Assembly (NCBI GenBank): GCA_020845755.1
Contig: JADLFE010000046.1
Coordinates: forward strand, 1-64,000
DNA: 64,000 bases
Source of the DNA: Phycisphaerales bacterium
Lineage (GTDB): Bacteria > Planctomycetota > Phycisphaerae > Phycisphaerales > UBA1924
Direction of reading: 5' to 3'
The notes under the pieces are model-generated. The model ran no database searches, was not told the origin of the DNA, and saw only the letters and a program-made list of their open reading frames with translations. Shown piece after piece: positions 1-64,000 of this stretch. Position 1 is the stretch's first letter; the number at the start of each line of letters is the position of its first letter. The position numbers and the translations under genes were made by a program.

Positions 1-2
1 AG

Positions 3-425
3 ATGGTCAACGCCATGTCCAACTGCGTCGTCCCCAAGATCGTCGTCATCACCGGCGGCTCCTACGGCGCGGGCAACTACGCGATGTGCGGGCGTGCGTT
101 CGACCAGTTCATCGCCATGGCCTGGCCCAGCGCCAAGTGCGCCGTCATGGGCGCGAACCAAGCGACCGGCACGCTCACGACCATCGAGGAAGCAAGCCGC
201 AAACGCAAGGGCGAAACCGTCGACCCCGAGACGCACAAGCAGATCTACTCGGCGATCCACGCCGGTTACACCGAGCAGGCCGACATCCGTCACGCCGCCG
301 CCCGCGGCTGGATCGACCGCATCATCGAGCCCCACAAGACCCGCGACGAACTGATCGCGGCCCTCTCCGCCACCCGCGCGTGGGACTACGGCAAGCCTTT
401 CAAGACGGGTGTGCTGCAGACGTGA
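3..425 (+). CDS. acyl-CoA carboxylase carboxyltransferase (beta) subunit, 3' part only
   Basis: This is the last 140 residues of a biotin-dependent carboxylase beta subunit; the gene begins before the window. The visible part is the C-terminal crotonase-like half of the carboxyltransferase domain. It carries the glycine-rich segment GGSYGAGNYAMCGRAF followed by a VMGANQA-like segment, which in this family bind the acyl-CoA and carboxybiotin. The GAGNYAMCGRA wording resembles 3-methylcrotonyl-CoA carboxylase (leucine breakdown) more than propionyl- or acetyl-CoA carboxylase. The exact substrate is an inference and the paired biotin-carboxylase subunit is not visible. The next gene starts inside its stop codon (GTGA), so the two are probably co-transcribed. 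Confidence 0.85.
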   Translation: MVNAMSNCVVPKIVVITGGSYGAGNYAMCGRAFDQFIAMAWPSAKCAVMGANQATGTLTTIEEASRKRKGETVDPETHKQIYSAIHAGYTEQADIRHAAARGWIDRIIEPHKTRDELIAALSATRAWDYGKPFKTGVLQT

Positions 426-934
426 ACGCGATCGATCGGGCCAACTTCGACGAAAGAGCCGGAGACCTTGGCTCGGCACGACGCCGCCTCATGTCGCTCG
501 CGTCTTCAATCGACTATGACCCGAGATTGTGCGAACGCATCGCGCGGCTTTGCGTGAAGATGAGCGACCCCGTCGAAGCCGGGCGCTGGTATTTTCTGTC
601 AGATTCCAGCGATGCCGAATCGCCCGCGTGCATCACCAAGTTTCTCGAACAGTTCAATCGCCATCCCAAGCAAGCGATTCTGCAGATCCCGACAAACCTC
701 AGGCTCGAAAGCGTGGACCGCTATCCGCCGGTCGTGGGCGAGAGGCTTCGTGCCGCCGAATTTCGAGGCGTGCCGCGGAAGCACAAGCCCAAGCGTGGTG
801 CGGACGGGAAGACTTGGAAAGCCCGACTCATTGGTGCCGGCTGTCTCGTCGTGGCTGCATACTTGTTGATCGCGCTCGTCGTTGGGATTGGGACAATCGG
901 AGCATTCATTGCGAAGATCATTCGGTCCTTGTAG
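422..934 (+). CDS. hypothetical protein with C-terminal membrane anchor (DUF6584-like)
   Basis: A 170-residue protein whose GTG start overlaps the carboxylase stop codon (GTGA); an in-frame ATG at 491 is an alternative start. The first 100 residues are helical, with a repeat-like pattern (GDLGSARRRL, then DPVEAGRWYFLSD) that resembles the DUF6584 family by eye. The last 30 residues form one hydrophobic helix preceded by a basic stretch (KHKPKR). It looks like a cytoplasmic domain with a C-terminal tail anchor. Family assignment is from memory of the pattern only. No function is known. Confidence 0.65.
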   Translation: MNAIDRANFDERAGDLGSARRRLMSLASSIDYDPRLCERIARLCVKMSDPVEAGRWYFLSDSSDAESPACITKFLEQFNRHPKQAILQIPTNLRLESVDRYPPVVGERLRAAEFRGVPRKHKPKRGADGKTWKARLIGAGCLVVAAYLLIALVVGIGTIGAFIAKIIRSL

Positions 935-1053
935 CGACCTATCTAGTCGAACCGATCAGCGTGGCAGAAGTGCCGGTCAGTCGTGCTTCGCGTTACTTCG
1001 CGATAACGCCTTGGCCCTCACCTTCCCCCTCGACTTCGTCACGCGTGCCTGCC

Positions 1054-1090
1054 TCAAAAAACAACCAGACCCGCGATCGCTCACGGGTCC
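1054..1090 (-). terminator. intrinsic terminator of the PEP-CTERM gene
   Basis: On the minus strand, downstream of the PEP-CTERM stop codon, GACCCG and CGGGTC pair around a 10-base loop (plus-strand positions 1068-1073 with 1084-1089). The stem is followed by a run of T residues (the A run at 1055-1061 on the plus strand). Confidence 0.6.
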
Positions 1091-1146
1091 GGTCAAAACT
1101 CTTTTCACAGTGTCATCACGGCGCGGCCGTCCGCGCCCAACTCGTC

Positions 1147-1794
1147 TCAGCGCCGACGCCGACCCGCGAACATCGCGCCAAGGCCCAGGAGCGCCGCCGC
1201 CGAGGGTGCCGGAACGCTCCCCGAGAACTGCACGTGATCGACCTCGATGCCGCCGCCGGAGTTGCTGATGTGCAGCGAGCCGATACCGTCCCAGTTGGAA
1301 GCGCCGTAGAAGCGATCCTCGCCGGTCTCGCCGTAGAAGCTGCCGTCGGCGTGGTTGCCCGTGACGATACCCAGCGACACGCCGTTGGTGTCAAACGCCT
1401 CAAACGTGATGGTGCCCACGCCGTCGGTCCACACGATGCCGACCGACTTGGGGACAAAGCCGAGCACGCTCGCGTTGAAAGTGAAGGTGATTCCGGTGCT
1501 CCCGCCGGCGAAGAAGAACGAGTGCCCAGCCGAGCCGTGCCCGTCGATCACGCCGTCGTCGCCATCGACCGAGTCCGCATTGCCCGCCGGCCCGTAGGGG
1601 TCGCCCGCCGATGCGGTGATCCCGGTCATCAGCACGCCGTCTTCAAAGTTCTCCACCGTCCAGCCAGTCTGCCCGACAAACGGGCTGTCGGCCTCGCTGA
1701 GGTAGTTGCTCGGGCCGTATAGGACGGCCGCCCGGGCGGACGCAACCCCGAACAGGGTCGCGGCGCCTGCCAAAAGCAGGGTCTTGATCTTCAT
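1147..1794 (-). CDS. PEP-CTERM sorting-domain protein
   Basis: A 215-residue exported protein. It has an N-terminal Sec signal peptide (MKIKTLLLAGAATLFGVASA), a beta-rich glycine/aspartate-rich middle, and a C-terminal sorting signal: a PAP variant of the PEP motif (VPAPSAAALLG), a short hydrophobic helix and RRRR. In bacteria with exosortase such tails are cleaved and the protein is sent to the outer surface or extracellular matrix. The body contains a segment typical of secreted planctomycete PEP-CTERM proteins (VGIVWTDGVGTITFEAFD). An AAGGA ribosome site precedes the ATG, and a terminator follows the gene. No exosortase gene is in the window. Function beyond surface sorting is unknown. Confidence 0.85.
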   Translation of the reverse strand: MKIKTLLLAGAATLFGVASARAAVLYGPSNYLSEADSPFVGQTGWTVENFEDGVLMTGITASAGDPYGPAGNADSVDGDDGVIDGHGSAGHSFFFAGGSTGITFTFNASVLGFVPKSVGIVWTDGVGTITFEAFDTNGVSLGIVTGNHADGSFYGETGEDRFYGASNWDGIGSLHISNSGGGIEVDHVQFSGSVPAPSAAALLGLGAMFAGRRRR

Positions 1795-1999
1795 CTCTCA
1801 TCCTTCTCTAGGGACATGCCGGCCACGCCGGCGCTTGCGGAAACAAGGGACAACCAGATGAATATATGGCCGCGCTCAGCCGGCGCAAAGAGAATTCAGC
1901 GGCAAGCACCATTATCGGGCCTTGGATGCGGCACGCAGCGCAGGCCGCAACACAGCGATGATTTCCATCGCTCGCGCCATGCGTCGAAGCGGCTGAACA

Positions 2000-2677
2000 T
2001 CAGACGCGACCGGAAACCCCGACCTTCCCCTTCGACTTCACGATCCGCCCCTTCGCCACCTTAGCCCGATTCGGCGTGCGTGTTCCCTTGGTCTTCACCA
2101 CGCCCGAGTAGCCCGCGTGCCCGCCCTGCGTGCGCGTGGTCTTCTTCGGGTGTGTGCGCTTGGCGGCCTTGGCCTTCTCCGGCTCCTCGCCCGCGTGCAG
2201 CGCCCGCACCACCGCGAGCACCTTGAGCGCGTGCCCCGGCGTCTTCACGCGGTCAAAGCGTGCCGCCACCTTGCCTGCGCCGTCGATCACATACGTCGTG
2301 CGCAGCATCGAACGCACGATCTTCCCGTACATGTTCTTGTCGCCCCACGCGCCATACGCCACGCACACCTTCGGCCCCGCCGGCGTCTGTACCTCGTCGG
2401 CCAGCAGCGTGAACGGCAGCGCGTGCTTCTCCACAAACACCTTCTTCGACGCCTGCCCCTGCGGGCTCACGCCCAGGATCACGCCCTTGATCTTCGTGAA
2501 GGCCCCGTGATGATCGCGGAACTGACAGGCCTGCTGCGTGCACAGCGGCGTGTCGTCCTCCGGATAGAAGTACAGCACGACGATCCGCCCGCGATAGTCC
2601 TTCAGCCGGTGCGACTTGCCGAACTGATCCTTGAGGTCAAACTCCGGGGCGGCTTGGCCGACGTCGATGAGAGGCAT
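2000..2677 (-). CDS. bcp: Bcp-type peroxiredoxin with basic C-terminal tail
   Basis: A thiol peroxidase that reduces hydrogen peroxide and organic hydroperoxides using thioredoxin. The thioredoxin-like fold occupies about residues 5-155. The active-site stretch PEDDTPLCTQQAC holds the peroxidatic Cys46 and a Cys51 five residues on, the atypical 2-Cys spacing of Bcp/PrxQ enzymes. The partner arginine lies in the SMLRTTYVID segment. The Bcp family usually ends near residue 155. This protein adds about 70 residues rich in Lys, Arg, Thr, Gly and Ser (KAAKRTHPKKTTRTQGG and on), a strongly basic tail of unknown role. The gene is divergent from the lipoprotein gene at 2842. Confidence 0.85.
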   Translation of the reverse strand: MPLIDVGQAAPEFDLKDQFGKSHRLKDYRGRIVVLYFYPEDDTPLCTQQACQFRDHHGAFTKIKGVILGVSPQGQASKKVFVEKHALPFTLLADEVQTPAGPKVCVAYGAWGDKNMYGKIVRSMLRTTYVIDGAGKVAARFDRVKTPGHALKVLAVVRALHAGEEPEKAKAAKRTHPKKTTRTQGGHAGYSGVVKTKGTRTPNRAKVAKGRIVKSKGKVGVSGRV

Positions 2678-2841
2678 GGCCGGCTCCTTCCGACACTGGG
2701 GACATCACTCGATCGGCGTGCCCCCGCGTCGAAACATCATTGGCCCGAACCAATCCGTCCGAAATGGGGGAAGAACCCGCAACCCACGCCGTCGGCTGCG
2801 GTATCCGCCCTGCCGGAACTCTCCGGCATCGGAGTATCACC

Positions 2842-3534
2842 ATGAAGCGCACGCTCGCGATCGCGGTTCTTATTTACCTTGCCGGTTGTTCGATGCCCGC
2901 TCGCAACGCCGAGCCGCCAGAGCAGGCCAAGAAGCCGGAGTCCCCGGGCTTGGCCGGCGGGATGATGGCGCCGATCTTCCCGCGCGATTGGGTGGGCCAC
3001 TGGAGGGGGAGCGGGGCCACCGAGTCCGGCGGCACGCTTACCCACCACTTCATCTTGGAGCTCGACATTCAGCCGATCGCTCGTGCCGACGGCACGCTGC
3101 CGCCCTCGCCCGGGAGTGACTCGGTCTATCCCAAACCCGGCGACCGCTACACATGGAAGATGACCTACACCGACCGCGCGGACAAGTCTAAACCGACCGA
3201 CGTTCGCGACTACATCGTCATCGTCCGCGACCCCGCCAAGGGCGAGTACGTGATCGACGAGGGCGGCGGAGTCGAACTCGTCACAAACGAATTGATGGGC
3301 TCGATCCACTCCGCATTTGCCGTGGGAGATCAGCAGCTCGTGGCCAACTACGTCTTCAATCCCGATACGAAGTACGACGTGATCGAGATGCGAATCGCGA
3401 CCTTTAAGCCCGGCGACCAGAAGCCGGTCGGAGATGCCGCCCAGGGCATCCGTTCCGGTCCCGTGCAATCGCTCCAAGCGTGCGGTCTGGTGCGCAAGAA
3501 GCCAGCGAAGGACAACCCAGCCAACGGCAAATAG
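2842..3534 (+). CDS. hypothetical lipoprotein
   Basis: A 230-residue predicted lipoprotein. The ATG at 2842 was chosen because it places a signal peptide with a lipobox (IYLAGC, Cys17) at the N-terminus; the open frame continues upstream but has no signal there. The mature protein has a beta-rich region with DWVGHWRGSG near its start and several TYxWKMTYTD-like strands, resembling lipocalin-like planctomycete proteins of unknown function. It ends about 50 bases before the convergent tRNA-Leu gene. Confidence 0.7.
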   Translation: MKRTLAIAVLIYLAGCSMPARNAEPPEQAKKPESPGLAGGMMAPIFPRDWVGHWRGSGATESGGTLTHHFILELDIQPIARADGTLPPSPGSDSVYPKPGDRYTWKMTYTDRADKSKPTDVRDYIVIVRDPAKGEYVIDEGGGVELVTNELMGSIHSAFAVGDQQLVANYVFNPDTKYDVIEMRIATFKPGDQKPVGDAAQGIRSGPVQSLQACGLVRKKPAKDNPANGK

Positions 3535-3582
3535 CCCAAGGCCGGTCCGCCCATCGCCAGTCCAAATGTGCTTCGGAAAAAA

Positions 3583-3667
3583 TGCCGGAGGAGGGAGTCG
3601 AACCCACACGCCTTTAAGGGGCGACGGATTTTGAATCCGTTGCGTCTGCCAGTTCCGCCACTCCGGC
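3583..3667 (-). tRNA. tRNA-Leu (anticodon CAA)
   Basis: An 85-base class II tRNA on the minus strand. The acceptor stem GCCGGAG pairs with CTCCGGC. The anticodon stem ACGGA/TCCGT encloses the loop TTCAAAA with anticodon CAA. There is a long variable arm (CGCCCCTTAAAGGCG) and a T arm with GGTTCGACTCC. The 3' CCA is not encoded, so it must be added by a nucleotidyltransferase. Confidence 0.95.
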
Positions 3668-3725
3668 CGAGATACCGCCCAACGCGGTCTTCAGGATAGG
3701 CGTCCAGCCCCACGCGGTCGCGCGG

Positions 3726-4430
3726 CTATGGGCAGAGACGTTCGCGCGACCACACGGCCGGGTGGCCCTCGGGGCTGGTGCGGGTCCAACGAGCGCGGTC
3801 GTGGAGGCGTCCGGATTCAGAGCCAACCCAGAGTTCGATAGCGCGGACGTGGATGGCAAAGCCTCCCCAGTGCGGCGGGCGCGGGATCTTGGCGTCGCCG
3901 CCGGTGAGCAGGGCCGTGAGGGCGTTGTGCTTGCGGGCGACTTCGATGGTGTCGGTGACGAGTTTTTCGCGTGAGACCAGCGACTGGCTCTGGTGGCTGG
4001 ACCAGGCGCCAAGGCGCGAGAGCAGGGCGCGGGAGGCGTAGTACTCGTCGTTCTCAGCGTCCGACAGGCGGCTGACTTCGCCCTCGACGCGGGCCTGGCG
4101 TTTGGCGTGGGGCCAGAAGAAGAGGCACGCGGCGTTTGGATTGGCGGCGAGTTCGCGTCCCTTGCGGCTCTCGAGATTGGTATAGAACTTCACCAGCGGC
4201 GGCTGGGCGGTGATCGACTTGCATAGCACCGTGCGGGCCGAAGGACGCCCTTGTGCATCGGCTGTCGCGAGCGTCATGGCGTTCGGATCGTCGTACTTGG
4301 CAGACTTGGCGGCGTCGTCGAACCACGACAGGAGCGTGGTCATGGGCTCATCGGGGAGCGTGGGAGGCAGCCCGCCCTTTTCCAGCATGAGGGCGATTTT
4401 GGCGGCGACTGACGCTGCGAGTGAGGTCAA
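3726..4430 (-). CDS. pdxH: pyridoxamine 5'-phosphate oxidase
   Basis: An FMN enzyme that oxidises pyridoxamine or pyridoxine 5'-phosphate to pyridoxal 5'-phosphate. About 234 residues from the start chosen here. Family landmarks are the KGGL-type N-terminus, RTVLCKSI, VKFYTNLESRKGRELAANP (FMN/substrate binding), WPHAKRQARVEGEV, the GAWSSHQSQ segment, PHWGGFAIHV and the C-terminal RLHDRARWTR. The start is a TTG at 4430 that overlaps the Rrf2 stop (TTGA) and has GGGAG upstream. An ATG at 4388, without a ribosome site, is the alternative. It is the last gene of the nitrous oxide reductase operon; a link between PLP supply and denitrification is not known, so it may simply be a passenger. Confidence 0.9.
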   Translation of the reverse strand: MTSLAASVAAKIALMLEKGGLPPTLPDEPMTTLLSWFDDAAKSAKYDDPNAMTLATADAQGRPSARTVLCKSITAQPPLVKFYTNLESRKGRELAANPNAACLFFWPHAKRQARVEGEVSRLSDAENDEYYASRALLSRLGAWSSHQSQSLVSREKLVTDTIEVARKHNALTALLTGGDAKIPRPPHWGGFAIHVRAIELWVGSESGRLHDRARWTRTSPEGHPAVWSRERLCP

Positions 4431-4894
4431 CCGATCTGCTCCCTGCCCGCGGCGGAGATAACGGGCATCATGAACAGGGCGGAGCAACGATCCTTTCCGT
4501 TCATGCCGACGAACAGGTCGGCGATGGAGGTTTGACGGAAGGAATTCTCGATCTGCTCGATGGCCTTGTCCAGGCGCGAGTGTAGGGGGCAGAGTTTGGA
4601 GTGGGCCGGATTCCCGAGCGGGCAGGCGTTGATGCGGCGGATGGGGTCGACGGCGTTAACGACGTCGAGGATTGTGATCCTGTCGCTGGTTCGGGCGAGC
4701 GTGAATCCGCCGTTGGGGCCACGTTGAGACGCGGCGAGGCCGGAAACGACAAGGTCTCTCATGACTTTGGAAACGTACCCGGGAGGAACTTGGGTGATGC
4801 TGGCGATTTTCTCACTGCTGACGGGACCGGAATCACTCGCGGCTAGAAAAACAATGGCTCGGAGGGCGTACTCCACGGTCTGCGAGAACATCAA
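4427..4894 (-). CDS. Rrf2-family transcriptional regulator
   Basis: A 155-residue winged-helix regulator. The Rrf2 domain starts MMFSQTVEYALRAIVFLA and has the GPNGGFTLAR wing. The cluster-binding region reads CPLGNPAHSKLCPLH, giving Cys91, His98, Cys102 and His105. Rrf2 relatives such as NsrR and IscR bind an iron-sulfur cluster with three cysteines; here the middle cysteine is missing and a histidine lies nearby. Lying inside the nos operon between nosL and pdxH, it probably senses redox, oxygen or NO and controls this operon, possibly at the inverted repeats at 12482-12553. The ligand and target are inference. Confidence 0.85.
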   Translation of the reverse strand: MMFSQTVEYALRAIVFLAASDSGPVSSEKIASITQVPPGYVSKVMRDLVVSGLAASQRGPNGGFTLARTSDRITILDVVNAVDPIRRINACPLGNPAHSKLCPLHSRLDKAIEQIENSFRQTSIADLFVGMNGKDRCSALFMMPVISAAGREQIG

Positions 4895-4903
4895 ACCTCC
4901 GAA

Positions 4904-5410
4904 CTAGCCCGGGCGCTTGCCATATCGGGCTTCCATCCAATCCCGGCGAGCCACGATGACCTCATCCCAGTTGAGAATGCGGCCGTCGTTTTCCTTTTGG
5001 ACCGCCTCGGCCGCCTTCCGGGTGGCGAACGCGACGATCCAAGACCCCATGGGGGTCCGTATGCCTTCGGACATGAGATAAAAGGCGGATTCGGATTTCA
5101 CCCAAGTTCGGGCGGAATAATCTCGGACCCAGTGCTCGATGATTTTGGTGGTGGGCTTGGAAGTCTTGAACTCCAGTAAACACCCGATGTCATCGAAGAG
5201 AATGTGCTCGCGGTGTGTGCCGTCGGCATCAACGAGGATCGCTGCGCAGCAACGGTCTTCGTTGATGAGCATGCCGCAATCACCGCATTCCTGGTGGCCG
5301 AGTTTCAAATCGGGTGGGCCGGAGAGCGGGGTCTGCTGGCAAGAGGCGAGCGTGGCCAGAGCCGCGATACCAGTGAACAGGGCGATCGCGGGAGTGATGC
5401 GGAGGTTCAT
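4904..5410 (-). CDS. nosL: NosL copper chaperone lipoprotein
   Basis: A 168-residue lipoprotein that delivers copper(I) to nitrous oxide reductase during assembly of the copper sites. The signal peptide ends in the lipobox LASC (Cys24). The mature part contains the NosL metal motif ECGDCGM (Cys42, Cys45, Met47). The ATG at 5410 overlaps the nosY stop (ATGA), which together with the lipobox fixes the start. It lies directly after nosDFY as in most nos clusters. Confidence 0.9.
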   Translation of the reverse strand: MNLRITPAIALFTGIAALATLASCQQTPLSGPPDLKLGHQECGDCGMLINEDRCCAAILVDADGTHREHILFDDIGCLLEFKTSKPTTKIIEHWVRDYSARTWVKSESAFYLMSEGIRTPMGSWIVAFATRKAAEAVQKENDGRILNWDEVIVARRDWMEARYGKRPG

Positions 5411-6288
5411 ACCGGGGACCTCATTCTGAAGAAGAACGCCGTTGCGACGAGCGGGAGAGCGATCCAGGCGACCATGCTGGCTCCGAACATCCAAGGCAGG
5501 AGATCATTGTAGGTATCCATGGCGTAGAGCCCGGCCGGGCCGAGCACGTCGATGGAGGCGTCGATCGAGTGGAGCGCCCACATCTTGAAGGCCTGCAAGG
5601 GGTTGCTGAGGGTGAGGACGAAGAGCGTCTTGACGGGTAGGCGGAGGGCGAGCGTGCCGGCCATGATGCCAAGGTCGGTGACGAAGACAAGAGCCAGCCA
5701 AAGGAAGACTGCGGTTCCGACGGCGACGGAGGCCTTTCGGGCCAAGGCCGAGACGAGCATGCCGAGGCTGAGCATGGAGAGTGCAAGCAGGATGGAGAGT
5801 CCGGCGAGCCAGAGCATGGTTCGTGGTTCGGTGGTGCCGCCCTGCCAGGCGAGCACGAGGGAGCAGGCGCCAAGTCCGAGGGTAACGCAGGCGATGAGTG
5901 CACCAGCCAGGCCGATGTACTTGCCGAGGAGGACTTCGAGTCGGGACACGGGCTGGGCGAGGAGGAAGAGGAGCATGCCGCGTTCGCGATCACCAGCGAT
6001 GGCAGAGGCGCCGGTGGAGAGGGCCATGAGGGGCACGACGAGAAGGACGATGTTGATGAGGCCTGCGGTGGTGCGTCCGAAGCCGGAGAGGCCGAGCGAG
6101 CCGGTGCCGGCGGCGGAGACATAGGACACGCCGAGGCCCAGCGCGAGGAAGGCGAGCGAGTAGAGCAGGAACGATCGTGCGCGGAGGGAGTCGCGGAGTT
6201 CGCGCCACGCGAGTGTGAGGACGTTGGAGACCATGCTGGGTGCATGGGCCTCGATCGTGTCGGTGGAGAGCAAGGCGGCGGTGCTCAT
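5407..6288 (-). CDS. nosY: NosY-like ABC transporter permease
   Basis: A 293-residue membrane subunit of the NosDFY ABC transporter, needed for maturation of the catalytic CuZ site of nitrous oxide reductase. Six hydrophobic segments are visible after a soluble N-terminus. The family signature SAIAGDRERGMLLFLLAQPVSR follows the second helix and is the coupling region to the ATPase. It overlaps nosF and nosL by 4 bases each. Confidence 0.88.
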   Translation of the reverse strand: MSTAALLSTDTIEAHAPSMVSNVLTLAWRELRDSLRARSFLLYSLAFLALGLGVSYVSAAGTGSLGLSGFGRTTAGLINIVLLVVPLMALSTGASAIAGDRERGMLLFLLAQPVSRLEVLLGKYIGLAGALIACVTLGLGACSLVLAWQGGTTEPRTMLWLAGLSILLALSMLSLGMLVSALARKASVAVGTAVFLWLALVFVTDLGIMAGTLALRLPVKTLFVLTLSNPLQAFKMWALHSIDASIDVLGPAGLYAMDTYNDLLPWMFGASMVAWIALPLVATAFFFRMRSPV

Positions 6289-7175
6289 GCGTGGTTCTCC
6301 CGGCTCAGGCTGGCATCACGCGGCGAGAGGAGTTCGAAGTCGTCCACGCTCAGGCGTGCCTCGGCGAGCAGGCGGAGCGGGACGGCCTTTTGCGTGGCGG
6401 GCACGGGCACGAGGATTCCCACGCCGTTCAGGGTGGGCGCAAAGCCGTGCCCGCGGAGGAGTTCGATCGCGATAGAGCGGGATGGCGCGGGTATGTGGAG
6501 GTGGAGAACCGAGCCCGCGCCGAGCGTTGCGACGAACTGAGACACTGGCACCTCGGCGGTGACCTTGCCATTTTCGAGCATGAGCACGCGCTGGGCGAGC
6601 GAGGTTACTTCATCGGCGCGGTGGGACGCGAAGAGGAGCGAGCGCCCTTGGCCCGAAAGGCGGCCGAGCAGCGCGACGAGTTCGGCCCGGCCGCAGACGT
6701 CGAGGCTGGCTGTGACCTCGTCCAGCACGAGAAGCGGGGGATCGCCGAGGAGCGCGATGGCGAGCGCGAGGCGTTGCTTCATCCCGCCCGAGAGTTCGCG
6801 GATGCGTTTGCCGCCCTGATCGGGGATTCCGACGTGGTCGAGGGTGGTGTCGAGATCGACGCGGGCGACACCCTTCAGGCGAGCGAAGAGCGTGATTGCT
6901 TCCCAGACGCGGAGGTCGTCGTAGAACGCCAGTTCCTGGGGCACATAGCCGATCAGGCTGCGGGCGAGCTTGCCTTCGCGGGTGACGTCACGCCCGCCGA
7001 CGGTGATCGTGCCCTTGAAGGAGAGCAGGCCGAGCACGCAGCGGATGATGGTGGTCTTTCCGGCGCCGTTGGAGCCCCAGAGGGCGAGCGACTCGCCGCG
7101 ATTCAGCGCGAGGCTGATGTCACTAGCGGCGGTGAACTTGCCGAAGATTTTGGTGAGTCGGTCGATGCGGATCAT
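6285..7175 (-). CDS. nosF: NosF-like ABC transporter ATPase
   Basis: A 296-residue ATP-binding subunit of NosDFY. Walker A is GSNGAGKTT, the Q-loop reads YVPQELAFYDDL, the signature is LSGGMKQRLALA, and Walker B with the catalytic glutamate is LLVLDEVTASLD. The His switch is in LLFASHRADEV. After the ATPase core there is a C-terminal domain of about 80 residues, as in NosF. Its start overlaps the nosD stop by 4 bases. Confidence 0.9.
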   Translation of the reverse strand: MIRIDRLTKIFGKFTAASDISLALNRGESLALWGSNGAGKTTIIRCVLGLLSFKGTITVGGRDVTREGKLARSLIGYVPQELAFYDDLRVWEAITLFARLKGVARVDLDTTLDHVGIPDQGGKRIRELSGGMKQRLALAIALLGDPPLLVLDEVTASLDVCGRAELVALLGRLSGQGRSLLFASHRADEVTSLAQRVLMLENGKVTAEVPVSQFVATLGAGSVLHLHIPAPSRSIAIELLRGHGFAPTLNGVGILVPVPATQKAVPLRLLAEARLSVDDFELLSPRDASLSRENHA

Positions 7176-8659
7176 GCCACGGCTCCCTTTCGGCGGGTGG
7201 TGACGGCAAAGGCGCGGGACGAGAAGTAGACGAGCGAGGCAACGGAGACCAGGCCCAGGCCGCAGATGGCCAGCGAGAGGCGTGACGGCGCGGGGCCGGA
7301 GTTGGTCACGTTCAAGACCGGCGCGGTCAGTGGCGCGGGATCGAAGAACTTGGGCTCGGGGCGGATGGCGGGGATGGCGCGCCCGACGAATTCGATCGCC
7401 TGCTGCGCGGGGCTGAAGAGGAGAAGGCGGAGTTTGGGCTCGCGATCGAGCAGATTCTCGAAGAGCGTGACGGACTCATGGGCGAAGTCGCCGATGCCGT
7501 CGGCGTCGGCGTCGTAGCCGGCGTAATCGGTCCAGAAATTGCCGCGATCGTTGGCGGCGAAGTCGTTGCCCCGCAGTTCTCCGCGACCTGAGACACAGAC
7601 CTGTTCGATGTTGTCGACGAAGTTGTTGGCGGTGATGATGTTGCCCCTGACGGAGGGGAGGAAAGTTATGCCCACGTCGTTGCATGCGATGGTGTTGTGA
7701 GAGATATCGCCGGGCTTGAGGTTGGTGAAGGGCGAGCCGTCGAGGTAGACGCCGGCGCGGTTGGCGGCGATGAGATTGTCCGTGATGGAGAACTGGTCGG
7801 TTTCCTTGAGGCCGATGCCGTAGCCCGAGGGGCCACGATTGGAGAGCAGGCGGTTGCCTCGGAGCGTGACGCCCTTGCTGTACATGAGGTAGATGCCGAC
7901 GGAGTTGTGGGTGAGTTCGTTGTTCTCCATTACCACATTGTCCGAGAACATCAGGTGAAAGCCATATCGGCAGCGGCGGCTGGTGTTGCCGCGGACGGTG
8001 ACGTTCTGGGAGTACCAGAGGATGGCGTCGCGTCCGTCGTGGATGGTGTTGTGCTCGATGAGTGTGCGATCGGAGCGCCAGAGGCGCAGGCCGTCGCCGC
8101 GTCGCGCGATGTCGAGGTCCTTTCCGCCGATGAAGTTGCCGCGGACGATGGCGTCGGACGCCTGCTTGAGGTCGATGCCGAAGAGGATGTCTTCGAGCGT
8201 GTTGTTCTCGATAACGGCGTGGTCGGCGAGCACACGGATGGCGGCGTTTTCCTTGTCGAGGTCGATGCCAGTGTCGCGGACGATGAAGCCGCGGAAGGTG
8301 ACGTTTGGCGCGCAGATCTCGACGATGTCGCCGGAGGCCATGCCGTCGATCACGACATGGCCTTCGGCGATGAGAGAGAGAGGCTTGTCGATGCGGATGT
8401 GCTCGCGATATACGCCGGCGGGGACGTGGATGGTGTCGCCGGTCTTGGCGGCGATGATGAGCGTGCCGAGTGTTCCGGCGTTGATCTCGACGCCAGAAGA
8501 GTCGCGGGTGGTGGGCGCGGCCGCGGGTGGCCTGGTTGGCGGCTGCATCGCGTCCTGGGCAAGCGACGGAGGAACGAACAAGTTCACGCAGCCGGTGATG
8601 GTGGCGGCGATTGCGGCTCTCCGCGTGGAGGAGGCGAGGATGGACCGGTTGGTGTTCAT
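7172..8659 (-). CDS. nosD: NosD periplasmic copper-processing protein
   Basis: A 495-residue exported beta-helix protein that works with NosF and NosY in copper-sulfur site assembly of nitrous oxide reductase. An N-terminal signal peptide ending PPSLAQ is followed by right-handed beta-helix (CASH) repeats with many N-asn ladder strands, such as IENNTLEDILFGIDLKQ and MENNELTHNSVGIYL. A single C-terminal hydrophobic helix (LAICGLGLVSVASLVYF) may anchor it. The ATG at 8659 was chosen because it gives the signal peptide and a 4-base overlap with the upstream gene; the open frame runs on far upstream as a chance extension. Confidence 0.9.
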   Translation of the reverse strand: MNTNRSILASSTRRAAIAATITGCVNLFVPPSLAQDAMQPPTRPPAAAPTTRDSSGVEINAGTLGTLIIAAKTGDTIHVPAGVYREHIRIDKPLSLIAEGHVVIDGMASGDIVEICAPNVTFRGFIVRDTGIDLDKENAAIRVLADHAVIENNTLEDILFGIDLKQASDAIVRGNFIGGKDLDIARRGDGLRLWRSDRTLIEHNTIHDGRDAILWYSQNVTVRGNTSRRCRYGFHLMFSDNVVMENNELTHNSVGIYLMYSKGVTLRGNRLLSNRGPSGYGIGLKETDQFSITDNLIAANRAGVYLDGSPFTNLKPGDISHNTIACNDVGITFLPSVRGNIITANNFVDNIEQVCVSGRGELRGNDFAANDRGNFWTDYAGYDADADGIGDFAHESVTLFENLLDREPKLRLLLFSPAQQAIEFVGRAIPAIRPEPKFFDPAPLTAPVLNVTNSGPAPSRLSLAICGLGLVSVASLVYFSSRAFAVTTRRKGAVA

Positions 8660-9327
8660 GCCGCGGCCTTGAGATTCTGCGTGGCGGGCAGAGTGAGTGG
8701 GCGGTAGGCGCGCCGGTGGAAGAAGAAACCGACGATGATGAGCGCACCGCTGGCGACGGCGAGCCAGTAACCGTTGCCGAGTTCGGCGTAGGTTTTGAAC
8801 TGCCCGATGCCGCCCTCGCCGAGCACGGTTGGTACGAAGGGCTTGACGGAGTTTGACAGCGGCGCGTGTGGATCGAGGTTGAGCCCGAAGTGTCTCATCC
8901 AGAAGTAGAGATCGATGAGAAACCCGACGGGGAAGCCGATGACGGGAATGGCCAGGAGCACGGCCCACTTGCTGTGGATGAAGGCCGCGACCTCGACCAT
9001 GAGCACCATGGCGATCATGAGGTAGACCGAGGCGGAGCGTTCGAACGCGGCGGCTTCGCCGAGCGGGCGCATGCCGATGTAGTGGTTGAGCCCGTCGATT
9101 TCCTTGACGTCCTCGGTGAGGTTGTTGACATATGCGGTGAGGAACAGCCCGTTTGGATACTGCGGCGCTTCGAGTTCCATGTGCCAATAGGGGAAGAAGA
9201 TGGAGACCAGGAGGAGGATGCGTGCGACCATGAAGGTGACGGTGGGGGTGAGGTATCGTGCACGATTGGTGCGGAGTTCCTCGTCGGGGATGCGGGGGCC
9301 GATGAGACGGGAAAGGAATGCGGACAT
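8656..9327 (-). CDS. nosB: NosB-like polytopic membrane protein of clade II nos clusters
   Basis: A 223-residue membrane protein between nosZ and nosD. Four or five hydrophobic helices are visible. A loop after the first helix carries YPNGLFLTAYVNNLTEDVKEIDGLNHYIGM, too long to be chance loop sequence in a membrane protein of this size and typical of the gene at this position in clade II clusters. Its role is unproven; involvement in electron transfer to NosZ or in assembly has been proposed for NosB. The start at 9327 has a strong GGAGGT ribosome site. Assignment rests on position plus topology. Confidence 0.65.
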   Translation of the reverse strand: MSAFLSRLIGPRIPDEELRTNRARYLTPTVTFMVARILLLVSIFFPYWHMELEAPQYPNGLFLTAYVNNLTEDVKEIDGLNHYIGMRPLGEAAAFERSASVYLMIAMVLMVEVAAFIHSKWAVLLAIPVIGFPVGFLIDLYFWMRHFGLNLDPHAPLSNSVKPFVPTVLGEGGIGQFKTYAELGNGYWLAVASGALIIVGFFFHRRAYRPLTLPATQNLKAAA

Positions 9328-9365
9328 GTCGGACCTCCGTTGAGGAATCAGGTTGTCAGGACAAA

Positions 9366-9395
9366 GTGCCGGGCGAACTTTCGCCCGCACGGCAC
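9366..9395 (-). promoter_or_regulatory. stable hairpin between nosZ and nosB
   Basis: Minus-strand RNA after the nosZ stop can fold GGGCGA with TCGCCC (loop AAGT), extended across a 4-base bulge by GTGCC with GGCAC. The hairpin is followed by TTTG. The T-run is too short for a full terminator, so it more likely stabilises the nosZ mRNA end or partly attenuates the downstream genes. Confidence 0.5.
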
Positions 9396-9409
9396 GCACA
9401 CGAGGAGGC

Positions 9410-11518
9410 TTACTTGGCGCTGGCGGTCGTCGCGGGCTTGGTGTCGCTCGCGTCGGCCTTGGGCGCGGCTTTGGGCTTGATGTGGAGGTATCCCATCATC
9501 TCAAGGTGGAGGGCCGAGCAGAATTCGGTGCAGTAGAAGGGATAAGTGCCGGGCTTGTCGGCGGTGAACTCAAACTCGGCGAACTCGCCGGGCTCGAGGG
9601 AGAGGTTGATGTTGTAGCCGCCGATGCAGAAGCCATGCGTGGCGTCCTTGGTCTGCTCCGTCGAGGTGATGCGCCAGGTGACGTGGTCGCCCTCTTCGAG
9701 CATGACGTGCTCGGGGGTAAAGTGGCTGCGGATGGCGGTCATGTTGACGGTGACTGTGCTCCCGTCACGCACGACGCCTTCCTTGCCCTTCTGGGGCGAG
9801 TGTGGATCGAGCGCCTGGGTGTGCGGGTTCCAGCCGATCTCTGGGTAGATATCCCAACTCTTGAGTTTGTCGGCTTTGATCATCTGGCAGTAGTGGGGCT
9901 CGCCGACGCCGATGGGCGCGTCGAAAATAACGGGCATCGTGGTCCCTGGGCTTGTGATATCCAGGAGTTGGAAGTTTTGCGGGAGAAGCGGGCCGGTGGT
10001 GAGGAACCGATCGACCGACCACTTTGACATGGAGATCAGGTAGTTTCCGTCAGGGCTGACGGTGTCGCCCTCGGCGGCGCAGAGGTGACCGATGTTGTAC
10101 TGGACGGGGGTCTTCTGGACGAGTTTCCAGGGCTCGTCGGCGTTCTTGCTGTCGTATTCGCCGCCGAGCGACCAGCGGGCGACGGCGGAGTCGAGAAAGA
10201 GCGATGTGTAGGCGTAGCCCTTGTCGTCGAACTGCGTGTGCAGGGGCCCGAGTCCGAGTTCGACCTGGGCTTCCTTCACCGCGTCAAAGTCGAGGATCGG
10301 GATGCCGTAATCGTCCTTGCCGCTGAACTTCTTGTCGGCGATGGCCTTCTTGACCTTCTCGATGGAGTAGACGGTGACGTGCGGATCGAGTTTGCCGGCG
10401 ACGACCATGTACTGGCCGTTCGGCGTGACGTCCACGCCGTGCGGGCTCTTGGGTTCCGGGGCGAAGTAGAGAATGCCCTCGGCGGCCGAGGTGTCCATGG
10501 TGATGACGGAGAAGCCGTTGATCTTCTTGGCCTTGCCGTCCTTGAAGACCTTTTCGGCCTTCTTCCAGTCGACGATGTGGAGGTAGTCGGTGTCGCGCTG
10601 GCTGGCGCCGGCCTCGAAGGGGGGCTTGCCGCTCTCGATACCACCGGTCGCCATCTCGGTGTTGAACGAGTTGACGAAGAAGAAGCCGTCGCTGGCGAGT
10701 TTGCCGGCGTCGGCGAGGTCCTGCCAGTAAGGCGGGAGTTCGAGCGCGAAGGACTGCGATTCGTCGATGCGTCCCTTGGCGCGATCGAACTTCCACATGG
10801 TGACCATGCCTCGATAGGACTTCTTGTAGTCCTCGGGGGTGGCGTAGCCGTAACCGAGCACGGTGGCGTATTGGCCGCCTTCGATGACGTAGTCGGTGTT
10901 GGGGGTGACGAACGCGGCGCCGTGGTCGCTGACGGTGAGCGGGTTCTTGACGATCTGCTTGGTTTCCCAGTCGCGGAGGTCGATGACGCCCAGGCGGGCG
11001 TTGGCCTTGTCGCCGATGAACAGGAACTGACCGTCGTACTCGCCGCCGGATTCGGACAGCGCCGGGTGATGGGTGTCGCCCCACTCAACGGGCTTGCCGT
11101 TGATCTTGAGGCGTTCGCGAACGGCGTCGTTGTCGCCCGCGAAGCCGTAACCCTGCCAGGATTCGGGAGTGAAGACCGAGATGGAGCGAAGGAGACGCAT
11201 CGACGGCACGCCGATGGCGAAGACCTGGCCGCTCTGCCCGCCGGACGAGAAGAGGACATAGTCGTCGTGTCTGCCGCTGGGCAAATAGGTCTTGGCGGCG
11301 GCGACGAGATCGTCGACCGAGAGTTTGCGCGAATTGGCGAGTTTGGTGAGGTCGGCGACCTGCGCGGGCGTGAGTTCGATCGGCTTGGCATCCTCGGTGC
11401 GCCGGCGGCGGCGTGTCGTGTCCTGTCCGAGAGCGTCGCCCGCGATCATGGTCAACACAACCCCCGCGGCGAGCGCCACGTGGAGGCGAGAGGTATGAGC
11501 ACGAGGTTTGCGGGTCAT
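9410..11518 (-). CDS. nosZ: nitrous oxide reductase, clade II (Sec-dependent)
   Basis: A 702-residue periplasmic copper enzyme that reduces N2O to N2. The N-terminal beta-propeller holds the seven candidate CuZ histidines in family spacing: His150 and His151 (GDTHHP), His199, His360, His427, His478 and His541. The C-terminal cupredoxin domain has the CuA set His628 (THGF), Cys663, Cys667, His671 and Met674 in FYCTEFCSALHLEMMGY. The signal peptide lacks a twin-arginine motif and looks like a Sec signal ending GDALG, which together with the nosB-like neighbour marks the atypical clade II. An AGGAAG ribosome site precedes the ATG. Confidence 0.97.
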   Translation of the reverse strand: MTRKPRAHTSRLHVALAAGVVLTMIAGDALGQDTTRRRRRTEDAKPIELTPAQVADLTKLANSRKLSVDDLVAAAKTYLPSGRHDDYVLFSSGGQSGQVFAIGVPSMRLLRSISVFTPESWQGYGFAGDNDAVRERLKINGKPVEWGDTHHPALSESGGEYDGQFLFIGDKANARLGVIDLRDWETKQIVKNPLTVSDHGAAFVTPNTDYVIEGGQYATVLGYGYATPEDYKKSYRGMVTMWKFDRAKGRIDESQSFALELPPYWQDLADAGKLASDGFFFVNSFNTEMATGGIESGKPPFEAGASQRDTDYLHIVDWKKAEKVFKDGKAKKINGFSVITMDTSAAEGILYFAPEPKSPHGVDVTPNGQYMVVAGKLDPHVTVYSIEKVKKAIADKKFSGKDDYGIPILDFDAVKEAQVELGLGPLHTQFDDKGYAYTSLFLDSAVARWSLGGEYDSKNADEPWKLVQKTPVQYNIGHLCAAEGDTVSPDGNYLISMSKWSVDRFLTTGPLLPQNFQLLDITSPGTTMPVIFDAPIGVGEPHYCQMIKADKLKSWDIYPEIGWNPHTQALDPHSPQKGKEGVVRDGSTVTVNMTAIRSHFTPEHVMLEEGDHVTWRITSTEQTKDATHGFCIGGYNINLSLEPGEFAEFEFTADKPGTYPFYCTEFCSALHLEMMGYLHIKPKAAPKADASDTKPATTASAK

Positions 11519-11581
11519 GGGACTTCCTTTCTCGAGAAATGGAAACGGTCCCGGCGAGCCGCGCCGGGCCCGTGTTGCGCC

Positions 11582-12460
11582 TTACTTGCCTTGTGACTCG
11601 GACTTGGCGAGGAAGCGGAGATAGGAGATGATGTCGAGGACGTCGTCGTCGGAGAGCGCCGGGTTGCCGCCCTTGGGTGGCATGTCGACCTTCGTCGTGT
11701 TCAGCGGGTCGCCGGGGGGGCGGCCCTTCTTGACGAACGCCAGCGCGTCGTCGTCTGACATGGTGGCGAGGAAGTCTGACTTGACGAGGTCTTTGCCGAG
11801 GCCGGGCATTCCGTGTGCGTCCTTGCCATGGCACGAAACGCACGAATTGGCGAAGAGTTTCTGTCCGCTGGCGATGTACTTGGCTTCCTCGGGGTCGAGG
11901 TCCTTGGGGATCTCGGCCACGGCCACGGCGGTGTCGGCGGGTGGCGCATACGCGGGGAGTGCGGGCATGCGTCTGGGGTCCTGCAGGCCACGCATGTACG
12001 CGATCACGCCGCGGAGTTCGGCTGGTGACATCGACGAACGCCCACCGAAGGGAGGCATGGGGATTCGCGTCGTGTTCATGGGGTCCGTCGCGGGCCGGCC
12101 GTTCCTGATGAACGACTCCATCTCCACGTCGGTCTGCGATGCGAGAAAGTCGCTCCTGACGATGCTCTTGCCGAGGTTGGGCACGCCCGCTCCATCAGAT
12201 CTGTGACAGGCGGCGCACGTGGTGAGGAAGATCTCGCGGCCGGCGAGGGCGTCGTCGATCGCGACCGGCGGGAGGGGTGTGCCTGTGAGCACGATCTCGT
12301 GCGCCGGACGCGGCGGTTCTGCGGTTGCCGCACGCCAGATCGGGTAGGCGAAGGGCGCGACGATCGCCAATGCAATGAGTGCGCTCTTGGCGAATTCTGA
12401 GGCGTTCGAAGCGAGGATTGGGACAGATGGGGCCGGAGTCTGAGATGTATTCTGTGCCAT
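11582..12460 (-). CDS. membrane-anchored diheme cytochrome c
   Basis: A 292-residue protein with an N-terminal membrane helix (SALIALAIVAPFAYPIW) and two class I cytochrome c domains. The heme motifs are CAACH and CVSCH, each followed by an axial-ligand segment (IPMPPFGG and VDMPPKGG). It is the first gene of the nos operon and probably passes electrons from the quinol/bc-complex side to NosZ, as cytochromes encoded in other clade II clusters are thought to do. The start at 12460 is preceded by GAGGG. An upstream in-frame start is possible but lacks a ribosome site. Confidence 0.88.
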   Translation of the reverse strand: MAQNTSQTPAPSVPILASNASEFAKSALIALAIVAPFAYPIWRAATAEPPRPAHEIVLTGTPLPPVAIDDALAGREIFLTTCAACHRSDGAGVPNLGKSIVRSDFLASQTDVEMESFIRNGRPATDPMNTTRIPMPPFGGRSSMSPAELRGVIAYMRGLQDPRRMPALPAYAPPADTAVAVAEIPKDLDPEEAKYIASGQKLFANSCVSCHGKDAHGMPGLGKDLVKSDFLATMSDDDALAFVKKGRPPGDPLNTTKVDMPPKGGNPALSDDDVLDIISYLRFLAKSESQGK

Positions 12461-12481
12461 GGTGCCCTCGTGTGAAATGCA

Positions 12482-12503
12482 CGATATCCGTACAAAGATA
12501 TCG
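12482..12503. promoter_or_regulatory. inverted repeat 1 in the nos promoter
   Basis: A perfect 7-base inverted repeat, CGATATC and GATATCG, separated by 8 bases. It covers the -10 region of the predicted operon promoter and therefore looks like a repressor site. The cognate regulator is unknown; the Rrf2 protein encoded in the operon is the obvious candidate. Confidence 0.5.
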
Positions 12504-12524
12504 AACATCAGGCACTCAAGTCAA
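12495..12524 (-). promoter_or_regulatory. predicted promoter of the cytochrome c-nosZ operon
   Basis: On the minus strand TTGACT (12524-12519) and TATCTT (12500-12495) are spaced by 18 bases, a good sigma-70-like match. Transcription would start near 12488, 28 bases before the cytochrome start codon. Confidence 0.5.
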
Positions 12525-12529
12525 TCTGT

Positions 12530-12553
12530 ATTGTTGATTTTTCAGTCAACAAT
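12530..12553. promoter_or_regulatory. inverted repeat 2 upstream of the nos promoter
   Basis: A perfect 8-base inverted repeat, ATTGTTGA and TCAACAAT, separated by 8 bases and centred near -53 relative to the predicted start. It resembles an activator position. The half-sites recall FNR/DNR boxes, but their spacing is 2 bases too wide for TTGAT-N4-ATCAA. Confidence 0.5.
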
Positions 12554-12606
12554 CGTTAAATGCATGTATATCAGACGTTTATGGAATTAGATGGTGCCGA
12601 TGCGGG

Positions 12607-14388
12607 CTATTTGCCCTTCAAAGCAGCCAAGCAGGCTTCAGGATCGGTCCAGAAGTCTTTGGCGCAGTTAGGGCAGCAGAACCCGACCACCTTGCCGTCA
12701 TAAAGGACGAGGTACTTTGGATTGATGGGGTTTCCGGTCACAGGGCAGACCTTGTTGATTGGTTCCAACGAGGCGGGCGCGGCGATGGACACAGCCGGGA
12801 GCGGCGCATCGCTCGAGAATTTCAGCGGGTCTTCCGTGCCGAGGTTCTGTGTGACAAGTCGATCACCCGCATCAACATCGAGATCGGGGCGATCGGTGCG
12901 AAGTTTGGCGATCGATTGGGCGCTGACGCCGGCGTTCCAGAGGTAGACATGTGTGAGGCTTGTCATGCCGCAGAGGGCGGGCGCGATATCGTCGCACAAT
13001 TTGGTCTGCGCGAGGATGAGTTCTTGGAGCGATGATGATTTGGCCAAGGTATTGATCGCGGCGGGCGTGATCGGTGTGGCGCGAAGGTCAAGTCGTCGCA
13101 GACGCGGCATGGTCGCGAGCAAGTCCGCGATCTTGTCAGTGACTTTGGTGCGGCCGAGCGATACGTCAGCAAGGTTGTCTTTGATGGGCAAGAGAAGTTT
13201 GGCGGCCATGGCGTCGTCGACTGTCGGCGCGATCGCGTTGAAACTGACGACCAGGAGCGTGGAATCGGCCGCGAGCGGCTCGACGTGAACCAGCGAGGAT
13301 CGGATCGCGGCGATTGCTTCTGCGCTGGCGGGCGTGGGACCGGCTGGATTGCTCGGGGCGGCCTCGGTCGCCTTGGCTTCGGTCGCGTTCACAGGCTTTG
13401 TAGTGGCGGCTACGTTGGTTGTCGCCTTGCTATCGGCGGGCTTGGATTCAGGCGTCGCTGTTTCCGATGCGGCGATGTTCGCGTGATCCGGGGCAGCCGC
13501 GGTGCTCGTGGTTGACGACGGCATGGGCGCTCCGGCCTTGATCCACGCCTCGATTGCAGCGATCTGAGCATCGGTCGGCTGCGGCTTGCCTTTGGGCGGC
13601 ATGTGATCCTTGTGCGGCACGGGCAGGCGGATGCGGATGAGCATCTCGCTGTCGTCGGGGTGTCCTGGCTCGAGGGCCGACCCGCTGTCGCCGCCAAGAA
13701 GGATCGCGTCTGGCGTGTGGAGCGACAGGCCGCCCTTCATCTTGCTGGCGCTGTGGCATTTCACGCAGACGTCATTGAAGATCGGCGCGATTTCCTTGGT
13801 GTAGATATCCGAGCCGTCGGTCGGCACCAAGGGCGATGTTCCGATTGCATTGCCCGTGAGCGCTGCGGTCGACACCTTGGCGGCGGGTGACTCGCGCATG
13901 GGCTGCGAAGGATTATCCGCCGCTGCTTCGATCGTCGTGTCGTGCTTGGTATCGGCCATGCCCTTATTGGCGAGCGGTTCGAGCAGGAAGTCCTCGCCGT
14001 GGGTCATCGACGCGCCGAAATGTCCGGTGGGCACGAGAACCAGGAGCGTGAGCACGAGCAGGCCGCGGCGTGGCGAGGCGTGGGCCTTGAAGTGTGAACT
14101 GATGGCGAGCAGGAGGGAGAGCACGGCGGTGGCGATGCCGAGATTGAAGTGGCGATCGACGATCGTCTGGTCGTAGCCGCCTTCACGTGCGAGAACCCAG
14201 CCGCTGACGACCGAGACGATCGCGGCGAGCGAGGTGAGCCATGCCAGCCCGGTGAAGACGCGTCGGACGGACTCATCGGATCGCTTCAGGCTGAGCATCT
14301 CAATGATCGCCATCGCGCCGAGCATGCCGATCGGCGCGTGAAGAACGAGAGGGTGGAATCGGCCGAAGATCTGGATCAATTCCTGCAC
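12607..14388 (-). CDS. DUF2231 membrane / cytochrome c / leucine-rich / YHS-like metal-binding fusion protein
   Basis: A 593-residue multi-domain protein with a GTG start preceded by GGAGGT. Residues 1-125 form four membrane helices of the DUF2231 type. Residues 190-290 are a planctomycete-type cytochrome c domain with heme motif CVKCH (208-212) and distal MPPKGKPQP. A low-complexity Ala/Thr/Lys linker follows. Residues 370-510 hold leucine-rich repeat-like units (LRRLDLRATPITPAAINTLA). The last 45 residues are a YHS/TRASH-like metal module, CPVTGNPINPKYLVLYDG followed by CCPNC. It lies just upstream of the nos operon on the same strand. A redox or metal-sensing membrane role is inference. 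Confidence 0.8.
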   Translation of the reverse strand: MQELIQIFGRFHPLVLHAPIGMLGAMAIIEMLSLKRSDESVRRVFTGLAWLTSLAAIVSVVSGWVLAREGGYDQTIVDRHFNLGIATAVLSLLLAISSHFKAHASPRRGLLVLTLLVLVPTGHFGASMTHGEDFLLEPLANKGMADTKHDTTIEAAADNPSQPMRESPAAKVSTAALTGNAIGTSPLVPTDGSDIYTKEIAPIFNDVCVKCHSASKMKGGLSLHTPDAILLGGDSGSALEPGHPDDSEMLIRIRLPVPHKDHMPPKGKPQPTDAQIAAIEAWIKAGAPMPSSTTSTAAAPDHANIAASETATPESKPADSKATTNVAATTKPVNATEAKATEAAPSNPAGPTPASAEAIAAIRSSLVHVEPLAADSTLLVVSFNAIAPTVDDAMAAKLLLPIKDNLADVSLGRTKVTDKIADLLATMPRLRRLDLRATPITPAAINTLAKSSSLQELILAQTKLCDDIAPALCGMTSLTHVYLWNAGVSAQSIAKLRTDRPDLDVDAGDRLVTQNLGTEDPLKFSSDAPLPAVSIAAPASLEPINKVCPVTGNPINPKYLVLYDGKVVGFCCPNCAKDFWTDPEACLAALKGK

Positions 14389-14436
14389 GGGAATACCTCC
14401 GCGTTGCGCGAGGCCAAAGGCGAAGCAATCGGCGGG

Positions 14437-15909
14437 TCAGATGATGATGGGCTTGATGAGTTTTCCGGAAACGTCGGTGAGGCGGTAATCGCGCCCCTGG
14501 TGTCGGTAGGTGAGTTGTTCGTGGTTCATGCCCAGGAGGTGAAGGAGTGTGGCGTGCAGATCGTGCACGTCGACGGGATTTTCGAGGATGTTGTAGCAGT
14601 ATTCGTCGGTCTTGCCGTAGGAGATACCCGGCTTGACACCACCGCCTGCGAGCCAGATGGTGAAGCAGCGGGGATGGTGATCGCGCCCGTAGTTTTCGGT
14701 GGTGAGCGTGCCCTGGCTGTAGACGGTTCGCCCGAACTCGCCGGACCAGATGACGAGCGTCTCATCGAGCAGGCCGCGGCGGCGCAGGTCCTTGATCAGC
14801 GCGGCCTGTGGCTGATCGACGGCGCCGGTCTGGGCCTTGATCTCGCTGGGCAGATTCCCGTGCTGGTCCCAGCCGCGCATGTAGAGTTGGATGAAGCGCA
14901 CGCCGCGTTCAGCGAGGCGGCGTGCGAGCAGGCAGTTGGCGGCGAACGAGCCGGGCTTCTTCACATCCGGCCCGTACATGTCGAGCGTTTCCTGGTCTTC
15001 GCTGGCAAGGTCGGTCAATTCGGGCACCGACATCTGCATGCGATAGGCCATCTCGGCCTGAGCCACCCGCGTCTGAATCTCGGGGTCGAGCGTGCGTTCA
15101 AACTCGGTCTGGTTGAGTTTCGAGACCAAATCCAGCATGGCGCGCCGGTCGTCGCGCTTCATGCCGTCGGGGTCTTTCAGATAGAGCACGGGCTCGCTAC
15201 CAGAGCGGAGGCGGCAACCCTGGTGCTCGCTGGGCAGGAAGCCCGAGCCCCAGAAGCGGGCGGAGAGCGCCTGCATGTTTCCGATGCCCTGCGTGATTAG
15301 AACGACGAAGTCGGGCAAGTTGGCGTTGGAACTGCCGAGGCCATAGCTGACCCACGAGCCGAACGACGGGCGGCCGGGCTGCTGCGTGCCGGTCTGGAAA
15401 AAAGTGATGCCGGGCTCGTGGTTGATGGCCTCGGTGTGCATCGAATGGATGAAGCAGATTTCGTGGGCGACCGAGGCGGTGTGGGGGAGGAGTTCGCTGA
15501 GCCACACGCCATCTTCGTTGTTCTTGTACTTGGAGAAGCGGAAGATAGACGGCGCGACGGGGAAGCGGGTTTGCCCGCTGGTCATGCCGGTGAGGCGCTG
15601 TCCGTTGCGGATCGAATCGGGCAGGTCTTGATTGAATCGCTGGCGGAGCGTTGGCTTGTAGTCGTAGAGATCGAGTTGGCTGGGCGCGCCCTCCATGTGC
15701 ATGTAGATCACACGCTTGGCCTTTGGCGCAAAGTGCGGCCCGCGCGGAAGCACGAGGCGAGGCTGATCGCCTGATGCGCCCGCGGCGCGGGTGAGCATGG
15801 ACGTCAGCGCGGCCGCGCCCATCGCGGAACTCATGGTGCGACCGACCTTGCCAAAGAACCGGCGGCGGGTCAGGTTGAGCAGGTGCTCTTCGAGCGGATC
15901 AAAGGCCAT
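14437..15909 (-). CDS. DUF1501 family protein with Tat signal
   Basis: A 490-residue member of the DUF1501 (sulfatase-fold-like) family, common in planctomycetes. The N-terminus carries a twin-arginine signal (NLTRRRFFGKVG), indicating export of a folded protein. Family landmarks are KRVIYMHMEGAPSQLDLYD, the HEPGITFFQTG stretch, the GWDQHGNLP segment, VIWSGEFGRTVYSQG and GRDHHPRCFTIWLAGGGVKPG. It sits 20 bases after the large DUF1549/DUF1553 gene; the two families are usually paired and their biochemical role is not established. The start at 15909 places the Tat motif correctly and has GGGG upstream. Confidence 0.88.
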   Translation of the reverse strand: MAFDPLEEHLLNLTRRRFFGKVGRTMSSAMGAAALTSMLTRAAGASGDQPRLVLPRGPHFAPKAKRVIYMHMEGAPSQLDLYDYKPTLRQRFNQDLPDSIRNGQRLTGMTSGQTRFPVAPSIFRFSKYKNNEDGVWLSELLPHTASVAHEICFIHSMHTEAINHEPGITFFQTGTQQPGRPSFGSWVSYGLGSSNANLPDFVVLITQGIGNMQALSARFWGSGFLPSEHQGCRLRSGSEPVLYLKDPDGMKRDDRRAMLDLVSKLNQTEFERTLDPEIQTRVAQAEMAYRMQMSVPELTDLASEDQETLDMYGPDVKKPGSFAANCLLARRLAERGVRFIQLYMRGWDQHGNLPSEIKAQTGAVDQPQAALIKDLRRRGLLDETLVIWSGEFGRTVYSQGTLTTENYGRDHHPRCFTIWLAGGGVKPGISYGKTDEYCYNILENPVDVHDLHATLLHLLGMNHEQLTYRHQGRDYRLTDVSGKLIKPIII

Positions 15910-15929
15910 ACGAATCCCCTGGTGATGAT

Positions 15930-18900
15930 TCACCCGCGAGTGATGCAGGCGTCGAGGTTGAGCGCCGCGTTGCAGATCATGGTCCATGCCGCAAGTTCGG
16001 AAGGATCGAGGTCGGAGGCCATGGGGGCCTCGCCGATCGAGATGATCTTCGCCGCGTCTTCCGGACACGCCTTGAAGCGCTCTCGGAATTCCGCGAGAAC
16101 ATCGGACAAAGCCGCGAGGTCAGGTTCGTTTGGAGTGTGCCCGGTGCAGCGGATCATGAGTGTCGTGAGGTGATCGCGGTCGTTCCCAGGGGCCTTGAGG
16201 GTGCGTGCCGCGAGCACGCGAGCGGCCTCGACGAATTGCTCGTCGTTCCAGAGCGCCAGCGCCTGGAGGGGCGTGCTGGTGGCGATGCGCCGGATGGTGC
16301 ACGACTCGCGCGTCGGCGCGTCAAAGGTCAGCATGGTCGGCGGCGGGGCGGCCCGCTTCCAGTAGGTGTACATGCTGCGTCGCCAGAGATCTTCTCCCTT
16401 GCCGCGTTCGTAGATGCGCGTGTTGGACTGGATCATCGCAACTTCTTGCCACAGGCCCTCGGGCTGATAGGGCTTGACCGAGGGCCCGCCGGCCTTCTCG
16501 ACGAGTAACCCCGAGAGATAGAGCGCCTGATCGCGGATCTGCTCGGCGGTGAGGCGGATGCGCGGAAGATAGGCGAGGAGTTTGTTGTCGGGGTCCTTGG
16601 CCTTGGCGTCGTCGCGGACTTTGGACGACTGGCGATAGGTATTGCTGGTCACGATCTTGGTGAGCAGACGGCGCAGGTCCCAACCGCTCTCGCGGAACTC
16701 GACGGCCAGCGCGTTGAGGAGTTCAGGGTGGGATGGCCATTCGCCCTGATAGCCGAAGTCCTCGCTGGTGCGGACGATTCCGCGTCCGAAGAACATCTCC
16801 CAGTAGTGGTTAACGACCACGCGGGTTGTCAGCGGGTTTTCCTCGGAGATGATCCACTGCGCAAGGCCCAGTCGATTCGCCGGCGATCCCTCGGGGAGTT
16901 TGCCCAGCGCCGCGGGGACGGCGCGACCGACTGGGCGTGATTTGTCGGGCTTGTCATATTCGCCGCGTTTCAGAATGAAGGTGTCGCGCACCGCCGGCAG
17001 GTCCTTCATAACCATGGTCTTGGGTGCCGCGGCGTCGAGCATGGCGATTTCCTGCTCCTTTGCGGCGACACCCTTGGTGAGATCGCTGTAGCGAGTCGAA
17101 TACTGCATCTTCCACGCGGTGTTCATCGCGTGTGTGCGAGCCTGGGTGCGTGCAGTCGGCGGCGCGAGCGCTGCGACAAGAGCCTTGGGGAGTGACTGGC
17201 CGTCTTCGAGCACGCGGAAGTAGAAGCCGCCCGGACCGCCGGTGTTGACAACCTTGAAAACAACGAGGTTTTCGCCGGTCTTGAGATCGAAGGTGGCCTT
17301 GTCCTGATCGGGCGCGGCGCCGCGATCGGTTCGATTCTCGGCGACCATGACGCCATTGACGAAGAGTTGGAAGCCGTCGTCGGATCCGAGTGAGACGGTG
17401 ACCTTGCGGGGGCTCGGCGCGTAGACATATCGCCCCAGGTACGTGACGGCCGCGCCGCCAAAGAGGGAGTTGGAGACAACGCCGTCGGGGAGCGGGCCCG
17501 GGAAGGCCCACTTGAGCCCGCCGCCGAAGTCGTGGGTGAGGTCGAGCGAGTTGAAATCCTCCGGGCCGAAGTGCTTGGTGTAGGCCTCTTCGGTTGTGCC
17601 CTGCATGAATGGACCGACGCGATGCCACGAGCCGAGGGCTGTGGGGAGGAGGTCGGCATTGCTCAGGCCGCCGAAGGTGGCGCGAACGCGCCCGAGCGTG
17701 TGCTTGTCGTACTGCGAATCGAAGGAGAGCGTGACACGGATTTCGCTCCCACCTTCATAGCCAAAGGGTTCGGAGGCGCGGAAGAGCGTGAGGCGATCTT
17801 CCTTCATGTCATAGCCCTGCACCGCCCAGCCGCCGGCGGGAGAGGGATGGAAGGTCGACACGATGCGGAAATCGCCATTGGGCTGCTCGTGATCGGCCCA
17901 GGCCCAGTTGAAGATGATGTCGCGCGATTGATTCGGATCGGCAAGCGACGTGACCTTTGCGGCGACCTTCGACAGCACGGCGTTGCCGTTGAACGCGCGC
18001 CCAAGCCGTCCCTGGAACATGCTCGGATCGAGCAAGGCCTCGAGCGAAATGGCGTTGAGTCCCGTCGCGTTGGTCTTATAGACCAGCGTGAACTCGTCCT
18101 TGTCGGGGTTCTCGCCGCCAGCCAGCACGCTCTGATCGGGCTGTGCGGCGAGCGAGCCGCCGCCGCGAGCGCTGGCGGAGACGAGCGTCGCCTCGGTCCA
18201 GAGTGCGGCGTTCGCGGCCGATAGGTCCGCAAAGAACTTCTGCCGCTGCGCGTCTTCCTCGGGCGAGGGTGTTTCGAGTTGCGACTTCAGATCACCGACG
18301 GCCTTGGTGAGTTCTTCGCGCTTCGTGACCTGCTCGGTCGTCGGCACGACGATAAACGGCTCGAAGGCACGCTGCGGATCGGGGAGTTGCGAATACAGCC
18401 CCGGTTCCTCGATCGAGTTGAAGAACGAGAACATCGAGTAGTAATCGTTCATCGTGAACGGATCGAACTTGTGGTCGTGGCAGCGCACGCAGTTCATGGT
18501 CACGCCGAGGAGGACAGACGACGTGGTCGCGGTTCTCTCTGCGGCGTATTCGACCAGGTACTCCTCGGGTATCGCGCCGCCTTCGTCGGTCGCGACATGG
18601 TTGCGGTTGAAGCCGCTTGCGATCTTCTGCTGCACCGTCGCGTCTGGGATGAGATCGCCCGCGAGTTGCTCGACGATGAATCGGTCGTAGGGCATGTTGT
18701 CGCGGAAGGCGTTGATGACCCAGTCACGCCACAGCCACATCTGACGCCCCGCATCCATATGGATGCCGTTGGTGTCGGCGTATCGGGCCTGATCGAGCCA
18801 CGGCATCGTCAGGCGTTCGGCGGTGCGGGTGCGGTACGGCTCATCGGTGAATAGGCGATTCACCAGTGTTTCGTAAGCATCGGGCGATTGATCGCTCACA

Positions 18901-19616
18901 AACGCCTTCACCTCTTCCGGCGTTGGCGGCAGGCCCGTCAGATCCAGATACAGGCGGCGGACGAGCGTCGCGCTGTCCGCGGGCTCCGACGGCGTGAGGC
19001 CCGCGCCCTCGAGCGACGCCATCACGTATGCGTCGATCTCGTTCCGAACCCATTCGGGCATCTTCACCTTCGGCGCCTCGCCCCGCGTTGGCGGCACGAA
19101 CGCCCAGTGTGGCTCGTACTCCGCGCCCTCCGCAATCCAGCGCCTGAGCAAGGCCTTTTCGTCCGGCGTCAGCGGCTTCTTGCCGGCGCTGGGCGGCGGC
19201 ATGATGTCGTCAGGGTCATCGGTCAGTATCCGCTGGATCAAGAGGCTCTCGTCGGGCTTCCCCGGCACTACGGAGCATCCCGCCTTCCGTGGCGCCAGCG
19301 CCCCGTCGCGAACGTCAAGACGCAGCCCCTCGGCCCGGGTCTTCTCGTCCTGTCCGTGGCACTTGAAACAGCGATCCGAGAGCAGGGGGCGAATGTCTCG
19401 TCCGTAACGGAGACGCAGGTTCGCATCACGCTCGCCCGGTTCTGTTGCAGGCGGGGTTGTCGATGGGTTCGGTGGTATAGGCGTGGGAACGCGATTACCC
19501 GGCGCGGCGGCGGAGTTTCCACCCACGTCAGGCCGCGTGAGCGCGCCGTTCGACAACAATCCGATCCCAGCCGCGCTAAGCGCGGCACACCACATGAGTT
19601 CATGCCATGAGCGCAT
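15930..19616 (-). CDS. planctomycete DUF1549/DUF1553 cytochrome protein (PSCyt1/PSD1 type)
   Basis: A 1228-residue exported protein. After an N-terminal signal peptide and a Pro/Thr linker comes a planctomycete cytochrome c domain with CFKCH (RPLLSDRCFKCHGQD) and distal MPPPSAGKKPL. Next are the DUF1549 domain (LTGLPPTPEEVKAF, WARYADTNG-like segment, NRNH), a central jelly-roll/PA14-like insertion (SDDGFQLFVNG), and DUF1553 near the C-terminus (NPLTTRVVVNHYWEMFFGRGIV, TPLQALALWNDEQFVEAAR). A second CVRCHDH motif near residue 385 may bind another heme. It is paired with DUF1501 downstream. The ATG at 19616 is preferred; a TTG three codons earlier is possible. Confidence 0.9.
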   Translation of the reverse strand: MRSWHELMWCAALSAAGIGLLSNGALTRPDVGGNSAAAPGNRVPTPIPPNPSTTPPATEPGERDANLRLRYGRDIRPLLSDRCFKCHGQDEKTRAEGLRLDVRDGALAPRKAGCSVVPGKPDESLLIQRILTDDPDDIMPPPSAGKKPLTPDEKALLRRWIAEGAEYEPHWAFVPPTRGEAPKVKMPEWVRNEIDAYVMASLEGAGLTPSEPADSATLVRRLYLDLTGLPPTPEEVKAFVSDQSPDAYETLVNRLFTDEPYRTRTAERLTMPWLDQARYADTNGIHMDAGRQMWLWRDWVINAFRDNMPYDRFIVEQLAGDLIPDATVQQKIASGFNRNHVATDEGGAIPEEYLVEYAAERTATTSSVLLGVTMNCVRCHDHKFDPFTMNDYYSMFSFFNSIEEPGLYSQLPDPQRAFEPFIVVPTTEQVTKREELTKAVGDLKSQLETPSPEEDAQRQKFFADLSAANAALWTEATLVSASARGGGSLAAQPDQSVLAGGENPDKDEFTLVYKTNATGLNAISLEALLDPSMFQGRLGRAFNGNAVLSKVAAKVTSLADPNQSRDIIFNWAWADHEQPNGDFRIVSTFHPSPAGGWAVQGYDMKEDRLTLFRASEPFGYEGGSEIRVTLSFDSQYDKHTLGRVRATFGGLSNADLLPTALGSWHRVGPFMQGTTEEAYTKHFGPEDFNSLDLTHDFGGGLKWAFPGPLPDGVVSNSLFGGAAVTYLGRYVYAPSPRKVTVSLGSDDGFQLFVNGVMVAENRTDRGAAPDQDKATFDLKTGENLVVFKVVNTGGPGGFYFRVLEDGQSLPKALVAALAPPTARTQARTHAMNTAWKMQYSTRYSDLTKGVAAKEQEIAMLDAAAPKTMVMKDLPAVRDTFILKRGEYDKPDKSRPVGRAVPAALGKLPEGSPANRLGLAQWIISEENPLTTRVVVNHYWEMFFGRGIVRTSEDFGYQGEWPSHPELLNALAVEFRESGWDLRRLLTKIVTSNTYRQSSKVRDDAKAKDPDNKLLAYLPRIRLTAEQIRDQALYLSGLLVEKAGGPSVKPYQPEGLWQEVAMIQSNTRIYERGKGEDLWRRSMYTYWKRAAPPPTMLTFDAPTRESCTIRRIATSTPLQALALWNDEQFVEAARVLAARTLKAPGNDRDHLTTLMIRCTGHTPNEPDLAALSDVLAEFRERFKACPEDAAKIISIGEAPMASDLDPSELAAWTMICNAALNLDACITRG

Positions 19617-19685
19617 GCCGACCAAGATACAGGAAAACCCCGCTCGGCGGTAGGTCGTATGTTTGCGAAAACTGGCCGCTGGTGG

Positions 19686-20414
19686 CTAGCGGTTAGGGAT
19701 GGGGATGAGATCGCCGACCATGGAGTCATGGTGTCCAGCGACGCACTCGGCGATGGTCCGGGCGATGGATTCCGGAGCGAGGGTGCGGTTTTCCGGGATC
19801 GTGCCCGTATCCACGATCGAGCGGAGCATCGGCGTTTCAACCGCGCCCGGGGCGATGCAGAATGCGCGCACGCCGATCGCCTCGCCGTTGGTCGCGGCCA
19901 ACTGTGTCAGCATGTTGAGTGCGCTCTTCGATGCCGCGTAGGCGAAGAAGCCCGGGAAGGGGTCGATCGTCGCGAAGGACGAGATATTGACCACGGTTCC
20001 GGCGCCCTGGCCGGTCGTGAATAATTCGGCGAAGTGCGGCCAGGCCCGCGCGATCATGACGGCGGGCGCGATCGCGTTGACGCGGAAGGTTTCCTCGATC
20101 AACTCCGGTGTGTGCTGATCGATCGTCAGCAGCGCTGCATAGCCCGCGTTGTTCACCAGCACATCCAGCCGCCCGAAGTGACGGATGGCTTCATCGACAC
20201 AGGCCGACGCCGCCCTCGAATCGGAGAGGTCGCAGGCGTGAACTGCCGACTCGCCCTTCAAGAGCGAGCCGGTCTCGAGCAACGGATCCCTGCGTCGGCC
20301 CACGAGGTGAAGCCGGTAGCCGAGGTTCGAGAGGGCGATGGAGGTCGCCCGCCCGATCCCGGAGCCGGCGCCGGTGACAAGCGCGACCTTGAGGGTTGGA
20401 TCGTTCAGTGACAT
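19686..20414 (-). CDS. short-chain dehydrogenase/reductase
   Basis: A 242-residue classical SDR. The NAD(P)-binding motif TGAGSGIG begins at residue 14, and basic residues after the second strand (VGRRRD) favour NADPH. NNAG is at 88-91, and the catalytic set is Ser145/146, Tyr159 and Lys163 (YAASK). The substrate cannot be told from sequence. It is divergent from the solute-binding protein gene at 20469 with a 54-base gap. Confidence 0.88.
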   Translation of the reverse strand: MSLNDPTLKVALVTGAGSGIGRATSIALSNLGYRLHLVGRRRDPLLETGSLLKGESAVHACDLSDSRAASACVDEAIRHFGRLDVLVNNAGYAALLTIDQHTPELIEETFRVNAIAPAVMIARAWPHFAELFTTGQGAGTVVNISSFATIDPFPGFFAYAASKSALNMLTQLAATNGEAIGVRAFCIAPGAVETPMLRSIVDTGTIPENRTLAPESIARTIAECVAGHHDSMVGDLIPIPNR

Positions 20415-20453
20415 GACTCACGCTAGGCGCACCCAAAGCCCGTGTCGTGCCCG

Positions 20454-20459
20454 TACACT
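20454..20459 (+). promoter_or_regulatory. -10-like hexamer TACACT close to start codon
   Basis: TACACT lies 9 bases before the ATG at 20469, so transcription would begin at or next to the start codon. No convincing -35 element or ribosome site is visible. Confidence 0.35.
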
Positions 20460-20468
20460 CGCGGTTGC

Positions 20469-22355
20469 ATGAATCGTTCCATCGCCTTGATCATTCTGGG
20501 TTTGGTCGCGGTTCTGGGTGTCCCGCTCCTGATGCGCCCGTCCGCGGCGTCGACGCACGCATCTGCCGACCAGACGCTGGTCGTCATTACACCGCACGTC
20601 CCGCAGATCAGGGCCGAGTTCGCCACCGCCTTCGATCGCTGGCACAAGCGAAAATACGGCGGCGGTGTCTCGATCGACTATCGCACGCCCGGCGGCACCA
20701 GCGAGATCATCCGGTTCCTGCAGTCTGTCTATTCAGCGCACGCTCTCCGTGTGATCGATGAAATCCGCACTCAGGACCCCGCTGCCCTGGCCGATCCGAC
20801 GCTTTCCATCGCCGAACGCTTCAAGCCCGCATCGATGGACGCGGACATCGTCTTCGGCGGCGGCAGTTTCGACCACGGTCGACTCAAGGATCCCGCCAAC
20901 GTAGCGATCTGGATCAAGCCCTGGAAACATCGCGGCGTTACAGATGTGCAGATCGGCCCGCTTCCCAAGGGCGCGGACGCAGCCAGGCTCGCGGGGTCAA
21001 AGGACGTCACGCTTCCGGTGTCGCTCAACGGGACGACGATCGTGGTCAGGGTGCCGATGTCCGCGATCGAGCATGGTGCAAGCGTGGTGGGGGCGCTCAA
21101 GCCAGACGCGTCCACTCCCGCGATAATCGACCTCTCGCGTGCTGAACGTGAGGTGCAGGTCTCGATGTCCGCGCCCGCCGGCCTCGATCCCGAGCAACTC
21201 AAGACGCTCATCGGCGACAACGTCATCGGCGCTCAGACGATCTATGACCCCGACCAGTACTGGATCGGCGTGGCGTTCTCCAGTTTCGGTGTGGTGTACA
21301 ACCGCGATTGGCTGAAAAAACTCGGATTGCCCGAACCGACGAGTTTCGATGACATGGGCCGCCCCGAATTCATCGGGCTGGTCGCGCTGGCCGATCCACG
21401 CCTCTCCGGTTCGATCACCACGAGCATGGATGCGATCCTGAGCGCCTACGGCTGGGAGAAGGGATGGCGTGTCCTCCGTTCGATGTGTGCCAACACGCGA
21501 TACTACACAGCCGCCTCCTCCAAGCCACCGATCGATGTCAGCCAGGGCGAGGCGGCGATCGGCCTCGCGATCGATTTCTACGGGCGTGGTCAGGCGCAGT
21601 CGATTCTGCGCCCCGGCCAGGACGCCGACGAGAGCCGCGTTGGCTATGTCGATCCGCGGGGCGTCGTCTATATTGACGCCGATCCGATCTCGGTGCTTCG
21701 CGGCGCGCCGCACCCCGATCTCGCAAGACGATTTATCGAATTCTGTCTGTCAGACGAGGGGCAAGCGCTCTGGCAGTTCCACGCAAAGGGCGATACCCGA
21801 TCCGCGTCGAATCCCAAGAACGGCGCTGGGGAGGCGATGGGCCCGGAGCAGTACGAACTCCGTCGCATGCCTGTGCGCCGCGATTTCTATAGCGTCTATG
21901 CGTCGCACTTCATCGACGAAGTCGAGCCATTCGCCGCGGCCACGAGCAACAAGCCCGCCGGCTGGCGCTCCGCGATCGGGCCGATTCTGGGCGCGTGCGC
22001 CGTTGATACCGCCGATGAGCAACGCGACGCGTGGCGAGCGATCATCGCGGCCGAGAGGGACGCGACTTTTCCTCGCGACGTCGTCGCGGCGATGAAGGAG
22101 TTGTTCTTCTCGTTCCCGCCGCACGTGACCGCCAAGGGCGAGACGATCAGGTTCAGCCCTGAAACGATGAAGGCCATTCGCGACGACTGGCGCGACGCCA
22201 AGGCGCGCCAAGCGGCGGAGGTTTCCTACGTCCGGTATTTCCGCGCCATCTACTCCCAGATCATCGAGATTTCGCGGACGCGAACCCTCCCGGCGTCGCA
22301 GGCGGCACAGACCGCGCCCGCGTTCGATCGCCCCGCCGCCCCCGCGGGCCGATGA
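20469..22355 (+). CDS. ABC-type extracellular solute-binding protein (iron(III)-type fold)
   Basis: A 628-residue exported protein with an N-terminal signal or anchor helix (SIALIILGLVAVLGVPLL). The core is a periplasmic binding fold: TLVVITPHVPQI at the start, IDYRTPGGTSEI, a hinge near VAFSSFGVVYNRDWLKKLGLPEP, SITTSMDAIL and the ARRFIEFCLSDEGQALW ending. These are landmarks of Fe(III)/spermidine-type binding proteins. It is about twice the usual length because of an inserted region around residues 140-230 and a 150-residue C-terminal helical extension. No permease or ATPase gene is adjacent. The ligand is unknown. Transcription may be leaderless. Confidence 0.8.
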   Translation: MNRSIALIILGLVAVLGVPLLMRPSAASTHASADQTLVVITPHVPQIRAEFATAFDRWHKRKYGGGVSIDYRTPGGTSEIIRFLQSVYSAHALRVIDEIRTQDPAALADPTLSIAERFKPASMDADIVFGGGSFDHGRLKDPANVAIWIKPWKHRGVTDVQIGPLPKGADAARLAGSKDVTLPVSLNGTTIVVRVPMSAIEHGASVVGALKPDASTPAIIDLSRAEREVQVSMSAPAGLDPEQLKTLIGDNVIGAQTIYDPDQYWIGVAFSSFGVVYNRDWLKKLGLPEPTSFDDMGRPEFIGLVALADPRLSGSITTSMDAILSAYGWEKGWRVLRSMCANTRYYTAASSKPPIDVSQGEAAIGLAIDFYGRGQAQSILRPGQDADESRVGYVDPRGVVYIDADPISVLRGAPHPDLARRFIEFCLSDEGQALWQFHAKGDTRSASNPKNGAGEAMGPEQYELRRMPVRRDFYSVYASHFIDEVEPFAAATSNKPAGWRSAIGPILGACAVDTADEQRDAWRAIIAAERDATFPRDVVAAMKELFFSFPPHVTAKGETIRFSPETMKAIRDDWRDAKARQAAEVSYVRYFRAIYSQIIEISRTRTLPASQAAQTAPAFDRPAAPAGR

Positions 22356-22362
22356 TTGAACA

Positions 22363-23982
22363 ATGTCCACGCGCCAGCCGCAGATCGAGTTCGTTCCGAC
22401 CATGGCCACGGAGCCGACCATGCCCCACACGTCCGAGCGAGCCGACGATCCACCGCCCATGCTCGCCAAGATCGTGGCGACGATCGGTCCGTCGAGCGAA
22501 TCGCCAGAGATGGTGCGCAAACTGATCGAGGCGGGCGTCTCGATCTTCCGTTTCAATTTCTCGCACGGAGATTTCGCCGGACACAAGAAGCGTCTTGACG
22601 TCGTCCGCGAGGTCGCGGCGCAACTCGATCGCCCGATCGCCGCTCTCGGCGATCTGCAAGGCCCAAAGATTCGCGTCGGCAAGGTGCCCGAGGGAGGCAT
22701 CATGCTCAGCGCGGGTCAGGATGTCTGTTTCAAACTCGGGCTTCCGCTGGCGTATGTCGATCCGGCGAATGCGGCCCAGCCCGTCGCCTATCTGCCCACG
22801 ACCTACGAGCCGCTTGTGCGCGAAGTACTGCCGGGGCACAAGGTGCTCATCAACGACGGCGCGATCCGAATGCTGGCTGTTTCCAGCGACAGCGCGGCCG
22901 GCGAACTTCGCTGCCGCGTCACCGTCGGCGGGCTCGTTACCAGCGGCAAGGGCATCAATCTCCCGCAGAGCGCCATCTCCGCGCCCGCGATCACCGATCG
23001 CGATTGGGAGTGCGTTGCGTGGGCCGTCGAGCATGGCCTGGACTTCCTGGCGTTGTCGTTCGTGCGTAAAGCCGAGGAAGTGCTTGAATTGAAGCGCAGG
23101 CTCGGCGAACTCGGATCGCGATTCCCGGAGAGCGATCCGCGATATTTGGCGCAGTGGATGCCCGTCGTCGCCAAGATCGAAAAGCCCCAGGCAGTCGCGA
23201 ACATCTCGTCGATCGTCGCTGCTGCGGACGCGATCATGGTGGCTCGCGGCGACCTTGGCGTTGAGATGGAGATCGCGAGGGTGCCGGTGGCGCAGAAGGA
23301 AATCGTCGCGTGTTGTGCCTCGCACGGCAAGCCCTGCATCGTCGCGACCCAGATGCTCGAGACCATGATCGATAACGCAAGCCCGACACGTGCAGAGGCC
23401 AGCGATGTCGCCAACGCGATCTTTGACGGCGCCGACGCTGTCATGCTCTCCGCGGAGACCGCGACCGGCAAGCACCCGGCGCTGGTCGTCGAGACCATGA
23501 GCCGAATCGTCCGCGTCGCGGAGTCCAGCAGCGTGAAGCAGAGCCGCGGCGTCGCGCCGCCTACGCATGTGAGCGAGGCTCACCGCGACACGGCGGCGCT
23601 CGCGCACGGAGCGGCCCAGGTCGCACGCGATCTCAAGGCCCCGGCCATCGTGTGCTGGTCTGAAAACGCCGGCACTGCCCGGTATATCAGCCAGAACGAG
23701 GTCCACATGCCCATCATCGCGTACTCGTCAAACTCCGTGATGGCGCGGCGCATGGCGATCCTCGGTGGTGTCATCCCTGTTTGTGCCAAACCTCCCGTGT
23801 CGGGTCACCTGGCCGAGTGGAACGAGGGCGTGGATGAACTCGTCATTCGGCGCGGGCTCGCCAAGCGTGGCGATCCCCTCGTGCTCGTCGCGGGGCACCC
23901 GCTGGGCCAGGCCAAGGCGACCAATCGCATCGCGATTCACCGCGTGGGTGAACCGACGGGCTTCCGCACTAGCAAATCATGA
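22363..23982 (+). CDS. pyk: pyruvate kinase
   Basis: A 539-residue glycolytic enzyme converting phosphoenolpyruvate and ADP to pyruvate and ATP. After an unusual 33-residue N-terminal extension the core begins LAKIVATIGPSS. Active-site landmarks are FRFNFSHG, GDLQGPKIRVG, KIEKPQAV (substrate lysine), MVARGDLGVEM (metal glutamate region), VATQMLETMI and SAETATGKHP. The C-terminal allosteric domain is present. The gene starts 7 bases after the solute-binding protein stop, so they may be co-transcribed, although their functions are unrelated. Confidence 0.95.
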   Translation: MSTRQPQIEFVPTMATEPTMPHTSERADDPPPMLAKIVATIGPSSESPEMVRKLIEAGVSIFRFNFSHGDFAGHKKRLDVVREVAAQLDRPIAALGDLQGPKIRVGKVPEGGIMLSAGQDVCFKLGLPLAYVDPANAAQPVAYLPTTYEPLVREVLPGHKVLINDGAIRMLAVSSDSAAGELRCRVTVGGLVTSGKGINLPQSAISAPAITDRDWECVAWAVEHGLDFLALSFVRKAEEVLELKRRLGELGSRFPESDPRYLAQWMPVVAKIEKPQAVANISSIVAAADAIMVARGDLGVEMEIARVPVAQKEIVACCASHGKPCIVATQMLETMIDNASPTRAEASDVANAIFDGADAVMLSAETATGKHPALVVETMSRIVRVAESSSVKQSRGVAPPTHVSEAHRDTAALAHGAAQVARDLKAPAIVCWSENAGTARYISQNEVHMPIIAYSSNSVMARRMAILGGVIPVCAKPPVSGHLAEWNEGVDELVIRRGLAKRGDPLVLVAGHPLGQAKATNRIAIHRVGEPTGFRTSKS

Positions 23983-24017
23983 ACGCGTGATCCGCCGAGA
24001 TCGCCTAGCGTTTCACG

Positions 24018-25340
24018 ATGCCCACGAACACCGCCATTGAGCACCGCCGTGCCGCGATCCTGTCGATCGGTGATGAACTCACGCTCGGCCAGAAGGTCGA
24101 TACCAACTCTCGCTGGCTTTCGCAGCAACTCGTGGACTTAGGCATCTCCATCGTCGAGCATGCCACCATCCCGGACGATCTCGACGCGCACGTTTCGGCC
24201 CTGAATCGCCTCGCCTCTCGCTGCGATCTCATCATCAGTACCGGCGGGCTTGGACCCACGGCCGACGATCTGACCCGCGAAGCGATCGCGATTGCATCCA
24301 GCGACTCGCTCATCCACGACTATGACGCAGAGCAGCAAATCCGCGCCTGGTTCACCGCTCGCGGACGTATTCCTGCGTCGATCAACATGGTGCAGGCAAA
24401 GCGTCCTTCGCGCGGCTCACTGCTTGAAAACAATCACGGCACCGCGCCGGGGCTCTTCGCGCACATCGCAGCGGAGTCACATCGCTGCGATGTGTTCTGC
24501 CTCCCGGGACCGCCACGCGAAATGATGCCGATGTTCGATGCCGCGGTACGCCCAGCGCTGCGCCCGCCGAGCGGCCGAGTCATCGAAACACGCGTCCTCC
24601 ACTCAGTCGGTATCGGAGAATCCGACCTGGCCCAGCGCCTCGGCTCGCTCATGGATCGCACCAATGTCCCGCTCGTCGGCACGACCGCAAGCGGCGGCGT
24701 GGTGAGCGTCCGCATCCGGTACGAAGGCGAATCGCCACGACAGCAAGCGCACGCAGCGGTCGATGCCGCGGCCCGGCGCGTGATGCAACTCGCGGGCGAG
24801 TATGTCTTCGGCGCGGGAAACGACACGCTCGCGTCAGTTGTGCTCGGCAGACTGAAGGAGAGCGGGCAGACCATCGCGGTCGTAGAGAGTTGCACCGGCG
24901 GCATGCTCGGCGAAGAACTCACCGCGATCCCCGGATCGTCGGCATGCGTGCTCGGCGGTTGGATCACCTACAGCAACCAGATGAAGCAATCACAAGTCGG
25001 TGTACCCGGCGAACTCTGTGCTCCTAATGGACCTGGCGCGGTGAGCCACGAGGTTGCACGTGCGATGGCGTGCGGCGGACGCGAGCGTTCGGGTGCATCG
25101 ATCGCGGTCTCGATCACGGGTGTCGCAGGACCCGACGGCGGCACGCCCGCTAAGCCTGTCGGAACCGTCTGGATCTCACTTTCTCACGCCAAGGGAAGTG
25201 ACACGCGCCGATTCTCTATGGCAGGTGATCGTGCCAGCATCCGGTCCTGGTCCTGCACCGCTGCCCTTGCGATGGCATGGCAACACCTCGACGGTCGATC
25301 GCACTCGCTCCTTCGCCAGGTCGAAGCGCACGTGGCGTAA
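24018..25340 (+). CDS. cinA: CinA-family protein (nicotinamide-nucleotide amidase)
   Basis: A 440-residue protein with the two CinA domains. The N-terminal MoCF-like domain (residues 10-180) has SIGDELTLGQKVDTNS and the STGGLGPTADDLT signature; in CinA this half is an ADP-ribose pyrophosphatase. The C-terminal domain (from about residue 285) has VESCTGGMLGEELTAIPGSS and GVAGPDGGTPAKPVGTVWI, the deamidase half that recycles NMN to NaMN. A TAGCGT hexamer 6 bases before the ATG may be its -10. Confidence 0.93.
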   Translation: MPTNTAIEHRRAAILSIGDELTLGQKVDTNSRWLSQQLVDLGISIVEHATIPDDLDAHVSALNRLASRCDLIISTGGLGPTADDLTREAIAIASSDSLIHDYDAEQQIRAWFTARGRIPASINMVQAKRPSRGSLLENNHGTAPGLFAHIAAESHRCDVFCLPGPPREMMPMFDAAVRPALRPPSGRVIETRVLHSVGIGESDLAQRLGSLMDRTNVPLVGTTASGGVVSVRIRYEGESPRQQAHAAVDAAARRVMQLAGEYVFGAGNDTLASVVLGRLKESGQTIAVVESCTGGMLGEELTAIPGSSACVLGGWITYSNQMKQSQVGVPGELCAPNGPGAVSHEVARAMACGGRERSGASIAVSITGVAGPDGGTPAKPVGTVWISLSHAKGSDTRRFSMAGDRASIRSWSCTAALAMAWQHLDGRSHSLLRQVEAHVA

Positions 25341-25437
25341 TGCGAAACCCGATCCCGATGTGCGAATCGCTCAGATCTCGCTCGTCCGATGATCCGGAGA
25401 CCCTGACGATCCGGCTGCCTCGCTGCCTCTGATCGTG

Positions 25438-25443
25438 TAAACT
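25438..25443 (+). promoter_or_regulatory. -10-like hexamer TAAACT upstream of the M61 peptidase gene
   Basis: TAAACT stands 24 bases before the ATG at 25468, with the strong ribosome site CAGGAGG between them. No clear -35 box is visible. Confidence 0.35.
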
Positions 25444-25467
25444 CCGCCTCCACGTTCAGGAGGTTTC

Positions 25468-27351
25468 ATGCTTGGCACGTCCGTCCTTGCCGTCGTCCTT
25501 GCGCTTGCCATGTTGGCGAGTTGTTCCTCACACGTCATTTCCGCGGCCCCATCGGTTGCGCGTGCTCAGAACGAGCCGCAGCGCCGCGTTGAATATGTCG
25601 TCGGACTCACCGATGCCAAGACCCAGACCATCACTGTCAGCGTAATCCTCCGCGGCGTACCGGCAGGCGATCTCGAGCTCTGTCTTCCCGTCTGGCGGCC
25701 CGGCCGATACCAGATCCTCGATATGGCCGGCACGATCAGCGGCGTCACCGCCCGCGCCGGCGACGGCAAGCCGCGTGACATCCACAAGGTCGAAAAGGCG
25801 ACGTGGAAGGTTGGCGTGGAGTCCGGTGATGACGAGATCATCGTCGACTATCGCGTGTATGCGAACTCGCTCGGCGATCGCACGCGACACGCCGACGAGA
25901 CGCACGCCTTTCTCTCGCCCGCCGCGGTGTTCATGTACGCGCCGGCGCTCCGCCTGGAGCCATTGGTCGTGCGTCTAAACATGCCCGAGGGATGGAAGAT
26001 CGCGTCCGGCCTTGAGCCCGACCCCGGTGATCCATTCGCACTGTTCGCGCCGGACTACGACGTCCTCGTCGACTCACCGATCGAGGCCGGGTTTCACGAT
26101 GTGCTCGAGTTTGACGTCGATGGCACCCCGCACCAGATCGCGGTGTGGTGGGGAGGAGTCGCACCCGGTGCTGCGCCATCTCGTCGGGGAAAGCTCTTCG
26201 ATCAAGCGAAGATTGCTGGTGACTTCAGCAAAATTATCCGATCGCAGCGCGACATCTTCGGTTCGTTCCCGTATCCGCGATACGTTTTTCTCGTCCATTG
26301 CTACCAGGGCGGGGGTGGCGGCACGGAGCATGTCAACTCGACCATTGTTGGCTGCTCGCCGGCCGCCTTTGAGGAGGAAGCACGCTATCGCAGCTTTCTC
26401 ACCCTCATTTCGCACGAGTTCTTTCACACGTGGAACGTCAAGCAGTTGCGCCCCGCTGGGATCAAGCCATACGACTACCAGCGAGAGAATTACACGGAGT
26501 TGCTGTGGGTTGCCGAGGGCGCGACAACCTACTACGAGAATGTCGCGTTGGTTCGCGCCGGGTTGATCACGGTGGATCATTTCCTGGGCGACATCGCCGG
26601 CATGATCGATGCCGATCGCAGGAGGATCGGGGCCGCTGTTCAGAGCGCCGAGGAATCCAGTTTCGACGCATGGATCAAGTTCAACAAGCCCAGCGCCGAC
26701 GCCGCCAACACGACCGTTTCGTTCTACGACAAGGGGGCACAACTCAGCCTCGTACTCGACCTTCTGATCCGCAACGCCTCGTCCGGCTCACGAAGTCTCG
26801 ACCATGTCATGCGGGGGCTCTACGAGAAGTTCCCGCTCTCAGGGCCAGCCTACACCTCGCGAGATTTCCGAGATCTTGCGATCCGCGCCGCCGGCACCGA
26901 TCTGTCATGGTTCTTCGATCGACATGTGGCCCGCCCTGAACCTGTGGACTATGAGGCCGCGCTTCGCGCCGTGGGATTGGAACTTCATGTGTCCGACACC
27001 TCCCTCAGGCGTACGATCGGCGCGGCATTCGACGACGCAGATGGCGGGGCCCGCATCTCATCCATCGAAACTGCCAGTGCCGCGGCACAGTCCGGGCTTC
27101 TCGTCGGCGACATCATCGTCGCCCTGAACGATCGTCGTGTGCGCGGAGGTGAGATGGCGTCGCGCATGAACGAACTCGCCGCGGGGGCGGTTGTCGAACT
27201 GACGTTCTTCCGCATGAATGTCCTGCGCCGCGTCTCGATCACACTCGATGAGGTCAAGGGCGGCTCCTGGCGCGTGCGTCGCGTCGAGAACCCTTCTCCG
27301 GAGCAGAAACGGATCTTCGAATCGTGGACGGGTCAGGAGTGGAAGGACTGA
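25468..27351 (+). CDS. M61 family metallopeptidase lipoprotein with PDZ domain
   Basis: A 627-residue zinc peptidase of the glycyl aminopeptidase family M61. The signal peptide has lipobox LASC (Cys19). A beta-rich N-terminal domain (40-230) precedes the catalytic domain with HEFFH at 316-320 and the third ligand Glu350 in LLWVAEGATTYYE. GGGGGTEHVNS lies just before it. A PDZ domain occupies about 520-600 (ETASAAAQSGLLVGDIIVALN). It is probably tethered to the periplasmic face. AGGAGG precedes the ATG. Natural substrates of these enzymes are mostly unknown. Confidence 0.92.
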   Translation: MLGTSVLAVVLALAMLASCSSHVISAAPSVARAQNEPQRRVEYVVGLTDAKTQTITVSVILRGVPAGDLELCLPVWRPGRYQILDMAGTISGVTARAGDGKPRDIHKVEKATWKVGVESGDDEIIVDYRVYANSLGDRTRHADETHAFLSPAAVFMYAPALRLEPLVVRLNMPEGWKIASGLEPDPGDPFALFAPDYDVLVDSPIEAGFHDVLEFDVDGTPHQIAVWWGGVAPGAAPSRRGKLFDQAKIAGDFSKIIRSQRDIFGSFPYPRYVFLVHCYQGGGGGTEHVNSTIVGCSPAAFEEEARYRSFLTLISHEFFHTWNVKQLRPAGIKPYDYQRENYTELLWVAEGATTYYENVALVRAGLITVDHFLGDIAGMIDADRRRIGAAVQSAEESSFDAWIKFNKPSADAANTTVSFYDKGAQLSLVLDLLIRNASSGSRSLDHVMRGLYEKFPLSGPAYTSRDFRDLAIRAAGTDLSWFFDRHVARPEPVDYEAALRAVGLELHVSDTSLRRTIGAAFDDADGGARISSIETASAAAQSGLLVGDIIVALNDRRVRGGEMASRMNELAAGAVVELTFFRMNVLRRVSITLDEVKGGSWRVRRVENPSPEQKRIFESWTGQEWKD

Positions 27352-27397
27352 GCCACGCCGATCGCGGCCGCAGTGGTCGATCTCGCGTCCTGCCAAC

Positions 27398-27422
27398 GAA
27401 AAAGGCCCGGAGTACCGGGCCC
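27398..27422 (-). terminator. intrinsic terminator after tsf
   Basis: On the minus strand GGCCCGG and CCGGGCC pair around a 4-base loop (plus positions 27404-27421) and are followed by TTTTT. It lies 26 bases past the tsf stop codon, and would end the rpsB-tsf transcript. Confidence 0.85.
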
Positions 27423-27447
27423 TTGAGGGAACGTCGACCGGGGGTGA

Positions 27448-28263
27448 TCAGGCGCCTTCGCCCACGGCCCAGCGGCGGAACGCGACCAGTTTGTCAGCGC
27501 CGCCCACCAGGTCCTTGATTTTCTTCGACGGGTCCTTCACGAACGGCTGCTCGAGCAGCGCGATCTCCTCGAAGAACTTCCGCATGCCGCCCTCAACCAT
27601 CTTCTCGGCGATCTCCTTGGGCTTGCCGGACTCCATGGCCTGTTCGATGCGGAACTTCCGTTCCTTCTCGACGACGGCGGCCGGAATCTCCGACGCCGAC
27701 AAGCCCTGCGGGCGAGGAACGGCGGCGACGACGTGCATGCAGACATCCTTGAGCACTACCTCGTCCATCGATGCCTTGCCCTGCACCAGTGATGCGGTCT
27801 TCCCGTCGTGGTGGACGTAGAACGCGAAGGCGCCCGGCACACCGACGAGTTTCTCGGCGCGGGCGAAGGAGCAGTTCTCGCCAGTGGAGATACGAACCTC
27901 ATCGACGGCGCCGGTGATGGAGGGGGTGGCGGCCACGACCCCGGCGCCGCCGGCAAGAACCTCGCCCACGATCTTCTTCATCATGGTGTCGAACTTCTCG
28001 CTCTTGGCGGTGAAGTCGGTCTCGGCACGGATCTCGATGATCGCGGCGGCGGATCGGTCCGCGTTGAGCGCGATGGCGACGCGGCCTTCGCCGGCGGCCC
28101 GGTCCGTGCGCGTATCCATCTTGCCCTTGAGTTCCTTGCGGAGCAGTTCCTCGGCCTTCTCGAAATCCCCGCCGGACTTCTCGAGCGCCGCTTTGCATGC
28201 CATCATCGGAAGCCCCGTCTGATTGCGGAGCTTCATCACATCCTTGGAATTGATCTCGGCCAT
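27448..28263 (-). CDS. tsf: elongation factor Ts
   Basis: A 271-residue guanine-nucleotide exchange factor for EF-Tu. The N-terminal UBA-like domain reads VMKLRNQTGLPMMACKAALEKSGGD. The core has the conserved ETDFTAKSEKF, where most EF-Ts proteins have TDFVA, and the C-terminal module ends near LLEQPFVKD. It follows rpsB, the normal order in bacteria, with a 115-base gap that contains no gene. A strong terminator lies downstream. Confidence 0.96.
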   Translation of the reverse strand: MAEINSKDVMKLRNQTGLPMMACKAALEKSGGDFEKAEELLRKELKGKMDTRTDRAAGEGRVAIALNADRSAAAIIEIRAETDFTAKSEKFDTMMKKIVGEVLAGGAGVVAATPSITGAVDEVRISTGENCSFARAEKLVGVPGAFAFYVHHDGKTASLVQGKASMDEVVLKDVCMHVVAAVPRPQGLSASEIPAAVVEKERKFRIEQAMESGKPKEIAEKMVEGGMRKFFEEIALLEQPFVKDPSKKIKDLVGGADKLVAFRRWAVGEGA

Positions 28264-28378
28264 TGCTCACTCCACGCGGGCGGGAGGCCCGCCATGCTGG
28301 GACAAACTGCGGACGTTGCCGGTTGGACCGACACGCCGCGCTGGTTCATACATCGATCACTCGCGGCACCAAAGGAGA

Positions 28379-29215
28379 TCAGGCATTGCTGGGGGCGGGC
28401 GCGTCGTTGCCGCGGGGCGCGTCCTTGGTGGCTTCGGGCTCGTCACGACGGAACTGGGCGCGACGGCTCCGGCGCGGACCGCCCGCCTCGCCGCCCTGAC
28501 CCGCGTCGGCCTCAGCCTCAACGCCGCCCTGACGCTGCTGCTTGCCCTCGGCGGCGGCGAGGCAGAGTTCACGGATGACCACGTCGATCGAACGCATCGA
28601 GTCATCGTTGCCCGGGATGGCGATGTCAACCATGTCGGGATCACCATCGGTGTCAACGAGGCAGATGGTCGGGATGCCGAGCTTGCGAGCCTCGCGGATC
28701 GCGGTGACTTCACGCTGGATGTCGACGATGACCAGGGCGCCCGGGAGCTTGTCCATGTGGCGGATGCCCTCGAGGTTGCGCTTGATCTTCATCATTTCGC
28801 GACGGAGCTGACTCTCCATCTTCTTGGAGTAACTCGCGAAATTGTCGTTCTTCTCGATGGCTTCGAGTTCCTCGAGACGCTTCAGACGCAGACGGATCGT
28901 GCGGAAGTTGGTGAGCGTGCCGCCCAGCCAGCGCTCCGTGACCCAGTGCATCTTGACGTCGGCAACGCGCGTCTCAAGCACGCTCTTGGCCTGGCGCTTG
29001 GTGCCCACAAAGCACACGTCCTTGCCGTCGCCGACGATCTTGGCGATGAATCGCTTGGCCAGGAGGAGTCCCTTGACGGTCTCCTTGATGTCGATGATGT
29101 GGATCCCGTTGCGCTTGCCGTAGATAAACGGCTGCATCTTCGGGTTCCAGCCGCTGGAGCGCTGGCCGAAGTGAATTCCGGCTTCAATCAGGTCTTGGAC
29201 GAGCGTGCTCGACAT
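28379..29215 (-). CDS. rpsB: 30S ribosomal protein S2
   Basis: A 278-residue S2 with family landmarks LIEAGIHFGQRSSGWNPKM, FVGTKRQAK, WLGGTLTNF and PGNDDSMRSID. The C-terminus is extended by about 45 residues rich in Glu, Ala, Gly, Arg and Asp beyond the usual end near LAAAEGK. It is the first gene of the rpsB-tsf unit; the predicted promoter leaves a leader of about 160 bases. Confidence 0.97.
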   Translation of the reverse strand: MSSTLVQDLIEAGIHFGQRSSGWNPKMQPFIYGKRNGIHIIDIKETVKGLLLAKRFIAKIVGDGKDVCFVGTKRQAKSVLETRVADVKMHWVTERWLGGTLTNFRTIRLRLKRLEELEAIEKNDNFASYSKKMESQLRREMMKIKRNLEGIRHMDKLPGALVIVDIQREVTAIREARKLGIPTICLVDTDGDPDMVDIAIPGNDDSMRSIDVVIRELCLAAAEGKQQRQGGVEAEADAGQGGEAGGPRRSRRAQFRRDEPEATKDAPRGNDAPAPSNA

Positions 29216-29602
29216 GGTTCAATCCTCTGGCAGCGACACCGGCGACCGGATCGGAGTTTCCGGGAAGTGAACAGTCGCGCAAGGGCGCTTCAGTGCGGCA
29301 TGGCCGCGGAACAAAAAACACGAACCCACCGCAACAAGCGGCGTTTTCTGACAATCCGCCCGATCAGCGGAATGCACCGGACTATAGGTCGAACGCTCGT
29401 CAGGGCAATCCTGTGGCGGAGGCACACCGTCGGTCAGAGGACAATCTCGTCCCAATCCAATCGGACGGTATTTGTAAGGTCGTGGGATACGTGCGATGGG
29501 GTGCGACGTTGGTGCTTCTGACGCCCGGCCTGAAGTCAGGTTCTCGGATCGCCGACGACAGAATTAGGGGATTCGCTAGAGGGCGAGATTGGATCTGAAG
29601 CG
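29216..29602. other. 387-base intergenic region between divergent rpsB and the pilus-like operon
   Basis: No supported gene. On the rpsB side it holds a promoter and a leader of about 160 bases with a small CCGC/GCGG hairpin followed by a T-rich stretch, which might take part in ribosomal-protein autoregulation. On the other side I see no convincing sigma-70 or sigma-54 promoter for the PilZ gene. Confidence 0.5.
29381..29408 (-). promoter_or_regulatory. predicted rpsB promoter
   Basis: On the minus strand TTGCCC (29408-29403) and TATAGT (29386-29381) are spaced by 16 bases. This gives a leader of roughly 160 bases before the rpsB ATG. Confidence 0.5.
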
Positions 29603-30010
29603 ATGCGTGAACCAGATCAGATGCTTTTGCGCCGCACGACGCGGCACGCGGTCAGCCTTCGGGCGATGGTCAGCGTGTCGCCGGTCCATCGCACGATGGT
29701 CCGCCTGTCGCAGGCCCTGGGCGGGCGCGATGCGTGGTTGTCGTGCGATGTGGTGGACTTCTCCGGAGGTGGGATCGGGATCATCGCCAGTTGCTTCTTC
29801 CCTCGCAATTGCCGCGTCTGGGTCAAGGTGCTTTCGGGTGAGAATGATGGGCAGCGCACGCTGTTGGCGGTGGAGTGCACGGTCAATCGTGTCGTGATGA
29901 CCGACCGGCGTCCAGCGTACTTGCTGGGTCTGGGGTGGCATGAGCCCACCGACGCGATCAAGGCCAAGATCTCGGAGGTCCTCGACCTGCTGGAAGGAGA
30001 GGACGCATGA
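29603..30010 (+). CDS. PilZ-domain protein
   Basis: A 135-residue protein with the cyclic-di-GMP binding signature of PilZ domains: RRTTRHAV near the N-terminus and DVVDFSGGGIGI about 40 residues later. It starts the pseudopilus operon and its stop overlaps the GspE start (ATGA). It may couple c-di-GMP level to assembly of the pilus-like machine. Binding is inferred from the motif only. Confidence 0.82.
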   Translation: MREPDQMLLRRTTRHAVSLRAMVSVSPVHRTMVRLSQALGGRDAWLSCDVVDFSGGGIGIIASCFFPRNCRVWVKVLSGENDGQRTLLAVECTVNRVVMTDRRPAYLLGLGWHEPTDAIKAKISEVLDLLEGEDA

Positions 30011-31695
30011 GAGACTCGGGCGATTTCCTCATCCGTACGCTGCTCGCCGAGGGTGTAGTTACACCAGCGGAGGTCGAGCGTGCCCAGCAGACCGGGCAAT
30101 CGCAGCGTCGTGATCCTCTCGACATGCTCGTGGCCGGGGGGGCGGTCAGCGCACGCACGCTGGCGATCTTCCGTGCCAAGATCTGCGAATACCCGTTCGT
30201 AGATCTGGCGCAGTTCGACATCGATCTGCGGCACGCGTCGCGCATCCCGCGTGCGACGGCGGAGAAACTCGGTGTCTTCCCGCTGTTCTGTTTCGACAGC
30301 GGCGCGACGGTCGCGATGCTGGATCCGCTCAATCTGAGCGCGATCGACCAGGTTCGGCAGCTCCTGAAGTGCGAGGTCGATCCGGTCATATGCGACGCCG
30401 AGCAGCTCGGCGCGCTCATTACCCGCGCATACTCGCTCGTCCGGACCAGCGGCGCGGACGCGGTGGTGAGCGTCGAGGACGACAAGGACACGACCAGCGG
30501 CGACGAGCCGGTGGTGGCGGCGGTCAACCAGATCATCATGACCGCGATCGAACTGGGCGCCAGCGATATCCACCTCAACCCCGACGATGACGCGCTGCAT
30601 CTTCGCTATCGCGTCGATGGAGTGATGCGCACGCTCCACGGCCCCTCGAAGGGCATGCACGCGGGGCTCGTTCAGCGGCTCAAGGTCATGTCCAAGCTTG
30701 ACGTCGCGCAGACGCGCAAGCCGCAGGACGGCAAGATCCGGTTCGCCCCCGCCACGGGCGACCCGGTGGATATCCGTCTCTCACTCCTGCCCACGATCCA
30801 CGGCGAGAACGCGGTCATGCGTCTGCTCCGTGGCGGCGCGACCATCGGCCGGATCGAAGATCTCAATATGCCAGACGACGTGAGGAAGTGCTACGAGGAC
30901 GCGATCACGCGTCCGCACGGCATGATCCTTGTCACCGGGCCGACGGGCTCGGGCAAGACAACGACGTTGTACACGGCGTTGGCAGAGATCAATTGCCCAG
31001 AGCGGAACATCGTGACCATCGAAGATCCGGTGGAAGTCCGTCTGCCTCTGGTGCGTCAGGTGCAGGTGAACGCCGAGATCGGGCTGACGTTTGCGACGGC
31101 ATTGCGTTCGATCCTGCGTCAGGACCCGGATGTGGTGCTGGTGGGCGAGATCCGCGACAGCGAGACCGCACGCATCGCGGTGCAGGCCGCCATGACAGGG
31201 CACCTGGTCTTCTCGACATTGCACACCAACGACGCGGTGGGAGCGGTGGCGCGATTGCGTGATCTGGACGTGCCGGCGTTCGGGATCAATCAAGGCCTGT
31301 TGTGCGTGCTGGCGCAGCGGCTGGTGAGGAAGATCTGCAGTTCATGCCGTCAGAAGACGCCAACGCTCTCAGACGTGATGGACCATGTCGCGGTCAACCC
31401 TGGCGATGCGCAAAAGTTCCGATACGGCGCCGGATGCGACGCGTGCGGGCAGACGGGGTATCGCGGGCGCGTGGGCGTGTACGAGATCTTCAGGATCACA
31501 CCCGCTGCGCACAAGTTGATCGAGCAGAACGCGAGCATCACTGACCTGCGCCGGCTCGCCGCCAGCGAGGGGATGCGCACCATGTGGGACGATGGCCTGG
31601 CCAAGGCGATCAAGGGGCAGACGACCTGGCAGGAGTTGATGAAGCTGCGCACCATCATCGACATCGAGGAAGGCGAAAGCAGGGCGGCAGCATGA
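30007..31695 (+). CDS. gspE: type II secretion / type IV pilus assembly ATPase (GspE/PilB)
   Basis: A 562-residue cytoplasmic assembly ATPase. Residues 1-150 are a MshEN/T2SSE-N domain. The catalytic half has Walker A GPTGSGKTTT, the Asp box EDPVEVRLPLVRQVQVN, Walker B RQDPDVVLVGEIRDSETA and the His box TGHLVFSTLHTNDA. A tetracysteine zinc site (CSSC and CDACG) marks it as an assembly ATPase rather than a PilT retraction motor. It overlaps PilZ upstream and GspF downstream by 4 bases. Confidence 0.95.
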   Translation: MRDSGDFLIRTLLAEGVVTPAEVERAQQTGQSQRRDPLDMLVAGGAVSARTLAIFRAKICEYPFVDLAQFDIDLRHASRIPRATAEKLGVFPLFCFDSGATVAMLDPLNLSAIDQVRQLLKCEVDPVICDAEQLGALITRAYSLVRTSGADAVVSVEDDKDTTSGDEPVVAAVNQIIMTAIELGASDIHLNPDDDALHLRYRVDGVMRTLHGPSKGMHAGLVQRLKVMSKLDVAQTRKPQDGKIRFAPATGDPVDIRLSLLPTIHGENAVMRLLRGGATIGRIEDLNMPDDVRKCYEDAITRPHGMILVTGPTGSGKTTTLYTALAEINCPERNIVTIEDPVEVRLPLVRQVQVNAEIGLTFATALRSILRQDPDVVLVGEIRDSETARIAVQAAMTGHLVFSTLHTNDAVGAVARLRDLDVPAFGINQGLLCVLAQRLVRKICSSCRQKTPTLSDVMDHVAVNPGDAQKFRYGAGCDACGQTGYRGRVGVYEIFRITPAAHKLIEQNASITDLRRLAASEGMRTMWDDGLAKAIKGQTTWQELMKLRTIIDIEEGESRAAA

Positions 31696-32897
31696 ACGGT
31701 GAGCGATATGCCTATACAGCGATCGACGCGTCGGGCGCGAAGGTCCGCGGCGAGGTCGTGGCGATCGGCGAGCAGGAAGCATGCCGCTCTCTGTCGGCCC
31801 GGGGCCTGACGCCGTTGAAGGTGCTGGCGCGTCGGCAGCGCGGCCCGCTCTTTTCGTCGCAGCGAGTGAGCACGCAGGACATCGCCGACGTGACGCGTGA
31901 ACTGGCGGTGCTGATCGAGGCGAAGATCCCGCTGGCGCGCAGTCTGCATTCGATCGCGGAGCAGGAGTCCAAGCCCGCGTTGGCTGGCATGATGCGCAGC
32001 ATCGCCACGGCGATCGAGGCAGGTGAACCACTAACGCGTGCGCTGGATCCGTACCGGGAGTCGTTCGGAGAGGTGTACCTCGAAACGCTGAGGGCGGCTG
32101 AGAAGTCCGGAAATCTCGCGGAGGTGATGGGGTACCTCGCGGAGTTGTTGGACCGCCAGATCGAATCGTCTCAGCAACTCCGTCGCGCGATGACGTACCC
32201 GGCGATCGTGCTGAGCGTTGTGGTCGCGGCGGTCACGGTCATCGTGGTATTCGTCGTTCCGAAGTTCGCGGATACGTTCGGCTCGCAGGGCGTTGAACTT
32301 CCGACCATCACCCGCTGGGTTCAGAAACTCGGCGAATCGGTGAAATCGTTCTGGTGGGCGTACCTGGGAGGCCTGGGGTCGGTCGTGGCCGCCTTGCTCG
32401 GCTACGCCAAGAGCCCGGACGGGCGCGAGTTCTTCGAGCGGCTTCTGCTTCGGATCCCGTACCTCGGAAAGATCGTGGTATCTTCCACGGTCGCCCAGTT
32501 GACGCGCGTGATGTCGATCGGCCTGTCCTCCGGGCTTGGCCTCATCGAGTCGATCGAACTGGGCGGGCGCGCCAGCGGACGCACTGTAATTCGGGCTGAA
32601 TGCGATGGGGTTGCCAGCGCCCTTCGCGGCGGGCAGGAACTCCCGACCGCACTCTCAGAGACCAGGTACCTGCCGCCCTTCGCCAAGCGAATGCTGGTCG
32701 CGGGGAAGGACTCCGCGGAGTTGTCGCGCGCCTGCGGGATCATCGCCAAGCATTTCGATCGCGAGGCCTCGCACCTGACCAAGAACATCAACACAGTCAT
32801 CGAGCCGCTCCTCACGGTCGCGATGGCGGGCATCGTGCTGCTGGTCGCGCTCTCCGTGTTCCTGCCCATGTGGCAGATGGTCAAGATCAAACACTGA
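31692..32897 (+). CDS. gspF: type II secretion / pilus inner-membrane protein (GspF/PilC)
   Basis: A 401-residue polytopic protein forming the inner-membrane platform. Two T2SSF repeats are visible, one starting at VTRELAVLIEAKIPLARSLHSI and the other at VAQLTRVMSIGLSSGLGLIESI. Three membrane helices are located near residues 175-200, 225-245 and 375-395. The ATG overlaps the GspE stop (ATGA), which fixes the start. Confidence 0.94.
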   Translation: MNGERYAYTAIDASGAKVRGEVVAIGEQEACRSLSARGLTPLKVLARRQRGPLFSSQRVSTQDIADVTRELAVLIEAKIPLARSLHSIAEQESKPALAGMMRSIATAIEAGEPLTRALDPYRESFGEVYLETLRAAEKSGNLAEVMGYLAELLDRQIESSQQLRRAMTYPAIVLSVVVAAVTVIVVFVVPKFADTFGSQGVELPTITRWVQKLGESVKSFWWAYLGGLGSVVAALLGYAKSPDGREFFERLLLRIPYLGKIVVSSTVAQLTRVMSIGLSSGLGLIESIELGGRASGRTVIRAECDGVASALRGGQELPTALSETRYLPPFAKRMLVAGKDSAELSRACGIIAKHFDREASHLTKNINTVIEPLLTVAMAGIVLLVALSVFLPMWQMVKIKH

Positions 32898-32905
32898 GCC
32901 ACGCG

Positions 32906-33406
32906 ATGGAGACTTCCGTGATTCCATGCATGTTCCAACGCACGATCGCACGCGCCTTCACCCTCCTCGAGGTGATGGTGGTGATCATCGTGATCGGGAT
33001 CCTCGCCGCGATCGTCGTGCCACGCTTCGGGGGCGTGACCGAAGACGCAAAGTCGTCGGCTCTGCAGGGCGCGCTGGGCGGCGTCCGCTCTTCCATCGCC
33101 AGTTTCCGCGCCAAGGCGGTCATCAGCGGAACGACGACCTTTCCGACCTACGACGAACTGATGAAGACCGGGATCGTTGTGCAGCAGGAGATCCCCAAGA
33201 ACCCCTACAGCAACCTGAGCACCGTGAGGGAGGTCAGCGGCGCCGATGCTGCCGCGCGTGTCGTGGATGGGTCCGAGAAGTTCGGCTGGAATTACTGGGT
33301 CGACAACGCGTCAACCCCACCGCAATGCATCTTTTACGCCAATTCAAAGGACGCCACGACCGTCAGTGACGGCTCGGGCGGATTCAAGAGCGCCAACGAC
33401 CTGTGA
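32906..33406 (+). CDS. gspG: type II secretion major pseudopilin (GspG-like)
   Basis: A 166-residue prepilin-like protein. A short basic leader precedes the N-methylation motif FTLLEVMVVIIVIGILAAIVVPRF. The residue before the cleavage site is Ala rather than the usual Gly. The C-terminal half has the NPYSNLSTV stretch and ends in a glycine/aspartate-rich segment typical of the calcium-binding tail of GspG. An in-frame ATG at 32930 would give a shorter leader. Confidence 0.85.
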   Translation: METSVIPCMFQRTIARAFTLLEVMVVIIVIGILAAIVVPRFGGVTEDAKSSALQGALGGVRSSIASFRAKAVISGTTTFPTYDELMKTGIVVQQEIPKNPYSNLSTVREVSGADAAARVVDGSEKFGWNYWVDNASTPPQCIFYANSKDATTVSDGSGGFKSANDL

Positions 33407-33945
33407 AGATCAAGTGGCCATCTCGTTCAACCACACACGGCGCGTTCACGATCCTGGAACTCGTCGTGGTGATCGTCATTATGGCCATCCTTGCAGGCTC
33501 GGTCATTCCTGCGCTGACGGGCATGGACGATGCTCGCGGCGCCGCAGCGGCGCAGGAGATCCAGCGGCGTCTCCAGTTCTGCAGGCAGAACGCGCTGGCC
33601 GTGGGCGAGGCGACGGGACTGCGCATCACGATCAAGACGGGCGAGATTGAAATGCTGAGCAAGCGTCCGGGTGGGATCGCGCAGGCCGCTCGTGATCCCT
33701 TGGGACAACTCTCCGCTCCTTGGTATCTCCCGCGGGCGTACCGCGGGCTGGCAATTTCGTCGTTTGTGCACACCGACGGGAGCAAGGGCGACGGCACGAT
33801 CTGGTTCTCGTTCGAGGGTGAGCCGCAGACACGCGACGGAGACGGCGAATCGCCGGCCTCGGCGGTCCAGGACGCCGTGATCACGCTCAACAACGGGCGG
33901 ACGATCACGGTGCGGCGCCTTTCAGGGCTGGTGGAACAGGAATGA
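33403..33945 (+). CDS. prepilin-like minor pseudopilin (GspH-like)
   Basis: A 180-residue protein with GTG start overlapping the previous stop (GTGA). The prepilin segment AFTILELVVVIVIMAILAGSVIPAL is followed by a soluble domain with the conserved QRRLQFCRQNALAVGEATGLRI, characteristic of GspH/FimT minor pseudopilins. Second of four pseudopilin genes in a row. Confidence 0.8.
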   Translation: MKIKWPSRSTTHGAFTILELVVVIVIMAILAGSVIPALTGMDDARGAAAAQEIQRRLQFCRQNALAVGEATGLRITIKTGEIEMLSKRPGGIAQAARDPLGQLSAPWYLPRAYRGLAISSFVHTDGSKGDGTIWFSFEGEPQTRDGDGESPASAVQDAVITLNNGRTITVRRLSGLVEQE

Positions 33946-34433
33946 CCGCTCGCACCGCCAACACCCGCCGGCGTGGATCGACACTCCTTGAGTGCATCGT
34001 GGTGATCGTGGTCCTGGCGATCGCGGTACCGCCGACGCTCTCGTGGATGGGGCAGGCTGGCGACGAGCGTGCCGACCAGGTGAACTCCATCCGTGCGATC
34101 ACGCTGGCGCAGGGCGTAATCGAGAACATCATGGCGGATTCCATGAGCACCAGCGCGGGACTCGGATTCACGGCTCTGGCCGATCCAGCGGTGTACCTGG
34201 ACACCCCGACGACGGGCCTGCGGGCGCGTCTGGCGGATATCACCGCTACCTATGAGTCGCTTGGATTCTCCTATGCGGTGACGATCAGCGGGCTCGTGGA
34301 CGCGGACGGCGTGGTCAACGCGGACACGACGCTCAACCTGTTCCGCGACGTGAGGGTGACTGTGTCATTCCCGCTCAGCGACGGCACGACCGCCGCGATG
34401 GACGTCGAGACCGTACTTGCCGATCTTTCATGA
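33942..34433 (+). CDS. prepilin-like minor pseudopilin (GspI/PilV-like)
   Basis: A 163-residue protein. The leader MTARTANTRRRGS precedes TLLECIVVIVVLAIAVPPTL, a prepilin helix with Glu at position 5. The region after it (SIRAITLAQGVIENIMAD) is like GspI and PilV. It overlaps its neighbours by 4 bases on each side. Confidence 0.78.
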   Translation: MTARTANTRRRGSTLLECIVVIVVLAIAVPPTLSWMGQAGDERADQVNSIRAITLAQGVIENIMADSMSTSAGLGFTALADPAVYLDTPTTGLRARLADITATYESLGFSYAVTISGLVDADGVVNADTTLNLFRDVRVTVSFPLSDGTTAAMDVETVLADLS

Positions 34434-34936
34434 AACACGAACCGATGCAATCCCGTGCGTTCACGCTCGTCGAGTTGACGGTGACCGTGGTGGTCATGGG
34501 GATCGTCGCCGCGCTTCTTCTCCCGGTGATCCACGGGGCCGCGGATGTATACGGATCATCAGTCGGCACGCGCCTGACCTCCGAGCGAGTCGCGTACGCC
34601 ATGGAGCGCACCCTGCGACTGCTGCGCGATGTTCCGCTGGGCGCCGCCGACGCCACGGTGGGGATCTCCACCGCCGCCGTCGACGGGGTCACGTTCAGCG
34701 ACGGGCGCCGGCTGTGGCTGGATGGAGGGACGCTCATGCTCACAGACTCCGGCGTCGAAGCGCCCCTGTGCCGCGAGGTCCAGGTCTTCGAGATCAAGTA
34801 CTACAGCGATGACGGGCGGACCAGCACAATCTCATCGCCCGGCACAACGCAGCGATTCACCGTGACGATCACGTCGGGGAACTACGAACTTCGGGGTGCC
34901 GCGTTCGCCCGTGTGCGTGCCGGAGGTGCGTCATGA
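34430..34936 (+). CDS. prepilin-like minor pseudopilin (GspJ/PilW-like)
   Basis: A 168-residue protein with prepilin segment AFTLVELTVTVVVMGIVAALLLPVI, followed by a soluble beta-rich domain that includes VFEIKYYSDDG, as in GspJ. It is placed between GspI-like and GspK-like genes, the usual order of minor pseudopilins. Confidence 0.78.
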   Translation: MKHEPMQSRAFTLVELTVTVVVMGIVAALLLPVIHGAADVYGSSVGTRLTSERVAYAMERTLRLLRDVPLGAADATVGISTAAVDGVTFSDGRRLWLDGGTLMLTDSGVEAPLCREVQVFEIKYYSDDGRTSTISSPGTTQRFTVTITSGNYELRGAAFARVRAGGAS

Positions 34937-35301
34937 ACTCTCGGGTGATCACGCGCCGCAGGCGCGGCCTGGCGGTCGCGGCCGTCATTATCGTGCTCGC
35001 GCTCATCAATCTCGTCGTGATTGCATCGCTCGAGGGGGGGACCGACGACGCGATGGGCGCGGCGATCCGCGTCGAGACCGTGCGGGCGTTCTACGCGGCG
35101 GAAGGCGGCTCGGTGATCGCTGTGGAGCTGTTGAGCGAGGACAAGACGCCGCCGGAGGCGGGCGACGTGCGGTCGTTGGCGACCGGCCAGATCACCTTCA
35201 CGCGGGTCCCGACGACCGGATCGACACGGACGCTGGTGATCGACGGGCGGAGCGGTGTGGCGTTTCGACGCGTGCACATTACCGCCGAAGTCAGCGAATA
35301 A
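34933..35301 (+). CDS. small GspK/PilX-like membrane protein
   Basis: A 122-residue protein with a basic leader (ITRRRRGLAVAAVII), one N-terminal helix and the stretch VRAFYAAEGGSVIAVELL, which resembles the AxYAAEAG signature of PilX/GspK proteins. It is less than half the size of normal GspK and lacks the large alpha domain. Position after GspJ supports the assignment. It could alternatively be a PilX-type tip protein. Confidence 0.65.
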   Translation: MNSRVITRRRRGLAVAAVIIVLALINLVVIASLEGGTDDAMGAAIRVETVRAFYAAEGGSVIAVELLSEDKTPPEAGDVRSLATGQITFTRVPTTGSTRTLVIDGRSGVAFRRVHITAEVSE

Positions 35302-35345
35302 CAGCGAGAGACCAGCAAGTCGCCGGGGTCACGGGCCGATAGCCG

Positions 35346-37019
35346 ATGCGGGATTCGCCTTTGCATGGCTTCCCGGGGGATTGGCACGTGTCAAAGATCG
35401 ACGCCATCGTAGTGCTGCTGCCTTCATGCCTCGAAGCGGCGCGGGTTTCGGGCCGAACCGTGAGGCAGACCGCACGGGTGCCGCTGGGCGATATCACCAT
35501 GGAGGCGGCGTGGAATCAGTCCCTGCGCCCGCTGGACAAGCCGCTGGCGGTGGCGTTGCAGCAGGTTGGAGTCGGTGTGGGGGCGAGAGTTCGGTTCATT
35601 TACCGATCGCCCGACAGCGTGACGGAGACGATCAACATCAAGACCGGGAAGGGCGACCTGAGCGAGCCGGCGCGGCTGGCGCTGGCCGAATCAACACCGT
35701 TCCCCTGGGCCGAGGCGGTTTCCAGCGTACGCGAGTTGAGGGTCAACGCCCAGTCGGGTGTGTGGCATGTGGGAGTTGCCGAGCGTCGGTGCAACTCCGA
35801 TCTGATCGATGCCCTCGCGACGCGGAACGGATTTCGGGTGGCGGATTCGACGACTGACCGCGCGATGCTGATCGATTGCGTGACGCGCCGGTTCGCCTCC
35901 TCGCCCGACACGCACGCGTGCTGCCTGGTCGAACTTGGTGCGACATCGAGCGCGATCCTGACGGCACACCAGGGCCGGCTGACGTCGCTGCGCTGCGTAG
36001 ACCTTGGATATGACGCGTTCATCGAGGCGATCATGCGCTCGCAGAGCGCGCGGCGCGGGGAGGAGCTCGCCTTCACCGCCGCCGCCGCAGTGTTGGCAAA
36101 GATCGGGCTGTTACCGCGCGGCGACCTATCGGCGATCAGCAACGGCGCGGTCGATGATTCGATGAAACCGTTGATGCGAGCGGCGGTTCAGCGGCTCGTT
36201 GTGGAGGTACGTCAGACGATCCGCTTCGGGCTTCCCGAGGCCGACGCTGTTACATGCCGCATCGAGGTGGGTGGCCCGGGCGCCGCAATTCCAAATCTGG
36301 CGCCGACATTGGTATCACACACCGACCTGGAGGTACTCTGCTCGCCGGACGGTCCGGAGTTGACGGGTGCACCGATGGCGGTGGTGGCCGGTGGGCTGAG
36401 GAGCGATCCGTGGATCATACCAGCGGGCGAGTCGCTGCGACGCGAGCGCCGGTTGCTGCATTCGTCCCTGATGGTGGGCGGGGTGCTGGCCGCGGGACTG
36501 CTGGTGTACGAGGGCGTGAGCGTTTCGCGTGAACTGAGTGCCGAGCGCGTCGTCCTTGCGGATCGTCAAACCAAAGTCGAAGCCTTGCGGACAGAGATCG
36601 CGGCTCGTCGCGAGGCGGGTATCGTGTCCAAGGATCTGACGCGGCTCGAGAAGGGGGCCGACGAGGTGGGCGGGGACTACACGCCGTGGCGGGCGATGTT
36701 CCACGAGATCTCTTCGCTGTGCGAGATCCACCCGGTGCGACTGACCGACCTTTCAACGAGCACCGTGCCGGGCGGTACATCGTGGAGTTTCAAGGGCATC
36801 GTGTTCCTCGACCAGAACACGCCGGTTGATCCGTTGAGCCCGTTCATCGAGGCGATCCAGCGTTCGCCGCTGGTGTCGGGGGTTGAGGTCGGCGCGACCC
36901 GCCGCATCGAGGTCGAGGGCAGGGCGGCCAAGCAATTCTCGATCAACGCGCAGGTGCGTGCTCTGCAACTGGGCGGAGATCGGGCGGCGCTTGGCCTGCT
37001 GGGGGAGGACGCGAAGTGA
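35346..37019 (+). CDS. PilM-PilN-like (GspL-like) fusion protein
   Basis: A 557-residue protein. The cytoplasmic half (about 1-365) is an actin-like PilM/GspL domain with the phosphate-binding CCLVELGATSSAIL and a VDLGYDAFIEAI segment. One membrane helix follows at about 375-392 (SSLMVGGVLAAGLLVYEGV). The periplasmic part has a coiled coil and a ferredoxin-like PilN domain (LCEIHPVRLTDLS, FIEAIQRSPLVSGVEVG). The layout equals GspL or fused PilM-PilN. The start may instead be a GTG at 35388. Confidence 0.78.
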   Translation: MRDSPLHGFPGDWHVSKIDAIVVLLPSCLEAARVSGRTVRQTARVPLGDITMEAAWNQSLRPLDKPLAVALQQVGVGVGARVRFIYRSPDSVTETINIKTGKGDLSEPARLALAESTPFPWAEAVSSVRELRVNAQSGVWHVGVAERRCNSDLIDALATRNGFRVADSTTDRAMLIDCVTRRFASSPDTHACCLVELGATSSAILTAHQGRLTSLRCVDLGYDAFIEAIMRSQSARRGEELAFTAAAAVLAKIGLLPRGDLSAISNGAVDDSMKPLMRAAVQRLVVEVRQTIRFGLPEADAVTCRIEVGGPGAAIPNLAPTLVSHTDLEVLCSPDGPELTGAPMAVVAGGLRSDPWIIPAGESLRRERRLLHSSLMVGGVLAAGLLVYEGVSVSRELSAERVVLADRQTKVEALRTEIAARREAGIVSKDLTRLEKGADEVGGDYTPWRAMFHEISSLCEIHPVRLTDLSTSTVPGGTSWSFKGIVFLDQNTPVDPLSPFIEAIQRSPLVSGVEVGATRRIEVEGRAAKQFSINAQVRALQLGGDRAALGLLGEDAK

Positions 37020-37687
37020 ACCCAACGCTCGCACGCACGTATGCATCCAAGTCGGTACTGCTGGCGACCGCCGCTGGCGCGATATGGTACTTCGCGGTCC
37101 GTCCGATGACGGATGAACTCCGCCAGGCAAGGGCCGCGTTCGACGCATTTGCCGTGGAGATCGACGAACATTCGAGACAGTTCGGTGCGGCGTCCTTCGA
37201 CGCCGAAGCGGTCGCCGCGGATCTCAAGGCGCGTCGGACCGACATCGAGACCCGCTTTGCTGACTCGGCCAATCCCGCGCACGTGTACGACGCCCTGGGA
37301 GAGTTGGCGGCACGCGCAGGCGTGCGCCTGGAGCGCGTCGAGCCCGGCAAGGGCGGACGGGGCGTGGTGAGCCAGTGCCCGGAGATCATGGTGAGCGCGG
37401 TTCACACGATCGAGGCGACCGGCACCATGTCGCAACTTGCAAACTTCTTCACCGCGATCGATACCGAACTCGGTATGAGCCATGTCGGTTCCGTGCGGTT
37501 GTCCCCGGTCCCGGGCTCGCAGGGTGAACAATTGATCGCGATGCTCGATACGACCCACCTTCGACTTTCCGAACATTCGAACAAGGCGGCGGGAAAGACC
37601 GGTGCCAAGCCCGGCCCGCGATCGGGTGACAAGGCGCATCCCTCGGCGAGCAAGGACATGCCGAATTCCAAGGAGGATGGGCGATGA
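37016..37687 (+). CDS. PilO/GspM-like inner-membrane protein
   Basis: A 223-residue bitopic protein with GTG start overlapping the upstream stop (GTGA). One N-terminal helix (SVLLATAAGAIWYFAV) is followed by a coiled coil and a ferredoxin-like domain (VYDALGELAARAGVRLERVEPG; TGTMSQLANFFTAIDTEL). It ends in a Lys/Ser-rich tail. It likely partners the PilM-PilN protein in the alignment subcomplex. Confidence 0.75.
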   Translation: MNPTLARTYASKSVLLATAAGAIWYFAVRPMTDELRQARAAFDAFAVEIDEHSRQFGAASFDAEAVAADLKARRTDIETRFADSANPAHVYDALGELAARAGVRLERVEPGKGGRGVVSQCPEIMVSAVHTIEATGTMSQLANFFTAIDTELGMSHVGSVRLSPVPGSQGEQLIAMLDTTHLRLSEHSNKAAGKTGAKPGPRSGDKAHPSASKDMPNSKEDGR

Positions 37688-38181
37688 CACGGACGAAAGT
37701 CCTGGACACCTTGCTTGTGCTTGGGGGCATGAGTTCGCTGGGGCTAGGCGTTCTGGCAGCACGCGCCATCGCGGACGGCCAGGGTCCCTCGCGGGCCAAA
37801 GCAGCGCCGACCACGATAGATCTGGTCGAGCCGGTCTCCCCGCGCTACGAGCACGCACCCGCCCCGGGCACGGACGTACTGATGGCGGAAGTCGCCAAGC
37901 GATCCATTGCGGGTGAGTTCTCGACGATCTTCTATGCACCAAAGGCTCCGGCGCCCGCGGTCCCGAACGACCCCAAGCGCCCCGAGGTCAAGGATGCCAA
38001 ACTTGCGTTGTCGTCGATCATGGCGGGGCGTGAGCCGATGGCGATCATCGACGGAAAACTGCTCCGCACGGGCGCGCGGGTGGGCGACCGCTGGACGATC
38101 AAGCAGATCAACCCCGAGGCGGGATCTGTGACTCTCGAGTCGCTCGACGGCGAAACACAGGAACTCAGGCTTCGCCGCTAG
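37684..38181 (+). CDS. GspC/PilP-like periplasmic linker protein
   Basis: A 165-residue protein with one N-terminal membrane helix, a proline-rich linker (APKAPAPAVPNDPKRPE) and a small beta domain (AIIDGKLLRTGARVGDRWTIKQI) resembling the homology region of GspC/PilP that contacts the secretin. It is the last gene of the ten-gene operon. No secretin gene follows it. Confidence 0.7.
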   Translation: MTRTKVLDTLLVLGGMSSLGLGVLAARAIADGQGPSRAKAAPTTIDLVEPVSPRYEHAPAPGTDVLMAEVAKRSIAGEFSTIFYAPKAPAPAVPNDPKRPEVKDAKLALSSIMAGREPMAIIDGKLLRTGARVGDRWTIKQINPEAGSVTLESLDGETQELRLRR

Positions 38182-38267
38182 CTATTGGGTGGGACGCCCG
38201 TTGCTCAGGTTGACCTTCCCGCGGTTCGACCGCGTTTGAGCGATCGTCGCGAGGGCGGCTCACCCGG

Positions 38268-38273
38268 TACACT
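38268..38273 (+). promoter_or_regulatory. -10-like hexamer TACACT next to a start codon
   Basis: TACACT ends 6 bases before the ATG at 38280, so the predicted transcript starts at the start codon. No ribosome site is present. Confidence 0.4.
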
Positions 38274-38279
38274 GTCTCC

Positions 38280-39809
38280 ATGCGCCATGATGATCCCGCG
38301 TCGCTCCGGCCGGCTTCACGCCCGCGTGCTCTCGCCGTCCTCGCGTCGTTCCTGTTTGTTGCGCCGCTGTTGCTGACGGCCTGCTCGGGCTCGGGTGAGA
38401 CCTCGGGCGACCCGCTGGTCGACGCACGCAACGAGAAACTGGCGAACTGGCGGCGGGTCGACGCCGTCAAGGCCGCGTGGGCTGACGCCGATCCCGCTCG
38501 CCGCGCCAGCGTCCGTGAGTCGCTCAAGGACCAGTTGTGGTCTCACCAGACGCCCGCGGAAGTGCGGGTCGCGATTATCGACACCTTTGCCGGCGACACA
38601 GATCCGGCCGGTCTGGCCGACACCAGGAACGAACTTCGCGGCATGCTCCCTGTCGAGCCCGATCGCGAGGTTGTCTCCGCTATCTGCCGCAAAGTTGTCG
38701 GCGGCCAATGGACGGAATTCGGCCCGTCCCTCGTGCGGAGTTACGCGCGAGAAGTCGAGAAGGTTCCCGACGAAAAGCGTGCCGAACGAATCGCGATCCA
38801 GTCTATCGCGCCCGGCTCCACGCCGGAGCGAGTCGCGTTCGAAGTCTTCCTGCGCCCGCCCGAGGATCCGGCCGACGCGCCGGTGAAGTTGCGCGAACGC
38901 ACGCGTCAGGCCGCATGGGACCTTCTTGCACGCCTCGACCCGACCGGGCTCAAGCGTCGTGAGTGGCTCGACGGTGCCTCGCTGGATGAGCCGGTTGTTC
39001 GCGATATGCGCCGGCTCCTCTCCGATCTCCGCGTCGTCCCGATCTCCGGTGGCGAGATCACCTGGATGACGTCGCTCCTGAACCCGACCAACACCTCGGC
39101 CGCCGCGTGGCTCGCCAAGACAACCCCCGTGATTGCGTCGCTGCGCCCAGAGCAGGCCGAGGGTCTGCGCATGCGCCACCTGGAGCCGATCCGCTGGGCA
39201 GCGACCAATCGCAGCGCGTGGATGGCCGCCGAGCGTGGCGAACTGATCGCCGAACTGGAATCCCGCCTGAAGAACCGTGAGTTCCGCGATCGCGGCGAGA
39301 CGTCGAGTTTCCAACGTCCGATTCCGTCACGCCTCCGAGATTGGATCAAGCATCTTTCATGGCCCGACGTACTCACGATACTCGTCGTCGATGACGCGAT
39401 GCGATCTCCCCAGGCCGAGAGCGCGATCTTTCCACAGGTCGACGCCGACCAGCGCGACGACACAACCGAATACGGCGGGATCATCTCCCTTCGCGACGAT
39501 CCCGCGTCGTTCGCCCGCTTCGTGATGTATATGCCGCGAGGGAGCGAGCGTGCCGGTGATCGCCGGTTCTTTGCGCCGCAGGAGTTGATCGACGCCAGCG
39601 AACTTGCGCTGGCCCAGTATCACTTCCATGTGCAGACCTGGCGCAATTCTGATTTCGCTGGTCCGAGCGTTGAAGACCTTCAGTTCGCGTCAAGATTCGG
39701 ACGAACCTGCCTGGTGCTCAGCGGTGTCGCCGAGGGACGGCTGAATGTCGACTTCTACCAGCCCGACGGCGTGGTGATCGACTTGGGCATGATCGAACGC
39801 GGGAAGTAG
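38280..39809 (+). CDS. hypothetical lipoprotein
   Basis: A 509-residue lipoprotein: the signal peptide ends in lipobox LLTAC (Cys35). The N-terminal half is helical with HEAT-like pairs (TPAEVRVAIIDTFAGDTDPAG, REVVSAICRKVVG). The C-terminal half contains GGIISLRDDPASFARFVMYMPR and ends HFHVQTWRNSDFAGPS with a beta-rich finish. No recognised domain. The gene appears to be transcribed from its own, possibly leaderless, promoter rather than from the preceding operon. Confidence 0.72.
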   Translation: MRHDDPASLRPASRPRALAVLASFLFVAPLLLTACSGSGETSGDPLVDARNEKLANWRRVDAVKAAWADADPARRASVRESLKDQLWSHQTPAEVRVAIIDTFAGDTDPAGLADTRNELRGMLPVEPDREVVSAICRKVVGGQWTEFGPSLVRSYAREVEKVPDEKRAERIAIQSIAPGSTPERVAFEVFLRPPEDPADAPVKLRERTRQAAWDLLARLDPTGLKRREWLDGASLDEPVVRDMRRLLSDLRVVPISGGEITWMTSLLNPTNTSAAAWLAKTTPVIASLRPEQAEGLRMRHLEPIRWAATNRSAWMAAERGELIAELESRLKNREFRDRGETSSFQRPIPSRLRDWIKHLSWPDVLTILVVDDAMRSPQAESAIFPQVDADQRDDTTEYGGIISLRDDPASFARFVMYMPRGSERAGDRRFFAPQELIDASELALAQYHFHVQTWRNSDFAGPSVEDLQFASRFGRTCLVLSGVAEGRLNVDFYQPDGVVIDLGMIERGK

Positions 39810-39815
39810 TACACG

Positions 39816-40568
39816 CTACGGCAGCCGCTCCAGAAACGTGTCCGTCACTTCCTTCATTGTCCGCGCCGATCCGTCATAAAACGCTGCGTCAAACTTCCCG
39901 GGTTTGCCCGGCTTGGTTGCATGGACGCGCCCGATTCTTGCGACGTGCTCTGCTCGCCTGAAGTCCAGAACGCCTGAGGTCTGCGTCGGCGGAGGTCCTT
40001 CGTCTTGCTGTACAACCGCCGAATCGATCGCAACCGGGATCGTTCCGGGCGATTGGATCAGGCGAATCCGAGCATGCACACTCCGGCCCGCCGGCGGGTT
40101 GTCATAGTCATCAGGGTCTCCCGACAACCCGGAGTGTCCTGTCGCATTCACGGCATAGGTCCGCGTCAGCGTTCTCCCGTACCACGCCACCGTGCTCGGG
40201 CATACAAGCACCAGCCTGGTTGCGTACTGCTCGGTAGAGGTCTCGCCCGCCGCGCCGAACATCGTCTGTACCGTGACGGCCCAGTTGGGCATCGTCGTAT
40301 AAGGACGGCCCAGGCCCGGCGAAACACCCTTGTACAAGTCCGCGTATCCCTCGAACGCGAGGTGAATCTGCCGCAGGTTTGACAGGCAGGCCGCCTGTCG
40401 CGCGGACTCGCGGGCGGTTGCGAGCGTGGGGAGGAGAATCGCGACGAGGATCGCGACGACCGCGATTACAACCAGCAACTCAATGAGCGAGAATGCGCGT
40501 CGCACGGGCCGAGTGTAACGAGCATTTGCGGCTTCGCCAGCGCGCCTGCCGGACCCGGTTATCGGCAT
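39816..40568 (-). CDS. prepilin-like protein with N-methylation motif (DUF1559/H-X9-DG type)
   Basis: A 250-residue protein of the large planctomycete family of prepilin-like proteins. The leader ends in RRA and the helix is [24 protein letters not shown], with the conserved [21 protein letters not shown] after it. The C-terminus has [17 protein letters not shown], a form of the ending these proteins share. It is divergent from the his leader with only 63 bases between the two starts. Its function in surface structures is unknown. Confidence 0.85.
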
Positions 40569-40631
40569 TTATCAATCACCGTGACCCTGGGGAGCGCTTG
40601 ACGGAGCGATCGCACGCGCCAAGACTTTCTC

Positions 40632-40700
40632 GTGACCACGTTCTGGCACCATCACGCGCAGCATCACCACCACGCGATCCGTGGGGACGTGCACGCGTGA
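40632..40700 (+). CDS. hisL: his operon leader peptide, eight His codons
   Basis: A 22-codon reading frame, GTG start to TGA, encoding VTTFWHHHAQHHHHAIRGDV-H-A. Codons 6-8 and 11-14 are all histidine and codon 21 is an eighth. It lies 140 bases before hisG, followed by a terminator hairpin. This is the hallmark of a his attenuator: ribosomes stall on the His codons when charged tRNA-His is scarce. The region has no good ribosome site, so initiation may be leaderless from the TTGACG element at 40598. No alternative in-frame start exists before an upstream stop at 40599. Confidence 0.75.
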   Translation: MTTFWHHHAQHHHHAIRGDVHA

Positions 40701-40762
40701 CCTGATCGATCTTCAGGGGTTCACCGACGCCGGCCTCACGGGAGACCGGCGTTCTTGTTTTT
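40670..40762 (+). promoter_or_regulatory. histidine operon attenuator (mutually exclusive hairpins)
   Basis: Three competing pairings can be drawn. Hairpin 1:2 pairs CCACG (40670-40674, inside the last His codons) with CGTGG (40680-40684). Antiterminator 2:3 pairs CCGTGGGG (40679-40686) with CCTCACGG (40734-40741), with one G-U pair. Terminator 3:4 pairs ACGCCGGCCTC (40727-40737) with GAGACCGGCGT (40742-40752). A ribosome stalled on the His codons masks segment 1, so 2:3 forms and hisG is transcribed; a ribosome reaching the stop codon masks segment 2, so the terminator forms. Confidence 0.72.
40727..40762 (+). terminator. attenuator terminator upstream of hisG
   Basis: ACGCCGGCCTC and GAGACCGGCGT form a 10-pair stem with one mismatch around the loop ACGG, followed by TTCTTGTTTTT. 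It ends 78 bases before the hisG start. Confidence 0.85.
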
Positions 40763-40840
40763 GTCCGTGTATGTGTTCCGATCTCGGCCAGCGGGCCGCG
40801 TTCGGACCGAAAGTCGAGCCCGCCATCACAGGGAACCGTT

Positions 40841-41725
40841 ATGCCCGATGCATTCGACAACTCGATCAAACTCGCGCTTCCAAAGGGACGGATGGAAAAG
40901 GGTGTGCAGGCGCTGCTCGCCGACGCGGGGGTCGTCCTGCGTGCCAGCAGCCGCGGGTATCGCCCCGAAGTGCTGATCCCAGGTTCGCCTGCGCCGGTCA
41001 GCGCGAAGATCCTCAAACCGCAGAACATCATCGAAATGCTCCACGCCGGATCGCGTGACATCGGATTTGCGGGCGCGGATTGGGTCGCAGAACTCGACGC
41101 GGACCTGGTCGAACTCATGGACACGGGGCTTGACGTCGTGCGGCTCGTGGCTGCCGCCCCGCCCGAAGTGCTCGACCGCGGGCGAGTGCCGCAGCATTCG
41201 ATTGTTGTCGCCTCCGAGTACGAGCGTCTCACCAAACGCTGGATCACCTCGCGGAATCTCGACGCACGCTACGTCCGCTCATTCGGCGCGACGGAAGTGT
41301 TCCCGCCGGAGGATGCGGACTGCATCGTCGACGTTGCCGCGACGGGCGCGACGCTTGTTGCCAACGGGCTCGAGGTGTTCGATCAACTTCTGACGAGTTC
41401 GACGCGGCTCTACGCGAACCCGGCCGCGCTGGGGCGCCGGGAGACGCGAGAGTTGGCCGATCGCCTTGTGCTCCTGCTTGGTTCGGTGCTCGAGGCGCGG
41501 AAGCGTGTGATGCTGGAGGTAAACGTGCCACGCGAGAAACTCGAGGCGGTGTGCCGCGTGATCCCTTGCATGCGCGAACCGACAATCTCGCCGCTCCACG
41601 CCGAGTCCGGCTACGCCGTCAAGGCCGCCGTCCCGCGCGAACAATTGCCGAAACTCATCCCGGACATTAAATCGGCCGGAGGCACTGATATCGTGGTCTC
41701 TCCAGTCGCGCAGATCGTTCCATGA
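40841..41725 (+). CDS. hisG: ATP phosphoribosyltransferase, long form
   Basis: First enzyme of histidine synthesis: joins ATP and PRPP to give phosphoribosyl-ATP. At 294 residues it is the long form. The catalytic domains have IKLALPKGRM, the substrate segment DIGFAGADWVAE and the PRPP loop IVDVAATGATLVANGL. From about residue 215 a C-terminal regulatory (HisG_C) domain, LEVNVPREKLEAVCRVIPCM, suggests feedback inhibition by histidine without HisZ. It is the first structural gene of the operon; a GGGAA ribosome site precedes the ATG. Confidence 0.95.
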   Translation: MPDAFDNSIKLALPKGRMEKGVQALLADAGVVLRASSRGYRPEVLIPGSPAPVSAKILKPQNIIEMLHAGSRDIGFAGADWVAELDADLVELMDTGLDVVRLVAAAPPEVLDRGRVPQHSIVVASEYERLTKRWITSRNLDARYVRSFGATEVFPPEDADCIVDVAATGATLVANGLEVFDQLLTSSTRLYANPAALGRRETRELADRLVLLLGSVLEARKRVMLEVNVPREKLEAVCRVIPCMREPTISPLHAESGYAVKAAVPREQLPKLIPDIKSAGGTDIVVSPVAQIVP

Positions 41726-41783
41726 AGCAGGTCCAGGCGACCAGCACGCCGCACGACCAATCGCGGCGTTGATCGGAGTGTGC

Positions 41784-42899
41784 ATGTCAACCGACAACAC
41801 CATGACCTCCCGCATGGCCTCGGGCGTCGCAATCCACTCCGCGATCGTTTCGCGCGGTGCATACAGCGTTCCTCGCGCGCCCGGCCCGATCGATCTTCAC
41901 CTCGACGCCAACGAGGGGACTGTCGTGTGGGACGGCCTTGAGGACTGCATCCACGAAGCGAGCAACCTGCGTCGATATCCGAGCGCTTCGCAGATTGAAG
42001 CCGCGCTGGCCGCAAGATTCGGCGTGAGGCCGTCGCAGGTGATCGTGACCGCCGGCGGCGATGATGCGCTCGACCGCGCCTGTCGCATGACACTCTCCCC
42101 CGCGCGATCGCTCCTGCTCCCCGAGCCGAGTTTCGAGATGTTCCGACGCTATGCGGAACTCGCCAGGGCCCAGGTGGAGAGTGTGGCGTGGCACGGTGGG
42201 ACCTTCCCGTGCGCGCATGTGCTCGGGGCGATCACGCCCAGCACCGGCGTAATCGCGATCGTCTCTCCCAACAACCCAACCGGAGCGGTCGCGACCAGCC
42301 AGGATGTCGACGCGGTGTGCGATGCCGTGCGCGCGGCAGCGAGTTCCTCGCTGGTGATCGTTGATGCTGCCTACGCCGAATACGCCGAAGAAGACCTGAC
42401 CGCGGCGGCCCTTCGCCATCAGAACGCGATTGTGGTCCGCACGTTCTCGAAGGCATGGGCGCTGGCGGGACTTCGCGTTGGGTACGCGATCGGGGCTGAG
42501 GATCTGATCTCGTGCCTTCGGGTTGCCGGCGGGCCGTATCCCGTGTCGGGTCTTTCACTCGCGGTCGCATCGCGGGTTCTCGAACGCGGTCATGACGCCA
42601 TGCTCGATCAGGTGCGGCGTGTGAAAGCCAACCGCGACGTGCTCGCACGCTCGCTGACACAGTGGGGGGCCGAAACCCAACCCTCTCAGGCGAACTTTCT
42701 GCTCCTTCGCACGCAGCGAGCAGCAGAAATTCACGCTGCGCTCGCCTCTCGCGGCATCGCGATCCGGCGCTGGACCAATCGTCCAGGCCTCGAAGACGCG
42801 CTCCGCATCACCATCCCCGCACGCGAGACCGACTTCTCGCGTCTTTCAAGTGCTCTTGAGAGTGTCATCGTGCCCACTCGCACCATCAAGCATGTCTGA
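41784..42899 (+). CDS. hisC: histidinol-phosphate aminotransferase
   Basis: A 371-residue PLP enzyme of fold type I converting imidazole-acetol phosphate to histidinol phosphate with glutamate. Landmarks are DLHLDANEG, TAGGDDALDRACRM, VSPNNPTGAV, the PLP aspartate in VIVDAAYAEYAEE, the PLP lysine in VVRTFSKAWALAGLRVGYAIG, and the C-terminal arginine in LRITIPARE. The ATG at 41784 has GGAG 6 bases upstream. Second gene of the his operon. Confidence 0.94.
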   Translation: MSTDNTMTSRMASGVAIHSAIVSRGAYSVPRAPGPIDLHLDANEGTVVWDGLEDCIHEASNLRRYPSASQIEAALAARFGVRPSQVIVTAGGDDALDRACRMTLSPARSLLLPEPSFEMFRRYAELARAQVESVAWHGGTFPCAHVLGAITPSTGVIAIVSPNNPTGAVATSQDVDAVCDAVRAAASSSLVIVDAAYAEYAEEDLTAAALRHQNAIVVRTFSKAWALAGLRVGYAIGAEDLISCLRVAGGPYPVSGLSLAVASRVLERGHDAMLDQVRRVKANRDVLARSLTQWGAETQPSQANFLLLRTQRAAEIHAALASRGIAIRRWTNRPGLEDALRITIPARETDFSRLSSALESVIVPTRTIKHV

Positions 42900-42967
42900 T
42901 TCCAACGCAAGCCGCTATGACGTCTCGCGTTCACCGCAAACCCAAGACCCGCCCTCCGGAGCCCGCC

Positions 42968-43555
42968 ATGTCTACTCGCCAAGCCACGATCGAGCGCATG
43001 ACCAAGGAAACCAGCATCAAGGTTGCTCTCCGGCTTGCGCCGGGCGAGGTGAACGTCTCGACAGGGATCGGATTCCTTGATCATCTGCTCACCGCCCTCG
43101 CCACGCACTCCCGAATCTCGCTCGACCTCATCGCCAAGGGCGATCTCCACATCGACGATCATCACACGGCCGAGGACTGTGCCATCACGCTCGGCAAAGC
43201 CCTCGATACCGCGCTCGCGGATCGTCGCGGCATCGCCCGCTTCGGCTCCGCGTACGCACCGCTCGATGAATCGCTCGCGCGCGCCGTGATCGATCTGTCC
43301 GGCCGCGCATCCGCGGTCGTGGCGCTCGATCTCCGTCGCCCCATGATCGGCACGCTCGCCTGCGAGAACATCACGCACTTCTTGCAGACTCTCGCGATCA
43401 ATGCGCGGGCCGCGATCCACCTTGATGTCCTTCGCGGCGAGAACGATCATCACAAGGCCGAGGCCGCCTTCAAGGCCCTCGCCTTGGCGCTCCGTCAGGC
43501 CATCGCGATCGACGGCGATTCCATCCTCAGCACCAAGGGAGTGCTCGCGTCGTGA
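42968..43555 (+). CDS. hisB: imidazoleglycerol-phosphate dehydratase
   Basis: A 195-residue monofunctional dehydratase. The manganese-binding histidine motifs are GIGFLDHLLTALATHS, DDHHTAEDCAI and ENDHHKAEAAFKAL, in the normal two-half arrangement. There is no fused histidinol-phosphatase domain, so the phosphatase must be encoded elsewhere. The start at 42968 is favoured by GGAG 7 bases upstream; an in-frame ATG at 42917 would add 17 residues. Confidence 0.95.
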   Translation: MSTRQATIERMTKETSIKVALRLAPGEVNVSTGIGFLDHLLTALATHSRISLDLIAKGDLHIDDHHTAEDCAITLGKALDTALADRRGIARFGSAYAPLDESLARAVIDLSGRASAVVALDLRRPMIGTLACENITHFLQTLAINARAAIHLDVLRGENDHHKAEAAFKALALALRQAIAIDGDSILSTKGVLAS

Positions 43556-45024
43556 GCAACATCGTCGTGATCAAGACAGGCGTGGCAAACACCGCCTCCA
43601 TGCTCGCACTACTGCAGCGTCTGGGCGCGTCGCCCGTGCTCTCAAGCGATCCGCGAGACATCGCCACGGCCTCACACATCGTTCTCCCTGGCGTGGGGTC
43701 GTTCGGCGCTGGCATGCACGCGCTCCACCAGCACGGTCTTGCCGAGCCGCTCGTCGCACGCATGCATGCCGGCAAGCCCACGCTGTGCGTCTGCCTCGGC
43801 CTCCAACTCCTCGCCGAATCGAGCGAGGAATCACCCGGCGTGCGCGGGCTTGGTTTCTTGGCCGGCACGGTCACTCGATTCAGGAGCATCAACGCCGATC
43901 GCCCGCTCCGCGTGCCGCAGATGGGATGGAACTTCGTCGGGCCGTGGCGAGAGCGCGCCGGGTTCTGGGCCTACTACGCAAACTCCTACTGCCTGCGGAC
44001 GCCGCCGCCGAATATTGAGTGCGCGACATCCCACTATGGCACCCCGTTCGTCGCGTGCTTCCGCGATCGCGGGCTCCTGGCGTGCCAATTCCATCCCGAA
44101 CTGTCAGGCCTCGCCGGTCTCGAACTGACGCGAGACTGGCTTGCTGGTGTTCCGTCATCGATCTCGACATCTCCTTCAGTGTCTCCGACGCAACGAATCG
44201 AGCCGCCGGAATGGCTGCATGCCGCGAGCCCCCGTGCTGCCCAATTACCCGAGCGAACCCGCATCATCCCATGCCTTGACGTGCGAGGTGGACGCGTCGT
44301 GAAGGGTGTGCAATTCCAGGGCCTTCGCGACGCCGGAGATCCCGCCGAACTCGCCGCGATGTATGAATCGCAGGGTGCCGACGAACTCGTCATGCTCGAT
44401 GTCTCAGCGACGCCAGACGCCCGCGCTACCGCGACCGAGACTGTTCGCGCGATCCGCGCGCGTCTTTCCATTCCGCTCACTGTCGGCGGCGGCGTCCGAT
44501 CCATCGACGACGCGTGGCGTCTCCTCGATGCCGGCGCGGACAAAGTCGGGATCAACACCTCCGCCGTGCGCGATCCCTCGATCATCTCCGCAATCGCGGA
44601 GCGATTCGGCGTGCAATGCACCGTCATCGCCATTGACGCGAAGCGCGATCACTCCCGCACCGATCCCGCCTGGCGAGTTGTCATCCGCTCCGGCACCGAG
44701 GCGACCGACCTTGACGCTATCGATTGGGCTGTCGCGTGCGTCGAACGCGGGGCGGGTGAGATTCTCCTTACCAGCATGGACCGCGACGGCACGCACGCGG
44801 GCTATGACCTTGATCTCCTCAGCGCGGTGTCCGACGCCGTGCATGTGCCCGTCATCGCGTCAGGCGGCGCGGGTGGCCCAGAGCACCTCGCGGATGCGAT
44901 CCGCTCCGGCGCCGACGCCGTGCTCGCCGCGTCGATCTTTCACGATGCCATGTGGACCGTCGCCGGCGTGAAGCAATCGCTCGAGCGTCAGGGTATCGCG
45001 CTCCGCATGGAGACCAACGCATGA
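43552..45024 (+). CDS. hisHF: imidazole glycerol phosphate synthase, HisH-HisF fusion
   Basis: A 490-residue bifunctional enzyme. Residues 1-203 are the HisH glutaminase with catalytic Cys81 (CLGLQLL), His181 and Glu183 (FHPE). A linker of about 33 residues follows. Residues 236-490 are the HisF cyclase barrel with RIIPCLDVRGGRVVKGVQF (Asp243), VGGGVRSI, INTSAV and SMDRDGT (Asp410). The order glutaminase-cyclase is that of yeast HIS7. Most bacteria use two separate subunits. It overlaps hisB and hisA by 4 bases. Confidence 0.95.
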   Translation: MSNIVVIKTGVANTASMLALLQRLGASPVLSSDPRDIATASHIVLPGVGSFGAGMHALHQHGLAEPLVARMHAGKPTLCVCLGLQLLAESSEESPGVRGLGFLAGTVTRFRSINADRPLRVPQMGWNFVGPWRERAGFWAYYANSYCLRTPPPNIECATSHYGTPFVACFRDRGLLACQFHPELSGLAGLELTRDWLAGVPSSISTSPSVSPTQRIEPPEWLHAASPRAAQLPERTRIIPCLDVRGGRVVKGVQFQGLRDAGDPAELAAMYESQGADELVMLDVSATPDARATATETVRAIRARLSIPLTVGGGVRSIDDAWRLLDAGADKVGINTSAVRDPSIISAIAERFGVQCTVIAIDAKRDHSRTDPAWRVVIRSGTEATDLDAIDWAVACVERGAGEILLTSMDRDGTHAGYDLDLLSAVSDAVHVPVIASGGAGGPEHLADAIRSGADAVLAASIFHDAMWTVAGVKQSLERQGIALRMETNA

Positions 45025-46355
45025 TCATCCCATCGATCGATCTCATGGGCGGTTCGACCGTGCAACTCGTCGGCGGGCGCGAGAAGGCGCTCGATGCGGG
45101 CGATCCGCATCCCATCCTCGACCAGTTCTCCCTCGCTGGCGAAGTTGCCGTCATCGATCTCGACGCCGCGATTGGCTCGGGCAGCAACCGCGAGTTGATC
45201 GAGTCGCTTACACGCCGTTCGCCGTGCCGCGTCGGTGGCGGGATTCGCGACTACGACACCGCCGTCCGCTGGCTTAATGCCGGTGCCGCCAAGATCATCA
45301 TCGGCACCGCGGCCAAACCCGAACTGCTCTCTCGCCTTCCGCGCGAGAGGCTCATCGCCGCCGTCGACTGTTTCAACGGCCGCGTCGTCGTGAAGGGATG
45401 GCGCGAGGGCACCGGCGAACTCGCCGCCGATGCGCTCCGCCGGATCGCGCCCTACGTCTCCGGGTTCCTTGTGACGTTCGTTGAGCGAGAAGGCCGGCTC
45501 GTGGGCCTCGACGTCGCCCAAGCCAGGGAGGTCATCGACGCCGCGAAAGGCGTTCGCGTCACGATCGCGGGCGGCGTTACCACCGCGGACGAAATCGCGA
45601 CGCTCGATCGCATGGGCGCCGATGCGCAGGTCGGCATGGCGATCTATACCGGTCGCTTGTCGCTCGCCGACGCCATCGCCGCGCCGCTTGTTTCCGATCG
45701 TCCGGATGGTCTGTGGCCAACCGTCGTCGTCAACGAGCACGGCATCGCACTTGGTCTTGCCTACTCAGATCATGAATCGCTCCGCGAGGCCGTCCGTCTC
45801 CGCCGAGGCGTCTACAGGTCACGCACGCGGGGCTTGTGGATCAAAGGCGAGTCCTCCGGCGCTACGCAAGACCTCCTCCGCGTCGATCTCGACTGTGATC
45901 GTGATGCGATCCGGTTTGTCGTCCGCCAGCGTCCGCCCGGGTTCTGTCACAACAACACGCCCACGTGCTGGGGTGAACATGCGGGCATTGGCCCGGGCCT
46001 CTCCGCGCTCGAGCGAACGCTCGTTGATCGCAAGCACGCCGCGCCCGAGGGCAGCTACACGCAACGGCTTTTCAACAACCCGGATCTGCTCGCAGCAAAG
46101 ATTCTCGAAGAGGCCCACGAACTCGTCGAAGCGAGTCAGCCCGATCACATCGTCGCCGAGGCCGCGGATGTGCTGTATTTCGCGCTCACGAAACTCGTCG
46201 CGACAGGGAAGTCGCTGAGTGACGTTGCGGTAGAGCTCGATCGCCGCGCGCTCAAGGTCACGCGCCGCCCCGGAAACGCCAAGCCTGCAACGAATAGCAC
46301 GACACCTCCCAACGCCCCGCCGGCATCGCCTCACGCCTCGGAGTCTGAGTCATGA
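45021..46355 (+). CDS. hisAIE: HisA-HisI-HisE trifunctional fusion
   Basis: A 444-residue protein uniting three histidine enzymes. Residues 1-222 are the HisA barrel (IIPSIDLMGGSTVQLVGGR, Asp7; AAVDCFNGRVVVKGW; ISA-type VTIAGGVTTADEI). Residues 228-318 are HisI, phosphoribosyl-AMP cyclohydrolase, with metal residues Asp291, Asp293, Asp295 and Cys292, Cys309, Cys316. Residues 325-418 are HisE, phosphoribosyl-ATP pyrophosphatase, with AAKILEEAHELVEA and EAADVLYFAL. A Pro/Ser/Thr tail ends it. The start (ATGA overlap with hisHF) is secure. Confidence 0.93.
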   Translation: MIIPSIDLMGGSTVQLVGGREKALDAGDPHPILDQFSLAGEVAVIDLDAAIGSGSNRELIESLTRRSPCRVGGGIRDYDTAVRWLNAGAAKIIIGTAAKPELLSRLPRERLIAAVDCFNGRVVVKGWREGTGELAADALRRIAPYVSGFLVTFVEREGRLVGLDVAQAREVIDAAKGVRVTIAGGVTTADEIATLDRMGADAQVGMAIYTGRLSLADAIAAPLVSDRPDGLWPTVVVNEHGIALGLAYSDHESLREAVRLRRGVYRSRTRGLWIKGESSGATQDLLRVDLDCDRDAIRFVVRQRPPGFCHNNTPTCWGEHAGIGPGLSALERTLVDRKHAAPEGSYTQRLFNNPDLLAAKILEEAHELVEASQPDHIVAEAADVLYFALTKLVATGKSLSDVAVELDRRALKVTRRPGNAKPATNSTTPPNAPPASPHASESES

Positions 46356-47611
46356 GCCTCATACGCCGCTACAACGCCGCCGACTTCGTGCCAAAGCGCG
46401 GCTCATCGGTCGACACCGCAACGCTCGCGCGGGCCGCGGAGATCATCGAGCGTGTGCGATCGGGTCGGGAGCCTGCGCTCGTGGAGATCGCAACATCGCT
46501 CGGTGATCTTGCGCCGGGCGGCAAAGTGCTGTACACACGCGACGATCTCGCCACCGCGGAGAAGTCGCTCTCCGCGAGCGATCGAGAGCTCCTCCGCCGC
46601 ATCGCCGATCGCATACGCACATTCGCCGAGGCGCAGCGGGCATCGCTCCGCGATCTTGATGTGTCCGTTCCCGCCGGCCGCGCCGGGCACAGTGTGGCGC
46701 CGGTCGACGCCGCGGGCTGCTACGCGCCGGGCGGTCGTTTCCCGCTGCCGTCGAGCGTCCTGATGACGGCCATTACCGCGCGTGCCGCCGGCGTACAGCG
46801 CGTCATAGTCGCGTCGCCAAAGCCCACGCCCGCCACGCTCGCGGCCGCCTCGATCGCCGGCGCCGACATGCTCCTGGCCATCGGCGGTGCTCAGGCCATC
46901 GCCGCCATGGCGTTCGGCGTTCATGTCCCCGCGTGCGACGTCATCGCCGGCCCCGGCAATCGCTACGTCACCGCGGCAAAGAAACTCCTCGCGGGCGAAG
47001 TGGGCATCGACATGCTCGCCGGCCCGTCCGAACTCACAATTCTTGCCGACGACTCCGCCGAGGGAGCGATCGTTGCCGCGGATCTTCTCGCCCAGGCCGA
47101 GCACGATGATGATGCCGTACCGATCCTCGTTACAACCAGCAATTTACTCGCATCACGCGTGGAATCCGAATTGCACTCGCAGCTCATGACGCTTCCGACC
47201 GCGCCCACGGCACGCAAGGCGCTCGCAAATGGCGCCATCGTGCTTGCGTCGTCGCTCGCCGAGGCCGCCGACGTCTGCAATCGCATCGCGCCCGAGCACC
47301 TCGAAGTGATCGTCCGCAGCGAAGCCGACGTGCTCCCCCGTCTCCGCCACTACGGCGCGATCTTCCTCGGCCAATCCAGCGCCGAAGTCTTCGGAGACTA
47401 CGGTGTCGGCCCCAACCACACCCTGCCCACCGGCGGCACTGCGAGATTCTCCGGCGGTCTCTCCGTCATCCATTTCCTTCGCATCCGAACTTGGATGAAA
47501 CTCGACAATGCCACCGCCCTCGCAAGCGTCGTGAGCGATTCCGCACAGATTGGAAGAATCGAAGGCCTGGAAGCCCACGCACGCGCAGCCGAAAAACGTG
47601 CCGCGCGATAA
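46352..47611 (+). CDS. hisD: histidinol dehydrogenase
   Basis: A 419-residue zinc enzyme oxidising histidinol to histidine with two NAD. Landmarks are the GGRFPLPSSVLMTAITARAAGV stretch, CDVIAGPGNRYVTAAKKLL, DMLAGPSELTILAD, the zinc and catalytic residues in AQAEHDDDAVPILVT and the base in IAPEHLEVI, and GPNHTLPTGGTARFSGGL. It starts inside the hisAIE stop (ATGA) and ends the operon. Confidence 0.95.
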   Translation: MSLIRRYNAADFVPKRGSSVDTATLARAAEIIERVRSGREPALVEIATSLGDLAPGGKVLYTRDDLATAEKSLSASDRELLRRIADRIRTFAEAQRASLRDLDVSVPAGRAGHSVAPVDAAGCYAPGGRFPLPSSVLMTAITARAAGVQRVIVASPKPTPATLAAASIAGADMLLAIGGAQAIAAMAFGVHVPACDVIAGPGNRYVTAAKKLLAGEVGIDMLAGPSELTILADDSAEGAIVAADLLAQAEHDDDAVPILVTTSNLLASRVESELHSQLMTLPTAPTARKALANGAIVLASSLAEAADVCNRIAPEHLEVIVRSEADVLPRLRHYGAIFLGQSSAEVFGDYGVGPNHTLPTGGTARFSGGLSVIHFLRIRTWMKLDNATALASVVSDSAQIGRIEGLEAHARAAEKRAAR

Positions 47612-47626
47612 CAGTGTCGACCGCCG

Positions 47627-48493
47627 CTACTCCGGCGCCAGCGGCGACGCCGCCCAGTGCAGTTTGCTGATCAAGGTGTCCCAGTACGTCGCGCGCGGAT
47701 TCAGCACAAACCACACGCCGTCCGGAGAACTCTCGATCCGCACCCGCTCATGCTCCCGCAGCGGCTCGAGAATCTGCCCATCCAGCACGAGTGTCGTGCC
47801 CTGATTCTCCGCCGTTGCTTCGTTCACCCGATGCAGTCGCAGTTCTACCGGACTGTCCGATGGCACAATCAGCGGCCTGAAACTCAGCGTGTGCGCCGCG
47901 ATCGGCGTCAGCGTCAGCGCATCCACCCCCGGCGCCACAATCGGCCCCCCCGCCGAAAGGTTGTACGCCGTCGAACCCAGTGGCGTCGACACGATCAATC
48001 CATCGCCGCTGAATGTCGGCCCTGTCACTCCGTCGATCGCCACCGTCACCGTGATCACACGGAATGGCGGGCCCGCCGTCACCACCGCCTCGTTCAGGCA
48101 CACCGCCTCGAATCGCGCGGTCGTCGCGTGGGCCTCGAACACCCGCACCGAGATCTTCGGCATGCGCTTCAGGCTCAGCGAGCCGTTCCCGAAGATGTGG
48201 TTCGCGTGCATGTCCAGCGATTCAAGATCGAATTCGGCCATGAACCCGAGCTTGCCGAAGTTCACGCCAAGCATCGGCACGCGTGAGCCGGCCAGTCGTC
48301 GCGCCTGACCAAGCAACGTGCCGTCGCCGCCGAGCACCACCAGAAGGTCGCACTCGGGGAACGGTTCGGGGTCGTGCGTATCGCGCTCACGCACCAGCGT
48401 GCCTCGGCGCGTGATCATCTCGCGCACCTGCCCCGCGGCATCGCGTGCTTCGGGCTTGCTCTGATTCACCACCAAGACGACCGATCGACCCAT
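47627..48493 (-). CDS. nadK: NAD kinase
   Basis: A 288-residue kinase phosphorylating NAD to NADP. The conserved GGDGT motif (Asp57) lies in LLVVLGGDGTLLGQAR; GVNFGKLGFMAE and the NAD-binding FSGDGLIVSTPLGSTAYNLSAGGPI complete the family pattern. Convergent with hisD, 15 bases apart. TACCAT 8 bases before the ATG, on the minus strand, suggests a leaderless transcript. Confidence 0.94.
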   Translation of the reverse strand: MGRSVVLVVNQSKPEARDAAGQVREMITRRGTLVRERDTHDPEPFPECDLLVVLGGDGTLLGQARRLAGSRVPMLGVNFGKLGFMAEFDLESLDMHANHIFGNGSLSLKRMPKISVRVFEAHATTARFEAVCLNEAVVTAGPPFRVITVTVAIDGVTGPTFSGDGLIVSTPLGSTAYNLSAGGPIVAPGVDALTLTPIAAHTLSFRPLIVPSDSPVELRLHRVNEATAENQGTTLVLDGQILEPLREHERVRIESSPDGVWFVLNPRATYWDTLISKLHWAASPLAPE

Positions 48494-48501
48494 AGGCGGT
48501 C

Positions 48502-48507
48502 ATGGTA
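48502..48507 (-). promoter_or_regulatory. -10-like hexamer TACCAT next to the nadK start
   Basis: Minus-strand TACCAT stands 8 bases before the nadK ATG with no ribosome site between. Confidence 0.35.
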
Positions 48508-48619
48508 GCAGACCCGCGCTTGCGCGGGCCCGCTCCATGTCATGCACTCCGCGGCCAGTTCCGATCGCGATGCTCTTGGTTTGCCATTTGGCCGCCTGCC
48601 ATCTGGCAATTCGAGTTCC

Positions 48620-50896
48620 TCACTCGACATTCAACCCGCGCAAGTACTCCGCCAGATTGTTCTGCGCCGCCGTCAGCGCCTTGCGGCTCTCGTCTAGTTC
48701 GGTCGCCAGTTTGTCCATCCGCTCTTCCTGGTCCGTGAGTTTCTGCATGTACTTCCGATACAGTTGGCTCGATTGATCGACCCGCCCCATGTTCTCGCGG
48801 ATGCGTGCCTGGTCCTGCGTCAGTTCGTTCCGTTCCGCGTCCAGTTTCGCGATCGTCCGCTCCACGTCATGGATCGCGCTCTGACGTTTGGCCGCCTCGC
48901 GGAATGCCTCGACCACCTTATCCGACGCCTTGCCGTTCTTCGAGTACTGCAAGAGCGTGTTGAGGTCATACGACAGCAGTTGCATGTTCTGCCCCTGCGT
49001 GATCTCGCTGGTGATCGAGAGCGGGGCGTTCCCGCCCGCCGCGATCGGCACGTCGAACCGGTACAGCGCCTCGGTTTGGTCCGCGGGCTTCTGCGGCTCA
49101 ACCAGCGTCCATCCCATCATCCGCGGCTGCTCAACAACCACCGTCCGCTCACGGGCCGTGTCCTTGTTCGTGAAGGTGTACTTTACCGTCGTGCGCGTGG
49201 TGGTGGTCTGCTGCAAGAGGCCATCGACGATCTTCAGTTTCCGTACCTCGCTGTTGGACGATTCCTCAAGCGACGCGACGACATCGAGGTCAACCGCGTA
49301 GGCCAGCAAACGCCGATCGCCCGGCGCGATGTGACCGATCTGCGCATCGCCCGCGTATGCCGCCCCGTCAAACACCGAGATCGGCCCCGGCAGGAACTGC
49401 AGTTTCGTCGTGTTCTTGATCTCCACGCCGCGCATCGGGTTCGTCGGGTTGTCGTTGCGGTTGTAGATGCTGACGCGTCGCCCCTCGATGTCGCCGCTGA
49501 TGATGGGGAGCATCGACGAGCGCTGGCGCTCGATCGTCACCGGCGACGTGAGTTCATACTGGAACACCTCGCCCGACTCCTGCCCCTGCGCCATCGCCGC
49601 CGCGGCGTATCCCGCCATGTCGCCGCCGGTCACCGCTCGTTCGGCCGCCAATCCGCCCGCAAAAGTTGGTGTGCCGGGTGCCGAGGACGGCGCCGGCGCT
49701 CCCGGCCGCCCCGCCGACCTCGACCTCATCACCGCCTTGTCCTTGCGATATTCTGCGTCGGTCTTGGCCATTTCCATCTGATCGTCGGCTTCGCCTTTTT
49801 CCGCGGGGTTGTCTTGGAGTACCGACTGGAACGGCGACTGCCCGCCGCCTCCCGTCCCCGTCGCATAAATCCGCGGCATCACGCCGGGAATCGTCGGCAC
49901 AGGAACCTCCGGCCGCCCCATGTACAGAGGCTCGTACAAGTCCATCCTGAAACTCACCGGCCGCCCGCTCACCAGCGACAGCGTCACGTTGTTCCAATCC
50001 TCGTCGGTCGTGTTCTCAACGATCGCCCAGCCCTGCATCACCACCTTGGGCTTCTTGTCCTGACCCAGTTCCGGAAGCACGAGGCGATAGCTCGTCTTCC
50101 ACACCGGCATCTCCTGCACATAGCTCACCACGACGTTCCGCTGCCCCTGCCCGCGAAGGTGAATGTCGACCGTCTTCGTCCTGTCCGCGCGATACTCGGC
50201 CAGCGTGCTGAGCGCTTTGGTCAGTTCTTCGTTCAGGTCCTTGTCGTCCAGCGTCACGTTCGTCGCCGTCTTCAGGCTCACCGAGCGGATGCCCTTGTCC
50301 GTCACCAGGTTCAGGTATGGCACCTTGATCGGTTCCTTCGACTCGCCCTGCGCCTCGGCCCGCACTTCGACGCCCAGAATCGTGCCGTTCACCGTGCCGT
50401 CGGCGGTCGTTACGCTCACCTTCGAACCGCGCAACTGCTCCAAGAGGTCCATCATGCTCGGGTTGCTCGAGATATCGATACCAAACGACGCGAGCCTTCG
50501 ATCGAGCGGCTCCTTCGAGCCATAACTCACGCCCGCGATCTGCCCGCCCGAGAGATCAAGCACCACCATCGATTTCAGGATGTCGTTGATCTGGTCGGTC
50601 TTGAAGCGAAGCTGCACCTCCGCGTCGTTCTCCACGCTCCCGCGGCGCTCAAACGAGCCCACGCCCGATCGGTACATCACAATCCGCCGGATCGCCAGCG
50701 TGTCCTTGATCGCGACCGGATCGCGAAACAGCACGCCCGCCGCCGGCGCGCTGGCGGGTGCGGCGTTCTGCACTCCACTCTGCGGGCCTCCCTGCGGATC
50801 GGCCTTCGTGTCCCGATCGAACAGAGCGATGCCAAGGGCCAGCCCCGCGATCGAAACCAGGGCGAGCGGTGCAAACGGGCGACGCATGGTGCGCAT
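48620..50896 (-). CDS. DUF4139 domain protein, exported
   Basis: A 758-residue protein with an N-terminal signal/anchor helix (FAPLALVSIAGLALGIALF). The body contains the DUF4139 pattern: MPVWKTSYRLVL followed by GWAIVENTTDEDWNNVTLSLVSGRPVSFRMDLYEP, then an Ala/Gly-rich loop, and the C-terminal beta-barrel-like half with EIKNTTKLQFLPGPISVFDG. About 90 residues at the C-terminus form a coiled coil (SAIHDVERTIAKLDAERNEL). The family's role is unknown; similar proteins are exported and often large. The ATG at 50896 has GGAG upstream; 50887 is an alternative. Confidence 0.82.
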   Translation of the reverse strand: MRTMRRPFAPLALVSIAGLALGIALFDRDTKADPQGGPQSGVQNAAPASAPAAGVLFRDPVAIKDTLAIRRIVMYRSGVGSFERRGSVENDAEVQLRFKTDQINDILKSMVVLDLSGGQIAGVSYGSKEPLDRRLASFGIDISSNPSMMDLLEQLRGSKVSVTTADGTVNGTILGVEVRAEAQGESKEPIKVPYLNLVTDKGIRSVSLKTATNVTLDDKDLNEELTKALSTLAEYRADRTKTVDIHLRGQGQRNVVVSYVQEMPVWKTSYRLVLPELGQDKKPKVVMQGWAIVENTTDEDWNNVTLSLVSGRPVSFRMDLYEPLYMGRPEVPVPTIPGVMPRIYATGTGGGGQSPFQSVLQDNPAEKGEADDQMEMAKTDAEYRKDKAVMRSRSAGRPGAPAPSSAPGTPTFAGGLAAERAVTGGDMAGYAAAAMAQGQESGEVFQYELTSPVTIERQRSSMLPIISGDIEGRRVSIYNRNDNPTNPMRGVEIKNTTKLQFLPGPISVFDGAAYAGDAQIGHIAPGDRRLLAYAVDLDVVASLEESSNSEVRKLKIVDGLLQQTTTTRTTVKYTFTNKDTARERTVVVEQPRMMGWTLVEPQKPADQTEALYRFDVPIAAGGNAPLSITSEITQGQNMQLLSYDLNTLLQYSKNGKASDKVVEAFREAAKRQSAIHDVERTIAKLDAERNELTQDQARIRENMGRVDQSSQLYRKYMQKLTDQEERMDKLATELDESRKALTAAQNNLAEYLRGLNVE

Positions 50897-51007
50897 GAGA
50901 GTTCTCCAGAAGGAAGCGGCACGAGCATTGTCGGCCCGTCCACCGCTCTGGCATGAATGTACTCCCGAGCGCCCCGAAAGTTCGTCACACGCCGGTAACG
51001 CCGCTCG

Positions 51008-51013
51008 TATAGT
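51008..51013 (+). promoter_or_regulatory. -10-like hexamer TATAGT next to a start codon
   Basis: TATAGT ends 8 bases before the ATG at 51022. A weak GTCACA -35-like match lies 18 bases further upstream. No ribosome site is visible. Confidence 0.4.
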
Positions 51014-51021
51014 TTCGCCGC

Positions 51022-54000
51022 ATGACGCCACCACCCGCCGCGGGCACGACGCCGGACGCGGTCGATCGCCTGCCCGTACTCACCGAATCCGAACGCGCCG
51101 CGATCGCGCGTGAGTTGATCAATTCAGTCCAAGGCGATGTTCGCTTCGGCGCGCACGACCGCATGCTCTACGCGACCGACGCCTCGCTCTATCAGGTCGA
51201 GCCCATCGGCGTCGTTATCCCCGCCGACACCACCGACGCCGTTCGCGCCGTCGAGTTCTGCGCCGCCCGCTCGCTCCCCATCCTCCCTCGCGGCGGGGGT
51301 ACCAGCCTCGCCGGCCAATGCACCAACCGCGCCGTGGTGATCGACTTCTCTCCGAATTGCCGCGCGATTCTCAGCCTCGACCCCGCCAGCCGCCGCGTCC
51401 GCGTCGAGCCGGGCATCACCGTCGACGATCTCAACGATGCCATCGCCAAGAGCGGGCTGTTCTTCGCCGCCGACCCCGCCACCTCGCGCCACGCCAACAT
51501 CGGCGGCTGCATCGGCAACAACGCCGCCGGCGCTCGCTCGATCCGCTACGGACGGACATCCGAGAGCCTGATCGCCGTCGACGTCGCGCTCGCGAATGGC
51601 TCGCGCCACCGCCTCGCCGAAGGCTCGTGCGCCGCCGATCCAACTCTCCGCGCGATCGGCACGCGTGTCTGCACGATCATCGCTCATCACGCCGCGCTGA
51701 TCCGCGAGCGATTCCCAAAGACCGTCCGCCGCAACGCGGGCTACAGCCTTGATCTCATCCTTTCCCAGATGGAGCGTGCCGCGCCCGTTCACGCCGATGT
51801 CAACGCCGACGCCATGGAGGCGTGGCTCCGCGCCATCAACCTCGCTCACCTCGTCTGCGGCAGCGAGGGCACGCTCGCCGTCACGCTCGGCGCGGAACTC
51901 GCTCTCCATCCCATACCCAAGGCGCGCGGCCTGGCGGTCGTCGCGTTTTCATCGCTCGACGACGCGATGGACACCGTCAACCCCATCCTCGCCACCGGTC
52001 CCACGGCGATCGAACTCCTCGACGATACCGTCATCGACCTCGCCCGCGCGAACACCGAATACCGGCGCTACGTCGACCTCATGCCATCGCCGTGCGACGG
52101 CGCGTTGCGAGCGATCCTTTACGTCGAGTACTCCGCGATGGAGTCGCGCGATGAACTTCCCGAGAAGTTCGCTGCCTTGCAACGTGCCACGCCCGGCAAG
52201 GCCGTCGCGTGCCACACGGACGCCGCCGCGATGCTCCAGGCCTGGAAGCTCCGCAAGGCCGGCGAGCCGCTGCTTCATGGCATTCCCGGGCATCGCAAGC
52301 CGCTGACGTTTGTCGAGGACAATGCCGTCCCCGTCGAGCGCCTGCCCGAGTTCGTCAGGCGATTCCGCGCCATCGTCGAATCGCACGGCACGCGTGCCGC
52401 GTTCTATGCCCACGCCTCCGTCGGCGTGCTGCATGTCCGCCCGCTCCTTGATCTGCACGATGAAGCGGACCGCGCCCGCATGCGATCCATCGCCGTGCAG
52501 ATCGCCGACCTGGCGCGGGAACTCGGCGGCGTCATGTCCGGCGAGCACGGCGACGGTCGCGTTCGCTCGCCGCTTCTCGAGCACTTCTACGGCCCGCACC
52601 TCATGAACGCCATGCGCGAAGTGAAGCTCGCCTTCGACCCGCGCAACCTGCTCAACCCCGGAAACATCGTTGCCGTCGGCGGGCCGCCCGCGCCGATCGA
52701 GAGCATGACCACGCGCCTTCGCATCATGCCGGAGCCCTCGCGCCCGCAGCTCGCGCTCCCGCATGTCGACACGTTCTACGACTATACCGAGCAGCACGGC
52801 TTTGATTCCGCGGTCGAGATGTGCAACGGCGCCGGCGTCTGCCGAAAAAAGCAAGGCGGCACGATGTGCCCGTCCTACATGGCGACCCTCGACGAGCGCC
52901 ACTCCACCCGCGGACGCGGCAACGCGCTGCGCCTGGCGATTACGGGCCAACTTGATTCGAACGACGCGGTGTGGACCGATCCGGAGACGATCAACACGCT
53001 CGATCTCTGCCTCTCGTGCAAAGCCTGCAAGACCGAGTGCCCCAGCAACGTCGACATCGCGAAACTGAAGGCCGAATACACCGCGCAGCGATATCGAACG
53101 CAGCGGCCCTCGCTCGGCACGCGCATGATGGCGAGCCTTCGCACGCTGAATCGCCTTGGCTCGCTCGCGCCCGCGATGTCGAACATCATCGCCGAGATGT
53201 GGCCGTCGCGATTACTCGCCGGCGCGATCGCCGACATCGACCCGCGCCGCTCGCTCCCGAAGTTCAGCACGCCGCTGAGATCGCTCTGGGATTCGCGCGA
53301 TGCGAGCGGTCCCGCCAATCCGAGCGCCAAGGCCAGAAACTCGGCCAACGCCGTCGATCCGCGCCCGCACGTCGTTCTGTTTGGCGATTGCTTCACGATG
53401 TACAACGAAAGCGGCATTGGTGTTGCCGCTAAGCGAGTGCTCGAATCGCTCGGGTACCGAGTTTCACTCGCGGAAGCCGGCTGCTGCGCCCGCGTGAAGA
53501 TCTCGATGGGCCTGCTCCCCGAGGCGATCGACGAGGCCGACGCCACACTCAACAATCTCAAGCCGCATATAGACGACAAGGGCGTCCGCGCGATTCTCTT
53601 CCTCGAACCATCGTGCCTCTCGGCCGTTCGTGATGACTGGCTTTCTCTCAAACTCCATTCGCCGATCGAACTCCGTCGCACCCTGGCCAAGAAAGCGATG
53701 CTCGTTGAGCAGTTCATCGATGCCGCTTGGGACACGCATCCGAACCGCCCCGCACCGCGGCCGCTCGGCCCGCCCGTGCTCCTTCACGCGCACTGCCACC
53801 AGAAGTCGCTGTGGGGCGCCGAGTCCAGTGCGGCCGCGCTGCGCCGAGCAGTGGGGGCGCGACTGATAGTCCTCGACACCGGTTGCTGCGGCATGGCCGG
53901 CTCCTTCGGATTCACCCGCTCTCGCTACGACCTGTCGATGAAGATCGGCGAGTTGTCACTCTTCCCCGCCGTCCGCCGCGCGGAACCGGGTTCCATCATC

Positions 54001-54120
54001 GTCGCGCCGGGAACGTCGTGCCGCCATCAGATCCACGACGGCACAGACACGACCGCGCTTCACCCGCTGCAGTTGCTCGATCAATGTTGGTGTGCTGTGA
54101 AATCGCCTGCATCAGTGTGA
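51022..54120 (+). CDS. FAD-linked oxidase / iron-sulfur fusion (GlcD-GlcF-like, D-2-hydroxyacid dehydrogenase)
   Basis: A 1032-residue protein. Residues 50-300 are the FAD-binding PCMH domain (LPILPRGGGTSLAGQCTNRAVV, then NIGGCIGNNAAGARSIRYG), followed by the FAD-oxidase C-terminal domain with HASVGVLHVRPLLDL and SGEHGDGRVRSPLLEHFYG. After residue 590 come two iron-sulfur motifs (CNGAGVC...GTMCPSY and CLSCKACKTECP), then two cysteine-rich CCG domains (AGCCARVKISMG and DTGCCGMAGSFG). It resembles a fusion of the GlcD and GlcF subunits of glycolate oxidase. The substrate is probably D-lactate, glycolate or D-2-hydroxyglutarate; the electron acceptor is unknown. Confidence 0.9.
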   Translation: MTPPPAAGTTPDAVDRLPVLTESERAAIARELINSVQGDVRFGAHDRMLYATDASLYQVEPIGVVIPADTTDAVRAVEFCAARSLPILPRGGGTSLAGQCTNRAVVIDFSPNCRAILSLDPASRRVRVEPGITVDDLNDAIAKSGLFFAADPATSRHANIGGCIGNNAAGARSIRYGRTSESLIAVDVALANGSRHRLAEGSCAADPTLRAIGTRVCTIIAHHAALIRERFPKTVRRNAGYSLDLILSQMERAAPVHADVNADAMEAWLRAINLAHLVCGSEGTLAVTLGAELALHPIPKARGLAVVAFSSLDDAMDTVNPILATGPTAIELLDDTVIDLARANTEYRRYVDLMPSPCDGALRAILYVEYSAMESRDELPEKFAALQRATPGKAVACHTDAAAMLQAWKLRKAGEPLLHGIPGHRKPLTFVEDNAVPVERLPEFVRRFRAIVESHGTRAAFYAHASVGVLHVRPLLDLHDEADRARMRSIAVQIADLARELGGVMSGEHGDGRVRSPLLEHFYGPHLMNAMREVKLAFDPRNLLNPGNIVAVGGPPAPIESMTTRLRIMPEPSRPQLALPHVDTFYDYTEQHGFDSAVEMCNGAGVCRKKQGGTMCPSYMATLDERHSTRGRGNALRLAITGQLDSNDAVWTDPETINTLDLCLSCKACKTECPSNVDIAKLKAEYTAQRYRTQRPSLGTRMMASLRTLNRLGSLAPAMSNIIAEMWPSRLLAGAIADIDPRRSLPKFSTPLRSLWDSRDASGPANPSAKARNSANAVDPRPHVVLFGDCFTMYNESGIGVAAKRVLESLGYRVSLAEAGCCARVKISMGLLPEAIDEADATLNNLKPHIDDKGVRAILFLEPSCLSAVRDDWLSLKLHSPIELRRTLAKKAMLVEQFIDAAWDTHPNRPAPRPLGPPVLLHAHCHQKSLWGAESSAAALRRAVGARLIVLDTGCCGMAGSFGFTRSRYDLSMKIGELSLFPAVRRAEPGSIIVAPGTSCRHQIHDGTDTTALHPLQLLDQCWCAVKSPASV

Positions 54121-54186
54121 CCATCGCAGCGCGCGTTGCTCGGGCGTGAAACAGCATCCTTAGGGACGTGCTTCCCCGTTGCGTTC

Positions 54187-54456
54187 TCACGCCCCAGACG
54201 CACCGCCCGGTTCCGTCCTTGGGATCTCGCACACTCCGGCCTCTCGCCGCTCCATCGTCAGCGGGTCGTACTCATACAGCACACCCGGCGTTTCGTCCTT
54301 GCATCGCTTGTGCGCGCCGTCGCAGAGGGGAAACTTCTGTGAGACGCCGCACGCGCACAGGGAAATCGGCTTGAGATTGCCCTGCTCGTCGCGTGGAAAC
54401 TGCGACGGATCGAGTCTGACCGAGGCCGCGGCATGGAAAATCACTCGTCGCGCCAT
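54187..54456 (-). CDS. CDGSH iron-sulfur domain protein
   Basis: An 89-residue protein. The motif CACGVSQKFPLCDGAH gives the Cys34, Cys36, Cys45, His49 ligand set of the mitoNEET/CDGSH [2Fe-2S] cluster, in a single-domain form. No membrane anchor is present. GAGGAG precedes the ATG. Bacterial members are thought to act in electron or cluster transfer; the partner is unknown. Confidence 0.88.
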   Translation of the reverse strand: MARRVIFHAAASVRLDPSQFPRDEQGNLKPISLCACGVSQKFPLCDGAHKRCKDETPGVLYEYDPLTMERREAGVCEIPRTEPGGASGA

Positions 54457-54611
54457 TCACTCGCTCCTCACGCCCCGTCCGTCCGTACCACGGGCCGTAT
54501 ATGGATTGCCCCGACCGCCGTGGCGTGACACTTTCCAGACGCCCGCTGCCCCGCTCGCTCTGCTTCTGCGTGTGCCATGCGGCATTGCGCCGTTTGGCGA
54601 TGCGTTCCCGC

Positions 54612-55562
54612 TCACGCAGGGCTTGGCACAGACCTCAGCACCGACCGCACCAGATCGACCACAGGCGTTCCTGTGCGCCCCGCCCCGCCACGTGCGATGA
54701 TCCTGTGCACACACACCGGCTCAACATTCGCGATCACGTCGTCGGGCACGACATAGTCGCGCCCGGCATAGAGCGCCATGGCACGGGCCGCCTGGGCCAG
54801 CGCCAGGGCCCCGCGAGGGGAGAGCCCGAGGTGAATCGCCTCGTGCTTGCGCGTCGCGCCGGCAAACGCGACGATGTACTCGAGGATCGATGTCTCGACC
54901 TTCACCTGGTCGACGCGATCCTGTAACTCGATCACCTGTGCCCGAGTGATGACGGGTTTCAAGTCATGCAGCGTGCCGTTCGCGGGGCGAACATCCAGCA
55001 CGCGCAGTTCGTCCGCCGGCGAGGGATAGCCGACGTTGATCCGCATCAGGAATCGGTCGAGTTGATTCTCGGGGAGCGGGTATGTTCCCTCGAATTCATA
55101 CGGGTTCTGTGTTGCCACGACCATGAACGGGCGCTCGAGTTCGATCGACCGTCCGTCCACCGACACCGTCGCCTCGTTCATCGCCTCCAGCAGCGCCGAC
55201 TGCGTCCGCGGTGGGGTGCGGTTGATCTCGTCGGCCAGCACGATGTTCGCAAAGATCGGACCTGGCTTGAACGTAAACTGCCCTGTCGAGCGATCAAATA
55301 CTGACACGCCGATCACGTCCGAAGGCAGCATGTCCGGGGTCAGTTGGATGCGGGAAAATGTGCAGTCCATGCTCCGGGCCAAGGCCGTCGCAAGCACGGT
55401 CTTGCCCACGCCAGGCACGTCCTCGATCAGGACGTGACCGCGTCCCAGAACACAGCAGATCAGGTGATCGACCGCCTCGCGGCTGCCCAGGAACACCCGC
55501 TGGACGTTGTCTCGCAGGGCGCGAATTCGCTCGGTCGATTCGGTCATACGGGCGTGCGTCAT
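54612..55562 (-). CDS. MoxR-family AAA+ ATPase
   Basis: A 316-residue AAA ATPase. Walker A is EDVPGVGKT, Walker B NIVLADEINRTPPRTQSALLEAM, sensor 1 VVATQNP, and the C-terminal lid has SPRGALALAQAARA, all MoxR features. The start at 55562 has GAGGA 7 bases upstream. MoxR proteins are chaperone-like and often neighbour a DUF58 protein; none is here. TATACT about 35 bases upstream may be its -10. Confidence 0.92.
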   Translation of the reverse strand: MTHARMTESTERIRALRDNVQRVFLGSREAVDHLICCVLGRGHVLIEDVPGVGKTVLATALARSMDCTFSRIQLTPDMLPSDVIGVSVFDRSTGQFTFKPGPIFANIVLADEINRTPPRTQSALLEAMNEATVSVDGRSIELERPFMVVATQNPYEFEGTYPLPENQLDRFLMRINVGYPSPADELRVLDVRPANGTLHDLKPVITRAQVIELQDRVDQVKVETSILEYIVAFAGATRKHEAIHLGLSPRGALALAQAARAMALYAGRDYVVPDDVIANVEPVCVHRIIARGGAGRTGTPVVDLVRSVLRSVPSPA

Positions 55563-55640
55563 CCAGCGTCCTCGGGTATTCTGTTCCTGCCTCGCGGGGA
55601 GTATACGGCCGCCCTGCAACGCGGAAGGACGTCCGAACCG

Positions 55641-56630
55641 TTGAACAACGACGGGTCAGCACATCCAGGGCAACTGTCCGATCAATCCTTGCGCCCGGAT
55701 TCCATTGCGCGCGAATTGACCGGCGATCTCCACTGCGCCAAGTGCGGCTACAACCTCAAGGGCCTCTCCGTCCGCTCCATCTGCCCCGAATGTGGCCTGG
55801 CGATCCCCGCCACCCTCCTGGCCAAGGTCGATCCACACGCCGCGGAACTCAAACCCATCATCTGGCGAGTCCCAATCGCCCTGGGCCTGGTCGTCTGGGC
55901 TGCCGCGGGCTTGCTTGCCGCCTGTATCCTGTGGCTGCTCAGGACCGAGGACCTTGCGACCCTCTTCGGCGTTACCTCGCCGATCTCGGAGGGCGTTACC
56001 CGACGCCTTGGCGAACTCGCGGTCACTCTGGTTGCAATCTCGGGCCTCGGCGCGATCGCGTTCATCCGCCCTCACGCGGGAATCCCAGGGCGACAGATTT
56101 TCTTCGCGGCCATGGGTGTCATCGCGTACGTCCCGATGGTTCTCGCGCTGCAGCGCCTGGTGTTGGTGTTCAACATAGCGATCCCCACGCCGTATTTCGG
56201 CGCTTCGCCGGTCTCTGCGACGCGCGTGCTCCTGCGCCTGGCGATCGGCGCCTGCCTCATCGTCATCGCGCTGGGTGTCCGTCCGAACGCCCGCCTTCTC
56301 GTCGCCCGCTCCATGCTCCTCCGCTCGGGCAAGGTTGACCGACAAACGCTTTACGGCTTCGCTGGCGCGGTGGGCGTCGCCATGCTCGGCGACCTCATCC
56401 ACCTTGCCAGCACCATGGGCATCGGCTCGCTGGGCTCCATCGCCCGTCTCGCCGGCACCGCCCTCATCGGCGTCGGCTCGCTCCTCACCACATTCGGCCT
56501 GCTCGGGCTTTTTATCGACGGCGTACGCATCCTCCCGGCCATCATCGCCACACCCATCTCCGAACAGGACGTGCTCGGCCCGCGTACCGCCCATGAGTTC
56601 AAACACCACGAGCCGCGCCAGCGTCACTGA
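55641..56630 (+). CDS. zinc-ribbon polytopic membrane protein
   Basis: A 329-residue protein with TTG start preceded by GGAAGGA. The N-terminal 45 residues hold a zinc-ribbon of the form CAKCGYNLKG...CPECG, a module found at the start of many planctomycete membrane proteins. Seven or so hydrophobic helices follow. No further domain is recognised. It is divergent from moxR. Confidence 0.75.
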   Translation: MNNDGSAHPGQLSDQSLRPDSIARELTGDLHCAKCGYNLKGLSVRSICPECGLAIPATLLAKVDPHAAELKPIIWRVPIALGLVVWAAAGLLAACILWLLRTEDLATLFGVTSPISEGVTRRLGELAVTLVAISGLGAIAFIRPHAGIPGRQIFFAAMGVIAYVPMVLALQRLVLVFNIAIPTPYFGASPVSATRVLLRLAIGACLIVIALGVRPNARLLVARSMLLRSGKVDRQTLYGFAGAVGVAMLGDLIHLASTMGIGSLGSIARLAGTALIGVGSLLTTFGLLGLFIDGVRILPAIIATPISEQDVLGPRTAHEFKHHEPRQRH

Positions 56631-56655
56631 CAACCTCGGCAGGGCCACGTTCGCC

Positions 56656-57063
56656 ATGACCCCACGACAGCAGCGAGAGTTTGATGACATTCTCCAGAGG
56701 GTGATCGACTCGCTCCCCGAGCACATCGCGGAATTGCTCGACGAGGTTCCCGTCATTGTCCAAGACCGCCCCTCGCCCGACCAACTCCGAGACCTCGATA
56801 TCGACCCCGCCGACGAAGACGAAGTGCTCTCGCTCTGCGGCCTGCACACCGGCATTCCAAACACCGACCGCTCCGTCGACGCCGCCGACATGCCCAGCGA
56901 CATCCACCTCTTCCGCGATGGAATCCTCGACCTCGTCGGCGGCTGGGATGTGCCCGATGCCCGGGAGCTGCTCGAAGAGGAAATCCGGATCACGCTCCTG
57001 CACGAAATCGGGCATCAGTTCGGCCTCGACGAGGATGACCTGGATCGCCTCGGCTACGCATGA
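56656..57063 (+). CDS. zincin-like metallopeptidase family protein (DUF1025 type)
   Basis: A 135-residue minimal zincin. The metal motif HEIGH (116-120) lies in LLHEIGHQFGLDEDDLDRLGY, and the helical N-terminus (FDDILQRVIDSLPEHIAELL) matches this small acidic family. Its role is unknown. The start at 56656 matches the family length; an in-frame ATG at 56593 would overlap the previous gene. Confidence 0.85.
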   Translation: MTPRQQREFDDILQRVIDSLPEHIAELLDEVPVIVQDRPSPDQLRDLDIDPADEDEVLSLCGLHTGIPNTDRSVDAADMPSDIHLFRDGILDLVGGWDVPDARELLEEEIRITLLHEIGHQFGLDEDDLDRLGYA

Positions 57064-57097
57064 TCGGCCCTGTGCATCCCCGGCTCCCGCTCGCCGG

Positions 57098-57103
57098 TAC
57101 CAT
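57098..57103 (+). promoter_or_regulatory. -10-like hexamer TACCAT upstream of sppA
   Basis: TACCAT stands 36 bases before the sppA ATG. A good ribosome site (GGAGGT) follows, so this transcript has a normal short leader. Confidence 0.35.
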
Positions 57104-57139
57104 TCTTGTTCGATTCCCGGTTGCTCCTGGAGGTATCTG

Positions 57140-58939
57140 ATGAAGCGTCGCCTGCTGTCCGCTGCCCTGCTTTCCCTGGCCTCGATCGTGCCCATGTCGC
57201 TGGCGCAGCCCGCGGATGGCACCAAGTCGGGCCCGCGGGTCGTGACGCTCGATATTGAGGGCGCGATGCCGGAGCGCCCCGGCGCGATGGACTGGCTGAT
57301 GGAGGGTGACGCGGAACCCACGCTGCGCGAGGTCATCAACGCGCTGCACGACGCCGCGACCTCGGACAAGATCGACGCGATCCTGGTCCGCCTCAAGGAC
57401 CCCGAACTGAAAGTCTCGCAGATCGAAGAGTTGGGGGCTGCGATCGGGCGCGTCCGGGCCGCGGGCAAGAAAGTGATCGTTTTCGGCGAGGCGTACGGCA
57501 ACACGGAATTGCTGCTCGGCTCCTACACCGACCGCGTGATCGCGCAGGCCGGTGGGCCGCTATCGATGCCCGGAATGTACATGGAAGAGATGTTCCTGGC
57601 CGACACGCTTGCCTGGGCGGGACTCAAGGCAGACATGGTGCAGATCGGCGACTACAAGGGTGCCTCGGAGCAGATGGGGCGTGCAGCCCCAAGCCCTCAG
57701 TGGGACAAGAACATCAACCAACTCCTCGACTCGCAGTACGCGAACCTACGCGAGCAGATGAAGCGCGGCCGCAAACTCACGGACCAGCAACTCGACGCCG
57801 CGATGGAAACCTCGTGGATGATCCACGCAGAGCAGGCGACGTCGCTCGGGCTGGTGGACAGCGTCGTTGATCTCCCGAATCTATCCGATGATCTTGCCAA
57901 GCACCTCGGCGGCACCGTCGCCTGGTCCGGCGGGCTCATCAAGAAGCACTCGAGTGATCTGGCAATGGACAACCCCTTCGCCATCCTTCAGAAACTCTCG
58001 CAGAAGCCCAAGACCTCGCCCGACGGCACTGCGATCGCCGTCCTTCACATCGACGGCGTCATCGTCGACGGCGACAGTTCCTCGGGCGGACTTTTTGGCG
58101 GCGAAACGAACGTCGGCAGCCGCACCATCCGCAACGCCATCGAAGACATCCTCGAAGACGACAACTTCAAGGGGTGCATCGTCCGCATCGATTCGCCCGG
58201 TGGTTCTGCGACCGCCAGCGAGGTGATGTGGCAGGGCCTGCGCCGCCTGGCCGCCAAGAAGCCCGTGTGGGTCAGCGTTGGTTCCATGGCCGCGTCCGGC
58301 GGGTACTACTGCGCGGTAGCAGCCGACAAGATCTACGTGAACCCCTCGAGCATCGTGGGCTCGATCGGCGTGGTCGGCGGGAAGATCGCGATGCAGGGCC
58401 TGTACGAGAAGGTCAAGGTTAATGTCGTGACACGCTCGCGCGGCCCGCGCGCCGCCATGTTCCGCTCCACGGCGCCTTGGTCCCCCGAAGAGATCGAACT
58501 TGTCCGCGGCAAGATGAAGGAGACGTACGACCTGTTCACCTCGCGCGTCACCGCGGGACGAAGGGGCATCGATCTCGGAATGACCGCCGAAGGACGCCTC
58601 TTCTCGGGCTCATCCGCCGTGGGTCTGAAGATGGCCGACAAGGTCGGAGGACTTTCCGACGCGATCGCGGACATGGCCGATTCGCTCTCGATCTCTGAGT
58701 ACGAGGTGATGGACCTGCCCGGGCCCAAGCCTCTGGAAGAAGTGATCCGCGACGCGATGAAGGGCTTTGCATCCGCGCCGATCGGCGGGAAAGCGGCGAT
58801 GGATCCGATCGCAAAGGTGGCGAGTGAGATCGTCGGCCCGCACGCGTGGCCGGCGCTCCGCGACGGGATGAACGCGATGCTGCTGCTGCGTGAGCAACCG
58901 GTCATCCTCATGACACCCAGCGTGATCGTGGCCCACTAA
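57140..58939 (+). CDS. sppA: signal peptide peptidase SppA, long two-domain form
   Basis: A 599-residue serine protease with a signal peptide or anchor (LLSAALLSLASIVPMSLA). Two S49 domains are present: the first around 60-250 supplies the general-base Lys173 (GDYKGASEQ), the second around 295-500 the nucleophile Ser386 (SMAASGGYY). This is the arrangement of the E. coli 67-kDa enzyme that degrades cleaved signal peptides. GGAGGT precedes the ATG. It is convergent with the coiled-coil protein gene, 10 bases apart. Confidence 0.93.
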   Translation: MKRRLLSAALLSLASIVPMSLAQPADGTKSGPRVVTLDIEGAMPERPGAMDWLMEGDAEPTLREVINALHDAATSDKIDAILVRLKDPELKVSQIEELGAAIGRVRAAGKKVIVFGEAYGNTELLLGSYTDRVIAQAGGPLSMPGMYMEEMFLADTLAWAGLKADMVQIGDYKGASEQMGRAAPSPQWDKNINQLLDSQYANLREQMKRGRKLTDQQLDAAMETSWMIHAEQATSLGLVDSVVDLPNLSDDLAKHLGGTVAWSGGLIKKHSSDLAMDNPFAILQKLSQKPKTSPDGTAIAVLHIDGVIVDGDSSSGGLFGGETNVGSRTIRNAIEDILEDDNFKGCIVRIDSPGGSATASEVMWQGLRRLAAKKPVWVSVGSMAASGGYYCAVAADKIYVNPSSIVGSIGVVGGKIAMQGLYEKVKVNVVTRSRGPRAAMFRSTAPWSPEEIELVRGKMKETYDLFTSRVTAGRRGIDLGMTAEGRLFSGSSAVGLKMADKVGGLSDAIADMADSLSISEYEVMDLPGPKPLEEVIRDAMKGFASAPIGGKAAMDPIAKVASEIVGPHAWPALRDGMNAMLLLREQPVILMTPSVIVAH

Positions 58940-58949
58940 CGCGGTATCG

Positions 58950-59915
58950 CTATCGATCGCCCGGCTTCCGGTCAACCTCTCGCAGATCGCCCATCCAGCG
59001 GTCTACCTCGTCGCTGATGCGTTGATCACGCTTGGTGCGCATGTCGTCGATCTCTTGCTTGGCTTCGCCGATGCGGTGCTCGAGCATCTTGAGTTCTTGC
59101 TCGCGGAGCGCGGCCCGGGCGTCGTACTGGTCCGAGACCGCATCGTTGATCGCCTCGCGCGCCTGCCGCTTTTCGTCCTCGGTCGCGTTCTTGTCGCGGA
59201 GTTTCATGCGCCAGGAACGGGCGGTTTCCTGCAGTGTCATGGTCGCGCGGACGTCCTCAACCTTGAGTTTGAAGAGTTCTGGCTGGGAGTGCTCGGTTGC
59301 CTCCAATTCACGGAACTTGGGCGCGAGCCTGTTCAGCAGGCCTTCGGCGACCTGAGGATTGTCCTTCATCGCTTCGTGGAATCGGCTGCCGATCCGCGGC
59401 ATGTTCTTATCGAGGAACTTGAGCAGGCGGTCGCGGTCTTCGGGCGTGAGGGCGCGGTCGCCCTTGGGCCCGGGACCCTGTGGACCGCGAGGAGGATTAC
59501 CGGGTTCGCCGCGCGGCGAATCGACGGGACGATCAAGGCCCGGGGCATCGTCACGGGCGCCCCGACGCAGGCGATCGCGGAATCGCCCGGGCATGATCTC
59601 ACGCCGGATGTCGGCGGGGTCGCCGCCGTCGTTGAGTCGGGCGATGGCCTGTTCGAGGCGGGCTTGCGTCCGTTTCGTCTCTTCGAGGCGGCGCGTCAGG
59701 TCTTCCTTGAGTTTGTCGCGGTCGACCGGTGGCTGCTCGGTCGCGTCGCGATCGCCCGGAAGCGGGCGGTCTTGTAGCCCGGGTTGCACGGCTTGCTCCG
59801 GATTGCGTTCCCGATTCTGCTGACGCTCCTGGCGGCGTTCGGGCTGGGCACAGGCAGCACCCACAAGGAGCAGCGAGATCGTCGCGGCAACGAGCCTTCC
59901 ATGTGACTTGTTCAT
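58950..59915 (-). CDS. periplasmic coiled-coil protein (third gene of ECF cluster)
   Basis: A 321-residue exported protein. The signal peptide ends near VGAACAQ. The mature part is strongly charged: an Arg/Gln/Pro-rich start, a coiled coil (LTRRLEETKRTQARLEQAIARLND), a proline-rich linker and a long Glu/Arg/Lys helical C-terminus. It recalls Spy/CpxP or heavy-metal-resistance periplasmic proteins by composition only. It follows an anti-sigma-like gene, so it may be a regulated or sensor component. Confidence 0.7.
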   Translation of the reverse strand: MNKSHGRLVAATISLLLVGAACAQPERRQERQQNRERNPEQAVQPGLQDRPLPGDRDATEQPPVDRDKLKEDLTRRLEETKRTQARLEQAIARLNDGGDPADIRREIMPGRFRDRLRRGARDDAPGLDRPVDSPRGEPGNPPRGPQGPGPKGDRALTPEDRDRLLKFLDKNMPRIGSRFHEAMKDNPQVAEGLLNRLAPKFRELEATEHSQPELFKLKVEDVRATMTLQETARSWRMKLRDKNATEDEKRQAREAINDAVSDQYDARAALREQELKMLEHRIGEAKQEIDDMRTKRDQRISDEVDRWMGDLREVDRKPGDR

Positions 59916-59968
59916 TGCGGTTCCCCCAACCAAACACCCGCCCGGTTCAGGCGTTGAATCCCGGCCCC

Positions 59969-60457
59969 TTACAGCGATGTCTCTTCGATGACGTCCAGCC
60001 ATTCCTGGCTGGCCGAAGTTTGTCCAAAGTTCAGCGTGTCGGCGTCGAGTTTGTCCAGTTCGTCGGCCACGCTCGCGTCGGCGAAGGACGCAGTGGTGAT
60101 GATCGCGTCGATGTCTTCTTCGAGGGCGGCCATGGCGGGCGAGGACTGAACCGTCGGCACCGCGGGGCGCACGGCCAGCCACGCCGCCCCGCCGCAGGCC
60201 ATGACCGCGATCGCCGCGGCGATACGCAAACTCCATGAGAACGACCTGACACGCGTGATGACGCGCGCGTCATCAGCAACGCCCGATTTGGCAAGCAACG
60301 CCTGCGTCGAGGCGAGCACCCGGCTTTCCAATGTCGATGGGGCGCTCAACCGATCGGCCTGTCCGATCTGGTCGAGGGCTGATTCAATCATTCGGTCGGC
60401 CGGATCTGGACCCGAATCGCCGGTGAACCGCAGTTGATTGTTCGAGTCGTTGTTCAT
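59969..60457 (-). CDS. putative anti-sigma factor (single-pass membrane protein)
   Basis: A 162-residue protein whose ATG overlaps the sigma stop by 4 bases. The N-terminal 75 residues are cytoplasmic and helical; one membrane helix is at about 79-97 (IAAAIAVMACGGAAWLAVR); the last 65 residues are periplasmic and acidic. Position directly after an ECF sigma gene makes an anti-sigma role likely. The zinc-type HxxxCxxC motif is not present. Confidence 0.65.
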   Translation of the reverse strand: MNNDSNNQLRFTGDSGPDPADRMIESALDQIGQADRLSAPSTLESRVLASTQALLAKSGVADDARVITRVRSFSWSLRIAAAIAVMACGGAAWLAVRPAVPTVQSSPAMAALEEDIDAIITTASFADASVADELDKLDADTLNFGQTSASQEWLDVIEETSL

Positions 60458-61143
60458 GATTCGATCCCACCCCCCGTGGAGTCTTCCATCGATTCGTCGT
60501 GTCCGATGGGCGAGGTGATGCCCGCCGCGTCCAGGAAGTTCCGGAGTTTCTTGAGCGCCCTGTGGTGTCTTGCCAAGAGCGTTCCGAGCGGTTCGTTCAG
60601 AATCTCGGTCATCTCCTTGAAGGAGAGTCCCGCGTGGTGACGCAGTTCGATGACCTCGCGGTCGGCGTCAGACAGTTCGCCAAGGCCTTGACGGAGTTTG
60701 CCGAGTATGTCGGGGCCAAGCCCGCGGGAAGGCGTGGGGGCCGCAAGGATTGGAGCGACGTTGCTCTCCAGAGACACGCCGGCCCGTTTGGCACGCCGGG
60801 CCTCGTCTCGGACGCGGTTCATGGTGATACGGAACAGCCATGGTTCGAACTTGCCTTGTTCGCTGTAGCCGCCCGTGCCCAGCGTGCTGGCGACGGTCGC
60901 GAAGACGGATTGGGTGATTTCTTCGGCCAAGACCGCATCCCCGCAACGGCTCTTGGCCAGCGCGAACACGCGTCGCGCGTACAAGTCGATGATCGACCGC
61001 CAAGCGTCGTTGTCGCCCGCGGATGCGCACGCCAGCAGGTCGGCCAACCGTTCGCCCGCGTCAGGTTCTCGGTCGTCTCGGCTCGCCACGCGTGTCATCC
61101 ATGGGTCAAACGACGATCCCGGCGTCTCATTGCTTCGTACCAC
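60454..61143 (-). CDS. ECF-type RNA polymerase sigma factor
   Basis: A 229-residue sigma factor. Region 2 includes AWRSIIDLYARRVFALAKSRCGDAVLAEEITQSVF and FEPWLFRITMNRVRDEARR; region 4 is LGELSDADREVIELRHHAGLSFKEMTEILNEPLGTLLARHHRALKKLR, with the helix-turn-helix. It has a GTG start with AAGG upstream; an in-frame ATG at 61098 is possible. It is followed by the putative anti-sigma gene and the coiled-coil gene. Confidence 0.9.
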   Translation of the reverse strand: MVRSNETPGSSFDPWMTRVASRDDREPDAGERLADLLACASAGDNDAWRSIIDLYARRVFALAKSRCGDAVLAEEITQSVFATVASTLGTGGYSEQGKFEPWLFRITMNRVRDEARRAKRAGVSLESNVAPILAAPTPSRGLGPDILGKLRQGLGELSDADREVIELRHHAGLSFKEMTEILNEPLGTLLARHHRALKKLRNFLDAAGITSPIGHDESMEDSTGGGIES

Positions 61144-61175
61144 GTGCCTTGCCGAGAAGTGTTAGGATTCCGCTC

Positions 61176-61496
61176 ATGCCAGATCTCGTTTATTCCGTCT
61201 GTGCCACCCTTCCCGGGGAAGCCCTGGTTCAGGCCTACATCGCCTGGCTGACAGAGGGACACCCTAGTCATATCGAGCAGGTTGTGCAGGGCGGGGCTAT
61301 CGAGGGCTCGGCGTGGCGAGAGGTGGGGGCGGCTGGGCCGCCCCGCGTCATGGCGAGATATGTCTTCCCGAGCCGGGAGGCGTATGACCGATACGTCCGG
61401 GAAGTAGCCCCATCGCTCAGGGCCGACGGTTTGGCGAAATTCGGACCTCAGGCCGGCGTTGTGATGGTGCGGAGCGTATCGGAAGTGCAAGCGTGA
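61176..61496 (+). CDS. DUF4286 family protein
   Basis: A 106-residue soluble protein with a dimeric ferredoxin-like (ABM/EthD-like) pattern: VYSVCATLPGEALVQAYIAWLTEGHP at the start and ARYVFPSREAYDRYVREVAPSLRADGL near the end, as in DUF4286. TAGGAT lies 7 bases before the ATG, hinting at leaderless transcription. Function unknown. Confidence 0.78.
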   Translation: MPDLVYSVCATLPGEALVQAYIAWLTEGHPSHIEQVVQGGAIEGSAWREVGAAGPPRVMARYVFPSREAYDRYVREVAPSLRADGLAKFGPQAGVVMVRSVSEVQA

Positions 61497-61506
61497 GCCC
61501 GAAGGC

Positions 61507-62190
61507 ATGGCTCGTGGGCTGTTCGCGTTTGGGGTTCCCCGTGTGATGCAACTCTCCGATGAACAACTCTTCGACTATTACCGGCGGGGAGAGGACTCCG
61601 CGCTCCGGCAATTGATCGAACGCCATCAGGAAGAACTTGTGCGGTTCCTATACCGGCTCATGGGCGATCGCGCCGGGGCCCAGGACGCGTTCCAAGAAGC
61701 GTTCCTGCAGGTCCACCTCTCGGCGGACTCGTTCGACAGTTCTCGGAAGTTTCGTCCATGGTTGTTCACGATCGCGGCGAACAAAGCACGGGACATGCTG
61801 CGTAAGAGGGGACGCCGTCCCATGCTCGACCTGTCTGCTCCGGTCGCTTCACGATCGGGCGGCGGGGGTGAGGACGGCGGAGGAACGACGTACATCGATC
61901 TGTTGGAGGTGGATATCCCGGCGCCCGACGCCGCCATGGATGCCCAGGAACGGGATACCCAAGTGCAACGGGTGCTGGCTGAGATGCCGCTCCCGCTCCG
62001 AGAAATCCTGCTCCTGGCCTACTTCCAGCGACTGAGTTACGCCCAGATCGCGGACGACCTTGGGATTCCGCTCGGGACGGTGAAGTCGAGGCTCCATGCA
62101 GCGGTGGCGGCGTTTGGCAAGAAGTGGATGGCACTCGCGGCCGGCGGCTCTGGAAGAGCCAATGGCGACAGGGAGAACCGTGAGGGATGA
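61507..62190 (+). CDS. ECF-type RNA polymerase sigma factor
   Basis: A 227-residue sigma factor. Region 2 has ALRQLIERHQEELVRFLYRLMGDRAGAQDAFQEAFLQVH and FRPWLFTIAANKARDMLRKR. A Gly-rich linker of about 35 residues separates it from region 4 (LPLREILLLAYFQRLSYAQIADDLGIPLGTVKSRLHAAV). The ATG at 61546 would give a start closer to the family norm. Its stop overlaps the next gene by 4 bases, so it is paired with that membrane protein. Confidence 0.9.
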   Translation: MARGLFAFGVPRVMQLSDEQLFDYYRRGEDSALRQLIERHQEELVRFLYRLMGDRAGAQDAFQEAFLQVHLSADSFDSSRKFRPWLFTIAANKARDMLRKRGRRPMLDLSAPVASRSGGGGEDGGGTTYIDLLEVDIPAPDAAMDAQERDTQVQRVLAEMPLPLREILLLAYFQRLSYAQIADDLGIPLGTVKSRLHAAVAAFGKKWMALAAGGSGRANGDRENREG

Positions 62191-63410
62191 GCGAGCGACC
62201 CAACCAACCCGAGTCAGAAACCCCGCGCGAGGGTGCTGACAGAGACGCCTGCCTGTCGCCGGCCGACGACGCCGCTTTCGAGGCACTGATCGACGCGGGC
62301 TATGTGATTGCGGGCGTGCCCGAGCAGCACCGGGCGCGAGCGGAGAAGATTGCCGCGGTCCTGGGCCTGATTGATACGCCGCTCGGATTCGAGGGACGCG
62401 ACGAGTCGGATGAGATCATGGCCAAGGTGCGCGAGCACGCACGCCCGATGACAATCACACTCTCGCGTGACGACGTGGACTTCATGGAATTGAACCCGCC
62501 CGAGCGAGAGATCGTCGCGGCGGACGCTCGGGCGGCACGGCACGTCGGTCTCCGTGCCCTGGTGAATGCAAAGATCCACGCGATCGAGTTCGATCAGGAT
62601 TTGTGCGATCGCACGTTCGAACTGGTCATGCTGGCCGAAGACTCACATCGTCGCCTGCGGATACCGGTTGCGTCGGGCGGCGGTTCGCGATGGTCGTGGC
62701 GCGAGATCGTGACGATCGCGGCCACACTGCTCCTTGGCACATCAGTAATTCTGCCGCTCCTGGCGGCGGGTGATCACCAGGCGCGACGCATGGCCTGCAC
62801 GGGTAATCTGCGCGATGTGGCCGGAGCCTTGGGCCAATACGCGAATCAGTACCGCGACTCGATGCCCATCGCAACCGCTTCTCTCGGCGGCGGAGATCAA
62901 CGCTGGTGGAATGTCGGCACGGCCGCTTCCAACTCCGCGAATCTCTACACGCTGGTACGCGGCGGCTTTTCCTCGCTCAAGGCCTTGGCCTGCCCGGGCA
63001 ACCCGGTCGCGTGCACCGAGATGCAGGATCCACACGCCATCGACTGGAAGTGCCTTGACGAAGTGTCCTACAGCTATCAGATCCAAAGAGGGAGCGCGAA
63101 TTCGCGGCTCAGCGAGCCCTCACGCACGGCGATCCTGGCCGATCGTTCGCCGGTGGTCCGGCGCGCCGTGACCGGCGGCGTGATCTATCCTTTCGAGAAC
63201 TCCAGCAACCACGCACGCAGCGGACAAGACGTGCTCTTCGCCGATGGCTCGGTGGTGTGGCACTCGACCCCGGTTCTTTCCAACGGCGACAACATCTGGC
63301 TTCCCCGTGGAGTCGAGAACCAGATCAGGGCGGCGATGATGAACTCTGACCCGACCTTGAAGGGCGTCGAGACACCCGATTCCGCGGCCGACGCGTTCCT
63401 TGGGCCGTGA
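62187..63410 (+). CDS. anti-sigma-like membrane protein with prepilin-like C-terminal domain
   Basis: A 407-residue protein following an ECF sigma gene with ATGA overlap. Residues 1-165 are soluble and helical, and one membrane helix lies near 178-195 (EIVTIAATLLLGTSVILPLL). The C-terminal 200 residues then begin ARRMACTGNLRDVAGALGQYA and include a H-X9-DG ending (NHARSGQDVLFADGSVVWHS), as in planctomycete prepilin-like proteins. The position points to an anti-sigma factor. The periplasmic part resembles a pilin-type sensor domain. Confidence 0.72.
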   Translation: MSERPNQPESETPREGADRDACLSPADDAAFEALIDAGYVIAGVPEQHRARAEKIAAVLGLIDTPLGFEGRDESDEIMAKVREHARPMTITLSRDDVDFMELNPPEREIVAADARAARHVGLRALVNAKIHAIEFDQDLCDRTFELVMLAEDSHRRLRIPVASGGGSRWSWREIVTIAATLLLGTSVILPLLAAGDHQARRMACTGNLRDVAGALGQYANQYRDSMPIATASLGGGDQRWWNVGTAASNSANLYTLVRGGFSSLKALACPGNPVACTEMQDPHAIDWKCLDEVSYSYQIQRGSANSRLSEPSRTAILADRSPVVRRAVTGGVIYPFENSSNHARSGQDVLFADGSVVWHSTPVLSNGDNIWLPRGVENQIRAAMMNSDPTLKGVETPDSAADAFLGP

Positions 63411-63486
63411 CGCCATGGGCTCATATGTCATGCGATGTGTCCACCGCGTTTGGCTCTCGGTAGGTCCCCGGTGGTTTGTCTGGGAC

Positions 63487-63515
63487 TTGCTGGGGCATTG
63501 GGAGACGTCTACTAT
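63487..63515 (+). promoter_or_regulatory. predicted promoter upstream of rpmI
   Basis: TTGCTG (63487-63492) and TACTAT (63510-63515) are 17 bases apart, the best sigma-70-like match in this stretch. It leaves a leader of about 100 bases before the rpmI ATG at 63623. Confidence 0.55.
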
Positions 63516-63622
63516 CCCGGCCCTGCCTGAGCGCTTCGGGTGTCGAATTCGGAGGGCTTGGGGGTTGTCATGTTGTTTCGCGGCGACCATTCGCCTGCCT
63601 GAGTTGGAGTGTTGGTGAAGCC

Positions 63623-63913
63623 ATGAAGAACAAGAGCCACAAAGGCCTCCTGAAGCGTGTTCGGATCAGCAAGTCCGGGAAGGTCCGTCATCGCTCGGCC
63701 AATCACAAGCACCTCCGCTCGGGCAAGGGCGGAAAGCGCCTGCGTCACCTGCGTCAGGACCCGTACATGGCCAACGCCGACGCCAAGCGGCTGGAAAAAC
63801 TGCTGTTCCGTCGCCTGCGTGGCCGCGACCAGCCGCGTACGGCACTTCGCCGCAGTCCGTCGCCAGCGCAAAGCAAGGCGATGAAGGCCGAGAAGGCCAA
63901 GGCGTCGAAATAA
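63623..63913 (+). CDS. rpmI: 50S ribosomal protein L35
   Basis: A 96-residue protein. The first 65 residues match bL35: KNKSHKGLLKRVRISKSGKVRHR, then HLRSGKGGKRLRHLR and ADAKRLEKLL. The C-terminus adds about 30 basic residues (RGRDQPRTALRRSP...AEKAKASK) beyond the usual end. The L20 gene that normally follows would lie past the window end. infC is not upstream; the gene has its own promoter. Confidence 0.9.
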   Translation: MKNKSHKGLLKRVRISKSGKVRHRSANHKHLRSGKGGKRLRHLRQDPYMANADAKRLEKLLFRRLRGRDQPRTALRRSPSPAQSKAMKAEKAKASK

Positions 63914-64000
63914 TCGAGTTGAGTTTTCCGTGCGCGTCGGGTTCAAGTCGTCGGGAGTTTCCCGTCGCCCCGCACGAGCCGTCTGTTTGGGAGTTTGTCC

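Follow-up and report, generated by a model that had tools for sequence, protein, structure and literature searches.

Positions 40598-40765 of the window (the whole stretch of 64,000 nucleotides that was analysed) were assigned, with a probability of about 0.92, to a ribosome-mediated transcription attenuator that would control the his operon by means of a leaderless leader peptide. The assignment is based on sequence analysis and RNA folding models, and the coordinates of the predicted elements are collected in Table 1. From hisG onwards, the operon is complete and consists of hisG, hisC, hisB, hisHF, hisAIE, and a hisD-like gene. Two of these genes, together covering 43552-46355, are fusions: hisH-hisF and hisA-hisI-hisE.

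Table 1. Predicted elements of the attenuator and genes of the his operon in the window.
Feature	Position	Strand	Basis and remarks
-35 element TTGACG	40598..40603	+	Direct reading; TTGAC position shared among leaders
-10 element AAGACT	40621..40626	+	Direct reading; 17 nt spacer, 5 nt before GTG; putative start site
hisL, predicted leaderless His-rich leader peptide gene	40632..40700	+	22 codons, VTTFWHHHAQHHHHAIRGDVHA; GTG start, TGA at 40698-40700
Putative regulatory His codons 6-8 (40647-40655) and 11-14 (40662-40673)	40647..40673	+	Direct reading
1:2 hairpin, candidate protector or pause hairpin	40652..40700	+	Folding; His codons (segment 1) paired with the frame end (segment 2)
Segment 2, CCGTGGGG, predicted antiterminator 5' half	40679..40686	+	Folding; co-adaptation across leaders
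3:4 terminator hairpin, GACGCCGGCCTCACGGGAGACCGGCGTT	40726..40753	+	28 nt, -17.6 kcal/mol; stem covaries in 28 leaders
Segment 3, CCTCACGG, predicted antiterminator 3' half	40734..40741	+	Folding; overlaps terminator 5' arm and loop
Terminator tail, CTTGTTTTTGTC	40754..40765	+	Direct reading; T-rich tails in relatives
hisG, ATP phosphoribosyltransferase	40841..41725	+	TIGR00070, TIGR03455
hisC-like, histidinol-phosphate transaminase	41769..42899	+	TIGR01141, under its curated cut-off
hisB, imidazoleglycerol-phosphate dehydratase	42917..43555	+	Family search
hisH-hisF fusion	43552..45024	+	TIGR01855 and TIGR00735 in a single frame
hisA-hisI-hisE fusion	45021..46355	+	His_biosynth, PRA-CH, and PRA-PH in a single frame
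hisD-like (histidinol dehydrogenase), final operon gene	46352..47611	+	Reading frame and sequence

Direct reading of hisL confirmed the 22-codon frame described in the earlier note, with three and then four consecutive histidines and an eighth at codon 21 (40692-40694). With 8 His among 22 codons, hisL is a short frame rich in codons for the amino acid of the operon. Model R1 matches it at an E value of 6.9e-13, the sequence itself being among those used to build R1. Such runs were scored as at least 5 His codons in 9. On the coding strand, they were present within 350 nt upstream of hisG at 59 of 104 loci; on the opposite strand upstream of hisG, none was present at the 104 loci. The controls gave 1/92 farther upstream and 1/104 within hisG. 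The His runs upstream of hisG are far beyond chance. Codon usage for His in the leaders is mixed (202 CAT, 186 CAC), and the peptide sequence beyond the run is not conserved, its context differing among relatives.

A HisG search of 101 relatives, mostly metagenome-assembled genomes, yielded 30 loci. Among the 28 close relatives with the same HisG type (L002-L029), a His-rich mini-ORF lies upstream of hisG in 26, the exceptions being L023 and L029; a later model search gave a His-poor candidate at L029. Loss of the His run or of the terminator in close relatives, which the earlier note had named as evidence against an attenuator, was thus not the pattern observed. The covariance model built from 28 leaders matched in 56 of 397 genomes of the class (E up to 1e-3) and in 27 of 392 genomes of the phylum (E up to 1e-4). 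Inspection of 31 matches revealed a HisG match just downstream in 28, nearly all with a His-rich peptide. Secondary matches of the model turned out to include Thr-rich leaders before thrS and Phe-rich leaders before pheA. Weak model matches lacking the matching codon run were rejected as chance. According to the phylum search, the loci L050, L053, and L068 lie in genomes of the same phylum and of a different class. About half of the 80 loci in a named scan carry a His leader, among them loci whose titles read Planctomycetota, Myxococcota, Acidobacteriota, Gemmatimonadota, Sumerlaeota, and Gammaproteobacteria, although titles of metagenome-assembled genomes may be wrong.

No His leader was found upstream of the distant-type hisG genes in families f5 and f6 of the order. 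Related hisG genes without a leader occur in Alphaproteobacteria, Sumerlaeota, and Myxococcota (L048, L069, L047, L061, and others). In the HisG tree, whose bootstrap had not settled, no single origin of the leader was apparent; the tree implies 19 gains or losses, only 4 of them forced by well-supported branches. In family f1 (G004-G007 and others), about half of the genomes, many of them over 90% complete, have no HisG match, and their order-mates carry a distant HisG. Histidine auxotrophy or a different enzyme is possible in the HisG-less genomes.

The predicted intrinsic terminator at 40726-40765, with a displaced T run, is located between the leader frame and the first gene. Its position 40762 is 78 nt ahead of hisG (40841), as the earlier note had given for its strong terminator; the distance from the hisL stop codon to the stem had been put at 27 bases and was measured as 25 nt. 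A simple terminator scan misses the hairpin because the T run begins only 4 nt past the stem. Since the upstream neighbour (39816-40568) is encoded on the other strand, the terminator does not belong to that gene. In nearly all of the 63 leaders, a GC-rich terminator hairpin with a T-rich tail is found at a similar position 3' of the leader stop, and hisG usually begins about 50-140 nt farther on. The tails of the relatives contain 5.8 T per 12 nt versus 2.0 in the next stretch. The T run of some leaders is short, and L060 and L093 have no clear one. Across 28 leaders, the stem showed 13 two-sided changes, a number reached by none of 500 shuffles.

Folding of 40632-40762 gave the 1:2 hairpin together with the terminator, and all 200 shuffled sequences folded worse (z -3.3). 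The 1:2 hairpin includes CCACG (40670-40674) paired with CGTGG (40680-40684). To mimic a stalled ribosome, the 5' part was masked and 40672-40745 was folded; segments 2 and 3 then paired over 8 bp with one G-U. This pairing and the terminator are mutually exclusive in the fold. The segments for which exclusive 1:2, 2:3, and 3:4 pairings had been proposed therefore fold as described, the 2:3 fold that excludes the terminator being obtained under this masking. In 54 of 56 leaders, segment 2 overlaps the region of the stop codon. In the computed structures, then, the antiterminator excludes the terminator and would be hidden once a ribosome sits on the stop codon.

In the 60 leaders compared, the 2:3 energy with the own partner was -16.97 kcal/mol versus -15.62 +/- 0.21 kcal/mol with the partners of other leaders, and none of 5000 permutations was as good. 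The own-minus-other difference was -1.37 in real and -0.05 +/- 0.20 in shuffled sequences; shuffled sequences show no preference for the own partner, so composition does not explain the co-adaptation. One matched change is seen in L098, where CGCCGACCG stands opposite CGGTTGGCG. The comparison of hisG upstream regions advised in the earlier note supported its interpretation: the His run, the terminator, and the alternative pairings are conserved in relatives, and the terminator stem covaries. On fixed columns, the 2:3 helix showed covariation little above shuffles, which is weakly supportive. This signal is weak because the register differs between leaders, and the support for the helix comes from the register-free test.

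The switch was also modelled by folding the 60 leaders with a 12-nt ribosome footprint. The modelled occupancy of segment 3 was 0.77 with the ribosome stalled on His codons, 0.39 with the ribosome at the stop codon, and 0.53 without a ribosome; shuffled sequences gave 0.62 stalled and 0.43 at the stop. In the case of the window's own leader, the modelled switch is weak (0.73, 0.61, and 0.64, respectively) because the antiterminator there involves the loop and the upper part of the stem.

Given the 5 nt that separate the -10 element from the GTG, transcription is expected to begin at the start codon or beside it. In 54 of 63 leaders, TTGAC is found 34-40 nt ahead of the start codon. An element agreeing with TTGACA in at least 5 of its 6 bases occurs 24-40 nt upstream of the start in 57 of 63 leaders, compared with 3% at random positions. 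A [TA]ANNNT box is frequent 5-10 nt before the leader start. No 5-base Shine-Dalgarno motif precedes any of the 63 leader starts, that of hisL included, which agrees with the missing ribosome site in the earlier note. Because of the fixed position of TTGAC and the absence of this motif, the hisL leader peptide is strongly predicted to be leaderless. The promoter is thus spaced for transcription from the start codon, and the constant distance across leaders backs a leaderless start, which the earlier note had offered as a possibility. The start codons were picked partly by promoter score, so the procedure favours this reading; in-frame choices near the His run are narrow.

Starting from these elements, which are conserved, pair in mutually exclusive ways, and are co-adapted, we infer the start site, translation, stalling, and regulatory response as follows. 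RNA polymerase would start at or beside the GTG at 40632, and a ribosome, probably loaded straight at the 5' end, would translate the His-rich peptide. When charged tRNA-His is ample, the ribosome would reach the stop codon and cover segment 2, and the 3:4 hairpin would form and terminate transcription before hisG. When charged tRNA-His is scarce, the ribosome would stall on the His codons, segments 2 and 3 would pair, the terminator would be blocked, and hisG-C-B-HF-AIE-D would be transcribed. Without translation, the 1:2 and 3:4 hairpins would form together and lead to termination.

The hisL attenuator is part of a wider set of leaders in these bacteria. Thr-rich short frames were found before thrS in 25 of 50 cases (14/30 in the first set and 11/20 in the second), the own genome included; on the strand opposite thrS, there was 1 in the first set and 0 in the second. 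The thrS leader of the own genome (L299, contig C36 of G000) encodes the Thr-rich peptide MTGPTTTNTTTTQPRA and has a GC-rich hairpin downstream of it; TATACT lies 6 nt before its ATG, and the leader is predicted to be leaderless. In sister families, Leu-rich leaders, also predicted to be leaderless, precede leuA in 7 of 10 genes (L240-L244, L246, L248). Both the thrS and leuA leaders have the same promoter-to-start geometry as the His leaders. Phe-rich leaders precede pheA in 2 genomes. In other families of the class, L167 and L168 have Phe/Tyr-rich leader peptides before pheA-like genes. The coding-strand cross-controls (Thr or Leu before trpE, Leu or His before thrS, and Thr before leuA) gave none; for Thr before trpE, the count was 0/30. 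Trp-rich leaders were not found before trpE, bar one weak candidate (L298), nor were Phe-rich leaders before the prephenate dehydratase genes of the order. Judged by these predicted peptides, the amino acid of the leader follows the downstream gene (His with hisG, Thr with thrS, Leu with leuA, and Phe with pheA).

Four other explanations were weighed against this mechanism. The same attenuator might use a leader peptide read from an internal start on a longer transcript. The merely predicted start site, the poor -10 box of the window (AAGACT), and a simple promoter scan that found nothing at hisL speak for an internal start; the placement of TTGAC, the lack of Shine-Dalgarno motifs, and the geometry shared with the thrS and leuA leaders oppose it, and we consider it unlikely. 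More improbable still is that Rho, in a translation-linked manner, or translational coupling to hisG is the main determinant of read-through, the hairpin marking merely an RNA end or processing site. The displaced and sometimes short T runs would fit such a role, but not the recurrence of hairpin and tail at a similar place, the usual distance of hisG from the hairpin, or the co-adaptation of the terminator 5' arm with segment 2.

Poly-His binds metals, and the peptide could accordingly be a functional product (for example, a metal-binding one) or stall ribosomes in response to metals, its place before hisG being incidental or serving another signal. This is very improbable, as the enriched residue changes with the downstream gene, the peptide outside the run is not conserved, and the terminator and antiterminator are conserved alongside. 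A chance His codon run beside an unrelated terminator has a negligible probability: CAC and CAT triplets are not rare in a GC-rich genome, but the strand and position controls, the conservation, and the orientation of the upstream neighbour contradict it.

The attenuator with a predicted leaderless peptide, which is thus preferred, was compared with known systems. The earlier note had taken the enteric his attenuator as its model. The comparative tests supported that logic, but membership of the enteric family by sequence and structure was not borne out: Rfam RF00514 (His_leader) gave no match in the window at the gathering threshold, in 40550-40860 at E up to 10, or at 16 more loci at E up to 1. 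The T-box covariance model did not match the hisL region either, and a sub-threshold Thr_leader match in L087 was dismissed as noise. The sole Rfam match in the window is a tRNA gene (3583-3667, - strand). Like the enteric element, the one described here combines a poly-His peptide, exclusive hairpins, and a terminator before hisG; unlike it, it is predicted to be leaderless, has segment 2 at the stop codon, and belongs to another phylum. The mycobacterial polycysteine leaderless uORFs are likewise short frames in which a single amino acid is repeated and which control a downstream operon, but the repeated residue is cysteine and they are not his attenuators.

His attenuators have been predicted in the Bacillus cereus group, Eubacteriales, and Erysipelotrichales (PMC9413887), and hisS/hisZ leaders have been reported (PMC2965389). 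As far as the available portions of these papers go, those systems share with ours a predicted His peptide and a terminator and antiterminator before his genes outside Proteobacteria, but they are from Firmicutes only, and a leaderless start is not described there. The earlier note regarded a leaderless leader peptide as unusual; precedents exist in Sinorhizobium meliloti trpL (PMC7298713), in leuL/trpL/ilvL/thrL, including thrS, of Streptomyces lividans (PMC8079986), and at Corynebacterium ilvBNC (PMC11857589). In these cases, as predicted here, the transcript starts at the leader start codon, and genes for amino acids or tRNA synthetases are attenuated; these systems are from other phyla, and the portions consulted describe none of them as a his leader. 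In keeping with the earlier note, no report of an attenuator of this kind in Planctomycetota was found in the open-licence literature, where absence is not proof.

The design of the his attenuator would extend beyond Proteobacteria and a few Firmicutes, and the leaders outline an amino acid regulon in a bacterial group about which little is known. Separated transcription and translation have been claimed for Gemmata, and the claim is disputed. Gemmata belongs to a class other than Phycisphaerae. The predicted attenuator requires the two processes to be coupled, a matter of dispute in Planctomycetota; since attenuation needs a ribosome close behind the polymerase, the leaders make coupling directly testable in this phylum. 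We lean slightly towards the view that leaderless attenuators control hisG, thrS, leuA, and pheA in Planctomycetota (in the class Phycisphaerae and certain other classes at the least), and hence that transcription and translation would be tightly coupled, with the ribosome boarding the 5' end of the emerging RNA. On the same view, the his version, which occurs together with its hisG in several phyla, would be old or would have moved horizontally as a unit.
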